Under the pieces are notes generated by a model that saw nothing but the letters and a program-made list of their open reading frames with translations, did no database searches and was not told where the DNA came from. The translations under genes were made by a program, and so were the position numbers. From assembly GCA_934597345.1 (NCBI GenBank), contig CAKTRJ010000016.1, forward strand, positions 1 to 53,152: a stretch of DNA of 53,152 nucleotides. Reading direction: 5' to 3'. Source of the DNA: an uncultured Oscillospiraceae bacterium. Its GTDB lineage: Bacteria; Bacillota; Clostridia; Oscillospirales; Oscillospiraceae. Shown piece by piece: positions 1 through 53,152 of this stretch. How positions within the stretch are numbered: the first letter of the stretch is position 1; every line of letters starts with the position of its first letter.

Positions 1-1
1 C

Positions 2-442
2 TACCGCGCCACCAAGCGCAAGATTGAACAGCTTCGCTATGAGCTGGAGCATCCGGCCAGAGTGACGCCGGATGAAATGATCGAGACCATGAATTTCGCC
101 AAGGGGGACGGCGAGGGCCGGCCTTCCGGCAGTGTGTCCAACAAGACGCTTTACATCGCCATGAACTTCCAGAGCGCGGCGGATGAGGCAAATGCCGCTT
201 TGACACACGATCTGGTCAGCCGCCTTGTACCGCTGGAGCAGGAGATCAACCGTCTGGAGCACTATGTGGCACTTCTGGAACCGCGGCAGACCGAGGTTAT
301 TCGGAGGATCTTCTTTGATAGTCAATCTCTGCCGGAGATCTGCAAGGAAATGGGGTATAGCACAAAAACCGTTCGTGCTATTCGGAACCATGCGATTGAA
401 GAACTTGCTGCCATGTATGCGTTTGCCGCAGGAGTAATCTAA
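2..442 (+). CDS. Sigma-70 region 4-like regulator of mobile element (5' truncated)
   Basis: The reading frame is open to the left edge, so the N-terminus is missing; a GTG at 62 is unlikely to be the true start because the frame continues upstream with a charged helix. The visible 146 residues end in a helix-turn-helix resembling sigma-70 region 4 (LEPRQTEVIRRIF, then EICKEMGYSTKTVRAIRNHA). Such small sigma-like proteins are common in Firmicutes phages and integrative elements, where they control late or transfer genes. The central part is predicted helical. Its place just before excisionase- and integrase-like genes fits an element-borne regulator. The regulatory role is inferred from the fold only. 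Confidence 0.6.
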   Translation, partial: YRATKRKIEQLRYELEHPARVTPDEMIETMNFAKGDGEGRPSGSVSNKTLYIAMNFQSAADEANAALTHDLVSRLVPLEQEINRLEHYVALLEPRQTEVIRRIFFDSQSLPEICKEMGYSTKTVRAIRNHAIEELAAMYAFAAGVI

Positions 443-497
443 TCGATTTTCCCCCTTTTTCCCACAAAGTTCCCTCGTTTTTCCCCGTATAAGGCTC

Positions 498-527
498 TTG
501 TAACTTCCCTCATAGTCATGGTATGAT
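498..527 (+). promoter_or_regulatory. Putative promoter
   Basis: TTGTAA (498-503) and TATGAT (522-527) are separated by 18 bp. Transcription would start near 534, directly before the hairpin at 541-577, so most transcripts may be very short unless that hairpin is read through toward the excisionase-like gene. Confidence 0.4.
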
Positions 528-540
528 TGAAGCTGTCAAG

Positions 541-577
541 AAAGAGCAGGCACCCCGACCGGGGTGCTTGCTCTTTC
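541..577 (+). terminator. Intrinsic terminator-like hairpin
   Basis: A near-perfect 16-bp stem (AAAGAGCAGGCACCCC with GGGGTGCTTGCTCTTT, loop GACC) lies between the sigma-like gene and the excisionase-like gene. The stem itself ends in a short T run. It probably ends transcription of the upstream element genes or attenuates the xis-like gene. Confidence 0.65.
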
Positions 578-614
578 TGTCCTATAATACTGAATATTTG
601 CAGGAGGGAGTACC

Positions 615-857
615 ATGATTCGAACCAGAACGATTCGTGAGGCGGCAGCCTATTTCAAGGAGACAGACCCTGAGACCTGCCTTACCGAAACAGCTATCAG
701 GACGCTGCTCCGTACAGGTGCGGTTCCCAGTGCCCGCATTGGGAAAAAATATCTTGTGGCAATTGAAGCTTTAGAAGAATATCTGTCAGGGGCAATTCAA
801 AAACCAAAGGGATACACCCCTGCCAGCAAGCCGGAAAGGTGTTGGAAGATTCAGTAA
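615..857 (+). CDS. Excisionase-family DNA-binding protein
   Basis: An 80-residue basic protein starting at ATG behind AGGAGGG. It has the winged-helix layout of excisionase/MerR-like DNA-binding domains: TIREAAAYFKE opens the recognition region, LTETAIRTLLRTGAVPSARIG is the helix-turn-helix, and KYLVAIEALEEYL closes it. Proteins of this family bend attachment-site DNA and steer a tyrosine recombinase toward excision. It lies 131 bp before the integrase gene in the same direction, the usual xis-int order of conjugative transposons and phages. The last 20 residues are unstructured and basic. It could instead be a simple regulator of the integrase; assignment rests on fold and context. Confidence 0.7.
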   Translation: MIRTRTIREAAAYFKETDPETCLTETAIRTLLRTGAVPSARIGKKYLVAIEALEEYLSGAIQKPKGYTPASKPERCWKIQ

Positions 858-917
858 TATATGGCATCGCTAAGCATGACCCCTTGTTTTTTTGCCATAC
901 GCATTTAAAATAATTTC

Positions 918-946
918 TTGTGTTACACCGTGTTGAGCGATATAAT
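918..946 (+). promoter_or_regulatory. Integrase promoter
   Basis: TTGTGT (918-923) and TATAAT (941-946) have 17-bp spacing and precede the integrase ATG at 989. The short repeats GTGTTACAC and CGTGTTG between the boxes could be binding sites for the excisionase-like protein; that is only a suggestion. Confidence 0.6.
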
Positions 947-988
947 GCGGTTATGTATCACAGGGCGTTATTGAAAGGAGAACGCCAC

Positions 989-2059
989 ATGACAACAAAA
1001 GCAAAGAAAAAATATACTTACCTGACAAAAGCAATTCAACTTCCAGATGGAACACGAAAATACATCCGTGGGAAAGACCAGAAGGAACTGGAAGAAAAGG
1101 TATTAAAGGCGCAGATCATGGTCAACGCCGGAGTGGATATTTGCAGCGAGGAGACCTTCGGACATTTTGCCCAGATGTGGTATGACATCTATAAAAAGCC
1201 GTACCTCCGGGAAAACAGCCAAAATGCCATCAAGTATGTTATGAACCAGCACATCCTTCCGTATATCGGTGGCTATCGTCTGCGGGACATCTCTCCCATG
1301 CAGATTCAATCCATCATGGCAGCCCTTTCTGACAAAAGCAATTCTCTCCAGTCAAAGGTGCTGATTGCGCTGAGAAGCATTTTTAAGGCGGCGCAGGAAA
1401 ATGGCTTGGTTGCAAAATCTCCAGTCAGCAGCATGCTGAAGCCAAGTGGAAAAAGGACCGCCGAAAAAGTCGCATTGACTCCGCAGGAAAGTGACTTGCT
1501 CCTCCAGCGGGTCAAAAATGAGCGGGCCTATACATTTCTCCTGATTGCACTCCAAACCGGAATGCGTCGAGGCGAGATCGTCGGTCTGCAATGGAGCGAT
1601 ATTGATTTTGAGAGCAGAATGATCCGTGTTCGCCATAACGCCGTATTGGGCCGCTACGAAACGACCGTCAGTGAACTTATGAAAACCAAAGCTGGCAGAC
1701 GGGATATTCCTATGTCAAATGAGGTCGAAGCATGGCTACGCAAGCAAAGAGACCGCAGTTCCTCAAAATTTGTTTTGTCTCTGAAAAACAAAAAAGTGAT
1801 GACGCTGTCCGCCTTCCGTAGTATGTGGAAGCTCATTGAGCGTGAGCTGCCGGAAACCCATATAACTGCCCATATTCTTCGCCACACGTACATCACCCGT
1901 CTTTTTGAAGCTGGATTGGACGTAAAGGAGATCCAGTATTTGGCTGGACACAGCACGATGGACATGACGCTGAGTGTTTATACCCACTATGATCGTAAAA
2001 ATCGGGAGCAGCAAACTGCTGAGAAAGTCCGTCGGGCATTCTGCAAGGAAGCCGTCTGA
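989..2059 (+). CDS. int: Tyrosine recombinase / integrase
   Basis: A 356-residue phage/ICE-type integrase. Residues 1-50 form a basic arm-type DNA-binding domain, about 55-150 the SAM-like core-binding domain, and about 160-345 the catalytic domain. Visible catalytic residues are Arg193 (TGMRRGE), His295 and Arg298 (HILRHT), His321 (GHST) and the nucleophile Tyr331 (SVYTHY), so the enzyme looks intact. I chose ATG 989 because AAGGAG lies eight bases before it; the frame is open further upstream but lacks a ribosome site there. The gene runs toward the 3' end of the tRNA-Val gene 210 bp away, the usual geometry for an element integrated at a tRNA 3' end. GC content here is visibly lower than in the chromosomal genes to the right, which fits transfer. 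Confidence 0.92.
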   Translation: MTTKAKKKYTYLTKAIQLPDGTRKYIRGKDQKELEEKVLKAQIMVNAGVDICSEETFGHFAQMWYDIYKKPYLRENSQNAIKYVMNQHILPYIGGYRLRDISPMQIQSIMAALSDKSNSLQSKVLIALRSIFKAAQENGLVAKSPVSSMLKPSGKRTAEKVALTPQESDLLLQRVKNERAYTFLLIALQTGMRRGEIVGLQWSDIDFESRMIRVRHNAVLGRYETTVSELMKTKAGRRDIPMSNEVEAWLRKQRDRSSSKFVLSLKNKKVMTLSAFRSMWKLIERELPETHITAHILRHTYITRLFEAGLDVKEIQYLAGHSTMDMTLSVYTHYDRKNREQQTAEKVRRAFCKEAV

Positions 2060-2064
2060 AAAAG

Positions 2065-2153
2065 TTTGCAACAAACGGCCCTGCCTAAAAAACCGCAAAC
2101 CCTTGTGGCACAACGGATAGAGGACCAAAAAAATTTGCAACACTTTTGCAACA
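2065..2153 (+). repeat. Three direct repeats TTTGCAACA, possible integrase arm sites
   Basis: The exact 9-mer TTTGCAACA occurs at 2065-2073, 2134-2142 and 2145-2153, all in the same orientation and directly downstream of int. Tyrosine integrases of this type bind short direct repeats flanking the attachment core, so these are candidate arm-type sites. No copy of a core attachment sequence can be confirmed because the other end of the element lies outside the window. Confidence 0.45.
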
Positions 2154-2229
2154 AGAAGCCCCGAAATTGCCCGAAAATACCCCAAAATACCGCAAGCAGA
2201 GAGGCTCTTTTCTTCCAGAAAAAGGCAAA

Positions 2230-2268
2230 GAAAAAACCTCGGAACCATTGTGATTCCAAGGTTTTTTC
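2230..2268 (-). terminator. Terminator of the tRNA operon (likely bidirectional)
   Basis: The stem CCTTGGAATCA / TGGTTCCGAGG (read on the minus strand) is flanked by A6 and T6 runs on both sides. It lies immediately after the tRNA-Val CCA end and can also stop transcription from the integrase. Confidence 0.8.
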
Positions 2269-2269
2269 G

Positions 2270-2346
2270 TGGTGGAGACTGCTGGACTCGAACCAGTGAC
2301 CTCCTGCGTGTGAAGCAGGCGCTCTAACCAGCTGAGCTAAGCCTCC
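2270..2346 (-). tRNA. tRNA-Val (CAC)
   Basis: The reverse complement folds as a cloverleaf: acceptor GGAGGCT/AGTCTCC, anticodon stem CCTGC/GCAGG with loop TTCACAC giving anticodon CAC, and T-loop GGTTCGAGTCC. The 3' CCA is encoded. It is the last tRNA of a Met-Glu-Val operon, and its 3' end faces the integrase, making it the likely integration target. Confidence 0.93.
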
Positions 2347-2378
2347 ATATATTCGGCAACCCATACGGATTGCCGAAG

Positions 2379-2453
2379 TGGTGACCCGTACGGGACTCGA
2401 ACCCATGTTACAGCCGTGAAAGGGCCGTGTCTTAACCACTTGACCAACGGGCC
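2379..2453 (-). tRNA. tRNA-Glu (TTC)
   Basis: Cloverleaf with acceptor GGCCCGT/ACGGGTC, anticodon stem CGGCC/GGCTG with loop CTTTCAC giving anticodon TTC, and T-loop GGTTCGAGTCC. CCA is encoded. It is the middle gene of the tRNA operon. Confidence 0.95.
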
Positions 2454-2471
2454 ATAACCCTGTCGAAGGGT

Positions 2472-2499
2472 GCGGGAGAGATGTTTCCATCTCTCCCGC
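2472..2499 (-). other. Perfect hairpin between tRNA-Met and tRNA-Glu
   Basis: GCGGGAGAGATG and CATCTCTCCCGC flank a 4-base loop. There is no T run, so it is unlikely to be a terminator; it may be an RNA-processing spacer in the tRNA precursor. Confidence 0.6.
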
Positions 2500-2501
2500 G
2501 A

Positions 2502-2578
2502 TGGTAGCGGCGACTGGATTCGAACCGGTGACACTGCGGGTATGAACCGCATGCTCTAGCCAACTGAGCTACGCCGCC
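2502..2578 (-). tRNA. tRNA-Met (CAT), probably elongator
   Basis: Cloverleaf with acceptor GGCGGCG/CGCCGCT, anticodon stem TGCGG/CCGCA with loop TTCATAC giving anticodon CAT, and encoded CCA. The body resembles Firmicutes elongator tRNA-Met rather than initiator, because position 1 is G rather than an unpaired C. A lysidine-modified tRNA-Ile2 is the less likely alternative. Confidence 0.9.
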
Positions 2579-2600
2579 ATGTGCTCGACAGGCACGAATT

Positions 2601-2630
2601 ACTATAGCATATACTGGCGGGTTTTGTCAA
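2601..2630 (-). promoter_or_regulatory. Promoter of the tRNA operon
   Basis: On the minus strand TTGACA (2630-2625) and TATAGT (2606-2601) are 18 bp apart and sit just upstream of tRNA-Met, a strong sigma-A-type promoter for all three tRNAs. Confidence 0.8.
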
Positions 2631-2721
2631 CACCTTTTTTGAATTTTTTGTACGCGGCGATACTTCTTTCTGCCGTCCGCCCCGTCCTCGCAGACAGCTT
2701 GCGGGAAAAGCGGGCTGCGTC

Positions 2722-3078
2722 TCATTTTTTCACCAGCGTCATGACGCCCATTACCAGCAAGTATATGCCGAAGGGTTTCCGCAGCAGCTCTGTATCCACG
2801 GCGGAGGCCGCCCACGCCCCTGCCGCCGCCGTCAGCAGGCCCCATGGCACCGCCTGCCGCAGGGCATCCCTGTCCAGCAGGCCGCTTTTCCGGTGAAACA
2901 GCAGTCCCGCCCCGGCGGTGGGCAGGAAATACAGCAGATTGATGCCCCGTGCGGCGGCGGAATCGACGCCCAGAAACAGCGTCATCACCAGCAGCAGAAG
3001 CGTTCCGCCGCCCACGCCCCAGGCCGAGAGGATACCGGTGCCTGTCCCCACCAGCAGCGGCAGTACCCACTCCGTCAC
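2722..3078 (-). CDS. TauE/SafE-family membrane protein, second half-size subunit
   Basis: A 118-residue hydrophobic protein starting at a GTG that overlaps the stop codon of the upstream gene (GTGA), which implies coupled translation. It has about four membrane segments and the family's glycine-rich opening (VGTGTGILSAWGVGGGTLLL), then a loop with RGINLLYFLPTAGAG. TauE/SafE (TSUP) proteins normally have 8 helices and about 250 residues made of two homologous halves; here each half is a separate gene. The family exports sulfite, sulfonates or other small anions, but the substrate cannot be read from the sequence. An upstream ATG in the same frame would extend into the partner gene and is not needed. 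Confidence 0.75.
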   Translation of the reverse strand: MTEWVLPLLVGTGTGILSAWGVGGGTLLLLVMTLFLGVDSAAARGINLLYFLPTAGAGLLFHRKSGLLDRDALRQAVPWGLLTAAAGAWAASAVDTELLRKPFGIYLLVMGVMTLVKK

Positions 3079-3428
3079 AGCAGGTACCTCACGCCGCCGT
3101 ACAGCAGGAACAGGGCGAATATCCGCCGCAGCCATGTGCCGCTGACCTTCCGGAACAGCACTCCGCCCACCGCGCCGCCGATGCCGCCGCCGATCAGGTA
3201 CGGCAGCGCCGCCAGCCAGTCAAAGCCGCCCCGCAGCACGCAGATGGCCGCCGACAGCACGCACAGAGGCAGGATCACCGCCACGCAGGTGGCCAGCGCC
3301 CGCTTCTGCTCCAGACCGCACCAGAGCGTTAGCATAGGCGCCAGCACCATGCCGCCGCCTCCGCCGAAGGCGCCGTTCACCAGTCCCGCCGCCGCGCCCG
3401 CCAGCCGCAGCTTTCCCTTTTGCCCCAT
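3075..3428 (-). CDS. TauE/SafE-family membrane protein, first half-size subunit
   Basis: A 117-residue protein with about four membrane segments and the TSUP N-terminal signature GLVNGAFGGGGGMVLAPML. It starts at ATG behind GGAGGTG and overlaps the next gene by four bases. Together the two proteins equal one normal TSUP exporter, so they probably assemble as a heteromer. A frameshift splitting a single ancestral gene is less likely: each part has its own start, both repeat the G-rich half motif, and the overlap is a clean GTGA coupling. Confidence 0.78.
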   Translation of the reverse strand: MGQKGKLRLAGAAAGLVNGAFGGGGGMVLAPMLTLWCGLEQKRALATCVAVILPLCVLSAAICVLRGGFDWLAALPYLIGGGIGGAVGGVLFRKVSGTWLRRIFALFLLYGGVRYLL

Positions 3429-3452
3429 TCCGTTTCACCTCCGCGTATATGT

Positions 3453-3476
3453 AAGGCCGCCGGAGGGCGGCCTTTT
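3453..3476 (-). terminator. Terminator-like hairpin after the DUF1540 gene
   Basis: AAGGCCGCC and GGCGGCCTT form a 9-bp stem with a 3-base loop, between the DUF1540 stop codon and the TauE/SafE pair. On the minus strand it is followed by only TTAC, so termination there may be weak. Confidence 0.55.
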
Positions 3477-3487
3477 GCGCGGGCTTC

Positions 3488-3691
3488 TCAATACTTGCGG
3501 AAGCTCTGGCAGTCGGTGCACTGATCCATAGAGGGGTTCTGCTCATGAGTACCCACCTGGATGGAGTTCAGTCCGCAGCGGTTCACGTCCTTGCAGTGAT
3601 GGGCGCAGCTGGTGACCGTGCAGTTGATGGCATTGTTGGGGGTGCACTCGCAGCCGTCGTTGGTGCAGCCGCACTTCTCGTAATTGCTCAT
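3488..3691 (-). CDS. DUF1540 cysteine-rich protein
   Basis: A 67-residue protein with ten cysteines, starting at ATG behind GGGAGGAAACC. The C-terminal 45 residues match the DUF1540 pattern: CTVTSCAHHC, RCGLNSIQVG and CTDCQSF. Members are found in spore-forming and other anaerobic Firmicutes; the spacing of Cys and His suggests metal binding, but no function is established to my knowledge. The N-terminal part carries further CGCTNDGCEC cysteines, perhaps from duplication of a half motif. The gene is monocistronic, with a terminator-like leader upstream. Confidence 0.85.
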   Translation of the reverse strand: MSNYEKCGCTNDGCECTPNNAINCTVTSCAHHCKDVNRCGLNSIQVGTHEQNPSMDQCTDCQSFRKY

Positions 3692-3708
3692 TGTGGTTTC
3701 CTCCCGAA

Positions 3709-3758
3709 TAAAAAAGTAAGGTCAGGCGCGGAAAGCTTGGCTTTCCATTTGCCTGACC
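3709..3758 (-). promoter_or_regulatory. Terminator-like leader hairpin upstream of the DUF1540 gene
   Basis: On the minus strand GGTCAGGC...GCCTGACC encloses GGAAAGC...GCTTTCC and is followed directly by TTACTTTTTTATT, 18 bases before the DUF1540 start. It is either a terminator for something further right, where I see no minus-strand gene for 200 bp, or an attenuator in the DUF1540 leader. Confidence 0.55.
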
Positions 3759-3876
3759 CTAGTGTGTCCGTCAAATACGGGAGTATGCAGTTGAAAATTT
3801 TTGAAATTGTCATGTTTTACGGGGACGGCACCTTCTACGCACCGTAAGCATATGGATCATTTTCGGCGATCCATGC

Positions 3877-3953
3877 GTAGGGGCGGCCGACCCTGTCCGC
3901 CCGCCATTCTCCCGTATATCTCGTCAGGGGCCGACAGAGTCGTCGGCCCCTAC
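3877..3953. repeat. Small palindromic intergenic repeat, family GTAGGGGC (copy 1)
   Basis: The ends GTAGGGGCGGCCGAC and GTCGTCGGCCCCTAC are imperfect inverted repeats. A related copy lies at 19742-19826. Just left of it, 3836-3880 forms another hairpin (CTACGCA...ATGGATC / GATCCAT-GCGTAG). The interval 3692-3971 holds no gene. Confidence 0.65.
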
Positions 3954-3971
3954 ATTCATTCAGCAGGCTTC

Positions 3972-5357
3972 TTATATCCCCAGAAACGCCGAGGCCAGCG
4001 CGAAATAGATCAGCAGGCTGGTGGCGTCCACGATGGTGGTGATGAAGGGACTGGCCATCACCGCCGGGTCAAGGCCGATCTTCTCCGCCAGCAGCGGCAG
4101 CGAGCAGCCCACGCACTTGGCGAAGATCACCACGAACATCACCGTCAGGCACACCACAAGGCACACCGTCATGGTCACCTCGTCGTTGCCCAGCAGCAGC
4201 CGGTCCACCAGCAGCATTTTCACAAAGTTGGCCGCCGCCAGCGCCGCGCCGCACAGGAAGGCCACCCGGACCTCCTTCCACAGCACCGCCAGCACATCGG
4301 AGAAGTCCACCTCGCCCAGACTCAGGGCGCGGATCACCGCCACGGACGCCTGGGTGCCGGAGTTGCCGCCGGTGCCCGACAGCATGGGGATGTAGGCGTT
4401 CAGCACCAGGCAGGCCGCCAGCGCGCTTTCGTAATGGTTCAGGATCATGCCGGTAAAGGTGGCCGACAGCATCAGGATCAGCAGCCACGGCATACGGGCC
4501 TTCCATGTGTCGAACACACCGGCGCGGAGATAGGGCTTGTCGGAGGGCAGCATAGCCGCCATTTTCTCGAAGTCCTCGGTGGTCTCTTCCTCGATGACGT
4601 CCATGGCGTCGTCGACGGTGACGATACCCACCAGCCGCTTTTCCAGATCCACGATGGGCATGGCCAGGAAGTCGTACTTGCTCAGGGCCTGGGCCACATC
4701 CTCCTTATCGTCGGTGGTCTTGGCCCACACCACGTCGGGATCCATGATGTCCTCGATCAGGTCGTCCTCGTCCGCCAGCAGCAGCTCGCGGACGGACAGC
4801 ACGCCCAGCAGGCGGCGTGTGGGGTCGGTGACGTACAGGATGTTGATGGTCTCCAGCTCGCCGCCGATGCGGCGGATGCGCTTGAAGGCGTCCGCCACCG
4901 TCATGTCCTTCTTCAGGGACAGGAACTCCATGTTCATGATGGAACCGGCGCTGTCCTCGGGATATTTCAGGATCTCATTGATGGACTTGCGCATTTCCGG
5001 CGTGGCCTTGTCCAGAATACGGATCACCACGCTGGCGGGCATCTCCTCCACGATGTCCACGGCGTCGTCCAGATACAGCTCGTCCAGCACTTCCTTCAGT
5101 TCGGTGTTGGAAAAGCCGTTGATCAGCATCTCCTGGCTCTCGCTCTCCAGCTCCACGAATACCTCCGCCGCCGTCTCCTTGGGCAGCAGCCGGTACAGAA
5201 GGGGCATGACCTCTGGCCCGGCCTCCTCCAGAATCTGGGCGATATCCGCGCTCTCCATGGGAAGGAACATGTCACGCAGCTCGGCGTACCGTTTCTCATG
5301 GATCATCTCCTTGATCTCGTCCAGCAGCTCGTCCATCCTGTTTTCCAGATCGATCAT
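3972..5357 (-). CDS. mgtE: Magnesium transporter MgtE
   Basis: A 461-residue MgtE channel starting at ATG behind AAAGGAGGG, close to the usual family length of about 450. Residues 1-130 are the cytosolic N domain of helical repeats, about 130-255 the paired CBS domains that sense Mg2+ (SILNMEFL-type opening, MDPDVVWAKTTDDKEDVAQAL, VVTVDDAMDVIEEE), and about 280-461 five membrane helices. The pore-region signature GTGGNSGTQASVAVIRAL is present. The protein imports Mg2+ down its gradient and closes when cytosolic Mg2+ is high. It is monocistronic and preceded by an M-box riboswitch, so both transcription and channel gating respond to Mg2+. Confidence 0.95.
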   Translation of the reverse strand: MIDLENRMDELLDEIKEMIHEKRYAELRDMFLPMESADIAQILEEAGPEVMPLLYRLLPKETAAEVFVELESESQEMLINGFSNTELKEVLDELYLDDAVDIVEEMPASVVIRILDKATPEMRKSINEILKYPEDSAGSIMNMEFLSLKKDMTVADAFKRIRRIGGELETINILYVTDPTRRLLGVLSVRELLLADEDDLIEDIMDPDVVWAKTTDDKEDVAQALSKYDFLAMPIVDLEKRLVGIVTVDDAMDVIEEETTEDFEKMAAMLPSDKPYLRAGVFDTWKARMPWLLILMLSATFTGMILNHYESALAACLVLNAYIPMLSGTGGNSGTQASVAVIRALSLGEVDFSDVLAVLWKEVRVAFLCGAALAAANFVKMLLVDRLLLGNDEVTMTVCLVVCLTVMFVVIFAKCVGCSLPLLAEKIGLDPAVMASPFITTIVDATSLLIYFALASAFLGI

Positions 5358-5401
5358 GCCGCGTCCCTCCTTTCCCCGGATCGTCCACCATGTTCGGGCA
5401 G

Positions 5402-5437
5402 CAAAAAAACACCCCAGCGCGGCAGGCGCTGCGGTGT
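5402..5437 (-). terminator. Expression-platform terminator of the M-box riboswitch
   Basis: On the minus strand ACACCGCAGCGC and GCGCTGGGGTGT form a 12-bp stem with one mismatch, followed by T7, 44 bases before the mgtE start. It is the off-state structure formed when the aptamer binds Mg2+. Confidence 0.82.
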
Positions 5438-5464
5438 AAGCGGGAAGCCATTCTATATGCGGCT

Positions 5465-5622
5465 TCAGGCCCTACCGTTACAAGCTTTAGCATCGCGGGG
5501 CGGTGAAGCTACGTTAGATACTACCTTGGTTTCGATAGTACCTGCTCAAACCATCTCATGGTGTCTCCACCATTTCGCGGCAGCAGCCCATATCCCTCGC
5601 GGTAGCCTTACCTACCGGTGAA
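5465..5622 (-). ncRNA. M-box (ykoK) magnesium riboswitch
   Basis: The minus-strand leader carries the conserved M-box blocks in order: GGTAGGTAAGGCTACC near the 5' end, GGGCTGCTGCC in the middle and GATGCTAAAGCTTG before the terminator, with the long GTACTATCG/GGTAGTATC helix between. M-box RNAs compact on Mg2+ and favour termination, lowering importer synthesis when Mg2+ is plentiful. The boundaries are approximate. The following gene is mgtE, a classic target. Confidence 0.9.
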
Positions 5623-5629
5623 CAATACT

Positions 5630-5658
5630 ATACTATGTCAAAATAAAGGCCTTGTCAA
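5630..5658 (-). promoter_or_regulatory. mgtE promoter
   Basis: TTGACA (5658-5653) and TAGTAT (5635-5630) are 17 bp apart on the minus strand. The start point falls just before the riboswitch aptamer. Confidence 0.75.
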
Positions 5659-5722
5659 GAGCCGCCGCCATCTTTCGGCCACCTTTTTCGTATAAATCGA
5701 AAAAATGTTTTATAAATATACC

Positions 5723-5751
5723 TTGTCGCGGAAAACGCAGTGTGGTATACT
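5723..5751 (+). promoter_or_regulatory. radC promoter
   Basis: TTGTCG (5723-5728) and TATACT (5746-5751) are 17 bp apart, 50 bp upstream of the chosen radC start. Confidence 0.65.
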
Positions 5752-5800
5752 GTATTATTGCTATAAAATGCGAAATTATCGGCAGAAGGGAGGGCGTGAT

Positions 5801-6472
5801 ATGGGCCTGCACGACGGACACCGGGCGCGGAAGAAGGAGCAGTTCCGCCAACACGGGCTGGACAGCTTCGCCGATCACGAGGTGCTGGAGCTGGCGCTGT
5901 ATTATGCCATTCCCCGGCGGGACACCAACGAGATCGCCCACCGGCTGCTGCAAAAATTCGGCTCGCTGCAAAACGTGCTGAGCGCACCGGCGGAGGAGCT
6001 GGCGAAGGTAGAGGGCGTGGGCGACGGCGCGGCGCTGTACCTGACGATGCTGGAGGCCATCCGCAAGCGGGCGGCCCGTCCCGCGGGCCGGGAGCGGGTG
6101 CTGAACACCGTGGACAAATGCGGCCGGTATTTTCTGGCGCTGCTGGAGCAGGAGCGGCAGGAGGTGCTGTATCAGGCCTGTCTGGACGCCAAGGGGAAGC
6201 TCCTCAGCTGCAAGCGGCTGTCCCAGGGCGGCGCGGACAGCGCGGCCTTCTCGCTACGGCAGGTGGTGGAAAATGCCCTGCTGTCCAACGCCAGCGTGGT
6301 GGTGCTGGCCCATAACCATCCCAGCGGCGTGGCGCTGCCCTCCGAGAATGACCGGGCGGTGACGCTGTGGGTGCGGGACGCTCTGAAGGCCATGGATATC
6401 CAGCTGCTGGATCACATCATCGTGGCGGACGGGGATTACGTCAGCATGAACCAAAGCGGGTATTTGGTTTAA
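5801..6472 (+). CDS. radC: RadC family JAB/MPN-domain protein
   Basis: A 223-residue RadC-type protein. ATG 5801 is chosen because GAAGGGAGG lies before it; an upstream in-frame ATG at 5705 would start before the promoter's -10 box. Residues about 20-90 hold the helix-hairpin-helix region (LAKVEGVGDGAALYL), and about 100-223 the JAB metalloprotease-like fold with the zinc motif H171-N-H173-P-S-G and Asp184. RadC is linked by name to DNA repair, but its biochemical role is not settled. It is divergent from mgtE and followed by a large noncoding repeat and uvrB. Confidence 0.93.
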   Translation: MGLHDGHRARKKEQFRQHGLDSFADHEVLELALYYAIPRRDTNEIAHRLLQKFGSLQNVLSAPAEELAKVEGVGDGAALYLTMLEAIRKRAARPAGRERVLNTVDKCGRYFLALLEQERQEVLYQACLDAKGKLLSCKRLSQGGADSAAFSLRQVVENALLSNASVVVLAHNHPSGVALPSENDRAVTLWVRDALKAMDIQLLDHIIVADGDYVSMNQSGYLV

Positions 6473-6495
6473 TTTTTGCCTTATGCATCAGGAGA

Positions 6496-6931
6496 GTTTC
6501 GCGCTCCGGCGCGACCTACTTTTGTCAACAGTGACAAAAGTAGGCAAAAACACCGGAAGGAACCTCCGGTTCCTTCACCTCCGGGCGCGCTATGCGTTGT
6601 ACAAAATCGTAAATGCATACCACACGTTCACATAAAATTTTCTTTTTCGTTTCGTTAAAAGGATCGTCCCTGCATCAGCGCCGCTGCCGCTGATGCCTAC
6701 GCCGAACAACGCTTTGGGTTCTACCGTTGAGAGCGTGAGCAGCAGCGGCGCAAGAAGGAATTCGATGCGTCATGCGCAGCGAAATCCAATATCTCCCGCG
6801 AACGCGCGGTAAAAGGCTGCAAATATACAACGCAGCATAGCGTGCGCGGATTCTTAAACCGCAGGTTTAAGCTGTCCTTTTGGTCACTTTTGGGACAGCG
6901 GCCAAAAGTGACCCGCGCCGGGGCACGGAAC
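6496..6931. repeat. Large noncoding hairpin-rich element with inverted ends, copy A
   Basis: About 436 bp with no plausible gene. The ends are imperfect inverted repeats: TTTCGCGCTCCGGCGCGACC then CTACTTTTG at the left, CAAAAGTGACCCGCGCCGG at the right. Inside are perfect small hairpins (GAAGGAACC/GGTTCCTTC, CTTAAACC/GGTTTAAG) and GC-rich blocks shared with copies at 11782-12221 and 43276-43834. All copies share one orientation. It fills the radC-uvrB gap and ends 49 bp before uvrB. It resembles a miniature inverted-repeat element; no transposase is present. Confidence 0.82.
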
Positions 6932-6980
6932 ATCCCCTCGCGCCTGATGGGCGCGAAACACGCTAAAAAGGAGAACCCCT

Positions 6981-8945
6981 ATGCCTCAATTCAAAGTCCA
7001 TTCTGAATATTCTCCCGCCGGGGATCAGCCCCAGGCCATCGAAAAGCTGGCCCAGGGCGTGGATCTGGGCCTGCGGGAGCAGGTGCTCAAGGGCGTCACC
7101 GGCTCCGGCAAGACCTACACCATGGCCAAGGTCATCGAGCAGGTACAGCGACCCACGCTGGTGCTGGCCCACAACAAGACCCTGGCCGCCCAGCTGTGCG
7201 AGGAGTTCCGGGAGTTCTTCCCGGAAAACGCCGTGGAGTACTTTGTCTCCTACTACGACTACTACCAGCCGGAGGCCTATATCCCCCACACCGACACCTA
7301 TATCGAGAAGGACGCCTCCACCAACGAGGAGATCGACCGTCTGCGGCTTTCCGCCACCTGCGCCCTGCTGGAGCGGCGGGACGTGATCGTGGTTTCGTCG
7401 GTCAGCTGCATCTACGGCCTGGGCGAGCCGGATGACTTTGCCCGGATGATGATCTCCCTGCGCACCGGTATGGCCATGGACCGGGACGAGTTGCTGCGCC
7501 GCCTGGTGGAGGATCGGTACGAGCGCAACGACATAGCCTTCCAGCGGAACGTGTTCCGGGTCCGGGGTGATACGGTGGAGCTGTACCCCGCCTACTATAA
7601 GGATCGGGCCATCCGGGTGGAGTTCTTCGGCGACGAGATCGACCGCATCACCGAGTTCCACCCCGTCACCGGCGCGGCCATGAAAACCCTGAACCATGTG
7701 GCCATCTACCCCGCCAGCCACTATGTGACGCCCAAGGACAAGATGGACGCCGCCATGGCCCAGATCAAAAAGGAGCTGGCGGAGCGGCTGCAATTCTTTG
7801 AAGAGAACAACATGCTGGTGGAGGCCCAGCGCCTGCGCCAGCGGACGGAATACGACATGGAGATGATGACCGAGCTGGGCTATTGCTCCGGCATCGAGAA
7901 CTACTCCCGCATCATCTCCCAGCGGCCCGCCGGGTCGCCGCCCATGACGCTGCTGGACTTCTTCCCTGATGATTTCCTGCTGTTTGTGGACGAGAGCCAT
8001 GTGACGCTGCCCCAGGTGCGGGCTATGTACAACGGCGACCGGGCCCGCAAGGAAAGTCTGGTGCGCTACGGCTTCCGCCTGCCCTGCGCCTTCGATAACC
8101 GACCCCTGAAATTCGAGGAGTTCGAGGAGCGGTTCCATCAGGCCATCTACGTCTCTGCCACACCGGGCGAGTACGAGCGGCAGCATGCCGATCAGGTGGT
8201 GGAGCAGGTGATCCGCCCCACGGGACTGCTGGACCCCCGTATCGAGCTGCGGCCCGTGGTAGGCCAGATCGACGACCTGTCCGCCGAGATCCGCGCCCGC
8301 GCCCAGCGGAACGAGCGGGTGCTGGTGACCACCCTCACCAAGCGGATGGCGGAGGATCTGACCGCCCACTTCCGCCAGAACGGTATCCGTGTGCGGTACA
8401 TGCACTCCGACGTGGCGGCGCTGGAGCGCATGGAGATCATCCGCGACCTGCGGCTGGGCGAGTTCGATGTGCTGGTGGGCATCAACCTGCTGCGGGAGGG
8501 ACTCGACCTGCCGGAGGTCAGTCTGGTGGCCATACTGGACGCCGACAAGGAGGGCTTTCTCCGCAGCGAGACCAGCCTGATCCAGACCATCGGCCGCGCC
8601 GCCCGCAACGCCGAGGGGCTGGTGATCCTCTACGCCGACACGGTGACGCCCTCCATGCGCGCCGCCATGGACGAAACGGAGCGCCGCCGGAAATTGCAGG
8701 ACGAGTTCAACAAGGCCCACGGCATCACGCCCCGCACCATCCGCAAGAGCGTGCGGGAGATGGTGGAGATCAGCCACAGCGCCGAGGAGGCGTCCCAGCT
8801 CAGCAAGAAGAAGCTCAGCGACCGGGAGCGGGCCGAGACCATCGCCCGTCTGGAAAAGGAAATGAAGGCCGCCAGCAAGATGCTGGAATTCGAGTACGCC
8901 GCGCTGCTGCGCGACCAGATCATCGAACTGCGAGGCGGCAAATGA
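6981..8945 (+). CDS. uvrB: UvrABC excinuclease subunit B
   Basis: A 654-residue UvrB, the damage-verifying helicase-like subunit of nucleotide excision repair that receives DNA from UvrA and recruits UvrC. Visible motifs are Walker [13 protein letters not shown] near residue 37, the strand-wedging beta-hairpin with [17 protein letters not shown], helicase motif [11 protein letters not shown], the C-terminal helicase motifs [14 protein letters not shown] and QTIGRAARN, and a final UVR domain ([23 protein letters not shown]) for contact with UvrC. It starts at ATG behind AAAAAGGAG. I saw no LexA-type GAAC-N4-GTTC box and no clear promoter in the 49 bp between the upstream repeat and the gene, so its promoter may lie inside the repeat or in radC. 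Confidence 0.97.
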
Positions 8946-9697
8946 TGCCCGGCCCGGAAGAATTCCGCTGGGACATCCGGGCGGCCAAACGCTTTGGGCT
9001 GACGCAGGGACTGCTGCTTCTGTTGTCCATGTTCAGCCTGATTCCGGTTATCGCCTTTGCCGTGGGCGGGGACTGGCGGGAAGCCGCCGTGACCGCCGGT
9101 ATCTGCGCGGTTCTTGCCGGTGTGCTGGTCTGTCTTGAGCGTCGGCAAAAGCGCCAGCGTCAGGAGGCGACCCAGTATTATACCTTCCCCCTTCCCCGTG
9201 TCTACGACTACGAGACAGTCTGCGCGGCCTTAGAGACTGCGCCGGGCGTTCAATGGACGCACATCTGTGATGAGACCGCCCGAGTCTGCCGGATCGAGGG
9301 AGCGTTTTCGTGGCGGATGGCGCTGCTGCATCAGCCGGAGTTCTCCGCGTCCGCCTGCAAGGCCCAGCGTGACCGGGCCAACCGGGCCGCCAACCGCGCC
9401 CATCCGGAAAAGCAGGAGGGCCCTCAGTGGGAGATCGCGTCCCGCGCCCGTGTCAATCTTGTGGTGTGCGACGTCATGAATGACGAGCTTTCCCGCTATA
9501 TCGGCACCCACGCTCAGCGCCTGCTGTCACGCAATGAGAGTATCATCAACATGGCAGTGGTGGGTGATCGCCTGCCGGTGCCGCCTGTCCGCGGCGCGGA
9601 CGCGGATTTTCCCGCTCTGAACCGTTACTCCCGCAGCGCCAACCTGATCTGGTCGCTGCTGTGTCAAAATTCACCTGAAACGAGAAACGACCTATGA
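8942..9697 (+). CDS. Unknown membrane-anchored protein
   Basis: A 251-residue protein whose ATG overlaps the uvrB stop (ATGA); a second ATG follows immediately. Two membrane segments near the N-terminus (about residues 20-43 and 48-66) are followed by a soluble region of about 180 residues rich in Arg with a conserved-looking core ([35 protein letters not shown]). I recognise no family. Its four-base overlaps with uvrB and with the next transporter gene suggest one transcript, but not a shared function. The soluble part would face the cytosol if the short N-terminus does. Confidence 0.7.
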
Positions 9698-10602
9698 AAA
9701 AGACCATCTCCTACCTGTATGTCATTCTGGGCGCGGCCTGCTGGGGCTTTATCGGCCTTTTTAACCGTATGCTGGGCGAAGCGGGCGTGTCTGTCTGGAA
9801 CCGGGTATTTATCCGCAACTTTATCAGCCTTGTGCTGCTGACGGTGGTGTTTGCCCTGTTCCACCGGCAGGTGTTCCGCATCAGGCTGAAGCATCTGCCC
9901 ATCTTTCTGGCGGCGGGCCTGATCAGCGTGCTGTGTCTGGCGATCACCTACTTCAACTGCCAGATGCGCTGCTCGCTGGCAGTGGCGGGTATCTTGCTGT
10001 ATCTGGCCCCGTCCTTCGTGGTGCTGATGAGCGCTCTCCTGTGGAAGGCGCCCCTGACAAAGCGGAAGCTGCTGGCGCTGGCGTTGTCCTTCGCGGGCTG
10101 TGCGCTGGTCAGCGGCATCGTGGGCGGCGACACCTCCGTGTCCGCCGTGGGATTGCTGCTGGGCGTGGGCGCAGGCTTCTGCTACGCCACCTATACCATC
10201 TTCGCCCACTATGGCCTTGCCCATTACGACAGCTACACCATGATCTACTGGACGTTCCTGGTGGCGGGTATCGGCTCGCTGTTCTTCCTGAACCCCGCCG
10301 AGTTGACCGCAGCGCTGCCGGACAGCCGTCTGTGGCTGGGCGCGGCGGGGCTGGTGATCATTGCCACGGTGCTGCCCTATATCTTCTATACTAAGGGCCT
10401 TGAGGGCGTGGAGAGCGGCAAGGCCTCCATTATCGCCAATGTGGAGCCTGTGGTAGCGGCGCTGACCGGGGTAGTATTTTTTCATGAGACTCTCAGCATC
10501 TGGACCCTGCTGGGCGTCTGCTGCGTGCTGGGCGGCGTGATCCTACTGGCGAAAGGAGACGACACATGCAAAGACTCCGCGTCCTCAACGGCTTCCACCT
10601 GA
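9694..10602 (+). CDS. EamA/DMT-family transporter
   Basis: A 302-residue protein with about ten hydrophobic helices in two repeated halves, typical of the drug/metabolite transporter superfamily. The first half opens with GAACWGFIGLFNRMLGEAGVS, the second with AAGFCYATYTIFAHYGLA and ends with the family's GVESGKASIIANVEPVVAAL and FHETLSIWTLLGVCCVLGG stretches. Members export amino acids, nucleotides or drugs; the substrate here is unknown. The start overlaps the previous gene by four bases and the C-terminus overlaps the next gene by 37 bases, consistent with a compact operon. Confidence 0.87.
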   Translation: MKKTISYLYVILGAACWGFIGLFNRMLGEAGVSVWNRVFIRNFISLVLLTVVFALFHRQVFRIRLKHLPIFLAAGLISVLCLAITYFNCQMRCSLAVAGILLYLAPSFVVLMSALLWKAPLTKRKLLALALSFAGCALVSGIVGGDTSVSAVGLLLGVGAGFCYATYTIFAHYGLAHYDSYTMIYWTFLVAGIGSLFFLNPAELTAALPDSRLWLGAAGLVIIATVLPYIFYTKGLEGVESGKASIIANVEPVVAALTGVVFFHETLSIWTLLGVCCVLGGVILLAKGDDTCKDSASSTAST

Positions 10603-11273
10603 AGCTCATTGCCATCTGCACCATGTTCATTGACCACATGGGCGCGACGCTGTTTCCCGACGCCATGTGGCTGCGGTGCATCGGTCGGATGGCCTTCCCC
10701 ATCTTCTGTTTTCTGATCGCCGAGGGCTGCATATACACCCACGACCGGAAGAAATACGCGGCGCGGCTGCTGGTGTTTGCCCTGCTGTCGGAGATCCCCT
10801 TCGACCTGATGTCCGGCGGCACGGTGTGGTATCCCTATACCCAGAACGTGCTGTGGACGCTGCTGGCCGGTGCGCTGGTGTGCTGGCTCATGGACAGCGC
10901 CCTGAAAAAGCGCACACCCTCCGCCTTTGTGCTGACGGGCGCGGTCATGGTGGCCGCCTGCTGCCTGCTGGAGCTGGTCAACACCGACTACGGCGGCTGG
11001 GGCATGCTGCTGGTGGCTATGTTCTACGGTGTCCACCGTGCGCCCAGCGGCACCGCCGGCAAAATGACCGCTGAGGTTTGCGGGCTGGTGTTTTTCTCCA
11101 TCGCCGTCATGGGCGGCTATCTGTCCATCGAGCTGTGGTCGCTGACGGCGCTGGTGCCCATCTGGCTGTACAATGGCCAAAGAGGCTTTTCCAACCGCGC
11201 GGTGCAGTACGGCTTTTACGCTTTTTACCCCATCCATATTCTCATTTTGTCATTGATCGCAATGTACCATTGA
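10566..11273 (+). CDS. TraX family membrane protein
   Basis: A 235-residue polytopic protein starting at ATG behind GAAAGGAG. It has the TraX signature at the N-terminus (LNGFHLKLIAICTMFIDHMGA), RIAFPIFCF-like helix (IGRMAFPIFCFLIAEG) and about eight membrane segments. TraX of F plasmid acetylates pilin, but chromosomal members in Firmicutes are not tied to conjugation; the fold is related to membrane acyltransferases. No conjugation gene lies nearby, so a role in acyl modification of a surface component is only a guess. Confidence 0.85.
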   Translation: MQRLRVLNGFHLKLIAICTMFIDHMGATLFPDAMWLRCIGRMAFPIFCFLIAEGCIYTHDRKKYAARLLVFALLSEIPFDLMSGGTVWYPYTQNVLWTLLAGALVCWLMDSALKKRTPSAFVLTGAVMVAACCLLELVNTDYGGWGMLLVAMFYGVHRAPSGTAGKMTAEVCGLVFFSIAVMGGYLSIELWSLTALVPIWLYNGQRGFSNRAVQYGFYAFYPIHILILSLIAMYH

Positions 11274-11293
11274 TCAACAAGGAGGTTGTCCCT

Positions 11294-11776
11294 ATGGCAA
11301 AGAACAAGGAAGAAAAGACCAACGTCATGCGGACGCTGGACCAGAAGAAGATCCCCTATACCGCCTTTTCCTACGACCCCAACGGCCCCATCGACGGCGT
11401 GTCGGTGGCGGCGGAGACAGGGCTGGACGCCGCCAGCGTGTTCAAAACGCTGGTGACAAAGGGTGCCAGCGGGGCATACTATGTGTTCGATATCCCCGTG
11501 GCGGAAAATCTCGACCTGAAAAAGGCCGCCAAGGCGGTGGGCGAGAAGTCCATCGCCATGCTGCCCCAGAAGGAGCTGCTGCCCCTGACGGGCTACATTC
11601 ACGGCGGCTGCTCGCCCGTGGGCATGAAGAAGCAGTTCCCCACCGTGTTCCACGAGACGGCGAACGAGCTGGCACTGGTCGCCGTCTCCGCCGGAAAGAT
11701 CGGCCATCAGGTGCAGGTGAAGCCTGACGACCTGCTGAAGCTGCTACGGGCAAAAACGGCGGATGTGGTGGTGTAA
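11294..11776 (+). CDS. ybaK: Cys-tRNA(Pro)/Cys-tRNA(Cys) deacylase, YbaK family
   Basis: A 160-residue YbaK/EbsC protein. ATG 11294 follows AAGGAGG at the right distance; the frame is open further upstream inside traX but has no ribosome site. YbaK-type enzymes hydrolyse cysteine wrongly attached to tRNA-Pro, acting in trans to prolyl-tRNA synthetase. Family features are GVSVAAETGLDAASVFKTL with the conserved lysine, YVFDIPVAENLDLKKAAKAVG, and the substrate-pocket motif GGCSPVGMKKQFP. It is the last gene before a repeat element and probably belongs to the uvrB-led operon. Confidence 0.93.
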   Translation: MAKNKEEKTNVMRTLDQKKIPYTAFSYDPNGPIDGVSVAAETGLDAASVFKTLVTKGASGAYYVFDIPVAENLDLKKAAKAVGEKSIAMLPQKELLPLTGYIHGGCSPVGMKKQFPTVFHETANELALVAVSAGKIGHQVQVKPDDLLKLLRAKTADVVV

Positions 11777-11781
11777 GGAGA

Positions 11782-12221
11782 ATTTCGCTCTCCAGAGCGA
11801 CCTACTTTTGCCAATAGCGGCAAAAGTAGGCAAAAACGCCAGAAGGAACCTCCGGTTCCTTCACTTCCGGGCGCGCTATACAATACGCAAAACTGTGAAT
11901 GTGTACCACGCGTTTGCGTGAGATTTTCTTCTTCGTTTCGTTATCGAATCGTCTCCGCACCAGCGTCGCTGCCGCTGATGCCTACGCCGAACAACGCTTC
12001 GGGTTCTACCGTCGCACCGCATGAGCGGCAGCGGCGCAAGACGAAAGTCAATTCGTCATACGCAGCGATGACAGCCGTTCTCCGTGACCGCGCGGCAAAG
12101 GGTAACAAATTTACAACGCAAAACAGCGTGCAGGAAGTCTTGAAACCTGAGGTTTCAAGCTGTCCTTTTGGGTACTTTTGGGACAGCAGCCAAAAGTACC
12201 TCTCGCTCCGCAGAGCGAAAT
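11782..12221. repeat. Large noncoding hairpin-rich element with inverted ends, copy B
   Basis: About 440 bp, same orientation and organisation as the copies at 6496-6931 and 43276-43834. The ends match very well in inverted orientation: ATTTCGCTCTCCAGAGCGA then CCTACTTTTG at the left, CAAAAGTAC then CGCTCCGCAGAGCGAAAT at the right. The left CCTACTTTTGCC/GGCAAAAGTAGG stem is a perfect 12 bp. No coding potential. It ends 15 bp before the uvrA -35 box. Confidence 0.85.
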
Positions 12222-12235
12222 ATTTTAATTCTTTA

Positions 12236-12264
12236 TTGACATTAAAAAGCGATTTTACTACACT
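12236..12264 (+). promoter_or_regulatory. uvrA promoter
   Basis: TTGACA (12236-12241) and TACACT (12259-12264) are 17 bp apart. No LexA-type operator is visible around it. Confidence 0.65.
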
Positions 12265-12299
12265 TATCTGCACCAAATCACGCAGAATCGAGGAATACC

Positions 12300-15128
12300 A
12301 TGCAAAAGGAAATTTTCATCAAAGGCGCACGGGAGAATAACCTGAAAAATATTGACGTTACCATTCCCCGGGATAAGCTGGTGGTGCTGACCGGTCTTTC
12401 CGGCAGCGGTAAAAGCTCGCTGGCCTTTGACACCATCTATGCCGAGGGGCAGCGCCGGTATGTGGAAAGCCTGTCCAGCTACGCCCGGATGTTTTTGGGC
12501 CAGATGGACAAGCCGGATGTGGACTATATCGACGGCCTGTCCCCCGCTATTTCCATCGACCAGAAAACCACCAGCAAGAATCCCCGCTCCACTGTCGGCA
12601 CGGTGACGGAGATCTACGACTATATGCGCCTTTTATGGGCGCGGATCGGCGTGCCCCACTGCCCCAAGTGCGGCAAGGAGATCCGCCAGCAGACCATCGA
12701 CCAGATCATCGACCAGATCATGGCGCTGCCGGAGGGCACCCGTATCCAGGTGATGGCCCCGGTGGTGCGGGGCCGCAAGGGCGAGCATACCAAGGTGCTG
12801 GAGGACGCCCGCCGCAGCGGCTACGTCCGCGCCCGCATCGACGGCGAGATGCACGAGCTGGACGAGGAGATCAAGCTCTCCAAGACCTTCAAGCATCAAA
12901 TCGACATCGTGGTGGACCGCCTGATCGTCCGCGCCGATATCGCCACCCGTCTCACCGACAGCGTGGAGACCGCCTCCAATCTGACCGGCGGCCTTGTGAC
13001 GGTGAACCTGCTGAAGGAGGGACAGGATCTGTCCTTCTCCCAGAACTACGCCTGTGAGGACTGCGGCGTGTCCATCGAGGAGCTGGCGCCCCGGCTGTTC
13101 TCCTTCAACAGCCCCTTCGGCGCATGCCCCACCTGCATGGGTCTTGGCATGCAGCTGAAGGTAGACCCCACGCTGGTGATCCCCGACGAGAGCAAGTCCA
13201 TTCTGGACGGCGCGGTGGTGGCCACCGGGTGGAACTCCATCCGCTCCGACGGCATCTCCCGCATGTACTTCGACGCCCTCAGCAAGCGCTATAACTTCTC
13301 TCTCCGCACCCCCTACGCCCAGCTGTCCGACGAGGTGAAGGACATTATCCTCTACGGCACAAAGGGCGAGAAGCTGACGCTGGAATACGACCAGCCCCGG
13401 GGCAAGGGAACGCTGCATCAGGCCTTTGAGGGCATCGCCAACAATCTGGAGCGGCGCTATGTGGAGACCCAATCCGACGCCAGCAAGAAGGAGATCGAAT
13501 CCTTCATGGCGGCCTGCCCCTGCCCCGCCTGCCAGGGCAGACGGCTGCGGCCGGAGGCGCTGGCCGTCACCGTGGGCGGCCTGTCCATCCACGACGCCAC
13601 CACCATGCCGGTGGATGACGAGATCGCGTTCTTCGACGGACTGACCCTTACCGGCAACCAGCAGATGATCGCTGCCCAGATCTTGAAGGAGATCGGCTCC
13701 CGGCTGCGGTTTTTGCAGTCGGTGGGTCTCAGCTATCTGACACTCAGTCGTTCCTCCGGCACCCTGTCCGGCGGCGAGAGCCAGCGTATCCGTCTGGCCA
13801 CCCAGATCGGCAGCAGCCTTATGGGCGTGCTGTATATTCTGGACGAGCCCTCCATCGGCCTGCACCAGCGGGACAACGACAAGCTGCTGGATACTCTGCG
13901 GCGGCTCCGGGATCTGGGCAACACCCTGATCGTGGTGGAGCATGACGAGGACACCATGCGTGCTGCCGACTGGCTCATCGATATCGGCCCCGGCGCAGGC
14001 GCACTGGGCGGACAGGTGGTGTCCGCCGGAACGCCGGAGCAGGTGATGGCCGACCCCAACAGCCTGACGGGCCAGTACCTCAGCGGCAAAAAGCGCATCG
14101 AGGTGCCGGAGTGCCGCCGCGCCGGAAACGGCAAATGGCTGACAGTGCGGGGCGCCAAGGAAAACAACCTGAAAAATATCGACGTGTCCGTGCCGCTGGG
14201 GACGCTCACCTGCGTCACCGGCGTATCCGGCAGCGGCAAAAGCTCACTGGTCAACGAGATCATCTTCAAGCGGCTGGGCGCCGATCTGAACCGGATGAAG
14301 GCCCATCCCGGCAGGTATGATGCCATCGAAGGTGAGGAGCATCTGGACAAGGTCATCAACATCGACCAAAGCCCCATCGGACGGACGCCCCGCTCCAACC
14401 CCGCCACCTATACCAATCTTTTCAACGACATCCGCGACCTGTTCGCCTCCCTGCCTGACGCAAAGGCAAGGGGCTACGGCCCCGGCCGGTTCTCCTTCAA
14501 CACCAAGGGCGGCCGGTGCGAGGCCTGCTGCGGCGACGGTGTGCTGAAGATCGAGATGCACTTCCTGGCGGACGTGTACGTTCCCTGCGAGGTGTGCCAT
14601 GGCAAGCGCTATAACCGGGAGACGCTGGAGGTGCGCTATAAGGGCAAATCCATCTCCGACGTGCTGGACATGACGGTGGATGAAGCGCTGCCCTTCTTCT
14701 CCGCCCTGCCCAAGATCGCCGACCGGCTGCAGACCTTGCAGGACGTGGGCCTCGGCTATGTGAAGCTGGGCCAGTCCTCCACCACCCTGTCCGGCGGCGA
14801 GGCCCAGCGTGTCAAGCTGGCCACGGAGCTTTCCAAGCGCTCCACCGGCCGCACCATCTATATTCTGGACGAGCCCACCACAGGCCTTCACGCCGACGAC
14901 GTGAAGAAGCTGCTGGCCGTTTTGCAGCGGCTGGTGGACAGCGGCAATACCGTGCTGGTGATCGAGCACAATCTGGACGTGATCAAATGCGCCGACTACC
15001 TGATCGACCTGGGGCCGGAGGGCGGCGTCGGCGGCGGCACGGTGGTGGCCACCGGCACGCCGGAGCAGGTAGCGGCAGTACCGGAGTCCTACACGGGACA
15101 GTATCTCAAAAAGCTGCTGGCCCGGTAA
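12300..15128 (+). CDS. uvrA: UvrABC excinuclease subunit A
   Basis: A 942-residue UvrA, the dimeric ABC-type ATPase that first recognises DNA lesions in nucleotide excision repair and loads UvrB. The first half has Walker [14 protein letters not shown] (about residue 32), a zinc module with CPKCGKE, a second cysteine set (CEDCG...CPTCMGLG), signature [16 protein letters not shown] and Walker [15 protein letters not shown]. The second half has Walker [15 protein letters not shown], the zinc finger CEACCGDG...[10 protein letters not shown], signature [16 protein letters not shown] and [14 protein letters not shown]. Length and all motifs are complete. It has its own promoter and is 3.4 kb from uvrB rather than adjacent. 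Confidence 0.98.
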
Positions 15129-15179
15129 AAGGCACATCTGTCCTCTTTCCGCATAGGATAGCAAGGGGGAGGGGACGGT

Positions 15180-15488
15180 ATGGCGCTTTTCTGGGAGGGC
15201 GTGGCGGCATTTCTGGAGGCCGTCGGCATCGCGGCGGTGCTGTGGGTGCTGTTTGACTGGGTGCTGCGCCCGAAACGGGGCGGCGGCACAGCGGTTTTTG
15301 TCCCGCTGACCGGCGACGCGGCGGAGCTGGACCGGCTGCTGCGGCGGCTGGAGGGCCTGAGCGTGGTGCTGGTAGACGAGGGACTTTCTGACGAGGGACG
15401 CACGCGGGCGGAGCAGGCCGCGCGGCGCGATCCCAACATTACACTGAAGAAACGGGGGGAGACCCATGGGGGAACGCGGTACCATTGA
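15180..15488 (+). CDS. Small single-pass membrane protein of unknown function
   Basis: A 102-residue protein starting at ATG behind GGGGGAGGGG. Residues about 5-28 form one membrane helix (VAAFLEAVGIAAVLWVLFDWVL), followed by a basic stretch and a soluble domain of alternating beta and alpha pattern (TAVFVPLTGDAAELDRLLRRL, SVVLVDEGLSDEGRTRAEQAA). I know no characterised member. It overlaps the recD2 start by 23 bases, suggesting co-transcription with uvrA and recD2. Confidence 0.6.
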   Translation: MALFWEGVAAFLEAVGIAAVLWVLFDWVLRPKRGGGTAVFVPLTGDAAELDRLLRRLEGLSVVLVDEGLSDEGRTRAEQAARRDPNITLKKRGETHGGTRYH

Positions 15489-17682
15489 GGGCACTGTGGA
15501 AAACGTGGTGTTCCAGAACGAAGAAAACGGATATACGGTGCTGAGCCTGCTGACCGAGCAGGGCGAGCTGGTCACCGTGGTGGGCTGCATCCCTTTTGCC
15601 GCCGCCGGTGAGGGCATGACCGTCACCGGCGTGTGGGTTAACCACCCCACCTACGGCGTGCAGCTGACCGCCGAGCTGGTGGAGCGCCGCATGCCCCGGG
15701 AGGAGGACGACATCGTGTGCTACCTGTCCTCCGGCGTGCTGAAGGGCGTCGGCCCCGCCACCGCCGCGCGGCTGGTGGAGCGCTTCGGCACCGACACCCT
15801 CCGCGTCATCGAGGAGGAGCCGGAGAAGCTGTCCACCCTCAAGGGCATCACGGCCAAAAAGGCCACGGAGATCTCCACGGCCTTCCGCAGCCTGACGGGC
15901 CTGCGGCGGGTGATGGAGTTCCTTGGCCGGTACGATCTTCCGGTGACGCTGGCCATGGGTCTTCTGCGCGCCTACGGCGACGAGACGCTGGAAAAGCTGA
16001 AGGACAACCCCTATCTCCTCACCGACGAGCGCTGCGGCGTGGATTTCGCCGCCGCCGACGAGATCGCCCTGTCCATGGGCTTCGACGGGGACTCGCCCTG
16101 CCGCACCGAGGCGGCGGTGCTGTATGAGCTGAATCATAATCTGTCCAACGGCCATGTGTTCCTGCCCCGGCCCAAGCTGATCGCCGCCACCATGGAGCTG
16201 ATCGGCGTAGGCGAGGAAGCGGTGGAGAAGGCGCTGGACGACCTGTGTGAGCGCCTTGCCGTGGTGTGTAAGCCCATCGCCAACGTGGAGGGCTGCTACC
16301 TGCGGCGGATGTACGAGGCGGAGGTCTATGTGGCCAAACGTCTGTCCGCCGCCTGCGGCGACGACTGGGACTGCGGCAAAAATGTGGACAGGATCATCAG
16401 CGATATCGAGAAGCAGCAGGGCATCGCCTACGCGCCGGAGCAGCGCCGCGCCGTGGCGCTGGCGGCGGAAAAGGGCGTGCTGCTGCTGACCGGCGGCCCC
16501 GGCACCGGCAAGACCACCTCCGTGCGGGGCATCGTGGCCCTGTTTGACCGGATGGGGCTGGATACCGTGCTGCTGGCGCCTACGGGCCGCGCCGCCCAGC
16601 GGATGAGCCAGCTGTGCGGCAAGGAGGCCCAGACCATCCACCGCTGTCTGGGCATGAGCTGGAACGAGCTGACCGGCGAGGTGACCTTCCGCAAAAACGA
16701 GAAGGAGCCGCTGGAGGCCGACGCCGTGATCGTGGACGAGATGAGCATGGTGGATCTGGAGCTGATGGCGTCCCTGCTGCGTGCCATGCGGCCCGGCTGC
16801 CGCCTTTTGATGGTGGGCGACCCGGATCAGCTGCCCTCCGTGGGGGCAGGCAATGTGCTGGGCGACCTGCTGCGCAGCGGCGTGGTGCCTGCCGTGTCCC
16901 TGACGGAGATCTTCCGTCAGGCGGAAAAGAGCGCCATCATCCGCAATGCCCACGTGGTGAATCTGGGTCAGCCGCCGGAGCTGAAAAACACCCAGAACGA
17001 CTTTTTCTTCCTGTGCCGCCGCGCCCCCGACCGTCTGGTGCAGACGGTGGTGGAGCTTTGCCAGAAGCGGTTGCCGGACAACATGGGCATCCCGGTGGAT
17101 CAGATCCAGGTGCTGTCTCCCACCCGCAAAGGCGTGTGCGGCACGGTGAACCTGAACCGGGCCCTGCAGGCGGCGCTGAACCCGCCTGCCGCCGGCAAGC
17201 GGCAGAAGCTGTGGGGCGACATGGTGTTCCGTGAGGGCGACCGGGTCATGCAGACCCGCAACAATTACGACGTGGTGTGGGAAAAGGATGACGGCGTCAT
17301 GGGCGCGGGCATCTTCAACGGCGACGTGGGCGTCATTCAGGAGATCGACCCCTCCGGCGAGCTGATCACCATCCGGTTTGACGACCGCACCTGTGTGTAT
17401 ACCGCCGACCTGCTCAACCAGCTGGACATGGCCTACGCCATGACGGTACATAAGGCCCAGGGCAGCGAATACCGCTGCGTGGTGCTGGTGTCGGCGGCGG
17501 TGGCCCCGGCGCTGATGGTGCGGGGCGTGCTGTATACCGCCATCACACGGGCGCGGGAGCTGCTGGTGCTGGTGGGCGACGATGTGGCCCCCGGACAGAT
17601 GGCGGCCAATGACAGGCAGCAGCGCCGTTACAGCGGCCTGCGGCGGAGACTGCGGGAGGAGGCAATGAGCCATGGGCTTTAA
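15466..17682 (+). CDS. recD2: RecD2-type ATP-dependent DNA helicase
   Basis: A 738-residue RecD2 (YrrC/RecD-TraA family) 5'-3' helicase of Firmicutes, which works without RecBC. The N-terminal extension opens with the OB-like GTIEGTVENVVFQNEENGYTV, followed by a helix-hairpin-helix region (GVGPATAARLVERFG). Helicase motifs are Walker A GGPGTGKTTS near residue 343, Walker B VIVDEMSMVD, GDPDQLPSVGAGNVL and the C-terminal TVHKAQGSEY. ATG 15466 gives the expected N-terminus. It overlaps the small membrane-protein gene upstream and comF downstream. The family has been linked to DNA repair and transformation. Confidence 0.95.
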   Translation: MGERGTIEGTVENVVFQNEENGYTVLSLLTEQGELVTVVGCIPFAAAGEGMTVTGVWVNHPTYGVQLTAELVERRMPREEDDIVCYLSSGVLKGVGPATAARLVERFGTDTLRVIEEEPEKLSTLKGITAKKATEISTAFRSLTGLRRVMEFLGRYDLPVTLAMGLLRAYGDETLEKLKDNPYLLTDERCGVDFAAADEIALSMGFDGDSPCRTEAAVLYELNHNLSNGHVFLPRPKLIAATMELIGVGEEAVEKALDDLCERLAVVCKPIANVEGCYLRRMYEAEVYVAKRLSAACGDDWDCGKNVDRIISDIEKQQGIAYAPEQRRAVALAAEKGVLLLTGGPGTGKTTSVRGIVALFDRMGLDTVLLAPTGRAAQRMSQLCGKEAQTIHRCLGMSWNELTGEVTFRKNEKEPLEADAVIVDEMSMVDLELMASLLRAMRPGCRLLMVGDPDQLPSVGAGNVLGDLLRSGVVPAVSLTEIFRQAEKSAIIRNAHVVNLGQPPELKNTQNDFFFLCRRAPDRLVQTVVELCQKRLPDNMGIPVDQIQVLSPTRKGVCGTVNLNRALQAALNPPAAGKRQKLWGDMVFREGDRVMQTRNNYDVVWEKDDGVMGAGIFNGDVGVIQEIDPSGELITIRFDDRTCVYTADLLNQLDMAYAMTVHKAQGSEYRCVVLVSAAVAPALMVRGVLYTAITRARELLVLVGDDVAPGQMAANDRQQRRYSGLRRRLREEAMSHGL

Positions 17683-18334
17683 TGACGAGCTGAACAAGAT
17701 CACCGATAACCTGCTGGGGGTTTTCTTTCCCCGGAAATGCCCCTTCTGCGGCAAGCTGACGGGGAAAACGCTGCTGTGCGAGACCTGCGGGGCCGCGCTG
17801 CCCCGGTGTGAGGAGGTCCGCCAGGGCGCGGACTTCGGCCGCTGCACCGCGCCGCTTTACTATGAGGGGCCGGTGCGGGACGCCATTCTGGCTTTCAAAT
17901 TCAAGGCGAAGCTGGGTGGGCTGGACGCCTTCGGCCGCCTGATGGCCCAGACCGCTGCCGAGCGGTACAGCGGCGAATTCGACGCCATCACATGGGTGCC
18001 GGTCAGCAAAAAGCGGCTGAAAAAGCGTGGCTTTGATCAGGCCCGCTATCTCACCGCCAGCATGTGCGTGGACTGGCATGTGGCTCCGCTGGAGACGCTG
18101 CGCAAGATGACGGACAATCCGCCCCAGTCCGGCCTTGAGGATGCCGCCGCCCGCCGTGCCAACGTGCTGGGCGTGTATGAAGCGGTGTCGCCGGAGCAGT
18201 TCGCAGGAAAGCGGCTGCTGCTGGTGGACGATATCTGCACCACCGGCTCCACTCTGGGCGAGTGCGCCCGCGTGCTGAAGGCCGCCGGCGCGGCGGAGGT
18301 GCTGTGCCTGACGCTGGCCATGGTGCGGGAGTAA
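17672..18334 (+). CDS. comFC: ComF family phosphoribosyltransferase-like protein
   Basis: A 220-residue ComF/ComFC protein. It starts with a zinc finger (CPFCGKL...CETCG...), then FYYEGPVRDAI-like FKFKAKLGGLDAFG, the VPVSKKRLKKRGFDQA segment typical of ComF, and the PRPP-binding loop LLLVDDICTTGSTL near residue 185. In competent Firmicutes ComFC takes part in uptake and processing of transforming DNA, though its enzymatic role is unclear. The start overlaps recD2 by eleven bases, so the helicase and ComF are translated from the same message. No comFA is nearby. Confidence 0.93.
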   Translation: MGFNDELNKITDNLLGVFFPRKCPFCGKLTGKTLLCETCGAALPRCEEVRQGADFGRCTAPLYYEGPVRDAILAFKFKAKLGGLDAFGRLMAQTAAERYSGEFDAITWVPVSKKRLKKRGFDQARYLTASMCVDWHVAPLETLRKMTDNPPQSGLEDAAARRANVLGVYEAVSPEQFAGKRLLLVDDICTTGSTLGECARVLKAAGAAEVLCLTLAMVRE

Positions 18335-18372
18335 AACGGGAGCTTTCGGGGTATAGTAGGATAAGCTCAGAT

Positions 18373-18451
18373 GCGGCGGCCTGAGGGCAGGCCGCCCTAC
18401 GCGGCAAACCGCGGCAGACCTTTGTAGGGCGGGGTGCCCTCACCCCGCCGC
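18373..18451. repeat. Small palindromic repeat, family GTAGGGCGGNNTGCCC (copy 1)
   Basis: Two inward hairpin arms, GCGGCCTGAGGGCAGGCCGC followed by CCTAC, and GTAGGGCGGGGTGCCCTCAC followed by CCCGCC, are inverted copies of each other. The same structure is nested inside the large repeat at 43521-43605. It lies between comF and the mreB promoter; the rest of 18335-18608 has no gene. Confidence 0.65.
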
Positions 18452-18508
18452 ACAATATAAACGCCCTGTCTCTCTTTTAACAAATCTGTGAACAATTGCA
18501 ACTTGCTC

Positions 18509-18537
18509 TTGCAAAACGGAGAAGCCGTCAGTATAAT
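18509..18537 (+). promoter_or_regulatory. mreB promoter
   Basis: TTGCAA (18509-18514) and TATAAT (18532-18537) are 17 bp apart, upstream of mreB. Confidence 0.75.
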
Positions 18538-18608
18538 ACTTAATTGGGTAAAATTCGGCTTATGGCCGCACATGATAACACAAATGAAGAAATGATGAGG
18601 TGCAGCTT

Positions 18609-19640
18609 ATGTGTTCTTTGGCAAAAGATATCGGTATCGACCTGGGTACCGCTTCCGTTCTGGTATATATCAAGGGTAAGGGCGTCGTGCTGAACGAGCC
18701 GTCGGTGGTGGCCATCGACAAGAATACAGGCCGCCTGCTGAAGGTAGGCGCCGAGGCGCAGGCCATGCTGGGCCGTACCCCCGGCAACATCGTGGCTATC
18801 CGTCCCCTGCGCGAGGGCGTCATCTCCGACTATGACATGACGGAGCGGATGCTGAAGGAATTCATCCACAAGGTCACCGGCGGCTTCCAGCTGTTCAAGC
18901 CCCGGGTCATCATCTGCGTGCCCTCCGGCATCACCGAGGTGGAGGAGCGCGCCGTAGTGGACGCCGGTATCCAGGCCGGAGCCCGCCGCGTGTATCTGAT
19001 CGAGGAGCCTGTGGCGGCCGCCATCGGCGCCGGTATCGACATTGCCAAGCCTGACGGCCACATGGTGGTGGACATCGGCGGCGGCACCACCGATATCGCG
19101 GTCATCTCCCTCAGCGGCGTGGTGGAAAGCGCCTCTATCAAGGTGGCCGGCGACCAGTTCAACGAGTCCATCGTCAAGTATATGCGCCGCAAGCACAATG
19201 TGCTGGTGGGCGAGCGTACCGCCGAAATGATGAAGATGCGCATCGGCTGCGTGTTCCCCAAGGAGGAGGAGACCTCCATCGACGTGAAGGGCCGCTGCCT
19301 GCTGACGGGCCTGCCCAAGACGCTGACCATCACCTCCACCGAAATGCTGGAGGCCTTTGAAGAGCCCGTGGAGCGGGTGCTGGAGGCCGTGCACGGCGTA
19401 CTGGAGCGCACCCCACCCGAGTTGGTGGCCGATATCTCCGATAACGGCATCGTCATGACCGGCGGCGGCAGCCTGGTGGACGGCTTTGACAAGCTGATCA
19501 CCGCCCGCACCGGCATCCACACCATGGTGGCCGAGGACGCCATCTCCTGCGTGGCCGAGGGCACCGGCAAGAGCCTGGATTCCCTGAACTCCATGACCGA
19601 CGGCACCGTGAACCTGAGCCGGAGACGGCAGATGAACTAA
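18609..19640 (+). CDS. mreB: Rod shape-determining protein MreB (actin-like)
   Basis: A 343-residue bacterial actin that polymerises under the membrane and guides cell-wall synthesis. ATG 18609 is preferred because GAGG lies eight bases upstream; a GTG three codons earlier is possible. Motifs are the phosphate-1 loop GIDLGTASVLVY, the VNEPSVVAI-like VLNEPSVVAIDK, the connect region YLIEEPVAAAIGAG, phosphate-2 DIGGGTTDIAVIS and the adenosine motif MTGGGSLVDGF. It is monocistronic here, with its own promoter and terminator, and without mreC or mreD, so it may be the Mbl or MreBH paralog rather than the operon-encoded MreB. Confidence 0.95.
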   Translation: MCSLAKDIGIDLGTASVLVYIKGKGVVLNEPSVVAIDKNTGRLLKVGAEAQAMLGRTPGNIVAIRPLREGVISDYDMTERMLKEFIHKVTGGFQLFKPRVIICVPSGITEVEERAVVDAGIQAGARRVYLIEEPVAAAIGAGIDIAKPDGHMVVDIGGGTTDIAVISLSGVVESASIKVAGDQFNESIVKYMRRKHNVLVGERTAEMMKMRIGCVFPKEEETSIDVKGRCLLTGLPKTLTITSTEMLEAFEEPVERVLEAVHGVLERTPPELVADISDNGIVMTGGGSLVDGFDKLITARTGIHTMVAEDAISCVAEGTGKSLDSLNSMTDGTVNLSRRRQMN

Positions 19641-19684
19641 AAACATTGGCATGAAATCTTCGATTTTCTGACAAAGCATTATCC

Positions 19685-19715
19685 AAAGCCCCCTTGTGTC
19701 AAGGGGGCTTTGTTT
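19685..19715 (+). terminator. mreB terminator
   Basis: AAAGCCCCCTT and AAGGGGGCTTT form an 11-bp stem with loop GTGTC, followed by GTTTTG. It lies 44 bp after the mreB stop. Confidence 0.85.
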
Positions 19716-19741
19716 TGCCGTAACGCTTTCGACTAACCTTT

Positions 19742-19826
19742 GTAGGGGCCGGTGTCCTCGACAGCCCGCACGAATACCGGCAACACCGCGGTAAACCGGC
19801 AGGGCGTCGAGGACGCCGCCCCCTAC
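19742..19826. repeat. Small palindromic intergenic repeat, family GTAGGGGC (copy 2)
   Basis: Ends GTAGGGGCCGGTGTCCTCGA and TCGAGGACGCCGCCCCCTAC are imperfect inverted repeats, related to 3877-3953. The region 19641-19968 otherwise holds two terminators and a promoter, no gene. Confidence 0.68.
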
Positions 19827-19836
19827 ACACTTGGCA

Positions 19837-19879
19837 AAAAGAACGGCTATTTCGTCATGGCCGTTCTTTTCATTTTTTC
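19837..19879 (+). terminator. Second terminator-like hairpin upstream of the aminotransferase
   Basis: AAAAGAACGGC and GCCGTTCTTTT form an 11-bp stem with a 12-base loop, followed by CATTTTTT. It insulates the aminotransferase promoter that begins at the next base. Confidence 0.75.
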
Positions 19880-19908
19880 TTGACGATTGGCAGAAAATAG
19901 GCTAGTAT
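19880..19908 (+). promoter_or_regulatory. Aminotransferase promoter
   Basis: TTGACG (19880-19885) and TAGTAT (19903-19908) are 17 bp apart. Confidence 0.7.
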
Positions 19909-19968
19909 GGTGATAGCAAGTGCGGAATATGTTGGTTCTGCCGTCAAATCATATGAGGAGGCAATATC

Positions 19969-21159
19969 ATGAAGTTTTCCAGCAAGGTTCTGAAATGCGG
20001 CCTGTCCCCCATGCGTAAGTTCCACCCCTACGCCGTGGCAGCCGAGGCAAAAGGCAAGAAAATCTATCATCTGAACATCGGCCAGCCTGACATCGAGACC
20101 CCCAAGGCTTACTTCGAAGCCGTGCGGCACTTTGACCTTCCGGTATTGGAATACGCGCCGTCCCCCGGTATCCCCGTGCTGATCGACGCCATCCAGAAAT
20201 ACTATGACGATCTGAACATGCATTTTGAGAAGGGCGACATCCTGATCACCAACGGCGGCAGCGAGGCTTTGCAGATCACCATGAACTGCATTCTGGACGA
20301 TGGCGACGAGATCCTGATTCCCGAGCCCTTCTATCCCAACTACTACACCATGGCCTATACCTGCGGCGCCAAGATCCACCCCATTCCCACCTCTCCCCAT
20401 GACGGCTATCACTACGCTGACCGGGCCAAGGTGGAGGCCGAGATCAACGAGCATACCCGCGCCATCATGGTCACCAACCCCGGCAACCCCACCGGCGCCG
20501 TGCTGACCCCCGAGGAGATGCGCATGATGGTGGACATCGCCAAGGAGCACGACCTGTTCATCATCGGTGACGAGGCGTACCGCGAGTTCGTCTATGCCGG
20601 TGAGCCGCTCCAGTCCATGGGCCAGTTTGACGACGCCGCCGACAACGTGATCGTCATCGACACCGTGTCCAAGCGGTTCTCCGCCTGCGGCGCCCGCATT
20701 GGCTGCATGATCTCCCGCAACAAGGAGCTGATGGCCCAGGCCATGAAGTATGCCCAGTGCCGTCTGTCCGTTCCCACGCTGGATCAGATCGCCTCCGCCG
20801 CCCTGTACACCGTCGGCCCCGAGTACTTCGCCGCCGTCCGTGACGAGTACAAGCTGCGCCGCGACACCGTCATGCGCAAGCTGAAGGAGATCCCCGGCGT
20901 GGTGTGCGAGTGCCCCAAGGGCGCGTTCTATGTCATGGCCGCTCTGCCGGTGGACGACGCCGACAAGTTCCAGATGTTCCTTCTGGAGGAGTTCGACGAC
21001 CACGGCGACACCGTCATGTTCGCTCCCGGCGAGCCCTTCTATGCCACTCCCGGCAAGGGCAAGAATGAGATCCGCATCGCCTACGTCCTCAAGCAAGAGG
21101 ATCTGGAGCGGGCCATGGATCTGCTGCGTCTGGGCATCGAGGCCTACAACAAGCGCTGA
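19969..21159 (+). CDS. Class I/II pyridoxal-phosphate aminotransferase
   Basis: A 396-residue fold-type I aminotransferase of the aspartate aminotransferase group, starting at ATG behind TGAGGAGG. It would move an amino group between an amino acid and a 2-oxoacid, probably aspartate or a similar donor. Key features are the N-terminal HLNIGQPDIETP, the cofactor-binding NGGSEALQI, the Asn/Pro loop TNPGNPTGAV with Asn170, the DEAYREFVY motif, and the Schiff-base lysine Lys235 in DTVSKRFSACGARIG. A C-terminal NEIRIAYVL supplies the carboxylate-binding arginine. It is monocistronic. Exact substrate cannot be deduced; the lysine and threonine branch genes lie 3 kb away, so aspartate synthesis is a reasonable guess. 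Confidence 0.92.
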   Translation: MKFSSKVLKCGLSPMRKFHPYAVAAEAKGKKIYHLNIGQPDIETPKAYFEAVRHFDLPVLEYAPSPGIPVLIDAIQKYYDDLNMHFEKGDILITNGGSEALQITMNCILDDGDEILIPEPFYPNYYTMAYTCGAKIHPIPTSPHDGYHYADRAKVEAEINEHTRAIMVTNPGNPTGAVLTPEEMRMMVDIAKEHDLFIIGDEAYREFVYAGEPLQSMGQFDDAADNVIVIDTVSKRFSACGARIGCMISRNKELMAQAMKYAQCRLSVPTLDQIASAALYTVGPEYFAAVRDEYKLRRDTVMRKLKEIPGVVCECPKGAFYVMAALPVDDADKFQMFLLEEFDDHGDTVMFAPGEPFYATPGKGKNEIRIAYVLKQEDLERAMDLLRLGIEAYNKR

Positions 21160-21178
21160 AATAATCTTACATACCCGC

Positions 21179-21215
21179 GAGGACCGGTCAACTGACCGGC
21201 CCTCTTGCTTTTTTG
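21179..21215 (+). terminator. Aminotransferase terminator
   Basis: CCGGTCA and TGACCGG form the core stem, extended by GAGG/CCTC across a mismatch, followed by TTGCTTTTTT. Confidence 0.8.
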
Positions 21216-21271
21216 CGGAAAAACGGGTACAATACCATGGAAAAACAAGCAGCGATAAGGAGCGTTTCATC

Positions 21272-21970
21272 ATGGCATTTCAGGGCTATACCCAGCAGAC
21301 GGTGGACTTCATGTGGGGCATCCGCTTCAATAACGAGCGGGGCTGGTTCATGGCGCACAAGGACGAATATATCAACAGCTTTCTTACCCCGACAAAGGAG
21401 CTGGGGGAGCAGGTGTATGACGCCATGCACGCCCTGCTGCCGGACGAGCCGCTGATGCTGAAGGTCTCCCGCATTTACCGGGACGCCCGGCGGCTGTTTG
21501 GCCGGGGGCCGTATAAGGATCATCTGTGGTGGTGCATCCGTACCGGTGACAAGGACTGGACGGGCCGCCCCACCTTCTGGTTTGAGCTGGGGCCGGATTA
21601 TTACAGCTTCGGGCTGGGCTTCTGGTCGCCTGCGGCGGCGCTGATGGAGACCTTCCGCAAGCAGATCGACCAGCACCCGCAGGAGCTGGAGAAGCTGGTG
21701 CGGCAGTTCAACCGGCAGCAGGTGTTCACGCTGGACGGCCCGGAGTATGCCCGCAGCAAGGGCCAGACCTCCGACCTTCTGCGGCCATGGTATCAGAAGA
21801 AGTCCCTCTCCCTCCGCTGGGAGGGGCCGCTGGACGAACGCATCTTTTCCCCCGCGCTGGCGGAGGATATCATCGAGGGGTTCAAAACGCTGGTGCCCCT
21901 TTACCACTATTTCAACAAGATCGTGGCGCTGACGCCCCAGCAGGAGCGCACCCGCGGCCAGGACGCATAA
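21272..21970 (+). CDS. DUF2461 family protein
   Basis: A 232-residue protein starting at ATG behind ATAAGGAG; the frame is open upstream into the aminotransferase but those residues are a frame shadow. The DUF2461 pattern is visible: FMWGIRFNNERGWFMAHKDEY near the N-terminus, SRIYRDARRLFGRGPYKDH in the middle, WFELGPDYYSFGLGFW, and LRPWYQKKSLSL further on. The family is widespread in bacteria and has no established function to my knowledge. It stands alone between two strong terminators. Confidence 0.88.
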   Translation: MAFQGYTQQTVDFMWGIRFNNERGWFMAHKDEYINSFLTPTKELGEQVYDAMHALLPDEPLMLKVSRIYRDARRLFGRGPYKDHLWWCIRTGDKDWTGRPTFWFELGPDYYSFGLGFWSPAAALMETFRKQIDQHPQELEKLVRQFNRQQVFTLDGPEYARSKGQTSDLLRPWYQKKSLSLRWEGPLDERIFSPALAEDIIEGFKTLVPLYHYFNKIVALTPQQERTRGQDA

Positions 21971-22006
21971 AAAGACATGACCGGCAGCGCCGGTCATCTC
22001 TTTTTA
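21969..22006. terminator. Bidirectional terminator between convergent genes
   Basis: ATGACCGGC and GCCGGTCAT with loop AGC form a perfect 9-bp stem, extended by AAAAAGA/TCTTTTT. It can end both the DUF2461 gene and the convergent minus-strand gene, whose stop codon lies at its edge. Confidence 0.9.
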
Positions 22007-23602
22007 TGTCACCATGTCGATGATCTCCTGCAAGGAGAACTGCTCCTTGTAGTAGTTCAGCTGGCCGTCGATCAGTTCGTCCAGCACCCGCATGCCCAGC
22101 AGCTCCACCGGCGCCTTGTCATCCGTCAGGATGCAGTCGCCGCCGGTATAGTCCTGTAAGCTCTGCGCCACCTTTTCCATCATATCGGCGTATTTGGCGT
22201 TGCTCAGCCGTACCCGGTTCTCGTCAAAGGTCTGGCGCAGGTCATCGGCGTCGGTGCAGAACACCACCGTGTTGGTATTGGCCGGTACATTCACCGTATA
22301 GGTGTGGGCGAACACGCTGGCCATGGTGTCGCACAGGTACTGGTTGATGGAGCCGTCCTGGGCGGAGGTCATGTTCAGGTTTACCACCATGACGCCGCCG
22401 GGCTTCAGATGCCGCTGCACTTCGGTGAAGAACTCCACGCTGGACAGCTGAAAGGGAATGGTGATGTCCTGATAGGCGTCCACCATAATTACGTCAAACT
22501 GCTCCTGCGAGGCGGTCAGATAGGCCCGGCCATCCTCCACCGCCACCTCCACGCTGTCCGGCAGGCCGAAGTACTCTGTGGCGATATCGGCGATCTTCTG
22601 GTCGATCTCCGCGCCCTGCACCTTCACGCCGGGAAAATACCGCACGCAGTAGCTGGCGTAGGTACCGGAGCCCATGCCCAGGATCATGACGCTGCGGCCG
22701 TCGTTTTCGCTGCCGTCCATGCCTGCCATGCAGGGCGCGGCCAGCGCATAGTCATAGTACATGCCCGTCAGCTCCGCGTCCTTCCTCTGGATGGACTGGA
22801 CGCCGAACAGCACGTTGGTGGACAGCACCGTGCGCTTGTCGTTGTCCTTCACCTGAAGGTAGTTGTAGATGGATTCGTCCTCCAGCGTGATGTCGTTCTC
22901 CCAGAAGGCGAAGCTGTAGGTGGGCAGGGTGAAGCACAGTCCCACGATGACCACCGCCGCCACGATGCCCTTGAGCATCCGTTTCCGGGCAAAGGCGAAA
23001 TATACGATGCCGATGGCCGCCAGCACTCCGGCGAAGATCAGAAACGTGGCCGCCGTACCCACAGCGGGGATGGTGATGAAGGTGGGGACAAAGGTGCCGA
23101 TGATGCTGCCGATGGTGTTCAGGGCGTTGAGACGGCCCACGGTCTTGCCGGTGTCGTCCAGATTATCCACCGTGAACTTGGTCAGCGACGGCGTCACCGT
23201 ACCCAGCAGCACGCAGGGGAAGGCGAAGATCACCAGACACGCCGCCAGCGCCGCCCAGACGAGGAAATTCTTCGTCACGAAGGTGGCCAGCAGCAGGCTG
23301 ACCCCGGCGATGAGCCACCGGCCCGCGAAGGGGATCAGGGCGATCCAGATGGCGGCGATGAGGATGCGGCCATACAGCCTGTCCGGTGAGTTGGTCTTGT
23401 CTGCCAGCTTGCCGCCCCACAGGTTGCCGATGGCCATAGCGATCATGATCACGCCGATGATCACCGTCCACACGATCTGGGAGGAGCTGAAATAGGGCGC
23501 CATCAGTCGGCTCGCGCCCAGCTCCACCGCCATCACCGACACACCGGCGAAGAACTCGGTGATATACAGGAACCATTTATGCCGCATCAGCTTGTTTTCC
23601 AT
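22004..23602 (-). CDS. Membrane-fused spermidine synthase-like protein
   Basis: A 532-residue two-part protein. Residues 1-235 hold six or seven membrane helices of the MFS/spermine-synthase fusion type (EFFAGVSVMAVELGASRLMAPYF opens it). Residues about 245-520 are a Rossmann methyltransferase-like domain related to polyamine aminopropyltransferases, with the cofactor loop ILGMGSGTYASY near 307, the acidic EID at the end of strand two, VEDGRAYL, and VDAYQD near 371. The canonical GGGDGG loop is altered to GMGSGT, so polyamine synthesis is not assured. The start follows CCGGAGG and the promoter is strong. It stands alone. Confidence 0.85.
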   Translation of the reverse strand: MENKLMRHKWFLYITEFFAGVSVMAVELGASRLMAPYFSSSQIVWTVIIGVIMIAMAIGNLWGGKLADKTNSPDRLYGRILIAAIWIALIPFAGRWLIAGVSLLLATFVTKNFLVWAALAACLVIFAFPCVLLGTVTPSLTKFTVDNLDDTGKTVGRLNALNTIGSIIGTFVPTFITIPAVGTAATFLIFAGVLAAIGIVYFAFARKRMLKGIVAAVVIVGLCFTLPTYSFAFWENDITLEDESIYNYLQVKDNDKRTVLSTNVLFGVQSIQRKDAELTGMYYDYALAAPCMAGMDGSENDGRSVMILGMGSGTYASYCVRYFPGVKVQGAEIDQKIADIATEYFGLPDSVEVAVEDGRAYLTASQEQFDVIMVDAYQDITIPFQLSSVEFFTEVQRHLKPGGVMVVNLNMTSAQDGSINQYLCDTMASVFAHTYTVNVPANTNTVVFCTDADDLRQTFDENRVRLSNAKYADMMEKVAQSLQDYTGGDCILTDDKAPVELLGMRVLDELIDGQLNYYKEQFSLQEIIDMVT

Positions 23603-23631
23603 GCTGTGTACCTCCGGTCATTGATGGCAAC

Positions 23632-23660
23632 AGTATACAGGCGCAGGGCATGTTTGTCAA
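23632..23660 (-). promoter_or_regulatory. Promoter of the spermidine synthase-like gene
   Basis: TTGACA (23660-23655) and TATACT (23637-23632) with 17 bp between, both near consensus, on the minus strand. Confidence 0.82.
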
Positions 23661-23667
23661 ACCGGAC

Positions 23668-23712
23668 AAAGCAGGAGAGCGCTCCCCGGAGGGAAGCGCT
23701 CTCCTGCTTTTT
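23668..23712. terminator. Long terminator-like hairpin after asd
   Basis: AAAGCAGGAGAGCGCT and AGCGCTCTCCTGCTTT form a perfect 16-bp stem. The T tract is better on the plus strand (TTTTT), but the only gene ending nearby is asd on the minus strand, so it probably ends the lysC-asd message. Confidence 0.75.
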
Positions 23713-23754
23713 GTGTATGAAGAATGGAAGGAAAATCGTTAGATTTCATGCCAG

Positions 23755-24762
23755 TTACTTTACGCCCATGGCCAGCTCGGCGATCTGGACGGTGTTGGTG
23801 GCGGCGCCCTTGCGCACCTGATCGCCGCAGCACCAGATGTTCAGGCCGTTGTCGCTGGTGAGATCGTCGCGGATACGGCCCACGAACACGATGTCCTGAT
23901 CGGAGGTATCCAGCGGCATGGGGTACTGCTTGTTGGCCAGATCGTCCACCAGACGGCAGCCCGCCGCTTTGGCGATGGCGGCCTTGGCGTCGGCCACGCT
24001 GATCTTCTCCTTGGTGCGCACCACGATGGACACGCTGTGGCTGCGGACCACGGGGACGCGGACGCAGGTGCAGCTGACCTTCAGCTCCGGCAGGTGCAGG
24101 ATCTTGCGGCCCTCGTTCTGCATCTTCATCTCCTCGGAGGTATAGCCCTCGAAGGCCTCGCCGCCGATCTGGGGAATAACGTTATAGGCGATCTGATACT
24201 GGAACACCTTGGGCTGATAGCGCTCGCCCTTGCTGAGGGCGTCCACCTCGGCCATCAACTCGATGGGGCCGCCCGCGCCGGCGCCGCTGACCGCCTGATA
24301 GCTGGAGGCCACGATGCTCTCGATGAGGCTGAGCTTGTTCAGGGCGTTGATGGCCACCAGCGACACGATGGTGGTGCAGTTGGGGTTGGAGATGATGCCC
24401 TTGTGCCACTTCACGTCCTCGGGGTTGATCTCGGGGATCACCAGCGGCACGTCCTTGTCCAGACGGAAGGCGCTGGAGTTGTCCACAAACACGGCTCCGG
24501 CCTTGACGATGGCGGGCGCGAACTGCTTGGCAATGTCGTTCTCCGCCGCGCCCAGCACCAGATCGAGGCCCTGAAACGCGCTGTCGGAGGCGGCCACTAC
24601 CTGCACCTGACCGCCCCGGAAGGGCAGCATGCTGCCTGCGCTGCGGGCGCTGGCGATGGGGCGCAGCTCCGCCACAGGGAAGTCGCGCTCCTCCAGAATT
24701 TTCATCATTTCACGGCCCACCGCGCCGGTGGCGCCCAGAATACCTACACGAAACTGTTTCAT
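23755..24762 (-). CDS. asd: Aspartate-semialdehyde dehydrogenase
   Basis: A 335-residue enzyme that reduces aspartyl phosphate to aspartate semialdehyde with NADPH, the second step shared by lysine, threonine and methionine synthesis. The N-terminal dinucleotide loop GATGAVGREM, the catalytic Cys129 in SNPNCTTIV and the glutamate/arginine region SGAGAGGPIELMAEV are visible, as is the late motif VRVPVVRSHSVSI. Its start overlaps the lysC stop (ATGA), so the two are co-translated and supply consecutive steps. Confidence 0.96.
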   Translation of the reverse strand: MKQFRVGILGATGAVGREMMKILEERDFPVAELRPIASARSAGSMLPFRGGQVQVVAASDSAFQGLDLVLGAAENDIAKQFAPAIVKAGAVFVDNSSAFRLDKDVPLVIPEINPEDVKWHKGIISNPNCTTIVSLVAINALNKLSLIESIVASSYQAVSGAGAGGPIELMAEVDALSKGERYQPKVFQYQIAYNVIPQIGGEAFEGYTSEEMKMQNEGRKILHLPELKVSCTCVRVPVVRSHSVSIVVRTKEKISVADAKAAIAKAAGCRLVDDLANKQYPMPLDTSDQDIVFVGRIRDDLTSDNGLNIWCCGDQVRKGAATNTVQIAELAMGVK

Positions 24763-26090
24763 TTTGCAACTTCCTCCTTTACAAAGCTGTCATACAGGAC
24801 TCGAATGGCCTGTTCAAAATCTTTTTCCTCCACGCCCACGATGATGTTCAGCTCCTCGGGGCCCTGGGTGATCATGCGGATGTTGACGCCGTGCTCGCCC
24901 AGCTTACTGAAGATCTTACCGGACACGCCCAGACGGAAGGCCATCTTCCGGCCTACCGCCGCCACCACGGCGATGTGCTCCGTCAGGCGGATGGCATCGG
25001 GCTGCAGCTCCTGCTGGATCTCGCCCAGAATACTGTACAGGCAGGAGGACACCTTGGCGGTCTCCACCACCAGCGACACGGTGTCGATGCCGGAGGGCGC
25101 GTACTCCACGTTGATCTGGTGCTTGGCCAGAATGGACAGCAGCTTCAGCAGGGAGCCCGCCTCGGAGGACATGCCGCTCTTGGCCACGGTGATGATGGAG
25201 AAGCCCTTCTTACCGGCGATACCGGTGATGAAGCTGTCGTCCTGCTCCTCGTCGTCGATGCTGCTGAGGATCATGGTGCCGTCATGGGCGGGGTCGTTGG
25301 TGTTGCGGATGTTCAGGGGAATGTTCTTCTCCCGGACGGGGAACACAGTGCCCTCATGCAGCACCTGCGCACCCAGATAGCTCAACTCGCGCAGCTCGCT
25401 GTACGTTACGCGGCGGATAGGCGCGGGGTTCTCCACAATGCGGGGATCGGCCATCAGGATACCGGACACATCCGTCCAGTTCTCGTACACGTCGGCATCC
25501 AGCGCCGCCGCCGCCAGCGCGCCGGTGATGTCGCTGCCGCCGCGGGTCAGGGTCACCACCCGGCCGTCAGGCATGGAACCGTAGAAGCCAGGGATCACCA
25601 CCCGCTGGCCGTCCGCCGCCTTCCGCAGGGCTTCATAGCTGGCCTCCTGATCCACGGTGCCGTCAAATTTGAATTGCAGCCACAGCGCCGCGTCCAGAAA
25701 GGTATAGCCCAGATAGTCCGCCATCAGCCGGGCGGCAAAGTATTCGCCCCGGGAGGCCAGATACTCCTGATCCGCCTCGCCGGCGCACATCCGCTTCCAC
25801 AAGGCGTCGAACTCCGGATTCAGATCAATGGTCAGGCCGCAGTCGTCGGCGATCTCCTGATACCGCTGGCGGATCAGATTGAAAATTTTCTCGCAGCTGA
25901 CGCCGTATTTCAGGTGGGCGCTGCACAAATACAGAAGATCGGTGACCTTATGATCGTCCTTGTATCGTTTGCCGGGGGCGGACACCACGATAACGCGGCG
26001 GGCCTCGTCACTCTCCACAATGGCCTTTACCTTGGCAAATTGCACGGCGTCGGCCATGGAGGAGCCGCCGAATTTTGCAACTTTCAACAT
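24759..26090 (-). CDS. lysC: Aspartate kinase
   Basis: A 443-residue aspartokinase starting at ATG 26090 behind AAAGGAC; the frame is open upstream but those codons contain the promoter. It phosphorylates aspartate with ATP. The N-terminal KFGGSSMADA (residues 6-15), the kinase motif TLTRGGSDITGAL and C-terminal paired ACT domains (IAGKKGFSIITVAKS, GVSGKIFSKLGEHGVNIRMITQG) are present. ACT domains normally bind lysine or threonine for feedback control. The gene is first in a lysC-asd operon, divergent from thrC-thrB. The leader is about 100 bases and shows no lysine riboswitch. Confidence 0.95.
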   Translation of the reverse strand: MLKVAKFGGSSMADAVQFAKVKAIVESDEARRVIVVSAPGKRYKDDHKVTDLLYLCSAHLKYGVSCEKIFNLIRQRYQEIADDCGLTIDLNPEFDALWKRMCAGEADQEYLASRGEYFAARLMADYLGYTFLDAALWLQFKFDGTVDQEASYEALRKAADGQRVVIPGFYGSMPDGRVVTLTRGGSDITGALAAAALDADVYENWTDVSGILMADPRIVENPAPIRRVTYSELRELSYLGAQVLHEGTVFPVREKNIPLNIRNTNDPAHDGTMILSSIDDEEQDDSFITGIAGKKGFSIITVAKSGMSSEAGSLLKLLSILAKHQINVEYAPSGIDTVSLVVETAKVSSCLYSILGEIQQELQPDAIRLTEHIAVVAAVGRKMAFRLGVSGKIFSKLGEHGVNIRMITQGPEELNIIVGVEEKDFEQAIRVLYDSFVKEEVAK

Positions 26091-26177
26091 ATCAACAGTC
26101 CTTTCGTCAGGTGCAAAGCGTTTTCTCCGGCGGACAAAAAGACAGAATCTTACATTTTGTCCACCAATAAAAAACAC

Positions 26178-26206
26178 TTGACTTTTTATGGGAAACAATA
26201 TATCAT
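26178..26206 (+). promoter_or_regulatory. thrC-thrB promoter
   Basis: TTGACT (26178-26183) and TATCAT (26201-26206), 17-bp spacing. It is superimposed on the divergent lysC promoter; the two -10 boxes share two bases. Confidence 0.75.
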
Positions 26207-26225
26207 ATCCCTCATGAAAATGCAA
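26197..26225 (-). promoter_or_regulatory. lysC-asd promoter
   Basis: On the minus strand TTGCAT (26225-26220) and TATATT (26202-26197), 17-bp spacing. Overlaps the thrC promoter, so both cannot be occupied at once. Confidence 0.68.
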
Positions 26226-26284
26226 GGCGAAATTTCAGCTTTTTTCGAGAAAATTTTTAGGAAAAATAACCGGAGGTCTATCCC

Positions 26285-27781
26285 ATGATGGAATACCAGA
26301 GCACACGAAACCCCGACCTGCACGCCACGGCGGCTCAGGCGGTCTTACAGGGCCTCGCCCCCGATGGCGGACTGTATACCATGCCCTCGCTGGCAGAGAT
26401 CAAGCTGGACTGGCAGGCCCTCCTGCCGCTGGACACCCTGTCCATGGCGCGGGAGATCCTGTCGGCGCTGCTGCCCTCTTTTGATAAGAAGGAGATGGAC
26501 GCTCTCGTCCACGCCGCCTATGCCAATAAATTCGAGACGCCCGACCTGACCCCCACCGTCGCCGTGGGCGATGACGCGGTGCTGGAGCTGTTCCGCGGCC
26601 CCACCAGCGCCTTTAAAGACGTGGCCCTCAGCATGCTGCCCCGGCTGATGACCGCCGCCCGCGAGAAGTGCGGCGTCAGCGACGAGATCCTGATCCTGAC
26701 CGCCACCAGCGGCGACACCGGCAAGGCCGCCATGGCGGGCTTTCAGGACGTGCCGGGCACGAAGATCATTGTATTCTACCCCTACGGCGGCGTCAGCACC
26801 GTGCAGCAGCGGCAGATGGAGACCCAGCAGGGCCGCAACGTCTGCGTCTGCGCCGTCCGGGGCAACTTTGACGACGCCCAGACCGGCGTGAAGGACATCT
26901 TCGCCGCCGTGGAGGAAGCGCAGCTGCTGGCGGGCAAGGGCGTGCGCCTGTCCTCCGCCAACTCCATCAATATCGGCCGTCTGGCACCGCAGGTGGTGTA
27001 CTATTTCCGCGCCTACGCCGATCTTTGCCGCACGGGCCGCATCCAAGCGGGCGACAAGGTGGATTTCGCCGTACCCACCGGCAACTTCGGTGACATTCTG
27101 GCGGGCTATTTCGCCCGTGAGTTGGGGCTTCCCGTGGGACGGCTGGTCTGCGCCAGCAACGCCAACAACGTGCTGACCGACTTCCTGCGCACCGGTTGCT
27201 ATGACCGCAACCGCCCCTTCTATAAAACGGTGTCCCCCTCCATGGACATTCTGGTGTCCAGCAATCTGGAGCGGCTGCTGTACCTCATGAGCGGTGACGC
27301 GGCGCTGGTGGCGGAGCTGATGGCCCAGCTGAAGGAGAAGGGCGTCTATCAGGTGCCGGAGGCGCTGCTGGAGAGGATCCAGTCCGTGTTCTGGAGCGGC
27401 TGCTGTGACGATACCGCCACCAAGGCGGCCATCGGCCAGCTGTGGAGCCAGCATCATTATCTGGCCGACACCCACACGGCGGTGGCATGGCAGGTGGCCC
27501 AGGACTACAAGGCCGCCAATCCCGGCCATAACCCCGTGGTGGTGCTGTCCACCGCCTCCCCCTACAAGTTCCCCGCCGCCGTGCTGGAGGGGCTGGGCGC
27601 GGAGGCACAGGGCGACGAATTTGACGTGATGGCGCAGCTCCACGATCTGACCGGCGTGCCGGTGCCGCCCAATCTGGCGGATCTGCGGCAGCGGGAGGTG
27701 CTGCACCACGATGTGATCGACCGCGAGGACATGCTGTCCTACGTTCTGAAGAAAGCAGGTGAAGCCGTATGGAGCAAGTGA
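26285..27781 (+). CDS. thrC: Threonine synthase
   Basis: A 498-residue PLP enzyme that converts phosphohomoserine to threonine, of the longer class with an N-terminal extension. The start is one of two adjacent ATGs behind CCGGAGG. The N-terminal YQSTRNPDLHATAAQAVLQG is typical, the Schiff-base lysine is Lys111 in TSAFKDVALSML, and the cofactor phosphate loop is seen in ATSGDTGKAAMAGF. It is followed by thrB with a 13-base overlap, so the two last steps of threonine synthesis are encoded together. No homoserine dehydrogenase gene is in the window. Confidence 0.95.
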   Translation: MMEYQSTRNPDLHATAAQAVLQGLAPDGGLYTMPSLAEIKLDWQALLPLDTLSMAREILSALLPSFDKKEMDALVHAAYANKFETPDLTPTVAVGDDAVLELFRGPTSAFKDVALSMLPRLMTAAREKCGVSDEILILTATSGDTGKAAMAGFQDVPGTKIIVFYPYGGVSTVQQRQMETQQGRNVCVCAVRGNFDDAQTGVKDIFAAVEEAQLLAGKGVRLSSANSINIGRLAPQVVYYFRAYADLCRTGRIQAGDKVDFAVPTGNFGDILAGYFARELGLPVGRLVCASNANNVLTDFLRTGCYDRNRPFYKTVSPSMDILVSSNLERLLYLMSGDAALVAELMAQLKEKGVYQVPEALLERIQSVFWSGCCDDTATKAAIGQLWSQHHYLADTHTAVAWQVAQDYKAANPGHNPVVVLSTASPYKFPAAVLEGLGAEAQGDEFDVMAQLHDLTGVPVPPNLADLRQREVLHHDVIDREDMLSYVLKKAGEAVWSK

Positions 27782-28653
27782 CCATCCGCGTTCCGGCCAC
27801 CACCGCCAATCTGGCGGCGGGCTTTGACGTGCTGGGCTGCGCGCTGGGACTTTATAACACGTTGTCCTTCACCCCGGCGGAGACGCTGAGCTTCTCCGGC
27901 TGCGACGAGCAGTACCAGACAGAGGAAAATCTGGCCTATGTGGCCTATGCCAAGGTGTGGCACGAGCTGCGGCACGTGGACGTGCCGCCGGTACACATCC
28001 ATATCCAGGCAGATATTCCCGTGTGCCGGGGACTCGGCTCCTCGGCGGCGCTGATCGCCGCCGGCGCCACGGCGGCCAACATCATGGCGGGCAAGCCCTT
28101 CGACAAGCGGCAGCTGCTGGCCCTGACCACGGAGATCGAGGGCCATCCCGACAATCTGGCTCCCGCGCTGCTGGGCGGTCTGACCGCCTCCATGCTGCTG
28201 GGCGGACAGGTCTACACGGTGGAGTATCTGCCCCATCCGGAGCTGCGGTTCGTGGCCCTGTCGCCGGACTTCCCCCTCAGCACACACGAGGCGCGGCGGG
28301 TACTGCCCTCCATGGTGGCCCACAGCGACGCCGTCCGCAACGCAGGCTTTCTGGCGGTGCTGCTGCGGGCCATCGAGCAGGGAGACGAGGCGCTGATCGC
28401 CGCGTCCTTACAGGACCGGCTGCACCAGCCCTACCGCCGCCGCCTGATCCCGGAGTATGACCGCATCGAGGCGCTGGCCCATCAGAACGGCTGCCATGCC
28501 GTGTGCATCAGCGGCGCAGGCCCCACCATCCTGTGCATCACCCGCGACCCGGACTTTGCCGCCCGGATGGAGCGCGCGGTGCTGCCGCTGGAGCATCACT
28601 GGAAGGTGCGGGACCTGCCGGTGGACTATCACGGCACCGTTAAGGTGTCGTAA
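27769..28653 (+). CDS. thrB: Homoserine kinase
   Basis: A 294-residue GHMP-family kinase that phosphorylates homoserine, supplying the substrate for ThrC. The N-terminal VRVPATTANLAAGFD-like segment (IRVPATTANLAAGFDVLGCA) and the ATP loop PVCRGLGSSAALIAAG (residues 84-99) are diagnostic, as is EGHPDNLAPALLGG. The ATG lies inside the end of thrC, indicating translational coupling. A terminator follows closely. Confidence 0.95.
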   Translation: MEQVTIRVPATTANLAAGFDVLGCALGLYNTLSFTPAETLSFSGCDEQYQTEENLAYVAYAKVWHELRHVDVPPVHIHIQADIPVCRGLGSSAALIAAGATAANIMAGKPFDKRQLLALTTEIEGHPDNLAPALLGGLTASMLLGGQVYTVEYLPHPELRFVALSPDFPLSTHEARRVLPSMVAHSDAVRNAGFLAVLLRAIEQGDEALIAASLQDRLHQPYRRRLIPEYDRIEALAHQNGCHAVCISGAGPTILCITRDPDFAARMERAVLPLEHHWKVRDLPVDYHGTVKVS

Positions 28654-28666
28654 ATGCATCGTGCAT

Positions 28667-28693
28667 AAAAAGGGGAGCGCCGCTCCCCTTTTT
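28667..28693 (+). terminator. thrC-thrB terminator
   Basis: AAAAAGGGGAGC and GCTCCCCTTTTT form a perfect 12-bp stem with a tiny loop. Confidence 0.9.
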
Positions 28694-28708
28694 GTCGTAT
28701 TATGACGG

Positions 28709-28737
28709 TTGCAATCCGGCAGGCGGCGTGATATGAT
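28709..28737 (+). promoter_or_regulatory. AEC transporter promoter
   Basis: TTGCAA (28709-28714) and TATGAT (28732-28737), 17-bp spacing. Confidence 0.65.
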
Positions 28738-28772
28738 GGCGTGGCAAGCCATCAAAGAAAGAAGGTGTCTCG

Positions 28773-29711
28773 TTGCAGGCATTGTCTATCGCGTTTCACG
28801 CCATCGTACCCCTGTTTCTGATTATCGCTCTCGGCTTCGGCGTCAAGCGTCTGGGCTGGATCGGCCCGGAGGACGTGCGGCGCTTCAACAAGGTGTGCTT
28901 TTACACCTTTATGCCGGTGATGCTGTTCTATAATATCTATACCTCTGATTTCTCCCATGCGGTGCGCCTGTCCTACGCGCTGTTCGTGGTGGGCATGGCG
29001 CTGGCCATGATCCTGCTGGCCTTCCTTATCACGTTGGCAGTGGAAAAAACGCCGGAGCGCCGGGGCGTCATGATACAGGCGGCCTTCCGCAGCAACTTCG
29101 TGCTGCTGGGCCTGCCCATTGCCCAGGAACTGCTGCCAAATGCCAGCTTCGGCATTACCGCCCTGATGATCGCCATCGTAGTGCCCATCTACAACATGAT
29201 GTCGGTGGTGGTGCTGGAATACTTCCGGGGCAGTAAGCCCAAGCTGGGTGAGGTGCTGCTGGCGGTGATCAAGAACCCGCTGATCATCGCTTCTGTTGTG
29301 GGCCTTCTGATGAAGGCGCTGCACATCACCCTGCCGGAGGTGCTGGTATCCTTCGCCGGAAAGATGAACAGTGCCGCCACGCCGCTGATCCTGCTGCTGT
29401 TGGGCGCGTCCTTCGAGATACGGCATATCGCCCGCTATAGAAAGCAGCTGCTGGTATGCGTCGGGCTGCGCCTGCTGGTGTTCCCCGGCGCGATCCTGGC
29501 GCTGGCCGCCGCGATGGGCCTGCGGGATATCGAGTTTGTTACCCTGCTGGCCATGACCGCCGCCCCCACCGCCGTCAACTCCTTCAACATGGCCCAGCAG
29601 CTGGGCGGCGACAGCGACCTGGCCGGCAGCGCCGTGGTGGTATCCACCGCCGGATCGTTCTTCACCCTGTTTCTGTGGATCACACTGTTCAAGCAGCTGG
29701 GCATGTTCTGA
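28773..29711 (+). CDS. AEC (auxin efflux carrier) family transporter
   Basis: A 312-residue protein with about ten membrane segments. It starts at TTG behind AAGAAGGTG; no better start lies nearby. Family marks are the N-terminal FHAIVPLFLIIALGFGVKRLGWI, the loop DVRRFNKVCFYTFMPVMLFYNI, RSNFVLLGLPIAQEL, and the late AAPTAVNSFNMAQQLGGDSDLAGSAVVVST with the proline kink. Bacterial members export or import small carboxylates such as malate or malonate; the substrate is not determined by sequence. Confidence 0.88.
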   Translation: MQALSIAFHAIVPLFLIIALGFGVKRLGWIGPEDVRRFNKVCFYTFMPVMLFYNIYTSDFSHAVRLSYALFVVGMALAMILLAFLITLAVEKTPERRGVMIQAAFRSNFVLLGLPIAQELLPNASFGITALMIAIVVPIYNMMSVVVLEYFRGSKPKLGEVLLAVIKNPLIIASVVGLLMKALHITLPEVLVSFAGKMNSAATPLILLLLGASFEIRHIARYRKQLLVCVGLRLLVFPGAILALAAAMGLRDIEFVTLLAMTAAPTAVNSFNMAQQLGGDSDLAGSAVVVSTAGSFFTLFLWITLFKQLGMF

Positions 29712-29737
29712 GAAAAATAAGATAAGGAGAGCTTCCT

Positions 29738-30238
29738 ATGAAAACACCGGAAATTCACGAATCCGTTTTTGTCGCGCCTACCGCCACGGTGGTGGGCAAC
29801 GTCCGCATCGGCGCACACAGCAGTGTGTTCTTCGGCGCGGTGCTGCGCTCGGAGCTGGATGAGATCGTCATCGGCGAGGGCACCAACATTCAGGACAACT
29901 GCGTGGTGCATATCGAGCGGGGCATCCCGGTGCATGTGGGCAGCGGCTGCACCATCGGCCACAGCGCCATCGTCCACAGCTGCACCGTGGGCGACAATAC
30001 GCTGGTGGGCATGGGCGCCATCATCCTCAACGGCGCGGTGGTGGGCAAGAACTGCATCATCGGCGCGGGGGCGCTGATCCCTCAGAACGCCGTGATCCCC
30101 GACGGGTCGCTGGTGGTGGGCATGCCCGGCAAGGTGCGCCGCGCCGTCACCGAGGAGGAGATCGCCACCAACCGGGCCAGCGCCGTCATGTATATGGAGG
30201 AAGCGGCGGAATACAAGGAAATGTACGAAGCGAAGTAA
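29738..30238 (+). CDS. Gamma carbonic anhydrase-like hexapeptide-repeat protein
   Basis: A 166-residue left-handed beta-helix protein of the YrdA/gamma-carbonic-anhydrase group, starting at ATG behind AAGGAG. Hexapeptide repeats run through residues 12-120 (VVGNVRIGAHSSVFFGAVL, VHVGSGCTIGHSAIVHSCTVG in overlapping turns). The zinc ligands are probably the His of NCVVHIE and the two of GHSAIVHS. A C-terminal helix (ASAVMYMEEAAEYKEMY) packs on the trimer. Many such proteins lack measurable carbonic anhydrase activity, so the reaction is uncertain. It lies 26 bp after the AEC gene, probably co-transcribed. Confidence 0.88.
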   Translation: MKTPEIHESVFVAPTATVVGNVRIGAHSSVFFGAVLRSELDEIVIGEGTNIQDNCVVHIERGIPVHVGSGCTIGHSAIVHSCTVGDNTLVGMGAIILNGAVVGKNCIIGAGALIPQNAVIPDGSLVVGMPGKVRRAVTEEEIATNRASAVMYMEEAAEYKEMYEAK

Positions 30239-30277
30239 AAAATACGCTGTGCTTTCAAAAGCACAGCGTATTTTTTA
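30237..30277. terminator. Bidirectional terminator
   Basis: AAAAAATACGCTGTGCTTT and AAGCACAGCGTATTTTTT form a stem of about 18 bp. It overlaps the stop codons of both convergent genes. Confidence 0.92.
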
Positions 30278-30835
30278 TAGTATTACGGTCTCCGCGCCCA
30301 GTGAATGGGATTCCTCCGCGTCGTGGGTGGCCAGCACCAGCGTCCGCCGTCCCACGGCCTCGCCGATGGCGGCCAGGCATCGCTGCTTCGTCTCGCTGTC
30401 CAGCCCCGTCAGCGCCTCGTCCAGCACCAGCACGTCAAAGGGGTGGGCCAGCGCACGGCCCAGCGCCGCCCGGCGCTTCATGCCGCCGCTGAGCGTCTCC
30501 GGCAGCGCGTCAAGGCTGTCGCCCAGCCCCAGCGCCGTCAGGACGCGGCAGGCCGAGTCTTCATCGCTGAACAGGGCAGCGTTTTCCAGCACCGTTTTCC
30601 ACGGCAGCAGCCGGTCCTCCTGAAACACGGCGGAGAACCGGACGCCCTCCGGCACCGAAACGGTGCCCTTGCGGGGCCTTTCCAGCCCCAGCAGCAGCCG
30701 CAGCGCCGTGGTCTTGCCCTCACCGGAGGGGCCCGTCAGGCACACCCGCCCGCCCTCGGGGACGGTCAGGGAAAAGTCCCGCAGGATGGGCCTTTGCAGG
30801 GCGTAGCCGAAGGTCACATGGTCGAAACGGATCAT
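30275..30835 (-). CDS. ABC transporter ATPase (SsuB/TauB-like), short
   Basis: A 186-residue ATPase, clearly shorter than the 240-260 of usual SsuB/TauB proteins because regions around the helical domain and C-terminus are reduced. It has Walker A GPSGEGKTT (Glu in place of the more common Cys), Q-loop FQEDRLLPWKTV, signature LSGGMKRRAALGRAL, Walker B VLVLDEALTGLD and the switch His in LATHDAEE, so it should be active. The ATG overlaps the permease stop by four bases (ATGA). It powers uptake through the upstream-encoded permease and binding protein. Confidence 0.88.
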   Translation of the reverse strand: MIRFDHVTFGYALQRPILRDFSLTVPEGGRVCLTGPSGEGKTTALRLLLGLERPRKGTVSVPEGVRFSAVFQEDRLLPWKTVLENAALFSDEDSACRVLTALGLGDSLDALPETLSGGMKRRAALGRALAHPFDVLVLDEALTGLDSETKQRCLAAIGEAVGRRTLVLATHDAEESHSLGAETVIL

Positions 30836-31572
30836 GGTGCGGCCTCCCTTCGCTTCGGGCCGGAAAAGGCCCGCTGCAATAGAGCGCTGCACAGCACGAT
30901 CACCACTGTCAGGGCAAACACCTCGTCGTAGCTGACGGTGGCCTTGCCGCTCCACAGCAGGTCGCCCAGGGAGCCCTGCGTGCGGCAGATGACTTCGGCG
31001 GCGATGCCGGACTTCCACGCGAAGCCCAGCCCCGTGGTAATGGCGGCGGACACATAGGGCCGGATGCCCGGCAGGGTGATCTGCCGCAGGATGGCCCGCC
31101 GGCTCATGCCGAACACCCGCGCCATCTCGGACAGGTGCCGGTCGGCGTTCTCCAGTCCCGTCTCCACATTGCTCCACACGATGGGCAGCACCGTCAGGAA
31201 CACGATGGTGCAGGGGATATACGGGCGGCTGACCCACAAGAACACCACAATGGTGAACACCGCCACCGGGATGGCGCGGATCAGCTGCACCAGCGGCGCG
31301 GCCAGCTGCCGGAACAGAGGCCGGCGGGCCGAGACTGCCGCGCCCGCGCCGCCCGCCAGAAGGGCCAGCGCGAACCCGGCGCAGATCCGCAGCAGCGACG
31401 CGCCCAGCGTCAGCCAGAAGCCGCCCTCCGCCGCCATGCGGCACAGGGCGCGGGCGGTATCCACCGGCGTGGGGATGGGCAGCAGCAGCGAGCGGTTGGC
31501 GGCCATGGCCGCCAGCTGCCACACCACCAGCCAGAACAAAACCGATATGCTGTTTTTCAGCGCCTTACGCAC
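30832..31572 (-). CDS. ABC transporter permease (SsuC/TauC-like)
   Basis: A 246-residue permease with about six helices and the EAA-like loop EMARVFGMSRRAILRQITLPGIRPY near residues 150-175. GTG 31572 is chosen as start because it lies at the overlap with the preceding binding-protein stop and begins directly before the first helix (ISVLFWLVVWQLAAM); a longer start inside the binding-protein gene is possible. It forms the membrane pore of an importer of the nitrate/sulfonate/taurine/pyrimidine-precursor type. Confidence 0.85.
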   Translation of the reverse strand: MRKALKNSISVLFWLVVWQLAAMAANRSLLLPIPTPVDTARALCRMAAEGGFWLTLGASLLRICAGFALALLAGGAGAAVSARRPLFRQLAAPLVQLIRAIPVAVFTIVVFLWVSRPYIPCTIVFLTVLPIVWSNVETGLENADRHLSEMARVFGMSRRAILRQITLPGIRPYVSAAITTGLGFAWKSGIAAEVICRTQGSLGDLLWSGKATVSYDEVFALTVVIVLCSALLQRAFSGPKRREAAP

Positions 31573-32578
31573 CGTAATAGAAGTCGTCGCCCGGCATGGC
31601 GCCGCCCACGCTCTTGGGATCGGCGTCAAACATCACCTGCAGATAGCCGCTGAGGGCGGACTTCATCTCCGCGCCGGTGACGAAGGTCAGGCCGCAGGAA
31701 GGAATGGCCTTCTGCGCCAGCGCCGCCTTGGGGATCAGACCGTACTGCTCGCACAGGGCGGCGGTGCCCTCCACATCGGACTGGGCCTTCTCGATAGAGG
31801 CGGCGTACTCCTGCAAAAACAGTTCCACCGCGCCGGGGTTCTCCTGCAAAAATGCATTGCGGACGATGACGCAGCCCATCATCAGGGTGCTGTCGCCGCC
31901 GGACACCTTGTCCCACTCGTCGGTCATGTTGAAGAGGGTCCTGGTGTTTTCGTTCTGCATCAGGATGCTGGTGGCCACCGGCTGCGGGGCCATGATGACG
32001 GCCTCCGGATCGGCCTGCCACACGGTCAGCAGCTCGCTGCCCTCGCCCACGAACCGGATGGTCACATCCTTGTCGGGATCAAGGCCATTGCCGCTCAGCA
32101 CATAGCGGAGGATATACTCCGGATTGGCGCCCTGACCAGGGGCATAGATGGTCTTACCCGCCAGATCGGCGATAGAGGCGATCTCCTGCCCGCTGCCCAG
32201 CAGGGACAGCACGCCCAGGGTGTTCACCGCCAGCACCGTCACGCCGCCGTTGGTCTTGTTATACAGCGTCGCCGCCAGATTGGTGGCCACGGCGGCGATA
32301 TCGGCGTCACCGTTGGAGATGGCGGCCACCACCTCGTCATTGGCGCCGGGCATGGTGATATGATAGGTGTTCTGCGTCTCGCCCGCGTCGGCGGCGGCCC
32401 ACAGGTTCATGGCGCCGATGCCGGTGGGGCCGGACAGGACGTACAGGTTCACCTCCGCTGGGGCGGGGGTATCGTCCGGCTGCTCCGGCTCGGTATTGGC
32501 CTGCGTGCCGCAGGCGGTCAGGCTCAGGACCAGGGTCAGTGCCAGCAGCAGGCTGACAAGGGATCTGATGTGCTTCAT
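31565..32578 (-). CDS. ABC transporter substrate-binding lipoprotein (NMT1/SsuA-like)
   Basis: A 337-residue lipoprotein with signal peptide MKHIRSLVSLLLALTLVLSL and lipobox LTAC (Cys23), followed by an acidic linker. The mature part has the two-lobed binding fold of the NMT1/SsuA group (VLSGPTGIGAMNLW, GAND-EVVAAISNGDADIAAV, APGQGANPEYILRYVL). Such proteins bind sulfonates, nitrate or thiamine-pyrimidine precursors, and the ligand cannot be decided here. The start overlaps the regulator's stop (ATGA), so regulator, binding protein, permease and ATPase form one tightly coupled operon. Confidence 0.9.
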   Translation of the reverse strand: MKHIRSLVSLLLALTLVLSLTACGTQANTEPEQPDDTPAPAEVNLYVLSGPTGIGAMNLWAAADAGETQNTYHITMPGANDEVVAAISNGDADIAAVATNLAATLYNKTNGGVTVLAVNTLGVLSLLGSGQEIASIADLAGKTIYAPGQGANPEYILRYVLSGNGLDPDKDVTIRFVGEGSELLTVWQADPEAVIMAPQPVATSILMQNENTRTLFNMTDEWDKVSGGDSTLMMGCVIVRNAFLQENPGAVELFLQEYAASIEKAQSDVEGTAALCEQYGLIPKAALAQKAIPSCGLTFVTGAEMKSALSGYLQVMFDADPKSVGGAMPGDDFYYGA

Positions 32579-33198
32579 TGGATTACCTCGATTCTTTTTC
32601 CGTCACGGACGATCAGTCCGGCGCGCTCCAACTCCTCCATGGCCCGGTACAGGCTGGTACGGCCCATGGACAGTGCGCCCGCCAGCTTCGTCATGCTGAG
32701 CTTCTCCGGCAGGCGGCCCGCCTCATCGCAGTTGGCCCGCAGCCAGCGGTACAGCCGCTGCCGGGCACCCTCCTGGGTGAAGATGGCGATCTTGCCGTTG
32801 AGGAACCGCACCCGGCCAGAGAGGAAGGCGATGTAGTTTTCCGCCATCCGGGGACAGCGGGCAAACCACTGCCGCAGCAGCGCCTCCGGCAGCAGCAGCA
32901 CCGTGCAGCCGGTCACCGCCCGGACGAGGGAGACGTAGCCTCCGCCGCCGAACAGCGCCGCCGCGCCGAAGGTATCGCCGGGGCCGAAGGCCGCCAGCAC
33001 CGTCTGTTCCCGTGTGAGAGACACCGCCTCGGCCCGGCCATCCAGCACGATGCCCAGGGCGCGCTCCGCTGTGTCCGGGCCGCAGATGGTCTCCCCTCGC
33101 GGGAAAGCCTTCACGCCCAGGGCCAGCGCGTCGGAAAGCAGCTCCTCCGCACCCTGAAACAGGAAATGCCGCCGCAGGAGCGTCATATGATCGTCCAT
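32575..33198 (-). CDS. Crp/Fnr family transcriptional regulator
   Basis: A 207-residue regulator. Residues about 15-130 are a cyclic-nucleotide-binding-like beta-barrel (GIVLDGRAEAVSLTREQTVLAAFGPGDTFGAAALF), then a long dimer helix and a C-terminal winged helix-turn-helix (LSMTKLAGALSMGRTSLYRAMEELERAGLI). It lacks an obvious N-terminal cysteine cluster, so it is unlikely to be an iron-sulfur oxygen sensor. ATG 33198 follows AAAGGAG; a second Met at residue 5 is an alternative. A perfect TGTTCC-N4-GGAACA palindrome lies between its promoter and start codon, which points to autoregulation and control of the transporter genes behind it. Confidence 0.88.
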   Translation of the reverse strand: MDDHMTLLRRHFLFQGAEELLSDALALGVKAFPRGETICGPDTAERALGIVLDGRAEAVSLTREQTVLAAFGPGDTFGAAALFGGGGYVSLVRAVTGCTVLLLPEALLRQWFARCPRMAENYIAFLSGRVRFLNGKIAIFTQEGARQRLYRWLRANCDEAGRLPEKLSMTKLAGALSMGRTSLYRAMEELERAGLIVRDGKRIEVIQ

Positions 33199-33211
33199 AG
33201 TTGACTCCTTT

Positions 33212-33227
33212 TGTTCCGTTTGGAACA
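33212..33227. promoter_or_regulatory. Palindromic operator TGTTCC-N4-GGAACA
   Basis: A perfect 6-4-6 inverted repeat, just downstream of the regulator's -10 box and before its ribosome site. It has the size and symmetry of a Crp/Fnr-type operator and is the natural candidate for autorepression. Confidence 0.7.
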
Positions 33228-33236
33228 GTTTTATTT

Positions 33237-33265
33237 AGTATACCTGCCCCATGCCCCGTTGTCAA
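33237..33265 (-). promoter_or_regulatory. Promoter of the Crp/Fnr-ABC operon
   Basis: On the minus strand TTGACA (33265-33260) and TATACT (33242-33237), 17-bp spacing, near consensus. Its -35 box is shared with the divergent exonuclease promoter. Confidence 0.82.
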
Positions 33266-33287
33266 GAGGGCGAAAATGTGGTATGCT
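33259..33287 (+). promoter_or_regulatory. Exodeoxyribonuclease III gene promoter
   Basis: TTGTCA (33259-33264) and TATGCT (33282-33287), 17-bp spacing. The -35 box uses the same bases as the divergent promoter. Confidence 0.72.
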
Positions 33288-33316
33288 GGGGAAAAAACAC
33301 GAAGGGAGACCCCTTT

Positions 33317-34072
33317 ATGCGATTGATCTCATGGAACGTCAACGGCCTGCGCTCGTGCCTGGGCAAGGGCTTTCTGGATTTCTGCGCCTTTGCCGACGCG
33401 GATGTGATCTGCCTGCAGGAGACAAAGATGCGCCCGGAGCAGGCGGAATTTGATCTGCCGGACTATCACAGGTTCTGGAACAGCGCCGATAAGGCGGGCT
33501 ATTCCGGCACCGCCGTCTTTACCCGGCGCCAGCCGCTGGCCGTCACCTACGACTTCGGCCCGGATATCCACCGGCACGAGGGACGGGTCATCACCGCCGA
33601 GTACGAGGACTTCTATCTGGTGTGCTGCTATACCCCCAATTCCAAGGATCAGCTGTCCCGTCTGGACTACCGCATGGAGTGGGAGGACGACATCCGGGAA
33701 TACCTGATGGAGCTGGACGGAATAAAGCCGGTGGTCTACTGCGGCGACCTGAACGTGGCCCATCAGGAGATCGACCTGAAGAACCCGAAAACCAACCGCA
33801 TGAACCCCGGCTTCTCCGACGAGGAGCGGGCAAAAATGACCCGGCTGCTCTCCAGCGGCTTTGCCGACACCTTCCGCACATTATACCCCGACCGCACCGG
33901 GGCCTATTCCTGGTGGAGCTACCGCTTCCACGCCCGCGAGAAGAACGCGGGGTGGCGCATCGACTACTTCATCGTGTCGGAGCGTCTGCTGCCCCGTGTG
34001 AAGAACGCCGACATCTGGCCGGAGGTCACCGGCAGCGACCACTGCCCCGTGGTGCTGGAGCTAAGCGAATAA
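33317..34072 (+). CDS. xth: Exodeoxyribonuclease III / AP endonuclease
   Basis: A 251-residue ExoIII/ExoA-family enzyme that cuts DNA at abasic sites in base excision repair. ATG 33317 follows GAAGGGAG; the frame is open upstream over the promoter but that part is not coding. Active-site motifs are LISWNVNGLRS, CLQETKM (metal-binding Glu), YCGDLNVAH, the typical IDLKNPKTNRMNPGFSDEER loop, AGWRIDYFIVS and the catalytic GSDHCPV. It is monocistronic with a terminator directly behind. Confidence 0.96.
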   Translation: MRLISWNVNGLRSCLGKGFLDFCAFADADVICLQETKMRPEQAEFDLPDYHRFWNSADKAGYSGTAVFTRRQPLAVTYDFGPDIHRHEGRVITAEYEDFYLVCCYTPNSKDQLSRLDYRMEWEDDIREYLMELDGIKPVVYCGDLNVAHQEIDLKNPKTNRMNPGFSDEERAKMTRLLSSGFADTFRTLYPDRTGAYSWWSYRFHAREKNAGWRIDYFIVSERLLPRVKNADIWPEVTGSDHCPVVLELSE

Positions 34073-34076
34073 AGCG

Positions 34077-34107
34077 AAAACCGGCATCATTCCGACGCCG
34101 GTTTTTC
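34077..34107 (+). terminator. Terminator of the exonuclease gene
   Basis: AAAACCGGC and GCCGGTTTTT form a 9-bp stem with an 11-base loop, starting 4 bp after the stop codon. Confidence 0.85.
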
Positions 34108-34246
34108 TTCCCCGAAAAGAGGGGTGTATTTTACATCTTAGCACTGCGCCGCGCTGAATTCAAGAGGAAATCCCCATATTTTTCAATTTCGGCGCAGGGC
34201 ATGAAAAGCCGCACTTTTTTGCCGCGTATTTTGGAAAAACTGCGTC

Positions 34247-34275
34247 TTGACGGCGGAAAACCACACGTTTACAAT
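34247..34275 (+). promoter_or_regulatory. pyrG promoter
   Basis: TTGACG (34247-34252) and TACAAT (34270-34275), 17-bp spacing. Between 34108 and 34246 I see only an inverted repeat CTGCGCCG/CGGCGCAG (34144-34197) and no gene. Confidence 0.78.
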
Positions 34276-34292
34276 GTAGCATATTTTTGTGA

Positions 34293-34322
34293 GCGCCGGC
34301 TTTCCACAGGGAAAAGCGGCGC
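34293..34322 (+). promoter_or_regulatory. Leader hairpin upstream of pyrG
   Basis: GCGCCG and CGGCGC close a hairpin whose upper part pairs CTTTCC with GGGAAAAG. It lies between the promoter and the ribosome site. There is no T run, so if regulatory it would act on translation or RNA stability. Confidence 0.45.
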
Positions 34323-34346
34323 GCGGAAGGGAACAGGGAACGGCGT

Positions 34347-35936
34347 ATGAAATATGTATTTGTGACAGGCGGCGTGGTGTCCGGTTTGGGCAAGGGCATC
34401 TGCGCGGCGTCGCTGGGCCGCCTTTTGAAGCAGCGGGGCCTGCGGGTGCGGAACCAGAAATTTGACCCTTATCTGAATGTTGACCCCGGCACCATGAGCC
34501 CCTATCAGCACGGCGAGGTGTTCGTCACCGACGACGGGGCGGAGACCGACCTGGATCTGGGCCACTATGAGCGGTTCGTGGACGAGAGCCTGACGGGCCG
34601 GTGCTCCGTGTCCTCCGGCCGGGTGTACTGGGATCTTCTCAACCGTGAGCGGCAGGGCGCGTTCCTGGGCGGCACGGTGCAGATCATCCCCCACGTCACC
34701 GACGAGATCAAGAGCCACGTCTACGCCATGGAGCAGGAGGATGTGGACGTGCTGATCTGCGAGATCGGCGGCACGGTGGGCGATATCGAGAGCCAGCCCT
34801 TCCTGGAGGCCATCCGTCAGGTGGCGGTGGAAAAGGGCCGGGAAAACGTGGTCTACATCCATGTGCCCCTGATCGTCCAGATCCCCGGCAGCGGCGAGCT
34901 GAAGAGCAAGCCCACCCAGCACTCGGTGAAGGAGCTGCTGAGCCTGGGCATCCAGCCGGACGTGCTGGTGTGCCGCAGCGACGTGCCCATTCCGGAGGAC
35001 ATGCGGAAGAAGATCGCCCTGTTCTGCAACATCTCCGAGGCCTGCGTGATCCAGAACACCACGGCGGACACCCTGTATGAGGTGCCGCTGCTGCTGCAGA
35101 AGGAGGGTCTGGACGAGATCGTGTGCCGCAAGCTGGGCCTTTCCTGCCCGGCGGCGGACATGACCCACTGGGCCGCCATGGTCAGCGACATCAAGAACGC
35201 CAGCCGCGAGGTCACCATCGCCCTGGTGGGCAAATACGTCCAGCTTCACGACGCCTACCTCAGCGTGGAGGAATCCCTGTTCCACGCCGGTACCGCCTGC
35301 GGCGCGGTGGTGCATATCCGGTGGGTGGATTCCGAGACCGTGACGGAGGAGAACGCGGCGGAGGTGCTCGCTGGATGCAGCGGCATCCTGGTGCCCGGCG
35401 GCTTCGGTGACCGGGGCATCGAGGGCATGATCGCCGCGGCCCGGTATGCCCGGGAGAACAACATCCCCTATCTGGGCATCTGCCTTGGCATGCAGATCGC
35501 CGTCATCGAATTTGCCCGCCATGTGCTGGGCTGGGCCGACGCCCACTCCACCGAAATGGCGCCCAAGACCGCCCATCCCGTCATCGACCTGATGCCGGAT
35601 CAGGTGGGCGTCAGCAGCAAGGGCGGCACCATGCGGCTGGGCCGGTATCCCTGCGTGCTGGCGGCGGACAGCCGCGCCCGCGCCCTGTACGGCCAGAGTG
35701 AGATCAGCGAGCGGCACCGCCACCGCTATGAGTTCAACAACGACTTCCGGGAGCGCATCACCGCCGCCGGACTGGTGCCCACCGGCACCTCCCCCGACGG
35801 ACATCTGGTGGAGATCGTGGAGAATCCCGCCCATCGCTGGTTCGTGGGCGTGCAGTTCCATCCGGAGTTCAAGAGCCGTCCCGACCGGCCTCATCCCCTG
35901 TTCCGGGGCTTTGTGGCGGCGGCATTGGAGAAATAA
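34347..35936 (+). CDS. pyrG: CTP synthase
   Basis: A 529-residue CTP synthase, slightly shorter than usual. It aminates UTP to CTP using glutamine and ATP. Residues 1-265 are the synthetase domain ([19 protein letters not shown] at the start, with [21 protein letters not shown]), and about 290-529 the glutamine amidotransferase domain with nucleophile Cys379 in LGICLGMQ and the His505/Glu507 pair in [10 protein letters not shown]. All catalytic residues are present. A strong promoter and a hairpin leader precede it; the downstream terminator has been split by a repeat. Confidence 0.97.
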
Positions 35937-35951
35937 GAAAATATAAAAATA

Positions 35952-36092
35952 CGCATGGCAAAGCTTGCCACAGCTGTCATTCCGAGACCAGTCCGCAGAC
36001 TGGTCGTGGGAATCCGTACCCTATAAGGAACGGATTGCCACGTCGGCCTTACGGCCTCCTCGCAATGACAGGGTGATACGCTTTGCCATGCG
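35952..36092. terminator. pyrG terminator arms interrupted by a repeat
   Basis: CGCATGGCAAAGC (35952-35964) and its exact inverse GCTTTGCCATGCG (36080-36092) are flanked outside by A-rich and CTTTATTTT sequence, as in a bidirectional terminator. The 115 bp between them is mostly an inserted palindromic repeat. Confidence 0.65.
35975..36070. repeat. Short palindromic repeat with TGTCATTSCGAG ends
   Basis: A 96-bp element whose ends TGTCATTCCGAG and CTCGCAATGACA are inverted copies with one mismatch; inner GGAATCCGT/ACGGATTGCC also pair. Sequences with CATTGCGAGGA and GGCAATCCG blocks recur in intergenic DNA of many bacteria. It sits in the loop between the pyrG terminator arms. Confidence 0.72.
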
Positions 36093-36107
36093 CTTTATTT
36101 TGCCCGC

Positions 36108-37148
36108 TTATGAGAACATATGATCCGCGAACGCCGCCAGTCTCTCGTCGATGCCCGGCAGCTTCACCGCCGCGCCGGCGTCGTTGGCCGTTTCCAGCAT
36201 GCAGAACCGGGGCGGCAGACGAAAGGCCTTGTTCATGCACAGAGCCGAGATCAGCTGCTGGGCCACAATGTCGCCGCCGGAGTAGCCGGACACGATGATG
36301 GCGTACAGATCCTTGTCGTAGAAGGGCGTGGTGCGGAACAGGGCCGTCAACCGGTTGATGCAGGCCGTCAGGTTGGCGGCCAGGGCGTCGTTATAGTTGG
36401 GACACAGCCACAGCACGCCGTCGGCGTGGCCGATGGCAGGATATACCTCGTCCACGATGACGCCGCCGTAGAAGCACCGTCCCTCCTCGCCGAAGTGAAG
36501 GCAGGTGCGGAACTCGCAGCCGTTGCAGTCGGCCACCGTACCGTTCCGCAGGCTCACCACCTGCGCGTCCACCCGGCCCTGAAGCCGGGGCGCCATCCGC
36601 TCCCACAGGGCAATGGTGTTGGAGGTCTTGCGGTTGGAGGCGTGCAGCACCATCAGATTGGGATGCTCCCTTACCGGCGCGGTGTCCGCCAGCAGGCGGT
36701 CCACCAGCTCTCGGGCGCAGGCGGTGTAGGCGCTGAGATAGTCCGTGTGCCGCAGCATGGCCCGGATGTGGAAATTCTCCAGCGAGCCGGTGGCCTCCAC
36801 CAGCGGCGCGCCCATAAAGGCGCAGCCCGCCTGATTGGCGGCAAACACGATCTCCCGGGCGGCGGACTTGGTGTAAAGCTCGCCGTCGCCGTCCACCAGC
36901 ACCGCGCCGCGGCAGCCGTCAAAGAAATGGCCGTTCTGCCGGATGGCGGACAGCATGGCGTACCATCCCAGATTCACCCCGCCGTGCAGCAGCGAAACGG
37001 CGAACAGCACCCGCTGTCCCGTCACCGGATGCAGCGCATCAGGGTGCTGCACCTTCACATGAGGGCGGCCCTCCAGCGCGTGGGACAGCACCGCCGCCAG
37101 ACGGGGATTCTCCTCCACCTGCGGACAGATCACCAGCAAAGGCTCCAT
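36108..37148 (-). CDS. Flavodoxin-fold / NADPH-dependent FMN reductase-like protein
   Basis: A 346-residue protein with two flavodoxin-like halves. The C-terminal half carries the FMN-phosphate motif ASNRKTSNT (residues 170-178), the iron-sulfur-flavoprotein-like cysteines CNGCEFRTC (208, 211, 216) and VSGYSGGDIVAQQ. The N-terminal half lacks the phosphate-binding loop and may be a degenerate copy. It likely binds FMN and carries out electron transfer; the partner is unknown. It is the last gene of a three-gene operon, its ribosome site overlapping the end of the LDH-fold gene. GTP or nucleotide links are not visible in it. Confidence 0.8.
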   Translation of the reverse strand: MEPLLVICPQVEENPRLAAVLSHALEGRPHVKVQHPDALHPVTGQRVLFAVSLLHGGVNLGWYAMLSAIRQNGHFFDGCRGAVLVDGDGELYTKSAAREIVFAANQAGCAFMGAPLVEATGSLENFHIRAMLRHTDYLSAYTACARELVDRLLADTAPVREHPNLMVLHASNRKTSNTIALWERMAPRLQGRVDAQVVSLRNGTVADCNGCEFRTCLHFGEEGRCFYGGVIVDEVYPAIGHADGVLWLCPNYNDALAANLTACINRLTALFRTTPFYDKDLYAIIVSGYSGGDIVAQQLISALCMNKAFRLPPRFCMLETANDAGAAVKLPGIDERLAAFADHMFS

Positions 37149-37164
37149 GTTGCCTGCCTCCTTC

Positions 37165-38394
37165 TCAAATAATGGCCCGCAGGATGTCCTGCGTCTCCGT
37201 CAGCCGGGCAAACAGATCGTCCGGCAGAGGGATATCCTCCGTTTCCAGCCCCGTGGGGGTATAGCGGTTCTTCACACCCATAAAGATATCACCCAGACAT
37301 ACGCTGCCGTAGTGCCATTCGCCCCGCAGCGTCAGCAGCACGCTGATGGCCGCCGAGGACAGCGCCGGCGCCACATAGGGCTTGAAGCCCAGCTCCCGCA
37401 TTTTCAGGTTGGCCGTCAGGGCCAGCTCCGTCAGCTCACGGGACAGGGCGTCATCATAGTGCTCGATGGAGTTGGCGATCACCAGTCCGCTGCCGTGGGG
37501 GCCGAAGGCCCGGCCCTCCGTCAGGAAGGAGGCGAAGCGCTCCTCCTGCCTGGCGTAGTAGGCGGCGCGGGCGTTCATGACGCCAAGGCCGTAGCCCTGC
37601 ACCTGCTGGGGCAGCAGGCCCATGCCGTCGTACACGCCGTTTTCGTCCCGGTTGGAGGCCAGCAGCGCCGCCCGGGACAGGGGGTCCACCGGGTCGGAGA
37701 TCACGCAGAAGAGTCCCCGGAACCTGGCCTCCCGCGCCTTGCGGGCGTACAGCTCCACCAGTCCCCGGTTGGCCTCGAACTGGGCCATCCGCACATCCTT
37801 CACGCCGCTGCCCACGGCGGGGATGCCCTTGGACGCCACAAAGAGAAACGCGTCGCAGTCGAAAAGCGTCTCCTGGGACACGATCTCCACAGGGGGCATG
37901 GCGTTATACTGCCACGGCAGCGTCACCTGATTCAGCTCAAACTCCCAGCGCCTGGTGGCGGCCTCGTTGATGTCGCAGATGCCGATAGCGGATATCGTGT
38001 CGCCGCCCAGCAGCTTCAGCCCCATGGCGATGGTGCTGCCCACATCGCCGATGGCCAGAATGTGGACGCGCTTTTTGCCCGCCTTGGGCTGCCATGCCGC
38101 CATCTCCCGCCAGCGGGGATGGTCGAAGTTCACCGCCCGCAGGCCGCCGGTCAGCCATTCCGCCGCCTCAATGGGCGGCGCCTGGGTCACGGCGATGCGG
38201 CGGCTGTCCAGCCACGACACGTCCTCCCCCGCCGCCGTCAGCTGGGAAAGGGCCGTGGCGGAGAAGGCGGCCCGGCCGCTCTCCGGGGCGCGGTGGTACA
38301 GAAAGATGGGTTGGCCCTGGGCGGTCTCCGCCGCCGTCAGGGGCAGCGGCTCGCAGGACACGAAATACTGTCCGTTTTCCTCGTATTGATACAT
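37165..38394 (-). CDS. LDH/MDH-fold dehydrogenase-like protein of unknown function
   Basis: A 409-residue protein that looks like a distant member of the lactate/malate dehydrogenase superfamily. After about 105 variable residues comes the Rossmann start VHILAIGDVGSTIAMGLKLLGG (Gly-rich loop at 116-119), ending in the acidic CDIN (Asp141) expected for NAD. The strand-and-loop VISDPVDPLS (232-240) mirrors the VTNPVD motif of LDH/MDH. The usual catalytic histidine region is not obvious to me, and the family is not one I can name. Spacing of 14 and 16 bp to its neighbours places it in the middle of the operon with the large multidomain protein and the flavin protein. Confidence 0.7.
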   Translation of the reverse strand: MYQYEENGQYFVSCEPLPLTAAETAQGQPIFLYHRAPESGRAAFSATALSQLTAAGEDVSWLDSRRIAVTQAPPIEAAEWLTGGLRAVNFDHPRWREMAAWQPKAGKKRVHILAIGDVGSTIAMGLKLLGGDTISAIGICDINEAATRRWEFELNQVTLPWQYNAMPPVEIVSQETLFDCDAFLFVASKGIPAVGSGVKDVRMAQFEANRGLVELYARKAREARFRGLFCVISDPVDPLSRAALLASNRDENGVYDGMGLLPQQVQGYGLGVMNARAAYYARQEERFASFLTEGRAFGPHGSGLVIANSIEHYDDALSRELTELALTANLKMRELGFKPYVAPALSSAAISVLLTLRGEWHYGSVCLGDIFMGVKNRYTPTGLETEDIPLPDDLFARLTETQDILRAII

Positions 38395-38408
38395 GATGGT
38401 TCCTCCTT

Positions 38409-41400
38409 TTACCGGAACAGGTTCTCCAGCCGCCGCAGCGTCTCCAGATCGTCACGGAGATAATCGGACACCGCGCCATCAAGGCTGTACTGCATCCGGC
38501 CCTTATCGGGGCACAGGGGCAGCACCACCGCTTCGCTGAGCCGCCGCAGTGTCAGGCTGCGGGCATAGACCCGGCGGTAGGCGGTCTCCAGCGCCTCGAT
38601 GATATACAGGGTATTCTCGATGCAGGTGCGGGAGAAGGTATAGGCCGCGTCCGCGCCGCACTGGCGCAGATGCTCCGGATAGACGTAGGGCAAGATCAGG
38701 TTCACCGACGGTTGTAAGCCGGAGCGCTCCATGTCGGGGTGCTCCACTGTGTCGCCGCCGATAAAGGGATACAGGGTGGACTCCACATACCATGCCCGCA
38801 GATTGGGCACAAAATACACATAATCCACATCCCGGCCCAGCTGCTGGGCCAGATCCCGGCCCTGACCGGACAGGATGCCCACCAGCACCTCCTTGATCTC
38901 CACCTGCTGCTCCCGGGCCAGCGGGTCCAGCACGCCGATGCGGCGGCCGGTGTGGAGCTGGTCGTCCACCAGGATCACCGGACGGCGGAAGGAGTGGACC
39001 ACCCGCATCTGATCCGCCAGCGGCGCATAGCCGGGGAAGGCCGCGATATGCTGGGTGCGCCGGTCGGCGGCAAACACCTTGTCGGTGTGGATGGTCTTGG
39101 TGACGGTGTTGGGGATGGCGGCCCGCCGCAGCAGCTTGCCGAAGGGCACGCACATATAGGGGCCCAGCACACGGGGCTTGGTGGGGATCATAGGCACGCC
39201 GTTCAGGGCGGTGATCTTTTCCACCAGCCGGTGCAGCACCAGCTGGGAGGAGATGGTGAAGATCAGCCGTCCGGGGTACAGATCCACCAGCCCCAGCTTG
39301 AACCGCCGCCGTGCCTGATGGATGGCGGACAGCACCGCGCCGTCGCCGCTGAAGGGCGGCTTGATGGCGGTCTCCACGTTCTGCAGGAACACCACCGGGG
39401 CGCTCATGTCCGCCAGCAGCAGCGAGGGGTCGCCGGGCCGCACCGGGCGCAGGCCCTGCTGCCGCAGCAGGTCATCCGCCGCCGGATCCGCCGGCGCGTC
39501 CAGCGCCGCAAACAGCGCCCACAGGCAGTCCCGCTCCATGGCCTGGGCAAACAGCTGCGTCAGCAATAGCTGCAAGGACTCCGTGTCGCCGCCGTACAGG
39601 CCCGTCAGGCACAAAAGCTTACCGGAGGCCACGCCCCGCACGTCGTTGACCCGTGCCGGGTCGCCCAGCAGGGACAGCAGCTCGCGGGTACGGCGCTGGC
39701 TGAAGGCGGCGGCGCACAGCAGCGTTCCGCCGCTGCGCAGCGTCATGATCCGCTCGCCCCGGCGGCGGGTGCCGTCGGCGGCGGCAGGCGGCATACCCAG
39801 GGCCAGCAGCTCCGTCAGCAGCGGCTCCTCCGGCTCCGCCTCGTCAAAACGCAGCGTGCCGGGGGACAGCAGCGGCTTATACTGGGGTTCCCGCAGGTAA
39901 AGGCCCCGCTGGTAGATATACTCCTGCACCACCGGATCGATCAGGTGGGAGATATCCCGGTTCATGTCGATGTTTTCCCGGATACGGGTGGAGCTGATGT
40001 CCTCCAGCTGGGAGGGCAGCTGCAGCTGCACCACCTTGCCGGCGATCATGCCCACGTCGGCGTCCGCATCCTTCTCCTCCCCGTGGAGGGCGGAGACCCG
40101 GCGGAACACGATGTGGTTCATGCTGTGGACGGAATCAGGGCTGGGGTCCGCCTTGTAGGAGGACGCCCCGTGGATCACGTCGGAGCCCACGATGAGATAC
40201 AGCTCCCGTCCGGCGAACATGTTCTTCAGCCGCCGCAGGTCGCCGGGATTGGCGATGTTGACGGGGATGTTATAGGGGAACAGGTGGACATGGAACTCGT
40301 CCGCCACCGACATGGAGGCGATCTTCCGGCGGATCAGGCTGGGCTGGGTCTTTTTCGACCACGAGAATTCGTCCACCGCCAGGAACACCTCATAGCCCAT
40401 ATCCCGGATGGTGCAGGCCAGCGCCTTGTGGGACAGGGTGAAGGGATCGAAGGTACCGGGGAAGAAGGCCACCTTCTGCCGCTGGGTAAACCGGAAGGGG
40501 CCGTTGTCGGTCTCATACCGGACGATAAACTGATAGATGCGGTACAGCGCCGCCGAGCAGTACAGGTCGTTCAGCCCGCCGCCCTGATTCTCCCGGATCA
40601 GGAACAGCAACTTGTGGGCGCACAGGGTGAACAGCCACGCCTTCCGCTCGTCGGGGAACCGGATGGAGGAGAACAGCGTGTCGCCCATGACGTACATGGC
40701 CTCCTGCTGCACCGCCTCACGGTAGGAGGCCATGCCCTTCAGCAGCAGTCCCGCCAGACGGCAGCGGCGGCGGTCCCACACGCCTTCCTCCTCCGGAAAG
40801 CGCCGGGGATACAGCCGGTAGTTCTCCAGCGCGAAGCCCACCGTATCCAGTGCCGAGGCCACCACACTGTCGGCGGAGTGGCTCAGCAGCTCCGCCAGAT
40901 AGTCGATGACCTCATCCAGCTCCGCCGGCGGCAGCCACAGCATAAAGGAGCCCAGATACTGGGGGATATACTTGGAAAATTCATAGTGGCCTGCCTCCAG
41001 CGCCTTGGCCAGCTCCACGGCCACCTCGTTGCGCTCCTCGCTGGTAAGCCGGGGCGCGATGCCAAGCAGGGCGCGGCCCGCCCGCTCCCGCACCACCACC
41101 GCTTCGCTGACGCGGATGATGTTGGCAAAATGGGCGGCGATCTGCATGGCGCTCCCGCCGCCGTGGGCGGCGTACCGGGCCAGCAGCTCCACGTTGACCA
41201 CCTTGATCATCCACGGCGTGGCGGTTTTCAGATTGTCCAGCAGGATGTCCGACAGCTCCTCCGGCTTCAGGGCCTTGACCGCCTCCTCCGCCGCCATGCC
41301 CTGTACCCGCCCGTACTGATACCGCAGAGAGGGCAGCGGGAAGGTGACGTTCTCCGCCCGCAGCCGCGCCAGCCGGTCATTGAGAAGCGGCTCCTCCGAC

Positions 41401-43154
41401 AGCGTCTGCCGCGCCCGCAGGAAGAATTGCAGCGCCGCCGCCTGTACGGAGGGATCGGCGCTGCGGCACTGGGCCAGCGCGAAATCCGTCACCTGCTGAA
41501 GCTGCGCCTGTGTCAGCAGCTTCAGCGGCAGATAGCTCAGCGTATCCGTCAGGGCCAGCGCCGCGCCCTCGTCCTCCACCTTGGCGGACTGATAGTGGGC
41601 CAGCAGCACCGCAAGGAACCGCTCCGTCTCCTGGGGCGCGCAGTTCTCCAGCGTAGCGGACACCACCAGCTTGGCGGTGAACCGGATGTGGCTGGTCTGC
41701 TGGGGCGTCAGCTTATGGTCGGGATAGAACAGCAGGTTCAGATACTGCGCCCACAGGGCGAACTGGGTCTGCTCCACGGCGGCCTGCGGCGCGGAGGAGG
41801 GCAGCTCTTTCTTGTAGCGCAGGCTGAATTTGGCCATCACCCGGCCCATCAGCGCCGCCGCCTGGCGGCGGATGTCGCCCTCGGGGTGCAGCAGCAGCTC
41901 ATAGAGGAAGTATACCGTCTGGATCTTCTGGTTGGCGGACAGATAGGTGAAGTAGTCCTCCAGAATACACAGATAGGTGCGGACCCTGGCCCAGTCCTTC
42001 TCGCTGCGGGCCTTTTCCAGCAGGTCGGAGAACAGGCCCTCGTGGCTCAGCCGCCGCATCATGCTCAGGTTGTGCTCCACCGCCATCAGGCAGAAGGCCC
42101 GGTAGTACTGCTCCGGCGTCATCAGCGCCGCGTCCGGCTGCTGCTCCGGCGCCGTGTCATGTCCCTGCAGCGTCACGTCCACGCCGCGGAAGCGCATATA
42201 TTCCTCAAAGTCCCGCAGCTTGCGGTACACATACTCATACCGGCGCTTTTTGGCACCGTCCACGTTGTCCAGCTTGCTGAGGATCACGTCAAAGGCGTCC
42301 TTCAGGGAGTACAGTGCCGCCGTCTCCCGGCCGTCCGCCTCCCGCCGCTGCTTGGAGCGGAAGTCGGCATAGATCAGCAGCATGGATTCCACCGACAGGT
42401 TGGCCAGCTCCAGATCCCATGTGGAGTGGTTGCCCGCCACCTGTCCCACCTGGGGAAGGCCGGAGCGGGTCAGCCACTCGTCGGTGTAGTAATAGTGGAG
42501 ATACGGCACCCGCTCTCCCGGCAGGCAGCCGAATTTGCCGATGTCGTGGCCTGCCGCCGCCGCGGAGGTCAGCCCCAGATCCACCGTCACGCCGCTGCGG
42601 CGCAGGGCGCGTCCGGCGGTCATAGCCACATGGTGCACCATGGCGATGTGCTGCAGGGTGCTGAAGGGCGTCAACTCGCTGCTCAGCCGCAGCAGCTCAT
42701 AGATAAAGTCCTGCCGCCACACCTGCAGAAACCGCTGATAGTAGGGGCTGTCCGCCGCCTCCGCCTCGGTGCAGAAGGCGAAATCCATGGTCATGTCGAA
42801 GGATAGGTTCCGCTCCTCCGCCAGCAGCAGCTGTAAGGCCAGCAAGGCGCACAGGGCAAGATCCTCCTGCTGCTCCGTGGCCTCTCTGCGGTGCTGGGGA
42901 TACAGCCGGGCAATGGCGTTGCTGAGCACATAGCCGCTCCAGCCGCCCTCCGGCGCGGGAATATCCGCCATGGCGGCGGCCGCCGTCTCGATCACGGCGC
43001 GGCAGGAAAGGCGCTGCCGCACCGGCAGAAAGCCCTCGACAAAGCGCTCCTTCGCCCAGCGCTCCGCCATGTCCGGATCGTGCAGCCGTTTCCGGAACGC
43101 CGCGTCCCGGAAGGCGTCGCTCCAATGCTGGCGGAAAATGGCTTTATGGGTCAT
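38409..43154 (-). CDS. Giant multidomain protein: HD, helical repeats, NadD-like and PRTase-like
   Basis: A 1581-residue soluble protein, start at ATG behind AAAGGAGG. Residues about 165-300 look like an HD phosphohydrolase: IAMVHHVAMTAG, GHDIGKFGC near 201, VAGNHSTWDLE, then IYADF. Residues about 430-870 are helix pairs resembling HEAT-type repeats. About 893-1085 is a nucleotidyltransferase of the NadD type: VAFFPGTFDPFTLSHK near 900 (T-x-x-H variant of HxGH), LIVGSD, and ISSTRIREN near 1054. About 1085-1250 may be a GNAT-like fold. About 1290-1490 resembles a type I phosphoribosyltransferase, with the PRPP loop VILVDDQLHTGRR near 1393. In many Firmicutes nadD lies beside the HD-domain gene yqeK, so fusion of the two activities is plausible. 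I know of no characterised protein with this layout; the reaction is unknown. Confidence 0.8.
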   Translation of the reverse strand: MTHKAIFRQHWSDAFRDAAFRKRLHDPDMAERWAKERFVEGFLPVRQRLSCRAVIETAAAAMADIPAPEGGWSGYVLSNAIARLYPQHRREATEQQEDLALCALLALQLLLAEERNLSFDMTMDFAFCTEAEAADSPYYQRFLQVWRQDFIYELLRLSSELTPFSTLQHIAMVHHVAMTAGRALRRSGVTVDLGLTSAAAAGHDIGKFGCLPGERVPYLHYYYTDEWLTRSGLPQVGQVAGNHSTWDLELANLSVESMLLIYADFRSKQRREADGRETAALYSLKDAFDVILSKLDNVDGAKKRRYEYVYRKLRDFEEYMRFRGVDVTLQGHDTAPEQQPDAALMTPEQYYRAFCLMAVEHNLSMMRRLSHEGLFSDLLEKARSEKDWARVRTYLCILEDYFTYLSANQKIQTVYFLYELLLHPEGDIRRQAAALMGRVMAKFSLRYKKELPSSAPQAAVEQTQFALWAQYLNLLFYPDHKLTPQQTSHIRFTAKLVVSATLENCAPQETERFLAVLLAHYQSAKVEDEGAALALTDTLSYLPLKLLTQAQLQQVTDFALAQCRSADPSVQAAALQFFLRARQTLSEEPLLNDRLARLRAENVTFPLPSLRYQYGRVQGMAAEEAVKALKPEELSDILLDNLKTATPWMIKVVNVELLARYAAHGGGSAMQIAAHFANIIRVSEAVVVRERAGRALLGIAPRLTSEERNEVAVELAKALEAGHYEFSKYIPQYLGSFMLWLPPAELDEVIDYLAELLSHSADSVVASALDTVGFALENYRLYPRRFPEEEGVWDRRRCRLAGLLLKGMASYREAVQQEAMYVMGDTLFSSIRFPDERKAWLFTLCAHKLLFLIRENQGGGLNDLYCSAALYRIYQFIVRYETDNGPFRFTQRQKVAFFPGTFDPFTLSHKALACTIRDMGYEVFLAVDEFSWSKKTQPSLIRRKIASMSVADEFHVHLFPYNIPVNIANPGDLRRLKNMFAGRELYLIVGSDVIHGASSYKADPSPDSVHSMNHIVFRRVSALHGEEKDADADVGMIAGKVVQLQLPSQLEDISSTRIRENIDMNRDISHLIDPVVQEYIYQRGLYLREPQYKPLLSPGTLRFDEAEPEEPLLTELLALGMPPAAADGTRRRGERIMTLRSGGTLLCAAAFSQRRTRELLSLLGDPARVNDVRGVASGKLLCLTGLYGGDTESLQLLLTQLFAQAMERDCLWALFAALDAPADPAADDLLRQQGLRPVRPGDPSLLLADMSAPVVFLQNVETAIKPPFSGDGAVLSAIHQARRRFKLGLVDLYPGRLIFTISSQLVLHRLVEKITALNGVPMIPTKPRVLGPYMCVPFGKLLRRAAIPNTVTKTIHTDKVFAADRRTQHIAAFPGYAPLADQMRVVHSFRRPVILVDDQLHTGRRIGVLDPLAREQQVEIKEVLVGILSGQGRDLAQQLGRDVDYVYFVPNLRAWYVESTLYPFIGGDTVEHPDMERSGLQPSVNLILPYVYPEHLRQCGADAAYTFSRTCIENTLYIIEALETAYRRVYARSLTLRRLSEAVVLPLCPDKGRMQYSLDGAVSDYLRDDLETLRRLENLFR

Positions 43155-43212
43155 ATATGTTCCTCCTTTCCGCCTGTTTTGGCGGTGGAATGGTGTTTTT
43201 TATCATATTCGC

Positions 43213-43241
43213 AGTATAGCAACCTTACCGCGTGCTGTCAA
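43213..43241 (-). promoter_or_regulatory. Promoter of the three-gene operon
   Basis: On the minus strand TTGACA (43241-43236) and TATACT (43218-43213), 17-bp spacing, near-consensus. The leader is about 55 bases and holds a small CCGCC...GGCGG hairpin before the ribosome site. Confidence 0.8.
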
Positions 43242-43275
43242 ACGGATTCCTATAAATATTGGTTTTTAATGGAGG

Positions 43276-43834
43276 TATTTCGTGGCTCCGGCCACGAGGA
43301 CGGTCTCCGATGGGCTACTTTTCCCAGCAGCTGGAAAAGTAGCCAAAAGAGCCGGAAGAAACCAATGGTTTCTTCACTTCCTTGCGCGCTATGCATTATG
43401 AGGAATTGCAGATGCGTACCGCACGTTCGCGTAAGACTTCCTTTTTCGTTTTGTTATCGAATCGTCTCAGCACCAGCGCCGCTGCCGCTGACTGGTACAG
43501 AGAAAATCCTTTTGCATCCACCGTGCGGCGCGATGTGGGCATCGCGCCCTACGAAATTCTATCGGTGGTTGGCCGTAGGGCGGGGTGCCCTCACCCCGCC
43601 ACCGTACAGCGCAGGATCTCCTACCGTTGCACCGCATGAGCGGCAGCGGCGCAAGATGGACAGACGATACGTCATACGCAGCGAAAAGAACCATGCCCCG
43701 CAAACGCGTGGTAGAAGGTGGCAAATGCGCAATCGGAACAGCGCGGGCGGATTCTTAAACCGCAGGTTTAAGCTGTCCTTTTGGGTACTTTTGGGACAGC
43801 GGCCAAAAGTACCTCGCGCCGGGGCGCGAAAATA
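43276..43834. repeat. Large noncoding hairpin-rich element with inverted ends, copy C
   Basis: About 559 bp, same family and orientation as 6496-6931 and 11782-12221. Left end TATTTCGTGGCTCCGGCCAC with GGCTACTTTTCC/GGAAAAGTAGCC, right end CAAAAGTACC then TCGCGCCGGGGCGCGA. It is longer than the others because a block of about 120 bp, including the small repeat at 43521-43605, replaces the segment that reads GCCTACGCCGAACAACGC in the other copies. No gene is seen in 43155-43842. Confidence 0.8.
43521..43605. repeat. Small palindromic repeat nested in the large element
   Basis: GCGGCGCGATGTGGGCATCG with CGCCCTAC, then GTAGGGCGGGGTGCCCTCAC with CCCGCC, the same two-arm structure as 18373-18451; the right arm is identical over 26 bases. 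It interrupts copy C of the large repeat. Confidence 0.72.
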
Positions 43835-43842
43835 TCTTTATT

Positions 43843-44712
43843 TCACCCCTCCATGTTCTCCCTTACGAAATTCAAAAACCGCCTTGCGGCGGGGGACATG
43901 ATCTCCGGCGGCGGCGTGGCGATGCCCACCTCCACGTACTGGGGCGGGTCCAGCGGACGGAACACCACATTGCCGTTCAGCGTCTCAGCGATCAGGGCGT
44001 TCACCAGCGCCACGCCCAGCCCCGCCTCTACCATGGCCATGGCGGAAAAATCGTCCTCCACACCGGCGAACCGGTTGCCGGGGCAGACACCGTTCTCCGC
44101 CAGAATACGGGAGTTGTCCGTCTCCCGGCCGGGGTAGATCTCAATATAGCTCTCCGTCTCCAGCCGCCGGATGGGTACGGCCTCCTCCGCCGCCAGCGGA
44201 TGCTGCGGGGAAAGCATCACCATCATCTGATCCTGCCGCAGAGGCAGCCACTGATGCGGCCCTTCCCGGCGGCTGATGATGCACAGGTCGGCCCGATGCT
44301 CCCGCAAAGCGGTCACCAGCGTGGTGCTGGTGCCCTCGATGGTCTGGAAGGCGATGCCGGGGTGCTTCTCCCGGAAGCGGGCCATCAGCTGGGCCAGCTG
44401 CCGGGCATAGAACCGGTAATTGGCCCCCACGGTGATGCTGCCCTGCTCCAACCCCCGCAGTGACGCCGCCGTCTGGCGGCAGCTCTCCGCCTGATATACC
44501 ATCTGCCGCAGGGCGGGCAGCAACGTCTCACATTCGCCGGTGGCGCTTACGCCGCTCCGCCCGCGGTACAGCAGCGGAAAGCCCACGTCCTCCTCCAGCG
44601 CGGCGATCATCCGGCTGATGCCGGAGGGCGTATAGCCCAGCCTGTCCGCCGCCCGGGCCAGCGTCCCCTCCTCCAGTGCGCACAGCAGCGCCGCGCATTT
44701 CTCCGTATCCAT
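43843..44712 (-). CDS. LysR-type transcriptional regulator
   Basis: A 289-residue LysR-family regulator. The N-terminal winged helix-turn-helix is LLCALEEGTLARAADRLGYTPSGISRMIAALEEDVG (split here in the reading of residues 9-44), followed by a linker helix and a periplasmic-binding-like effector domain (GSITVGANYRFYARQLAQL, EHRADLCIISR, MVEAGLGVALVN). It is divergent from the small membrane protein and the DMT transporter, so by the family's habit it likely controls them. The effector is unknown. The gene stops nine bases from the large repeat. Confidence 0.92.
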   Translation of the reverse strand: MDTEKCAALLCALEEGTLARAADRLGYTPSGISRMIAALEEDVGFPLLYRGRSGVSATGECETLLPALRQMVYQAESCRQTAASLRGLEQGSITVGANYRFYARQLAQLMARFREKHPGIAFQTIEGTSTTLVTALREHRADLCIISRREGPHQWLPLRQDQMMVMLSPQHPLAAEEAVPIRRLETESYIEIYPGRETDNSRILAENGVCPGNRFAGVEDDFSAMAMVEAGLGVALVNALIAETLNGNVVFRPLDPPQYVEVGIATPPPEIMSPAARRFLNFVRENMEG

Positions 44713-44765
44713 GGCCGCCCCCCTTTGATTGCAGTTTTGTCAATGAAATCGTGATATAGTATCGC

Positions 44766-44794
44766 TTTACGCAAGTATAAAGCCGTGCTATGAT
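44766..44794 (+). promoter_or_regulatory. Promoter of the small membrane protein and DMT genes
   Basis: TTTACG (44766-44771) and TATGAT (44789-44794), 17-bp spacing. The weak -35 box is usual for activator-dependent promoters; it is superimposed on the lysR-type gene's own promoter. Confidence 0.6.
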
Positions 44795-44802
44795 GAAGTC
44801 AA
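44774..44802 (-). promoter_or_regulatory. Promoter of the LysR-type regulator gene
   Basis: On the minus strand TTGACT (44802-44797) and TATACT (44779-44774), 17-bp spacing, occupying nearly the same bases as the divergent promoter. Confidence 0.7.
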
Positions 44803-44861
44803 CCTAAAGGAAACGAAAAAACAATAAAAACAAACACCAAATTTAAAAGGAGGACAAAACC

Positions 44862-45080
44862 ATGAAAAAGAATGTAAGAAACAACGTCTGCGTGACCGTC
44901 GCTCTTGTGTGTCTGGCTCTGGTGGTGCTGTTCGCCTGGCTGGGCTGCACGGGAAGCAGCACGGCGCTGCTGACCCTGTCCATGGCGGCAGGCACCGGGT
45001 TCGTGGTGGCCGTCAACTGCCTGACCAACAGCCGTCCCCAGCGGACGGAGCTGAAGGTGGCCGCGGCCGCCGCCAAGTAA
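44862..45080 (+). CDS. Small two-helix membrane protein, unknown
   Basis: A 72-residue protein starting at ATG behind AAAAGGAGGAC. It has two hydrophobic helices, about residues 9-28 (VCVTVALVCLALVVLFAWLG) and 33-53, separated by a short glycine/serine turn, and an alanine/lysine-rich tail. I recognise no family. It is the first gene after the LysR-controlled promoter and lies 103 bp before the DMT transporter gene; that gap holds a GGGGCAAGG/CCTTGCCCC hairpin (45112-45135) without a T run, which could set the ratio of the two products. Confidence 0.7.
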   Translation: MKKNVRNNVCVTVALVCLALVVLFAWLGCTGSSTALLTLSMAAGTGFVVAVNCLTNSRPQRTELKVAAAAAK

Positions 45081-45183
45081 CAAGCTTTTCTCTCCCCCAT
45101 CCAGCCGTCAGGGGCAAGGCCCGCGCCTTGCCCCGGCGGCGCGTTTCACGGGGAGAGCATTGGATAAACGGGAGGGGTATCAA

Positions 45184-46086
45184 ATGAGCAAGAGAGCTGC
45201 CGAATGGCTGCTGGCCGCCGTGATCTTCGTCAGAAGCACATCGCTGCTGTTCGCCAAGGTGGGGCTGGAGAGCATGAGCCCGCTGAACCTGCTGGCGGTG
45301 CGGTTCGGACTGGCCTTCATGGTGCTGTGCGCCATCTTCTGGAAGAAGCTGCGCACCGTCACCAGAACTGACCTGCTGCATGGCATGATCCTGGGCGCGG
45401 TCTTTTTCGCCGTCATGACCTGCGAGACCTTCGCCCTGACCAAAACCACCGCCTCCAACGTGTCGTTTCTGGTGAACACGGCCATCGTGATCGTGCCGCT
45501 GTTCGAGGCGGCGCTGCACCGGAAGGCCCCGGATCACCGGACGCTGCTGTGTGCGGCGGTGACGCTGGCGGGCGTAGGCTTCCTGACGCTGAAGGACGGC
45601 TTTGCCGGGTTCGGCCCGGGCGAGGCCCTGTGCCTGCTGGAGGCCTGCCTGTACGCCGGAGGCATCATCCTGACCGGACGGTTCTCCCTGAAGGGAGACA
45701 CCATCCTGCTGGGCATGTTCCAGATCGGCTTTCTGGGCCTGTTCGCCGCCATCGCCTCGCCGCTGGCGGGAACGCCACATCTGCCCCAGAACGGCACGGA
45801 ATGGGGCGTGATACTGGCGCTGGCGCTGGTTTGCTCCTGCTTCGGCTTCACGTTCCAGCCGGTGGCCCAGCGGTATACCACCGCTGACCGGGCCGCCCAG
45901 CTGTGCGCCATCAATCCTCTGTCCACCGCGGTGCTGAGCGCCATCTTCCTGAAAGAGCGTATGGGCGTGCAGGGCATCATCGGCGCGGCGCTGATCCTGC
46001 TGGGCATCGTGCTGCACAATTATCACAAGTCGGGCAAGGCTTCCGAAACCGCCGCAGAAAGCGGTGAACCCTCCCGCGCGGCATAG
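45184..46086 (+). CDS. EamA/DMT-family transporter
   Basis: A 300-residue protein with about ten helices in two EamA repeats, distinct from the DMT transporter at 9694. ATG 45184 follows CGGGAGGGG; a TTG eight codons earlier overlaps that ribosome site. Marks are KVGLESMSPLNLLAVRFGLAFMVL, TCETFALTKTTASNVSFLVNT, the second-half EACLYAGGIILTGRFSL, and the closing INPLSTAVLSAIFLKERMGVQGIIGAALILLG. Substrate is unknown; export of an amino acid or metabolite under LysR control is a common pattern. Confidence 0.88.
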   Translation: MSKRAAEWLLAAVIFVRSTSLLFAKVGLESMSPLNLLAVRFGLAFMVLCAIFWKKLRTVTRTDLLHGMILGAVFFAVMTCETFALTKTTASNVSFLVNTAIVIVPLFEAALHRKAPDHRTLLCAAVTLAGVGFLTLKDGFAGFGPGEALCLLEACLYAGGIILTGRFSLKGDTILLGMFQIGFLGLFAAIASPLAGTPHLPQNGTEWGVILALALVCSCFGFTFQPVAQRYTTADRAAQLCAINPLSTAVLSAIFLKERMGVQGIIGAALILLGIVLHNYHKSGKASETAAESGEPSRAA

Positions 46087-46089
46087 AAA

Positions 46090-46205
46090 AAAGCCTCCCT
46101 TGTGTAAAGGGAGGTGGCGCGAAGCGCCGGAGGGATTGTCGTAAACCGGTCAACCCCTCAGTCACGGCTTACGCCGTGCCAGCTCCCCTTACACAGGGGA
46201 GCCTT
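46090..46205. repeat. Palindromic intergenic repeat with GCCTCCCTTGTGTAAAGG ends
   Basis: About 116 bp. The left end (AAGCCTCCCTTGTGTAAAGG) and right end (CCTTACACAGGGGAGCCTT) are inverted copies; inside, GGCGCGAAGCGCC and CACGGCTTACGCCGTG form further hairpins. It has the look of the short palindromic elements common between genes of Faecalibacterium-like bacteria. Confidence 0.72.
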
Positions 46206-46241
46206 TGAATGAGCGGCGCACGGCCGCATTTTAACATACAC

Positions 46242-46273
46242 CACCCCCCGGCGGCCTATGCCGCCGGGGGGTG
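46242..46273. terminator. GC-rich hairpin between convergent genes
   Basis: CACCCCCCGGCGGC and GCCGCCGGGGGGTG form a perfect 14-bp stem with loop CTAT. T runs are poor, but the position between the converging DMT and aminotransferase genes fits a terminator. Confidence 0.65.
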
Positions 46274-46282
46274 CTTCACGTT

Positions 46283-47374
46283 TCATCCGTTATTCACTTT
46301 TTCCACCGCGTGGAGCAGCTTTTCCATCTCCTCGGCACGGGGCACCCGCAGCCGGACGCTGCTGCGATCCAGCGGCTCAAACTCCCCGCCGGAGCAGGTC
46401 AGCACGCCCTCCGCCATCAGCAGTTCCTGCAAGTCGGCGCGGGGATCCTTATGCTGCAAAAGGCAGATGGGCACCCGGTCGTCGGTGACCGCCATGGTGA
46501 GGTTCTCCCCGCAGACATCCCGCAGGGCGCGCTTCATGGCGGCGAAATCCGGGCCGTGGCTGTCGGCATAGGTGCGGTCGCTGAGGGCGGCGGCCGCCAG
46601 CTCGCGGGACAGCTCGCTCATCATGTAGGGGTTGGATACCTTGCTGATGTAGCGGATCAGCTCCTGACCGGTGATGATGTACCCCGCCCGCAGTCCCGCC
46701 AGGCCGAAGCCCTTGGAGAAGGTGCGGACGATGATGATATTCTTGTATTTCGGGCCCAGCGTCACCGCCGACTCCTCCCGGGGCAGGAAGTCGCCGTAGG
46801 CCTCGTCCACGATGGCGTAAACGCCCAGCTCCTCGCACCTGTCCAGCACCCGGCTGATGTCCGTCAGCGGCAGCGTCTGGCCGGTGGGGTTGTTGGGCCG
46901 GTCGATGTAGACCAAGCTGGTGTCGCCGCTGATGGCGTCCACCAGATCGGAGACCTCCATACGCCAGCCGTCCTCCCGCCGGGCGGGAATGCCCACGTAT
47001 CGCATGGCCATCATGCGGGAATACTCCACCATATCGGTGAAGGTAGGCAGAAAGCCCACCACCTCCGCGCCCTTCTTGGCCAGAATGTTGCACAGCAGGT
47101 ACAGGGCCGACACGCTGCCGTCGGTCAGGACGATGTTCTCCGGCTCGATAAAGGCATAGTCCGCCCAGTAGTTCACGATGGCCTTCCGGGGCGCGTCGGA
47201 GTGGGGATAGTGATAGAACCGCTCGGGGTCAAAGGCGGCAAAGGCCTCCTTCACCGCTGCCGGAAAGCCGTAGGGATTCACGCCCAGCGAGCAGTCCAGC
47301 GTATCCGCCGCCGCGTGGGGCGTATGCCCGGCATAGCTGCGCACCTGCGAGAGCAATTCGTTTCGGATCTTCAC
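46283..47374 (-). CDS. HisC/CobD-like class I/II aminotransferase
   Basis: A 363-residue PLP enzyme of the histidinol-phosphate aminotransferase group. It starts at GTG behind GGAAGGAG; an ATG two bases upstream is out of frame. The N-terminal LDCSLGVNPYGFP, YHYPHSDAPRKAI, the NPT loop DRPNNPTGQTLPL, VDEAYGDFLP and the Schiff-base lysine in RTFSKGFGLAGLRAGY are visible. In isolation it could be HisC, CobD (threonine-phosphate decarboxylase, LGVNPYG resembles both) or another amino acid transaminase. No histidine or cobalamin genes are nearby, so the substrate is open. Confidence 0.85.
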   Translation of the reverse strand: MKIRNELLSQVRSYAGHTPHAAADTLDCSLGVNPYGFPAAVKEAFAAFDPERFYHYPHSDAPRKAIVNYWADYAFIEPENIVLTDGSVSALYLLCNILAKKGAEVVGFLPTFTDMVEYSRMMAMRYVGIPARREDGWRMEVSDLVDAISGDTSLVYIDRPNNPTGQTLPLTDISRVLDRCEELGVYAIVDEAYGDFLPREESAVTLGPKYKNIIIVRTFSKGFGLAGLRAGYIITGQELIRYISKVSNPYMMSELSRELAAAALSDRTYADSHGPDFAAMKRALRDVCGENLTMAVTDDRVPICLLQHKDPRADLQELLMAEGVLTCSGGEFEPLDRSSVRLRVPRAEEMEKLLHAVEKVNNG

Positions 47375-47407
47375 ATCTATCCGCTCCTTCCGCTTGCTTT
47401 TACGAAC

Positions 47408-47436
47408 AATTTACCGCATAATGGAATACCTGTCAA
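47408..47436 (-). promoter_or_regulatory. Promoter of the HisC-like gene
   Basis: On the minus strand TTGACA (47436-47431) and TAAATT (47413-47408), 17-bp spacing. Confidence 0.72.
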
Positions 47437-47506
47437 TGAAAAAGCCGCTAAAAACCGCTTAGTTTCCTTTGTTAATAACTAAACAACCTATTTTTCGCTT
47501 TTTTTC

Positions 47507-47535
47507 TTGCATTTCTTGCCGCACCGGTATAAAAT
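47507..47535 (+). promoter_or_regulatory. Promoter of the radical SAM gene
   Basis: TTGCAT (47507-47512) and TAAAAT (47530-47535), 17-bp spacing; the run TATAAAAT offers an alternative -10 two bases earlier. Confidence 0.6.
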
Positions 47536-47572
47536 ATTGAAGAATATTCACACGGAAAGGTTTTGCACATAC

Positions 47573-48460
47573 ATGACTCATCCTTACAAGACCCGTGAAG
47601 GCGGCGCCACAGTCACTGTGTTCGTCCCCTATGACTGTCAGAATCACTGCCCCTTCTGTATCAATAAGCAGGAATACGCCGACTGTACCGGCTTCTCACT
47701 GGAGAAGATCATCGACTCCATCCGCACGCTGGACGCCATCACGCCCCGCTGCGACTTCGTGTTCACCGGCGGCGAACCGCTGGCGGATCTGAACGCCCTG
47801 CAGCAGATGCTGGACGCCATTCCCACCACCCATAAGGTGTATATCAACACCACCTTCCCGGTGCAGGAGCATACCACGCTGGACGAGATGGTGGCCTTTA
47901 CGGAGCGCAACAAGGACAAAATCACCTGCATGAACATCTCCCGCCACTTGCAGAAGTATGTGGAGGAGAGCCCCGACGATGTGCTGGGCCGCATCGCCTG
48001 CCCCACCCGCATCAACTGTGTGCTCTACAAGCGCTATCCCGCCGACAAGCTGCCCGCCTATGTGGAGCGTTTCCTGCCCTACGGCATCCCCGTCCAGTTC
48101 CGGTACGACTATACCGAGACCACGCCGGAGAACCTGTACGACGAGGAGCATGACCAGATCCTCCACGATCTGCGCCGCCTGTTCACCTATAAGGGGCTGG
48201 ACGGCTGCCGCATGCGCAACGGCTTCCACTTCGCGTACAAGGGCCTGCACCTGACGTACCACAAGACCCTTCCCTACTCCACCATCGTGGAAAAGGGCGA
48301 GGACGGCGTGACCTACGATATTCTGTATGATGTGCTGATCAAGCAGAACGGCGAGATCCACAGCGACTGGACGGGCGTGAAGATGGATGTGGACGCCTAC
48401 CGCAAGGTGGTCTACGAGCCCTACGACCTGCACGTCATCAACGGCACCATTGATTTCTGA
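47573..48460 (+). CDS. Radical SAM protein
   Basis: A 295-residue radical SAM enzyme. ATG 47573 is chosen because the promoter lies inside the longer open frame. The iron-sulfur cluster cysteines are Cys22, Cys26 and Cys29 (DCQNHCPFC), the SAM-binding GGEP is in DFVFTGGEPLADL, and a further acid/basic region (INCVLYKRYPADKL) lies mid-protein. No C-terminal SPASM cysteine cluster is seen, only a TIM-barrel continuation with RMRNGFHFAYKG. It stands alone between terminator and promoter, so its substrate cannot be inferred from neighbours. Confidence 0.88.
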   Translation: MTHPYKTREGGATVTVFVPYDCQNHCPFCINKQEYADCTGFSLEKIIDSIRTLDAITPRCDFVFTGGEPLADLNALQQMLDAIPTTHKVYINTTFPVQEHTTLDEMVAFTERNKDKITCMNISRHLQKYVEESPDDVLGRIACPTRINCVLYKRYPADKLPAYVERFLPYGIPVQFRYDYTETTPENLYDEEHDQILHDLRRLFTYKGLDGCRMRNGFHFAYKGLHLTYHKTLPYSTIVEKGEDGVTYDILYDVLIKQNGEIHSDWTGVKMDVDAYRKVVYEPYDLHVINGTIDF

Positions 48461-48473
48461 GCATAACGAGCAT

Positions 48474-48508
48474 AAAAAGTGACCGGCTTGCAGGCCGGTC
48501 ACTTTTTT
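48474..48508. terminator. Bidirectional terminator
   Basis: AAAAAGTGACCGGC and GCCGGTCACTTTTTT form a stem of at least 13 bp with a short loop; it separates the converging radical SAM gene and ybaB. Confidence 0.92.
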
Positions 48509-48518
48509 ATGCGTTTCT

Positions 48519-48881
48519 TTACAGCAAACCGGGAATGTTCAGGCCGCCGGTCAGGCTGTTCATGGAGTTGTTCATGGCCTCGTCCGCCTGGCGCAGCGCC
48601 TCGTTGACGGCGGAGATCACCAGATCCTGCAGCATCTCCACATCCTGCGGATCCACGGCGTCCGGCTGAATGGTCAGGGCCTTCAGCTCCTTCTTGCCGC
48701 TGACAACGGCCTGTACCGCGCCGCCGCCCACGCTGGCGGTAAAGTCGGTATTCTCCACATCCTCCTGCGCCTTGGCCATCTGCTGCTGCATCTGCATGAT
48801 CTTCTGCTGCATCTGCTGCTGGCGCATCATCTGGCCCTGGCTGCCGCCAAAGCCGCCTCTTGCACTGTAACCCTTTGCCAT
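48519..48881 (-). CDS. ybaB: YbaB/EbfC family nucleoid-associated protein
   Basis: A 120-residue DNA-binding protein that forms dimers with a tweezer-like shape on DNA. The N-terminus is unusually rich in Gln and Met (QQQMQQKIMQMQQQMAKAQE), forming the long helix, then DFTASVGGGAVQAVVSGKKELKALTI and the VDPQDVEMLQDLVISAVNEAL signature. It starts behind AAGGAG that overlaps the dnaX stop region, so the two genes are co-transcribed in the usual dnaX-ybaB order; recR, often next, is not here. Confidence 0.95.
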   Translation of the reverse strand: MAKGYSARGGFGGSQGQMMRQQQMQQKIMQMQQQMAKAQEDVENTDFTASVGGGAVQAVVSGKKELKALTIQPDAVDPQDVEMLQDLVISAVNEALRQADEAMNNSMNSLTGGLNIPGLL

Positions 48882-48894
48882 ATCATTCGTCTCC

Positions 48895-50691
48895 TTATTT
48901 GATCTTGAAGTGTTCCAGCTGCTGGCCCTTGGCCGTCAGCTCATCCAATGCGTCCGCTTTTTTCGGTGTCTCCCACGGCGGCGTCTCCGCCGGAGGGGCA
49001 GGCTGTACCGGTTCCGCCGGTGCGCTCCGGGGCTCCGCTCTGCGGGGCTGGGCCGCCGGTCTTGCCGCAGCCTTCGGTGCCTCGCCCACCGCCAGCTGCA
49101 CCCGGATGGGTGTACCCAGCTCTCTGGCGGTCACGTCCCGCAGCACCGACAGCACCGCTTCGCTGTCCAGCGAGGCCTTTACGAAATCGTTCTGGCACAG
49201 CACCGTCAGGCAGCCGTCCGCCACCACGCCGCTGGCCATGTTGAGAAATACCCGGTCCTTCACGCTCAGCCGACCCTTGTACTGGTCGATGAGCCGCAGC
49301 CACACGGACGTATCCCCGTCCGCGCTCTCCGCTGTCGAGGGCTGTGCCGCAGCGGCGCGCCGCGGCGGCTGCCGCACCGGCGCGGGCGCAGGTATTTCCT
49401 CCGGGATATCAAACACCCGCTCGCCGTACTCCTCAGGGGGAGGCGGCGCTTCATCGTACCGTGTCTCGATGGGGATGTCCCGCACCGGCGGCGCGGGCCG
49501 CTCCGGAGCGGCTTTCTTCGGCGATGCGGATACGGGCCGTGCCGCCTGAGGAACGCCGCCCTTTTCCAGCGCCGCCACCCGCTGGCACAGGGCCGTCAGG
49601 TCGCCGCTGAGTGTCTCGTCGCACAGCTTCAGCAGGCACAGCTCCGCGTCGGTGCGGGGCCGGATGCTGTCCGGCAGCGCCGCGCAACACTGCTGCAGGG
49701 TGTCCGTCAGATACAAAAACCGCGTCATCGGCTGATCGCCAGCCAGCTCCGAGAGGGTCTTGCGGTCATAAAGTCCCGTCAGCAGGGCGCTGCCGCCGTC
49801 GGGCGCGGCCCTGAGAATGGTCATGTCACGGGCAAGGTCGCTCAGCTCGCTGAGCAGCGCCGCCACGTCCTTGCCGCCCCGGTACAGCTGGTCAAACAGC
49901 GCCAGCGCGTCGCCGGTGCGCCTGTCCAGCACGCACCGCATCAGCTGCACCGTCTGCACCGCTCCGGCAAGGCCCAGCACCTCCAGCACGGCGGCGTTGT
50001 CGATGGCGCCCTCCACCGCCCGGCACTGATCCAGCAGCGACAGGGCGTCACGCATGGCGCCGTTGGCCATCCGGGCCAGCAGCTCCGCGCCGTCGGGGCT
50101 CAGGTCGATGTTCTCCTCCACCGCGATGTGCAGCAGCTGCTGCTGGATATCGCGGGGCAGCAGCCGCTTGAAGGAAAACCGCTGGCAGCGGGAGAGAATG
50201 GTAGCCGGGACCTTGTGCAGCTCCGTGGTGGCCAGAATGAACAGCAGGTGCTCCGGCGGCTCCTCCAGAATTTTCAGCAGGGCGTTGAAGGCAGCGATGG
50301 ACAGCATGTGTACCTCGTCGATGATATACACCCGTTTTTTCAGCACGGAGGGGGTATAGACCGCCTCCTCCCGCAATGCACGCACCTGATCCACGCCGTT
50401 GTTGGAGGCGGCGTCCAGCTCCGTCACATCCAGCAGCGTGCCGCTGTCGATGCCGCGGCAGGCGTCGCACTCACAGCAGGGCGCGCCGTCGATGGGGTGC
50501 TCGCAGTTGACGGCCTTGGCCAGTATCCGGGCGCAGGTGGTCTTTCCGGTGCCGCGGGTGCCGGTGAAGAGATAGGCGTGACCCACGCGGCCCTCGGCCA
50601 CCTGCCGCTGTAAGGTATCGGTGATATGGGCCTGACCCACCACCTCCGAAAAGGTCCTAGGCCGCCACTTGCGGTACAGTGCCTGATACAT
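48895..50691 (-). CDS. dnaX: DNA polymerase III subunit gamma/tau
   Basis: A 598-residue clamp-loader ATPase. ATG 50691 follows AAAGGAG and gives the standard MYQALYRKWRPRTF start. Residues 1-360 are the AAA+ region: Walker A GTRGTGKTT (44-52), zinc cysteines 63, 72/73, 75 and 78, Walker B VYIIDEVHML (121-130) and the SRC motif in ILSRCQRF. The C-terminal third is proline/alanine-rich, then a tau-like domain contacting the polymerase (VWLRLIDQYKGRLSVKDRVFL). I saw no slippery frameshift site for a gamma form. SRP RNA is encoded just upstream. Confidence 0.96.
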   Translation of the reverse strand: MYQALYRKWRPRTFSEVVGQAHITDTLQRQVAEGRVGHAYLFTGTRGTGKTTCARILAKAVNCEHPIDGAPCCECDACRGIDSGTLLDVTELDAASNNGVDQVRALREEAVYTPSVLKKRVYIIDEVHMLSIAAFNALLKILEEPPEHLLFILATTELHKVPATILSRCQRFSFKRLLPRDIQQQLLHIAVEENIDLSPDGAELLARMANGAMRDALSLLDQCRAVEGAIDNAAVLEVLGLAGAVQTVQLMRCVLDRRTGDALALFDQLYRGGKDVAALLSELSDLARDMTILRAAPDGGSALLTGLYDRKTLSELAGDQPMTRFLYLTDTLQQCCAALPDSIRPRTDAELCLLKLCDETLSGDLTALCQRVAALEKGGVPQAARPVSASPKKAAPERPAPPVRDIPIETRYDEAPPPPEEYGERVFDIPEEIPAPAPVRQPPRRAAAAQPSTAESADGDTSVWLRLIDQYKGRLSVKDRVFLNMASGVVADGCLTVLCQNDFVKASLDSEAVLSVLRDVTARELGTPIRVQLAVGEAPKAAARPAAQPRRAEPRSAPAEPVQPAPPAETPPWETPKKADALDELTAKGQQLEHFKIK

Positions 50692-50727
50692 TCCGCTGTC
50701 TCCTTTCATAAAAATTTGCAAAAAATA

Positions 50728-50874
50728 GAAAAAAGTCCTCTGCACGCAGCCACGGAACCGGCTTCCTCGCGGCACATGTCTATCCCTCTTAATGCTGCTC
50801 GGTTCCCCGCCTGACATGATTCGTGGGTATCCATTGCGCGAGACCGGCTCCGCAGCTGCCTGCGGAGGACTCTC
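50728..50874 (-). ncRNA. ffs: Signal recognition particle RNA, small type
   Basis: The minus strand carries the SRP domain IV core GTCAGG, stem CGG, tetraloop GGAA, stem CCG, AGCAGC, the conserved Ffh-binding site. The 5' GTCCTC and 3' GAGGAC ends pair and a T run follows, setting a transcript of about 140 nucleotides. The location upstream of dnaX is typical. It is much shorter than the about 270-nucleotide SRP RNA of Bacillus, so the Alu domain appears to be missing. Confidence 0.9.
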
Positions 50875-50884
50875 ATGTCATGGT

Positions 50885-50913
50885 ATTATACATCAAAGTT
50901 TACCGTTTGGCAA
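50885..50913 (-). promoter_or_regulatory. Promoter of the SRP RNA
   Basis: On the minus strand TTGCCA (50913-50908) and TATAAT (50890-50885), 17-bp spacing. Confidence 0.82.
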
Positions 50914-50934
50914 CAATGACTTTTTTCCAAAGGC

Positions 50935-50962
50935 TTGCATTTTTTTCAAAAAAGGATATGAT
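50935..50962 (+). promoter_or_regulatory. Promoter of the CobW-family genes
   Basis: TTGCAT (50935-50940) and TATGAT (50957-50962), 16-bp spacing. A small CTGCT/AGCAG hairpin (50983-50998) lies in the leader. No clear Zur- or Fur-like palindrome is seen. Confidence 0.6.
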
Positions 50963-51016
50963 ATAGGAGAAAAAATATATGCTGCTTTCCACAGCAGAAG
51001 AAAAGAAGGGTATACT

Positions 51017-52195
51017 ATGACAAAAATCGACATTATCTCCGGATTCCTGGGCGCGGGCAAGACCACGCTGATCAAAAAGCTGCTGGCCGAGGCCTATCAG
51101 GGCGAAAAGCTGGTGCTGATCGAAAACGAATTCGGCGAGATCTCCATTGACGGCGGTTTCCTGAAGGACAGCGGCGTGCAGGTCAGCGAGATGTCTTCCG
51201 GCTGCATCTGCTGCTCTCTGGTGGGCGACTTCAACAAGGCCCTGAAGGAAGTCCATGAGAAGTTCCAGCCTGACCGCATCCTCATCGAGCCCTCCGGCGT
51301 GGGCAAGCTCTCTGACGTGATCGTGGCGGTGGAGAACACCGTGAAGGACGTGCCGGACATGAAGCTGAACAGCTTCGTCACCGTGGCCGACGCCAGTAAG
51401 GTGAAGGTCTACATGAAGAACTTCGGTGAGTTCTATAATAACCAGATCGAGTCCGCCGGCACCATCATCCTCAGCCGTACCCAGAAGCTGTCCCAGGAGA
51501 AGCTGGAGGCCGCCGCGGCCATGCTGCGGGAGAAGAATCCCACCGCCGCCATCATCACCACCCCTTGGGATCAGATCGACGGCAAGACCATTCTGGCCGC
51601 CGTGGAGAAGGTCTCTCTGGCTGACGAGATGCTGGAGAAGATGCGTGCCGAGCATGAGGCCGATGAGCACGAGCATGAGCATCACCACCATCATGACCAC
51701 GACGAGCATGAGGAGCACGACCACTGCCATCACCATCACGACGACGATGACGACCACGATCATGACCACTGCTGCCACCATCACGATCATGAGGAGGAGC
51801 ATGAGCATCATCATGACCATGACCACGATCATGACGAGCATGACCACGAGCATCACCATCACCATGACGGCGAGGAGTGCGATGATCCCCACTGCGGCTG
51901 CCATCACCATCATCACCACGCCGACGAGGTGTTCACCTCCTGGGGCGAGGAGACGGTGAAGCCCTTTACCGAGGAGCAGCTCCACCAGATCCTGACGGCA
52001 CTGGACAGCGGCGACTACGGCCAGATCGTCCGGGCCAAGGGCATTGTCCCCAACGGCGAGGGCAAGTGGCTGCACTTCGACTATGTGCCGGAGGAGCATG
52101 AGGTGCGCTTCGGCCCCGCCGACTACACCGGCCGCCTGTGCGTCATTGGCGCGAAACTGGACGAGCACAAGCTTCACGAGCTGTTCGGCCTGTAA
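51017..52195 (+). CDS. CobW/COG0523 GTPase with long histidine-rich linker
   Basis: A 392-residue G3E-family GTPase, start at ATG behind GAAGGG. Walker A GFLGAGKTT (9-17), switch region ENEFGEISIDGG, the metal-binding CxCC motif GCICC (63, 65, 66), and the base-binding motif here reads LSRTQ in place of NKxD. Residues about 212-303 are a linker with about 44 histidines plus many Asp, Glu and four or five Cys, and the CobW C-terminal domain follows (about 330-392). Family members move zinc or cobalt into target enzymes; the His-rich linker could store zinc or nickel. It is followed 15 bp later by a second CobW-like gene. Confidence 0.9.
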   Translation: MTKIDIISGFLGAGKTTLIKKLLAEAYQGEKLVLIENEFGEISIDGGFLKDSGVQVSEMSSGCICCSLVGDFNKALKEVHEKFQPDRILIEPSGVGKLSDVIVAVENTVKDVPDMKLNSFVTVADASKVKVYMKNFGEFYNNQIESAGTIILSRTQKLSQEKLEAAAAMLREKNPTAAIITTPWDQIDGKTILAAVEKVSLADEMLEKMRAEHEADEHEHEHHHHHDHDEHEEHDHCHHHHDDDDDHDHDHCCHHHDHEEEHEHHHDHDHDHDEHDHEHHHHHDGEECDDPHCGCHHHHHHADEVFTSWGEETVKPFTEEQLHQILTALDSGDYGQIVRAKGIVPNGEGKWLHFDYVPEEHEVRFGPADYTGRLCVIGAKLDEHKLHELFGL

Positions 52196-52210
52196 GGAGA
52201 CAAGGAGCCT

Positions 52211-53125
52211 ATGGATATTCCTGTTTATCTCATTGCCGGATTTCTGGACGCCGGAAAGACGGATTTCATCAACGGCATCCTGAAGGACGGCTTCGCCGCC
52301 GAGGATCGCACGCTGCTGATCTGCTGCGAGGAGGGCGAGAACGAGTACGATCCCAAGGTGCTGCAGAACGTGTTCACCTATACCATCGACGACCCGGCGC
52401 AGATGACCCCGGCCCTTTTCAAGAAGCTGGAAAAGCAGTACCGCCCCAAGCAGGTCATCATGGAGTACAACGGCATGTGGCAGATGGAGCCCCTGTACCG
52501 CGAGGGCTTCCCCGCCAACTGGATCTTATACCAGATCATGGTGCTGGTGGACGCCACCACCTTCGAGACCTACGTCCGCAACATGGGCCAGCTGATGATG
52601 GAGAAGATCGCCAACGCCGACCTGCTGATCTTCAACCGCTGCAACGAGGAGCTGCGCGCCCAGCTCCGCAGCCGCAACCTGAAGATGGTGAACCGCCGGG
52701 CCGACATCTATCTGGAGAACGCCGACGGCACCAGCGAGGAGTATATGACCCCCGACATGTCCCCGTTCGATCTCAGCAGCGGCCATCTGGACGTGCCGGA
52801 TGACGAGTACGGCGTATGGTACGTTGACCTGATGGACAACACCGACCGGTACGACGGCGTCACCGTCACCTTCAAGGCCCTGATGTGCCACTCCAAGAAG
52901 TTCAAGGGCGTCCACTGCCCCGGCCGCTTCGCCATGGTGTGCTGTGAAAATGACATGCAGTTCCTGGCGCTGGTGTGCCGCGGCGAGGGACTGGACAAAT
53001 TCAAGAACCGGGACTGGGTGGAGCTGACCGCCACCGTCCGCAAGGAGAACTGCGACGCCTATCAGGGCGAGGGCCCCGTGCTGTACGTCTCCGACATCCA
53101 CGCCACCGAAAAACCGAAAAACTAA
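52211..53125 (+). CDS. CobW-like GTPase domain with DUF1980-like C-terminus
   Basis: A 304-residue protein. Residues 1-180 resemble a CobW/HypB-type GTPase with Walker A GFLDAGKTDF (10-19), but lack the CxCC metal motif. The C-terminal part (about 205-300) resembles the DUF1980/TIGR03943 domain: MCHSKKFKGVHCPGRFAMVCC, then LVCRGEGLDKFKNRDWVELTATV. That domain normally occurs with a membrane permease, so this gene may open a cluster for metal handling that continues beyond the window. A ribosome site AAGGAG follows the first gene's stop closely, so the two are co-transcribed. Confidence 0.72.
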   Translation: MDIPVYLIAGFLDAGKTDFINGILKDGFAAEDRTLLICCEEGENEYDPKVLQNVFTYTIDDPAQMTPALFKKLEKQYRPKQVIMEYNGMWQMEPLYREGFPANWILYQIMVLVDATTFETYVRNMGQLMMEKIANADLLIFNRCNEELRAQLRSRNLKMVNRRADIYLENADGTSEEYMTPDMSPFDLSSGHLDVPDDEYGVWYVDLMDNTDRYDGVTVTFKALMCHSKKFKGVHCPGRFAMVCCENDMQFLALVCRGEGLDKFKNRDWVELTATVRKENCDAYQGEGPVLYVSDIHATEKPKN

Positions 53126-53152
53126 GTGGTTTCGTTCTGAAAACAGAAGCGC

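Follow-up and report, generated by a model that had tools for sequence, protein, structure and literature searches.

Across Clostridia, a five-part protein whose family is filed in databases as nicotinate-nucleotide adenylyltransferase or cytidyltransferase is linked to two proteins of redox type. We tentatively propose, with less than even confidence, that the three proteins form a self-contained clostridial system dedicated to nucleotide-redox chemistry, which would make, hydrolyze, and use for redox purposes an NAD-type dinucleotide. The trio lies in the window, that is, the whole 53,152-nucleotide stretch of DNA analyzed, which comes from an uncultured Oscillospiraceae bacterium.

Architecture of the large protein

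The large protein (1581 aa) is encoded on the minus strand at 38409..43154 (open reading frame 43154..38409) and reads, in order, as an HD domain, a HEAT/ARM-type solenoid, a NadD-fold nucleotidyltransferase (NT), a GNAT-like domain, and a phosphoribosyltransferase (PRTase)-like domain. The first-pass annotation had named HD, helical-repeat, NadD-like, and PRTase-like parts, and all four are supported; it overlooked the GNAT-like part. Residue conservation was scored in a first set of 95 full copies of the large protein, 93 LDH-like proteins, and 92 flavoproteins. Of the 6927 and 7381 matches in two protein searches, 120 each were listed, and among the 120 from the larger search, relatives of the large protein are named cytidyltransferase or nicotinate-nucleotide adenylyltransferase. 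Fold lists against the PDB were filled by one domain, so the HD, GNAT, and PRTase parts were barely probed there. A viral fold list includes NMNAT, GNAT, and PRTase names, Hpt among them, and gives no residue ranges in the model.

The HD domain (residues about 131 to 330; 42165..42764, minus strand) is recognized through PF01966 matches and six conserved residues. These residues, H169, H203, D204, H220, H243, and D264, are of the dinuclear ligand type and are invariant in 95/95 copies of the first set. PF01966 is matched at an E value of ≤1 by 32 of the 34 large-protein members (best, 1e-7), with the window protein itself below the cut-off (E value of 0.06). The same H..HD..H..H..D set is described for the dinuclear HD phosphatase YqeK (PMC8177086). 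When the window protein was scanned alone, the YqeK family TIGR00488 was not among its NCBIfam families at an E value of ≤1. Direct comparison of the HD and YqeK profiles gave a weak likeness (hhalign, 9 to 12%, with a YqeK set that came from the same cutting routine as the PRTase set described below and may hold wrong-frame translations), and we count this weakness against our preferred explanation.

Next comes an all-helical HEAT/ARM-type solenoid (residues about 347 to 884; 40503..42116, minus strand), as evidenced by a model with a pLDDT of 84.7 and by fold matches. The NT domain (residues about 893 to 1090; 39885..40478, minus strand) carries the motifs GTFDPFTLSH, GSD, and ISSTRIR, and the NadD fold was found for it. 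Residues F902, D903, P904, W932, R942, Y1000, and H1014 are invariant in 95/95 copies, while G900, H909, and R1059 are kept in 94/95. A check against the NadD motifs revealed that ISSTxxR and the second histidine of HxGH are kept and that the first histidine is replaced. Also, where NadD has its tryptophan (in the GxD...W stretch), the aligned residue is tyrosine in 95/95 copies, which makes a substrate with an aromatic base plausible; that base need not be nicotinate.

The GNAT-like domain (residues about 1101 to 1258; 39381..39854, minus strand) was recognized by the secondary structure of the model, a profile match, and the viral fold list. Its comparison with a GNAT profile gave 43% and 2.5e-4, with a comparison set from the same cutting routine, in which wrong-frame translations may likewise occur, and weak Pfam GNAT matches occur in 3 of 34 members. 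Only 5 of 156 columns are conserved at ≥95%, and the domain is probably structural, not catalytic. Against PDB sequences, the GNAT-like and PRTase-like profiles gave matches only at E values of 0.15 or worse.

The type I PRTase-like domain (residues about 1272 to 1510; 38625..39341, minus strand) contains the segments PNTVTK and VILVDDQLHTG. Three of its residues, D1397, W1455, and N1349, are invariant in the 95 copies, and within the PRPP loop, D1397 is kept in 95/95, D1398 in 91/95, and G1403 in 94/95. Residue T1402 of the loop is lysine in 81/95 copies and threonine in 3/95, such that TG reads KG in most homologs; the window copy itself shows HTG, the canonical form. The lysine majority at T1402 is a second observation that we count against our preferred explanation. 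PF00156 is matched at an E value of ≤1 by 23 of 34 members (best, 7.8e-4), with the window member lacking a match. An assignment to the HPRT type was tried and abandoned: a pooled HPRT/PyrR-type group reached 78%, and this was lost on separating the groups, named by eye, into UPRT/APRT-like (46%), HPRT (38%), PyrR (33%), and PurR-like (4%). A separate profile-comparison set of 29 PRTase sequences included wrong-frame translations (at least L190, L191, L199, L204, L210, and L214).

These two C-terminal domains invite a reading in which they are noncatalytic ligand sensors that would gate the NadD/HD enzyme in response to an effector of the PRPP or nucleotide type. The lysine in the PRPP loop of most copies and the scarcity of conserved GNAT-like columns fit such sensors. 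Nevertheless, the PRTase-like domain is conserved about as well as the NT (mean majority fraction of 0.65 versus 0.67), its acidic pair is retained, and the window copy keeps the canonical loop, and we consider sensing rather unlikely.

Redox-type partner proteins

The second gene of the trio (37165..38394, minus strand) encodes a 409-aa protein of the LDH/MDH superfamily with an N-terminal extension, as evidenced by Ldh_1_N matches, PDB profile matches, and characteristic residues. Ldh_1_N is found in 11/11 LDH-like members at an E value of ≤0.1, with a score below the Pfam cut-off. In LDH numbering, the equivalents of Arg109 and Arg171 are present in 93/93 proteins each and that of His195 in 92/93. 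The position of Asp168 is methionine and that of Asn138 is aspartate, in 93/93 each, and both substitutions are counted against the preferred explanation.

The third gene (36108..37148, minus strand) encodes a 346-aa FMN_red protein with an N-terminal domain that has no assigned fold. The window protein scores 64 bits against PF03358, above the cut-off of 24, and the family is found in 10/10 flavoprotein members at an E value of ≤0.1. Four cysteines, arranged as C208-x2-C211-x4-C216-x8-C225, are invariant in 92/92 proteins and form a possible Fe-S site. This CX2CX4CX8C arrangement presumably differs from the usual iron-sulfur flavoprotein spacing. The flavoprotein profile had no match among PDB sequences at an E value of ≤0.1.

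Linkage and distribution

According to the open reading frame list, 14 bases separate the large gene from the LDH-like gene and 16 bases separate the latter from the FMN_red gene. A LysR-type gene (43843-44712) lies upstream on the same strand, and a CTP synthase gene (34347-35936) lies downstream and converges on the trio. The complete trio is present at 91 of 97 loci, with identical order and strand in 91/91 and with both gaps shorter than 300 bases in 88. The operon with LDH-fold and flavodoxin-fold partners that the first-pass annotation had claimed is borne out. The remaining six loci are three partnerless copies (L010, L064, and L072), an operon spread over two contigs (L063/L065), and L127, where a contig end cuts the large gene and the LDH-like gene has no flavoprotein beside it. 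A later set contributed a further five complete trios, again in this order (L228 and L232 to L235).

Many loci were fetched for their LDH-like gene, and so these linkage counts rest on loci picked by one member. An unbiased check comes from two samples, each drawn from a larger group. The first covers 291 genomes from a single class, to which a Clostridium isolate belongs; 25 of them carry the large gene, 24 the LDH-like gene, and 23 the flavoprotein gene, in nested fashion, with the absences (G191 and G253) located at contig ends. In a sample of 118 genomes from one order, the large gene occurs in 75 and the LDH-like gene in 73, all of them within the 75; the two genomes lacking the latter are G646, at a contig end, and G640 (locus L230), a real exception whose genome has no LDH-like match. 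Two further samples show the LDH-like gene to be rarer, with 2/117 genomes in the order to which the nearest fetched relative of the window belongs and 4/249 in a phylum sample. In G615, the large gene has an internal stop and the LDH-like gene lies on another contig; this case and L127 are counted against the preferred explanation.

Beyond the trio, no conserved neighborhood was seen across the 97 loci. The commonest further family is glutamate dehydrogenase (named by eye), which lies within five genes of the trio at 11/97 loci in various arrangements, with every other family at ≤9. A link of the trio to nitrogen metabolism is therefore only suggestive. Such a link underlies a reading of the large protein as a nitrogen/redox regulator resembling GlnD/GlnE, in which the NT would add, and the HD domain remove, a nucleotidyl group on a partner protein, for example the LDH-like protein or glutamate dehydrogenase. 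Besides the glutamate dehydrogenase genes, two loci (L057 and L058) favor it through glutamate synthase-like and ammonium transporter (Amt)-like genes, named by eye, between the large and LDH-like genes. However, this neighborhood signal was chosen after looking and carries neither a kinship correction nor a background rate, and NadD-type transferases are not known to modify proteins; we regard the regulator as quite improbable. Finally, a known anti-phage defense system was rejected, with no PADLOC match (0 families at an E value of ≤1 for each of the three proteins).

Partnerless and split copies

The seven core residues of the NT are intact in 98/98 copies that have a redox partner, a count that ignores kinship. 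These copies comprise 96 with both partners and two, L224 and L226, in which the contig ends after the LDH-like gene; L063 and L231, whose contigs end right after the gene, and the truncated L225 were left out of the partnered and partnerless counts. Among the 12 partnerless copies, six, falling into two groups, retain ≤5 of the seven residues (again ignoring kinship), while L218 to L222 and L230 retain all seven. A FastTree tree of 112 copies placed the partnerless ones in four groups, and most are second copies. The first-pass annotation had staked its claim on NT and PRTase folds being found and on motif residues being kept in homologs. The partnered copies leave that claim standing, while half of the partnerless ones have lost NT residues.

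The rule that partnerless copies have a dead NT fitted the first three of them and failed, at six of 12, once more were included. Because six partnerless copies keep the NT, the relationship runs one way: partners imply an intact NT. Those six, together with L222, which is one of them and has only 5 of the 6 HD residues, are counted against the preferred explanation. A gene for an APH-family kinase adjoins eight of the 12 partnerless copies (L010, L064, L072, L218 to L221, and L223), and none was seen at the fetched loci with redox partners.

Three genomes (G561, G592, and G627) divide the protein naturally. Each has a partnered copy of 1076 to 1201 aa without the HD domain (L224, L226, and L228) and another copy that keeps the HD residues. 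Two of the second copies (L227 and L229) are complete and have a degenerate NT; the second copy of G627, L225, runs off its contig and is visible in its N-terminal part only. From the intact NT of all partnered copies and the placement of the HD domain on a separate copy, we group the NT with the redox proteins in one putative functional unit and treat the HD domain as another, separable one. The split copies open a direct experimental route to the function of each half.

Relation to NAD synthesis

YqeK was found in 20/20 genomes tested, and a canonical NadD pattern adjoins it at 19 of 21 YqeK loci. The large protein is therefore extra, and a role as replacement for the housekeeping NadD/YqeK was rejected. 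That it is an ordinary oversized nicotinate-nucleotide adenylyltransferase agrees with the database names among the matches listed. This reading is very unlikely: the window protein scores 46.8 bits against TIGR00482, below the curated NadD threshold of 112.45, canonical NadD is also present, and the name leaves aside four further domains and two linked neighbors. At the least, a genome with this NadD-named match may have its real NadD elsewhere.

A more substantial alternative is damage control of pyridine nucleotides, in which the NadD-like and HD domains would make and proofread NaAD/NAD and the partners would repair abnormal reduced forms of NAD. The NadD-YqeK fusion of JCVI-Syn3 (JCVISYN3A_0380) provides a precedent, with a proofreading role and an HD domain that hydrolyzes NaAD and wrong-base analogs (PMC9426524), and the partners are indeed of the pyridine-nucleotide and flavin types. 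Nevertheless, separate YqeK and NadD proteins are already present, tyrosine occupies the NadD tryptophan position throughout, and the PRTase-like domain is left unexplained. We consider damage control doubtful.

Proposed function

Our preferred reading, a system that makes, hydrolyzes, and uses a dinucleotide, treats the large protein as a polyenzyme on a HEAT-type scaffold. The PRTase-like domain would supply or bind a ribonucleotide, and the NadD-like domain would use a nucleoside triphosphate to adenylylate, or otherwise nucleotidylate, a mononucleotide, yielding a pyrophosphate-bridged dinucleotide. The dinuclear-type HD domain, with the YqeK ligand set, would hydrolyze that dinucleotide or an erroneous one, and the LDH-like Rossmann protein and cysteine-rich flavoprotein would make, use, or recycle the product by hydride or electron transfer. 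We assign the roles of maker (PRTase-like domain and NT) and breaker (HD domain) by analogy with the NadD-YqeK fusion (PMC9426524). What we infer here is that each domain is active, which base is involved, how the steps are ordered, and what the physiological role is.

The first-pass annotation had suggested a dinucleotide or PRPP-derived metabolite, perhaps linked to redox state. This suggestion stays conditional; the linkage of intact NTs to redox genes and the published fusion (PMC9426524) strengthen it, while its PRPP part loses ground to the lysine at T1402. A bolder version is unlikely. In it, the dinucleotide that the trio makes and uses would be an NAD-like cofactor or signal not known before, with the PRTase-like domain adding an unusual base, the NadD-like domain adenylylating it, the partners redox-cycling the product, and the HD domain turning it over. 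If a new dinucleotide is handled, a cofactor or signal would be added to the metabolism of these bacteria.

Comparison with known systems

No description of this architecture was found among the open PMC papers listed, judged by titles and the starts of abstracts, in agreement with the earlier statement that no characterized system has this layout. Each part nevertheless resembles a known family. The HD domain shares the six-residue dinuclear ligand pattern of YqeK (Ap4A hydrolase, TIGR00488) but has additional conserved HYYYT and HSTWDLE segments. The NT shares the fold and the GTFDP, GxD, and ISSTxxR motifs of NadD (TIGR00482) but differs in the replaced first histidine of HxGH, the tyrosine aligned with tryptophan, and its sub-cut-off score. 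Like type I PRTases (PF00156), the PRTase-like domain has an acidic PRPP-loop pair and a following helix, and Hpt and other PRTases appear in the viral fold list; unlike them, it mostly replaces the loop threonine by lysine and has its own conserved PNTxTK and W..E....PFIGGD segments. The LDH-like protein has the GDVG Rossmann motif and the Arg109, Arg171, and His195 equivalents of L-lactate/malate dehydrogenases but has methionine for the catalytic aspartate and aspartate for the usual asparagine. The flavoprotein resembles iron-sulfur flavoproteins/FMN_red in its FMN_red domain and four invariant cysteines but has an additional N-terminal domain.

The closest comparison for the whole is the mycoplasma NadD-YqeK fusion (PMC9426524), which likewise combines a NadD-type transferase and an HD hydrolase-type domain in one polypeptide. 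In contrast to that fusion, the large protein has its HD domain first, includes a solenoid and GNAT-like and PRTase-like domains, has two redox-type neighbors, and coexists with a canonical NadD/YqeK pair.

Conserved and variable features of the proteins

The length of the LDH-like protein, compared across loci, differs by lineage, from about 320 amino acids in some to about 410-430 in others. Alignment revealed that the longer proteins are accounted for by an N-terminal extension of about 100 residues, which lies within positions 37165-38394 of the window. In the large protein, alignment of homologues identified a nearly invariant PNTxTK..H..K segment (residues 1348-1359; window positions 39078-39113), located N-terminal to the PRPP-like loop; to our knowledge, it matches no known motif.

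Gene neighborhoods in relatives

Among the first 97 loci examined in relatives' genomes, 11 carry a gene that we named by eye as glutamate dehydrogenase, in varying orientation, within five genes of the trio formed by the large, LDH-like, and flavoprotein genes (L008, L009, L012, L065, L066, L070, L071, L073, L074, L110, and L134). At two other loci, L057 and L058, the large and LDH-like genes are separated by genes resembling those for an ammonium transporter and a three-part glutamate synthase, names given on visual inspection of the sequences.

Some copies of the large protein have no redox partners alongside. Upstream of two such partnerless copies are CoA/pantothenate-like genes, which by eye are CoaBC-like at L230 and PanB-like at L222. 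An APH-family phosphotransferase gene, an assignment made from Pfam matches for four of the eight loci concerned, adjoins 8 of the 12 partnerless copies (L010, L064, L072, L218, L219, L220, L221, and L223), as if the kinase were an alternative partner of the large protein there.
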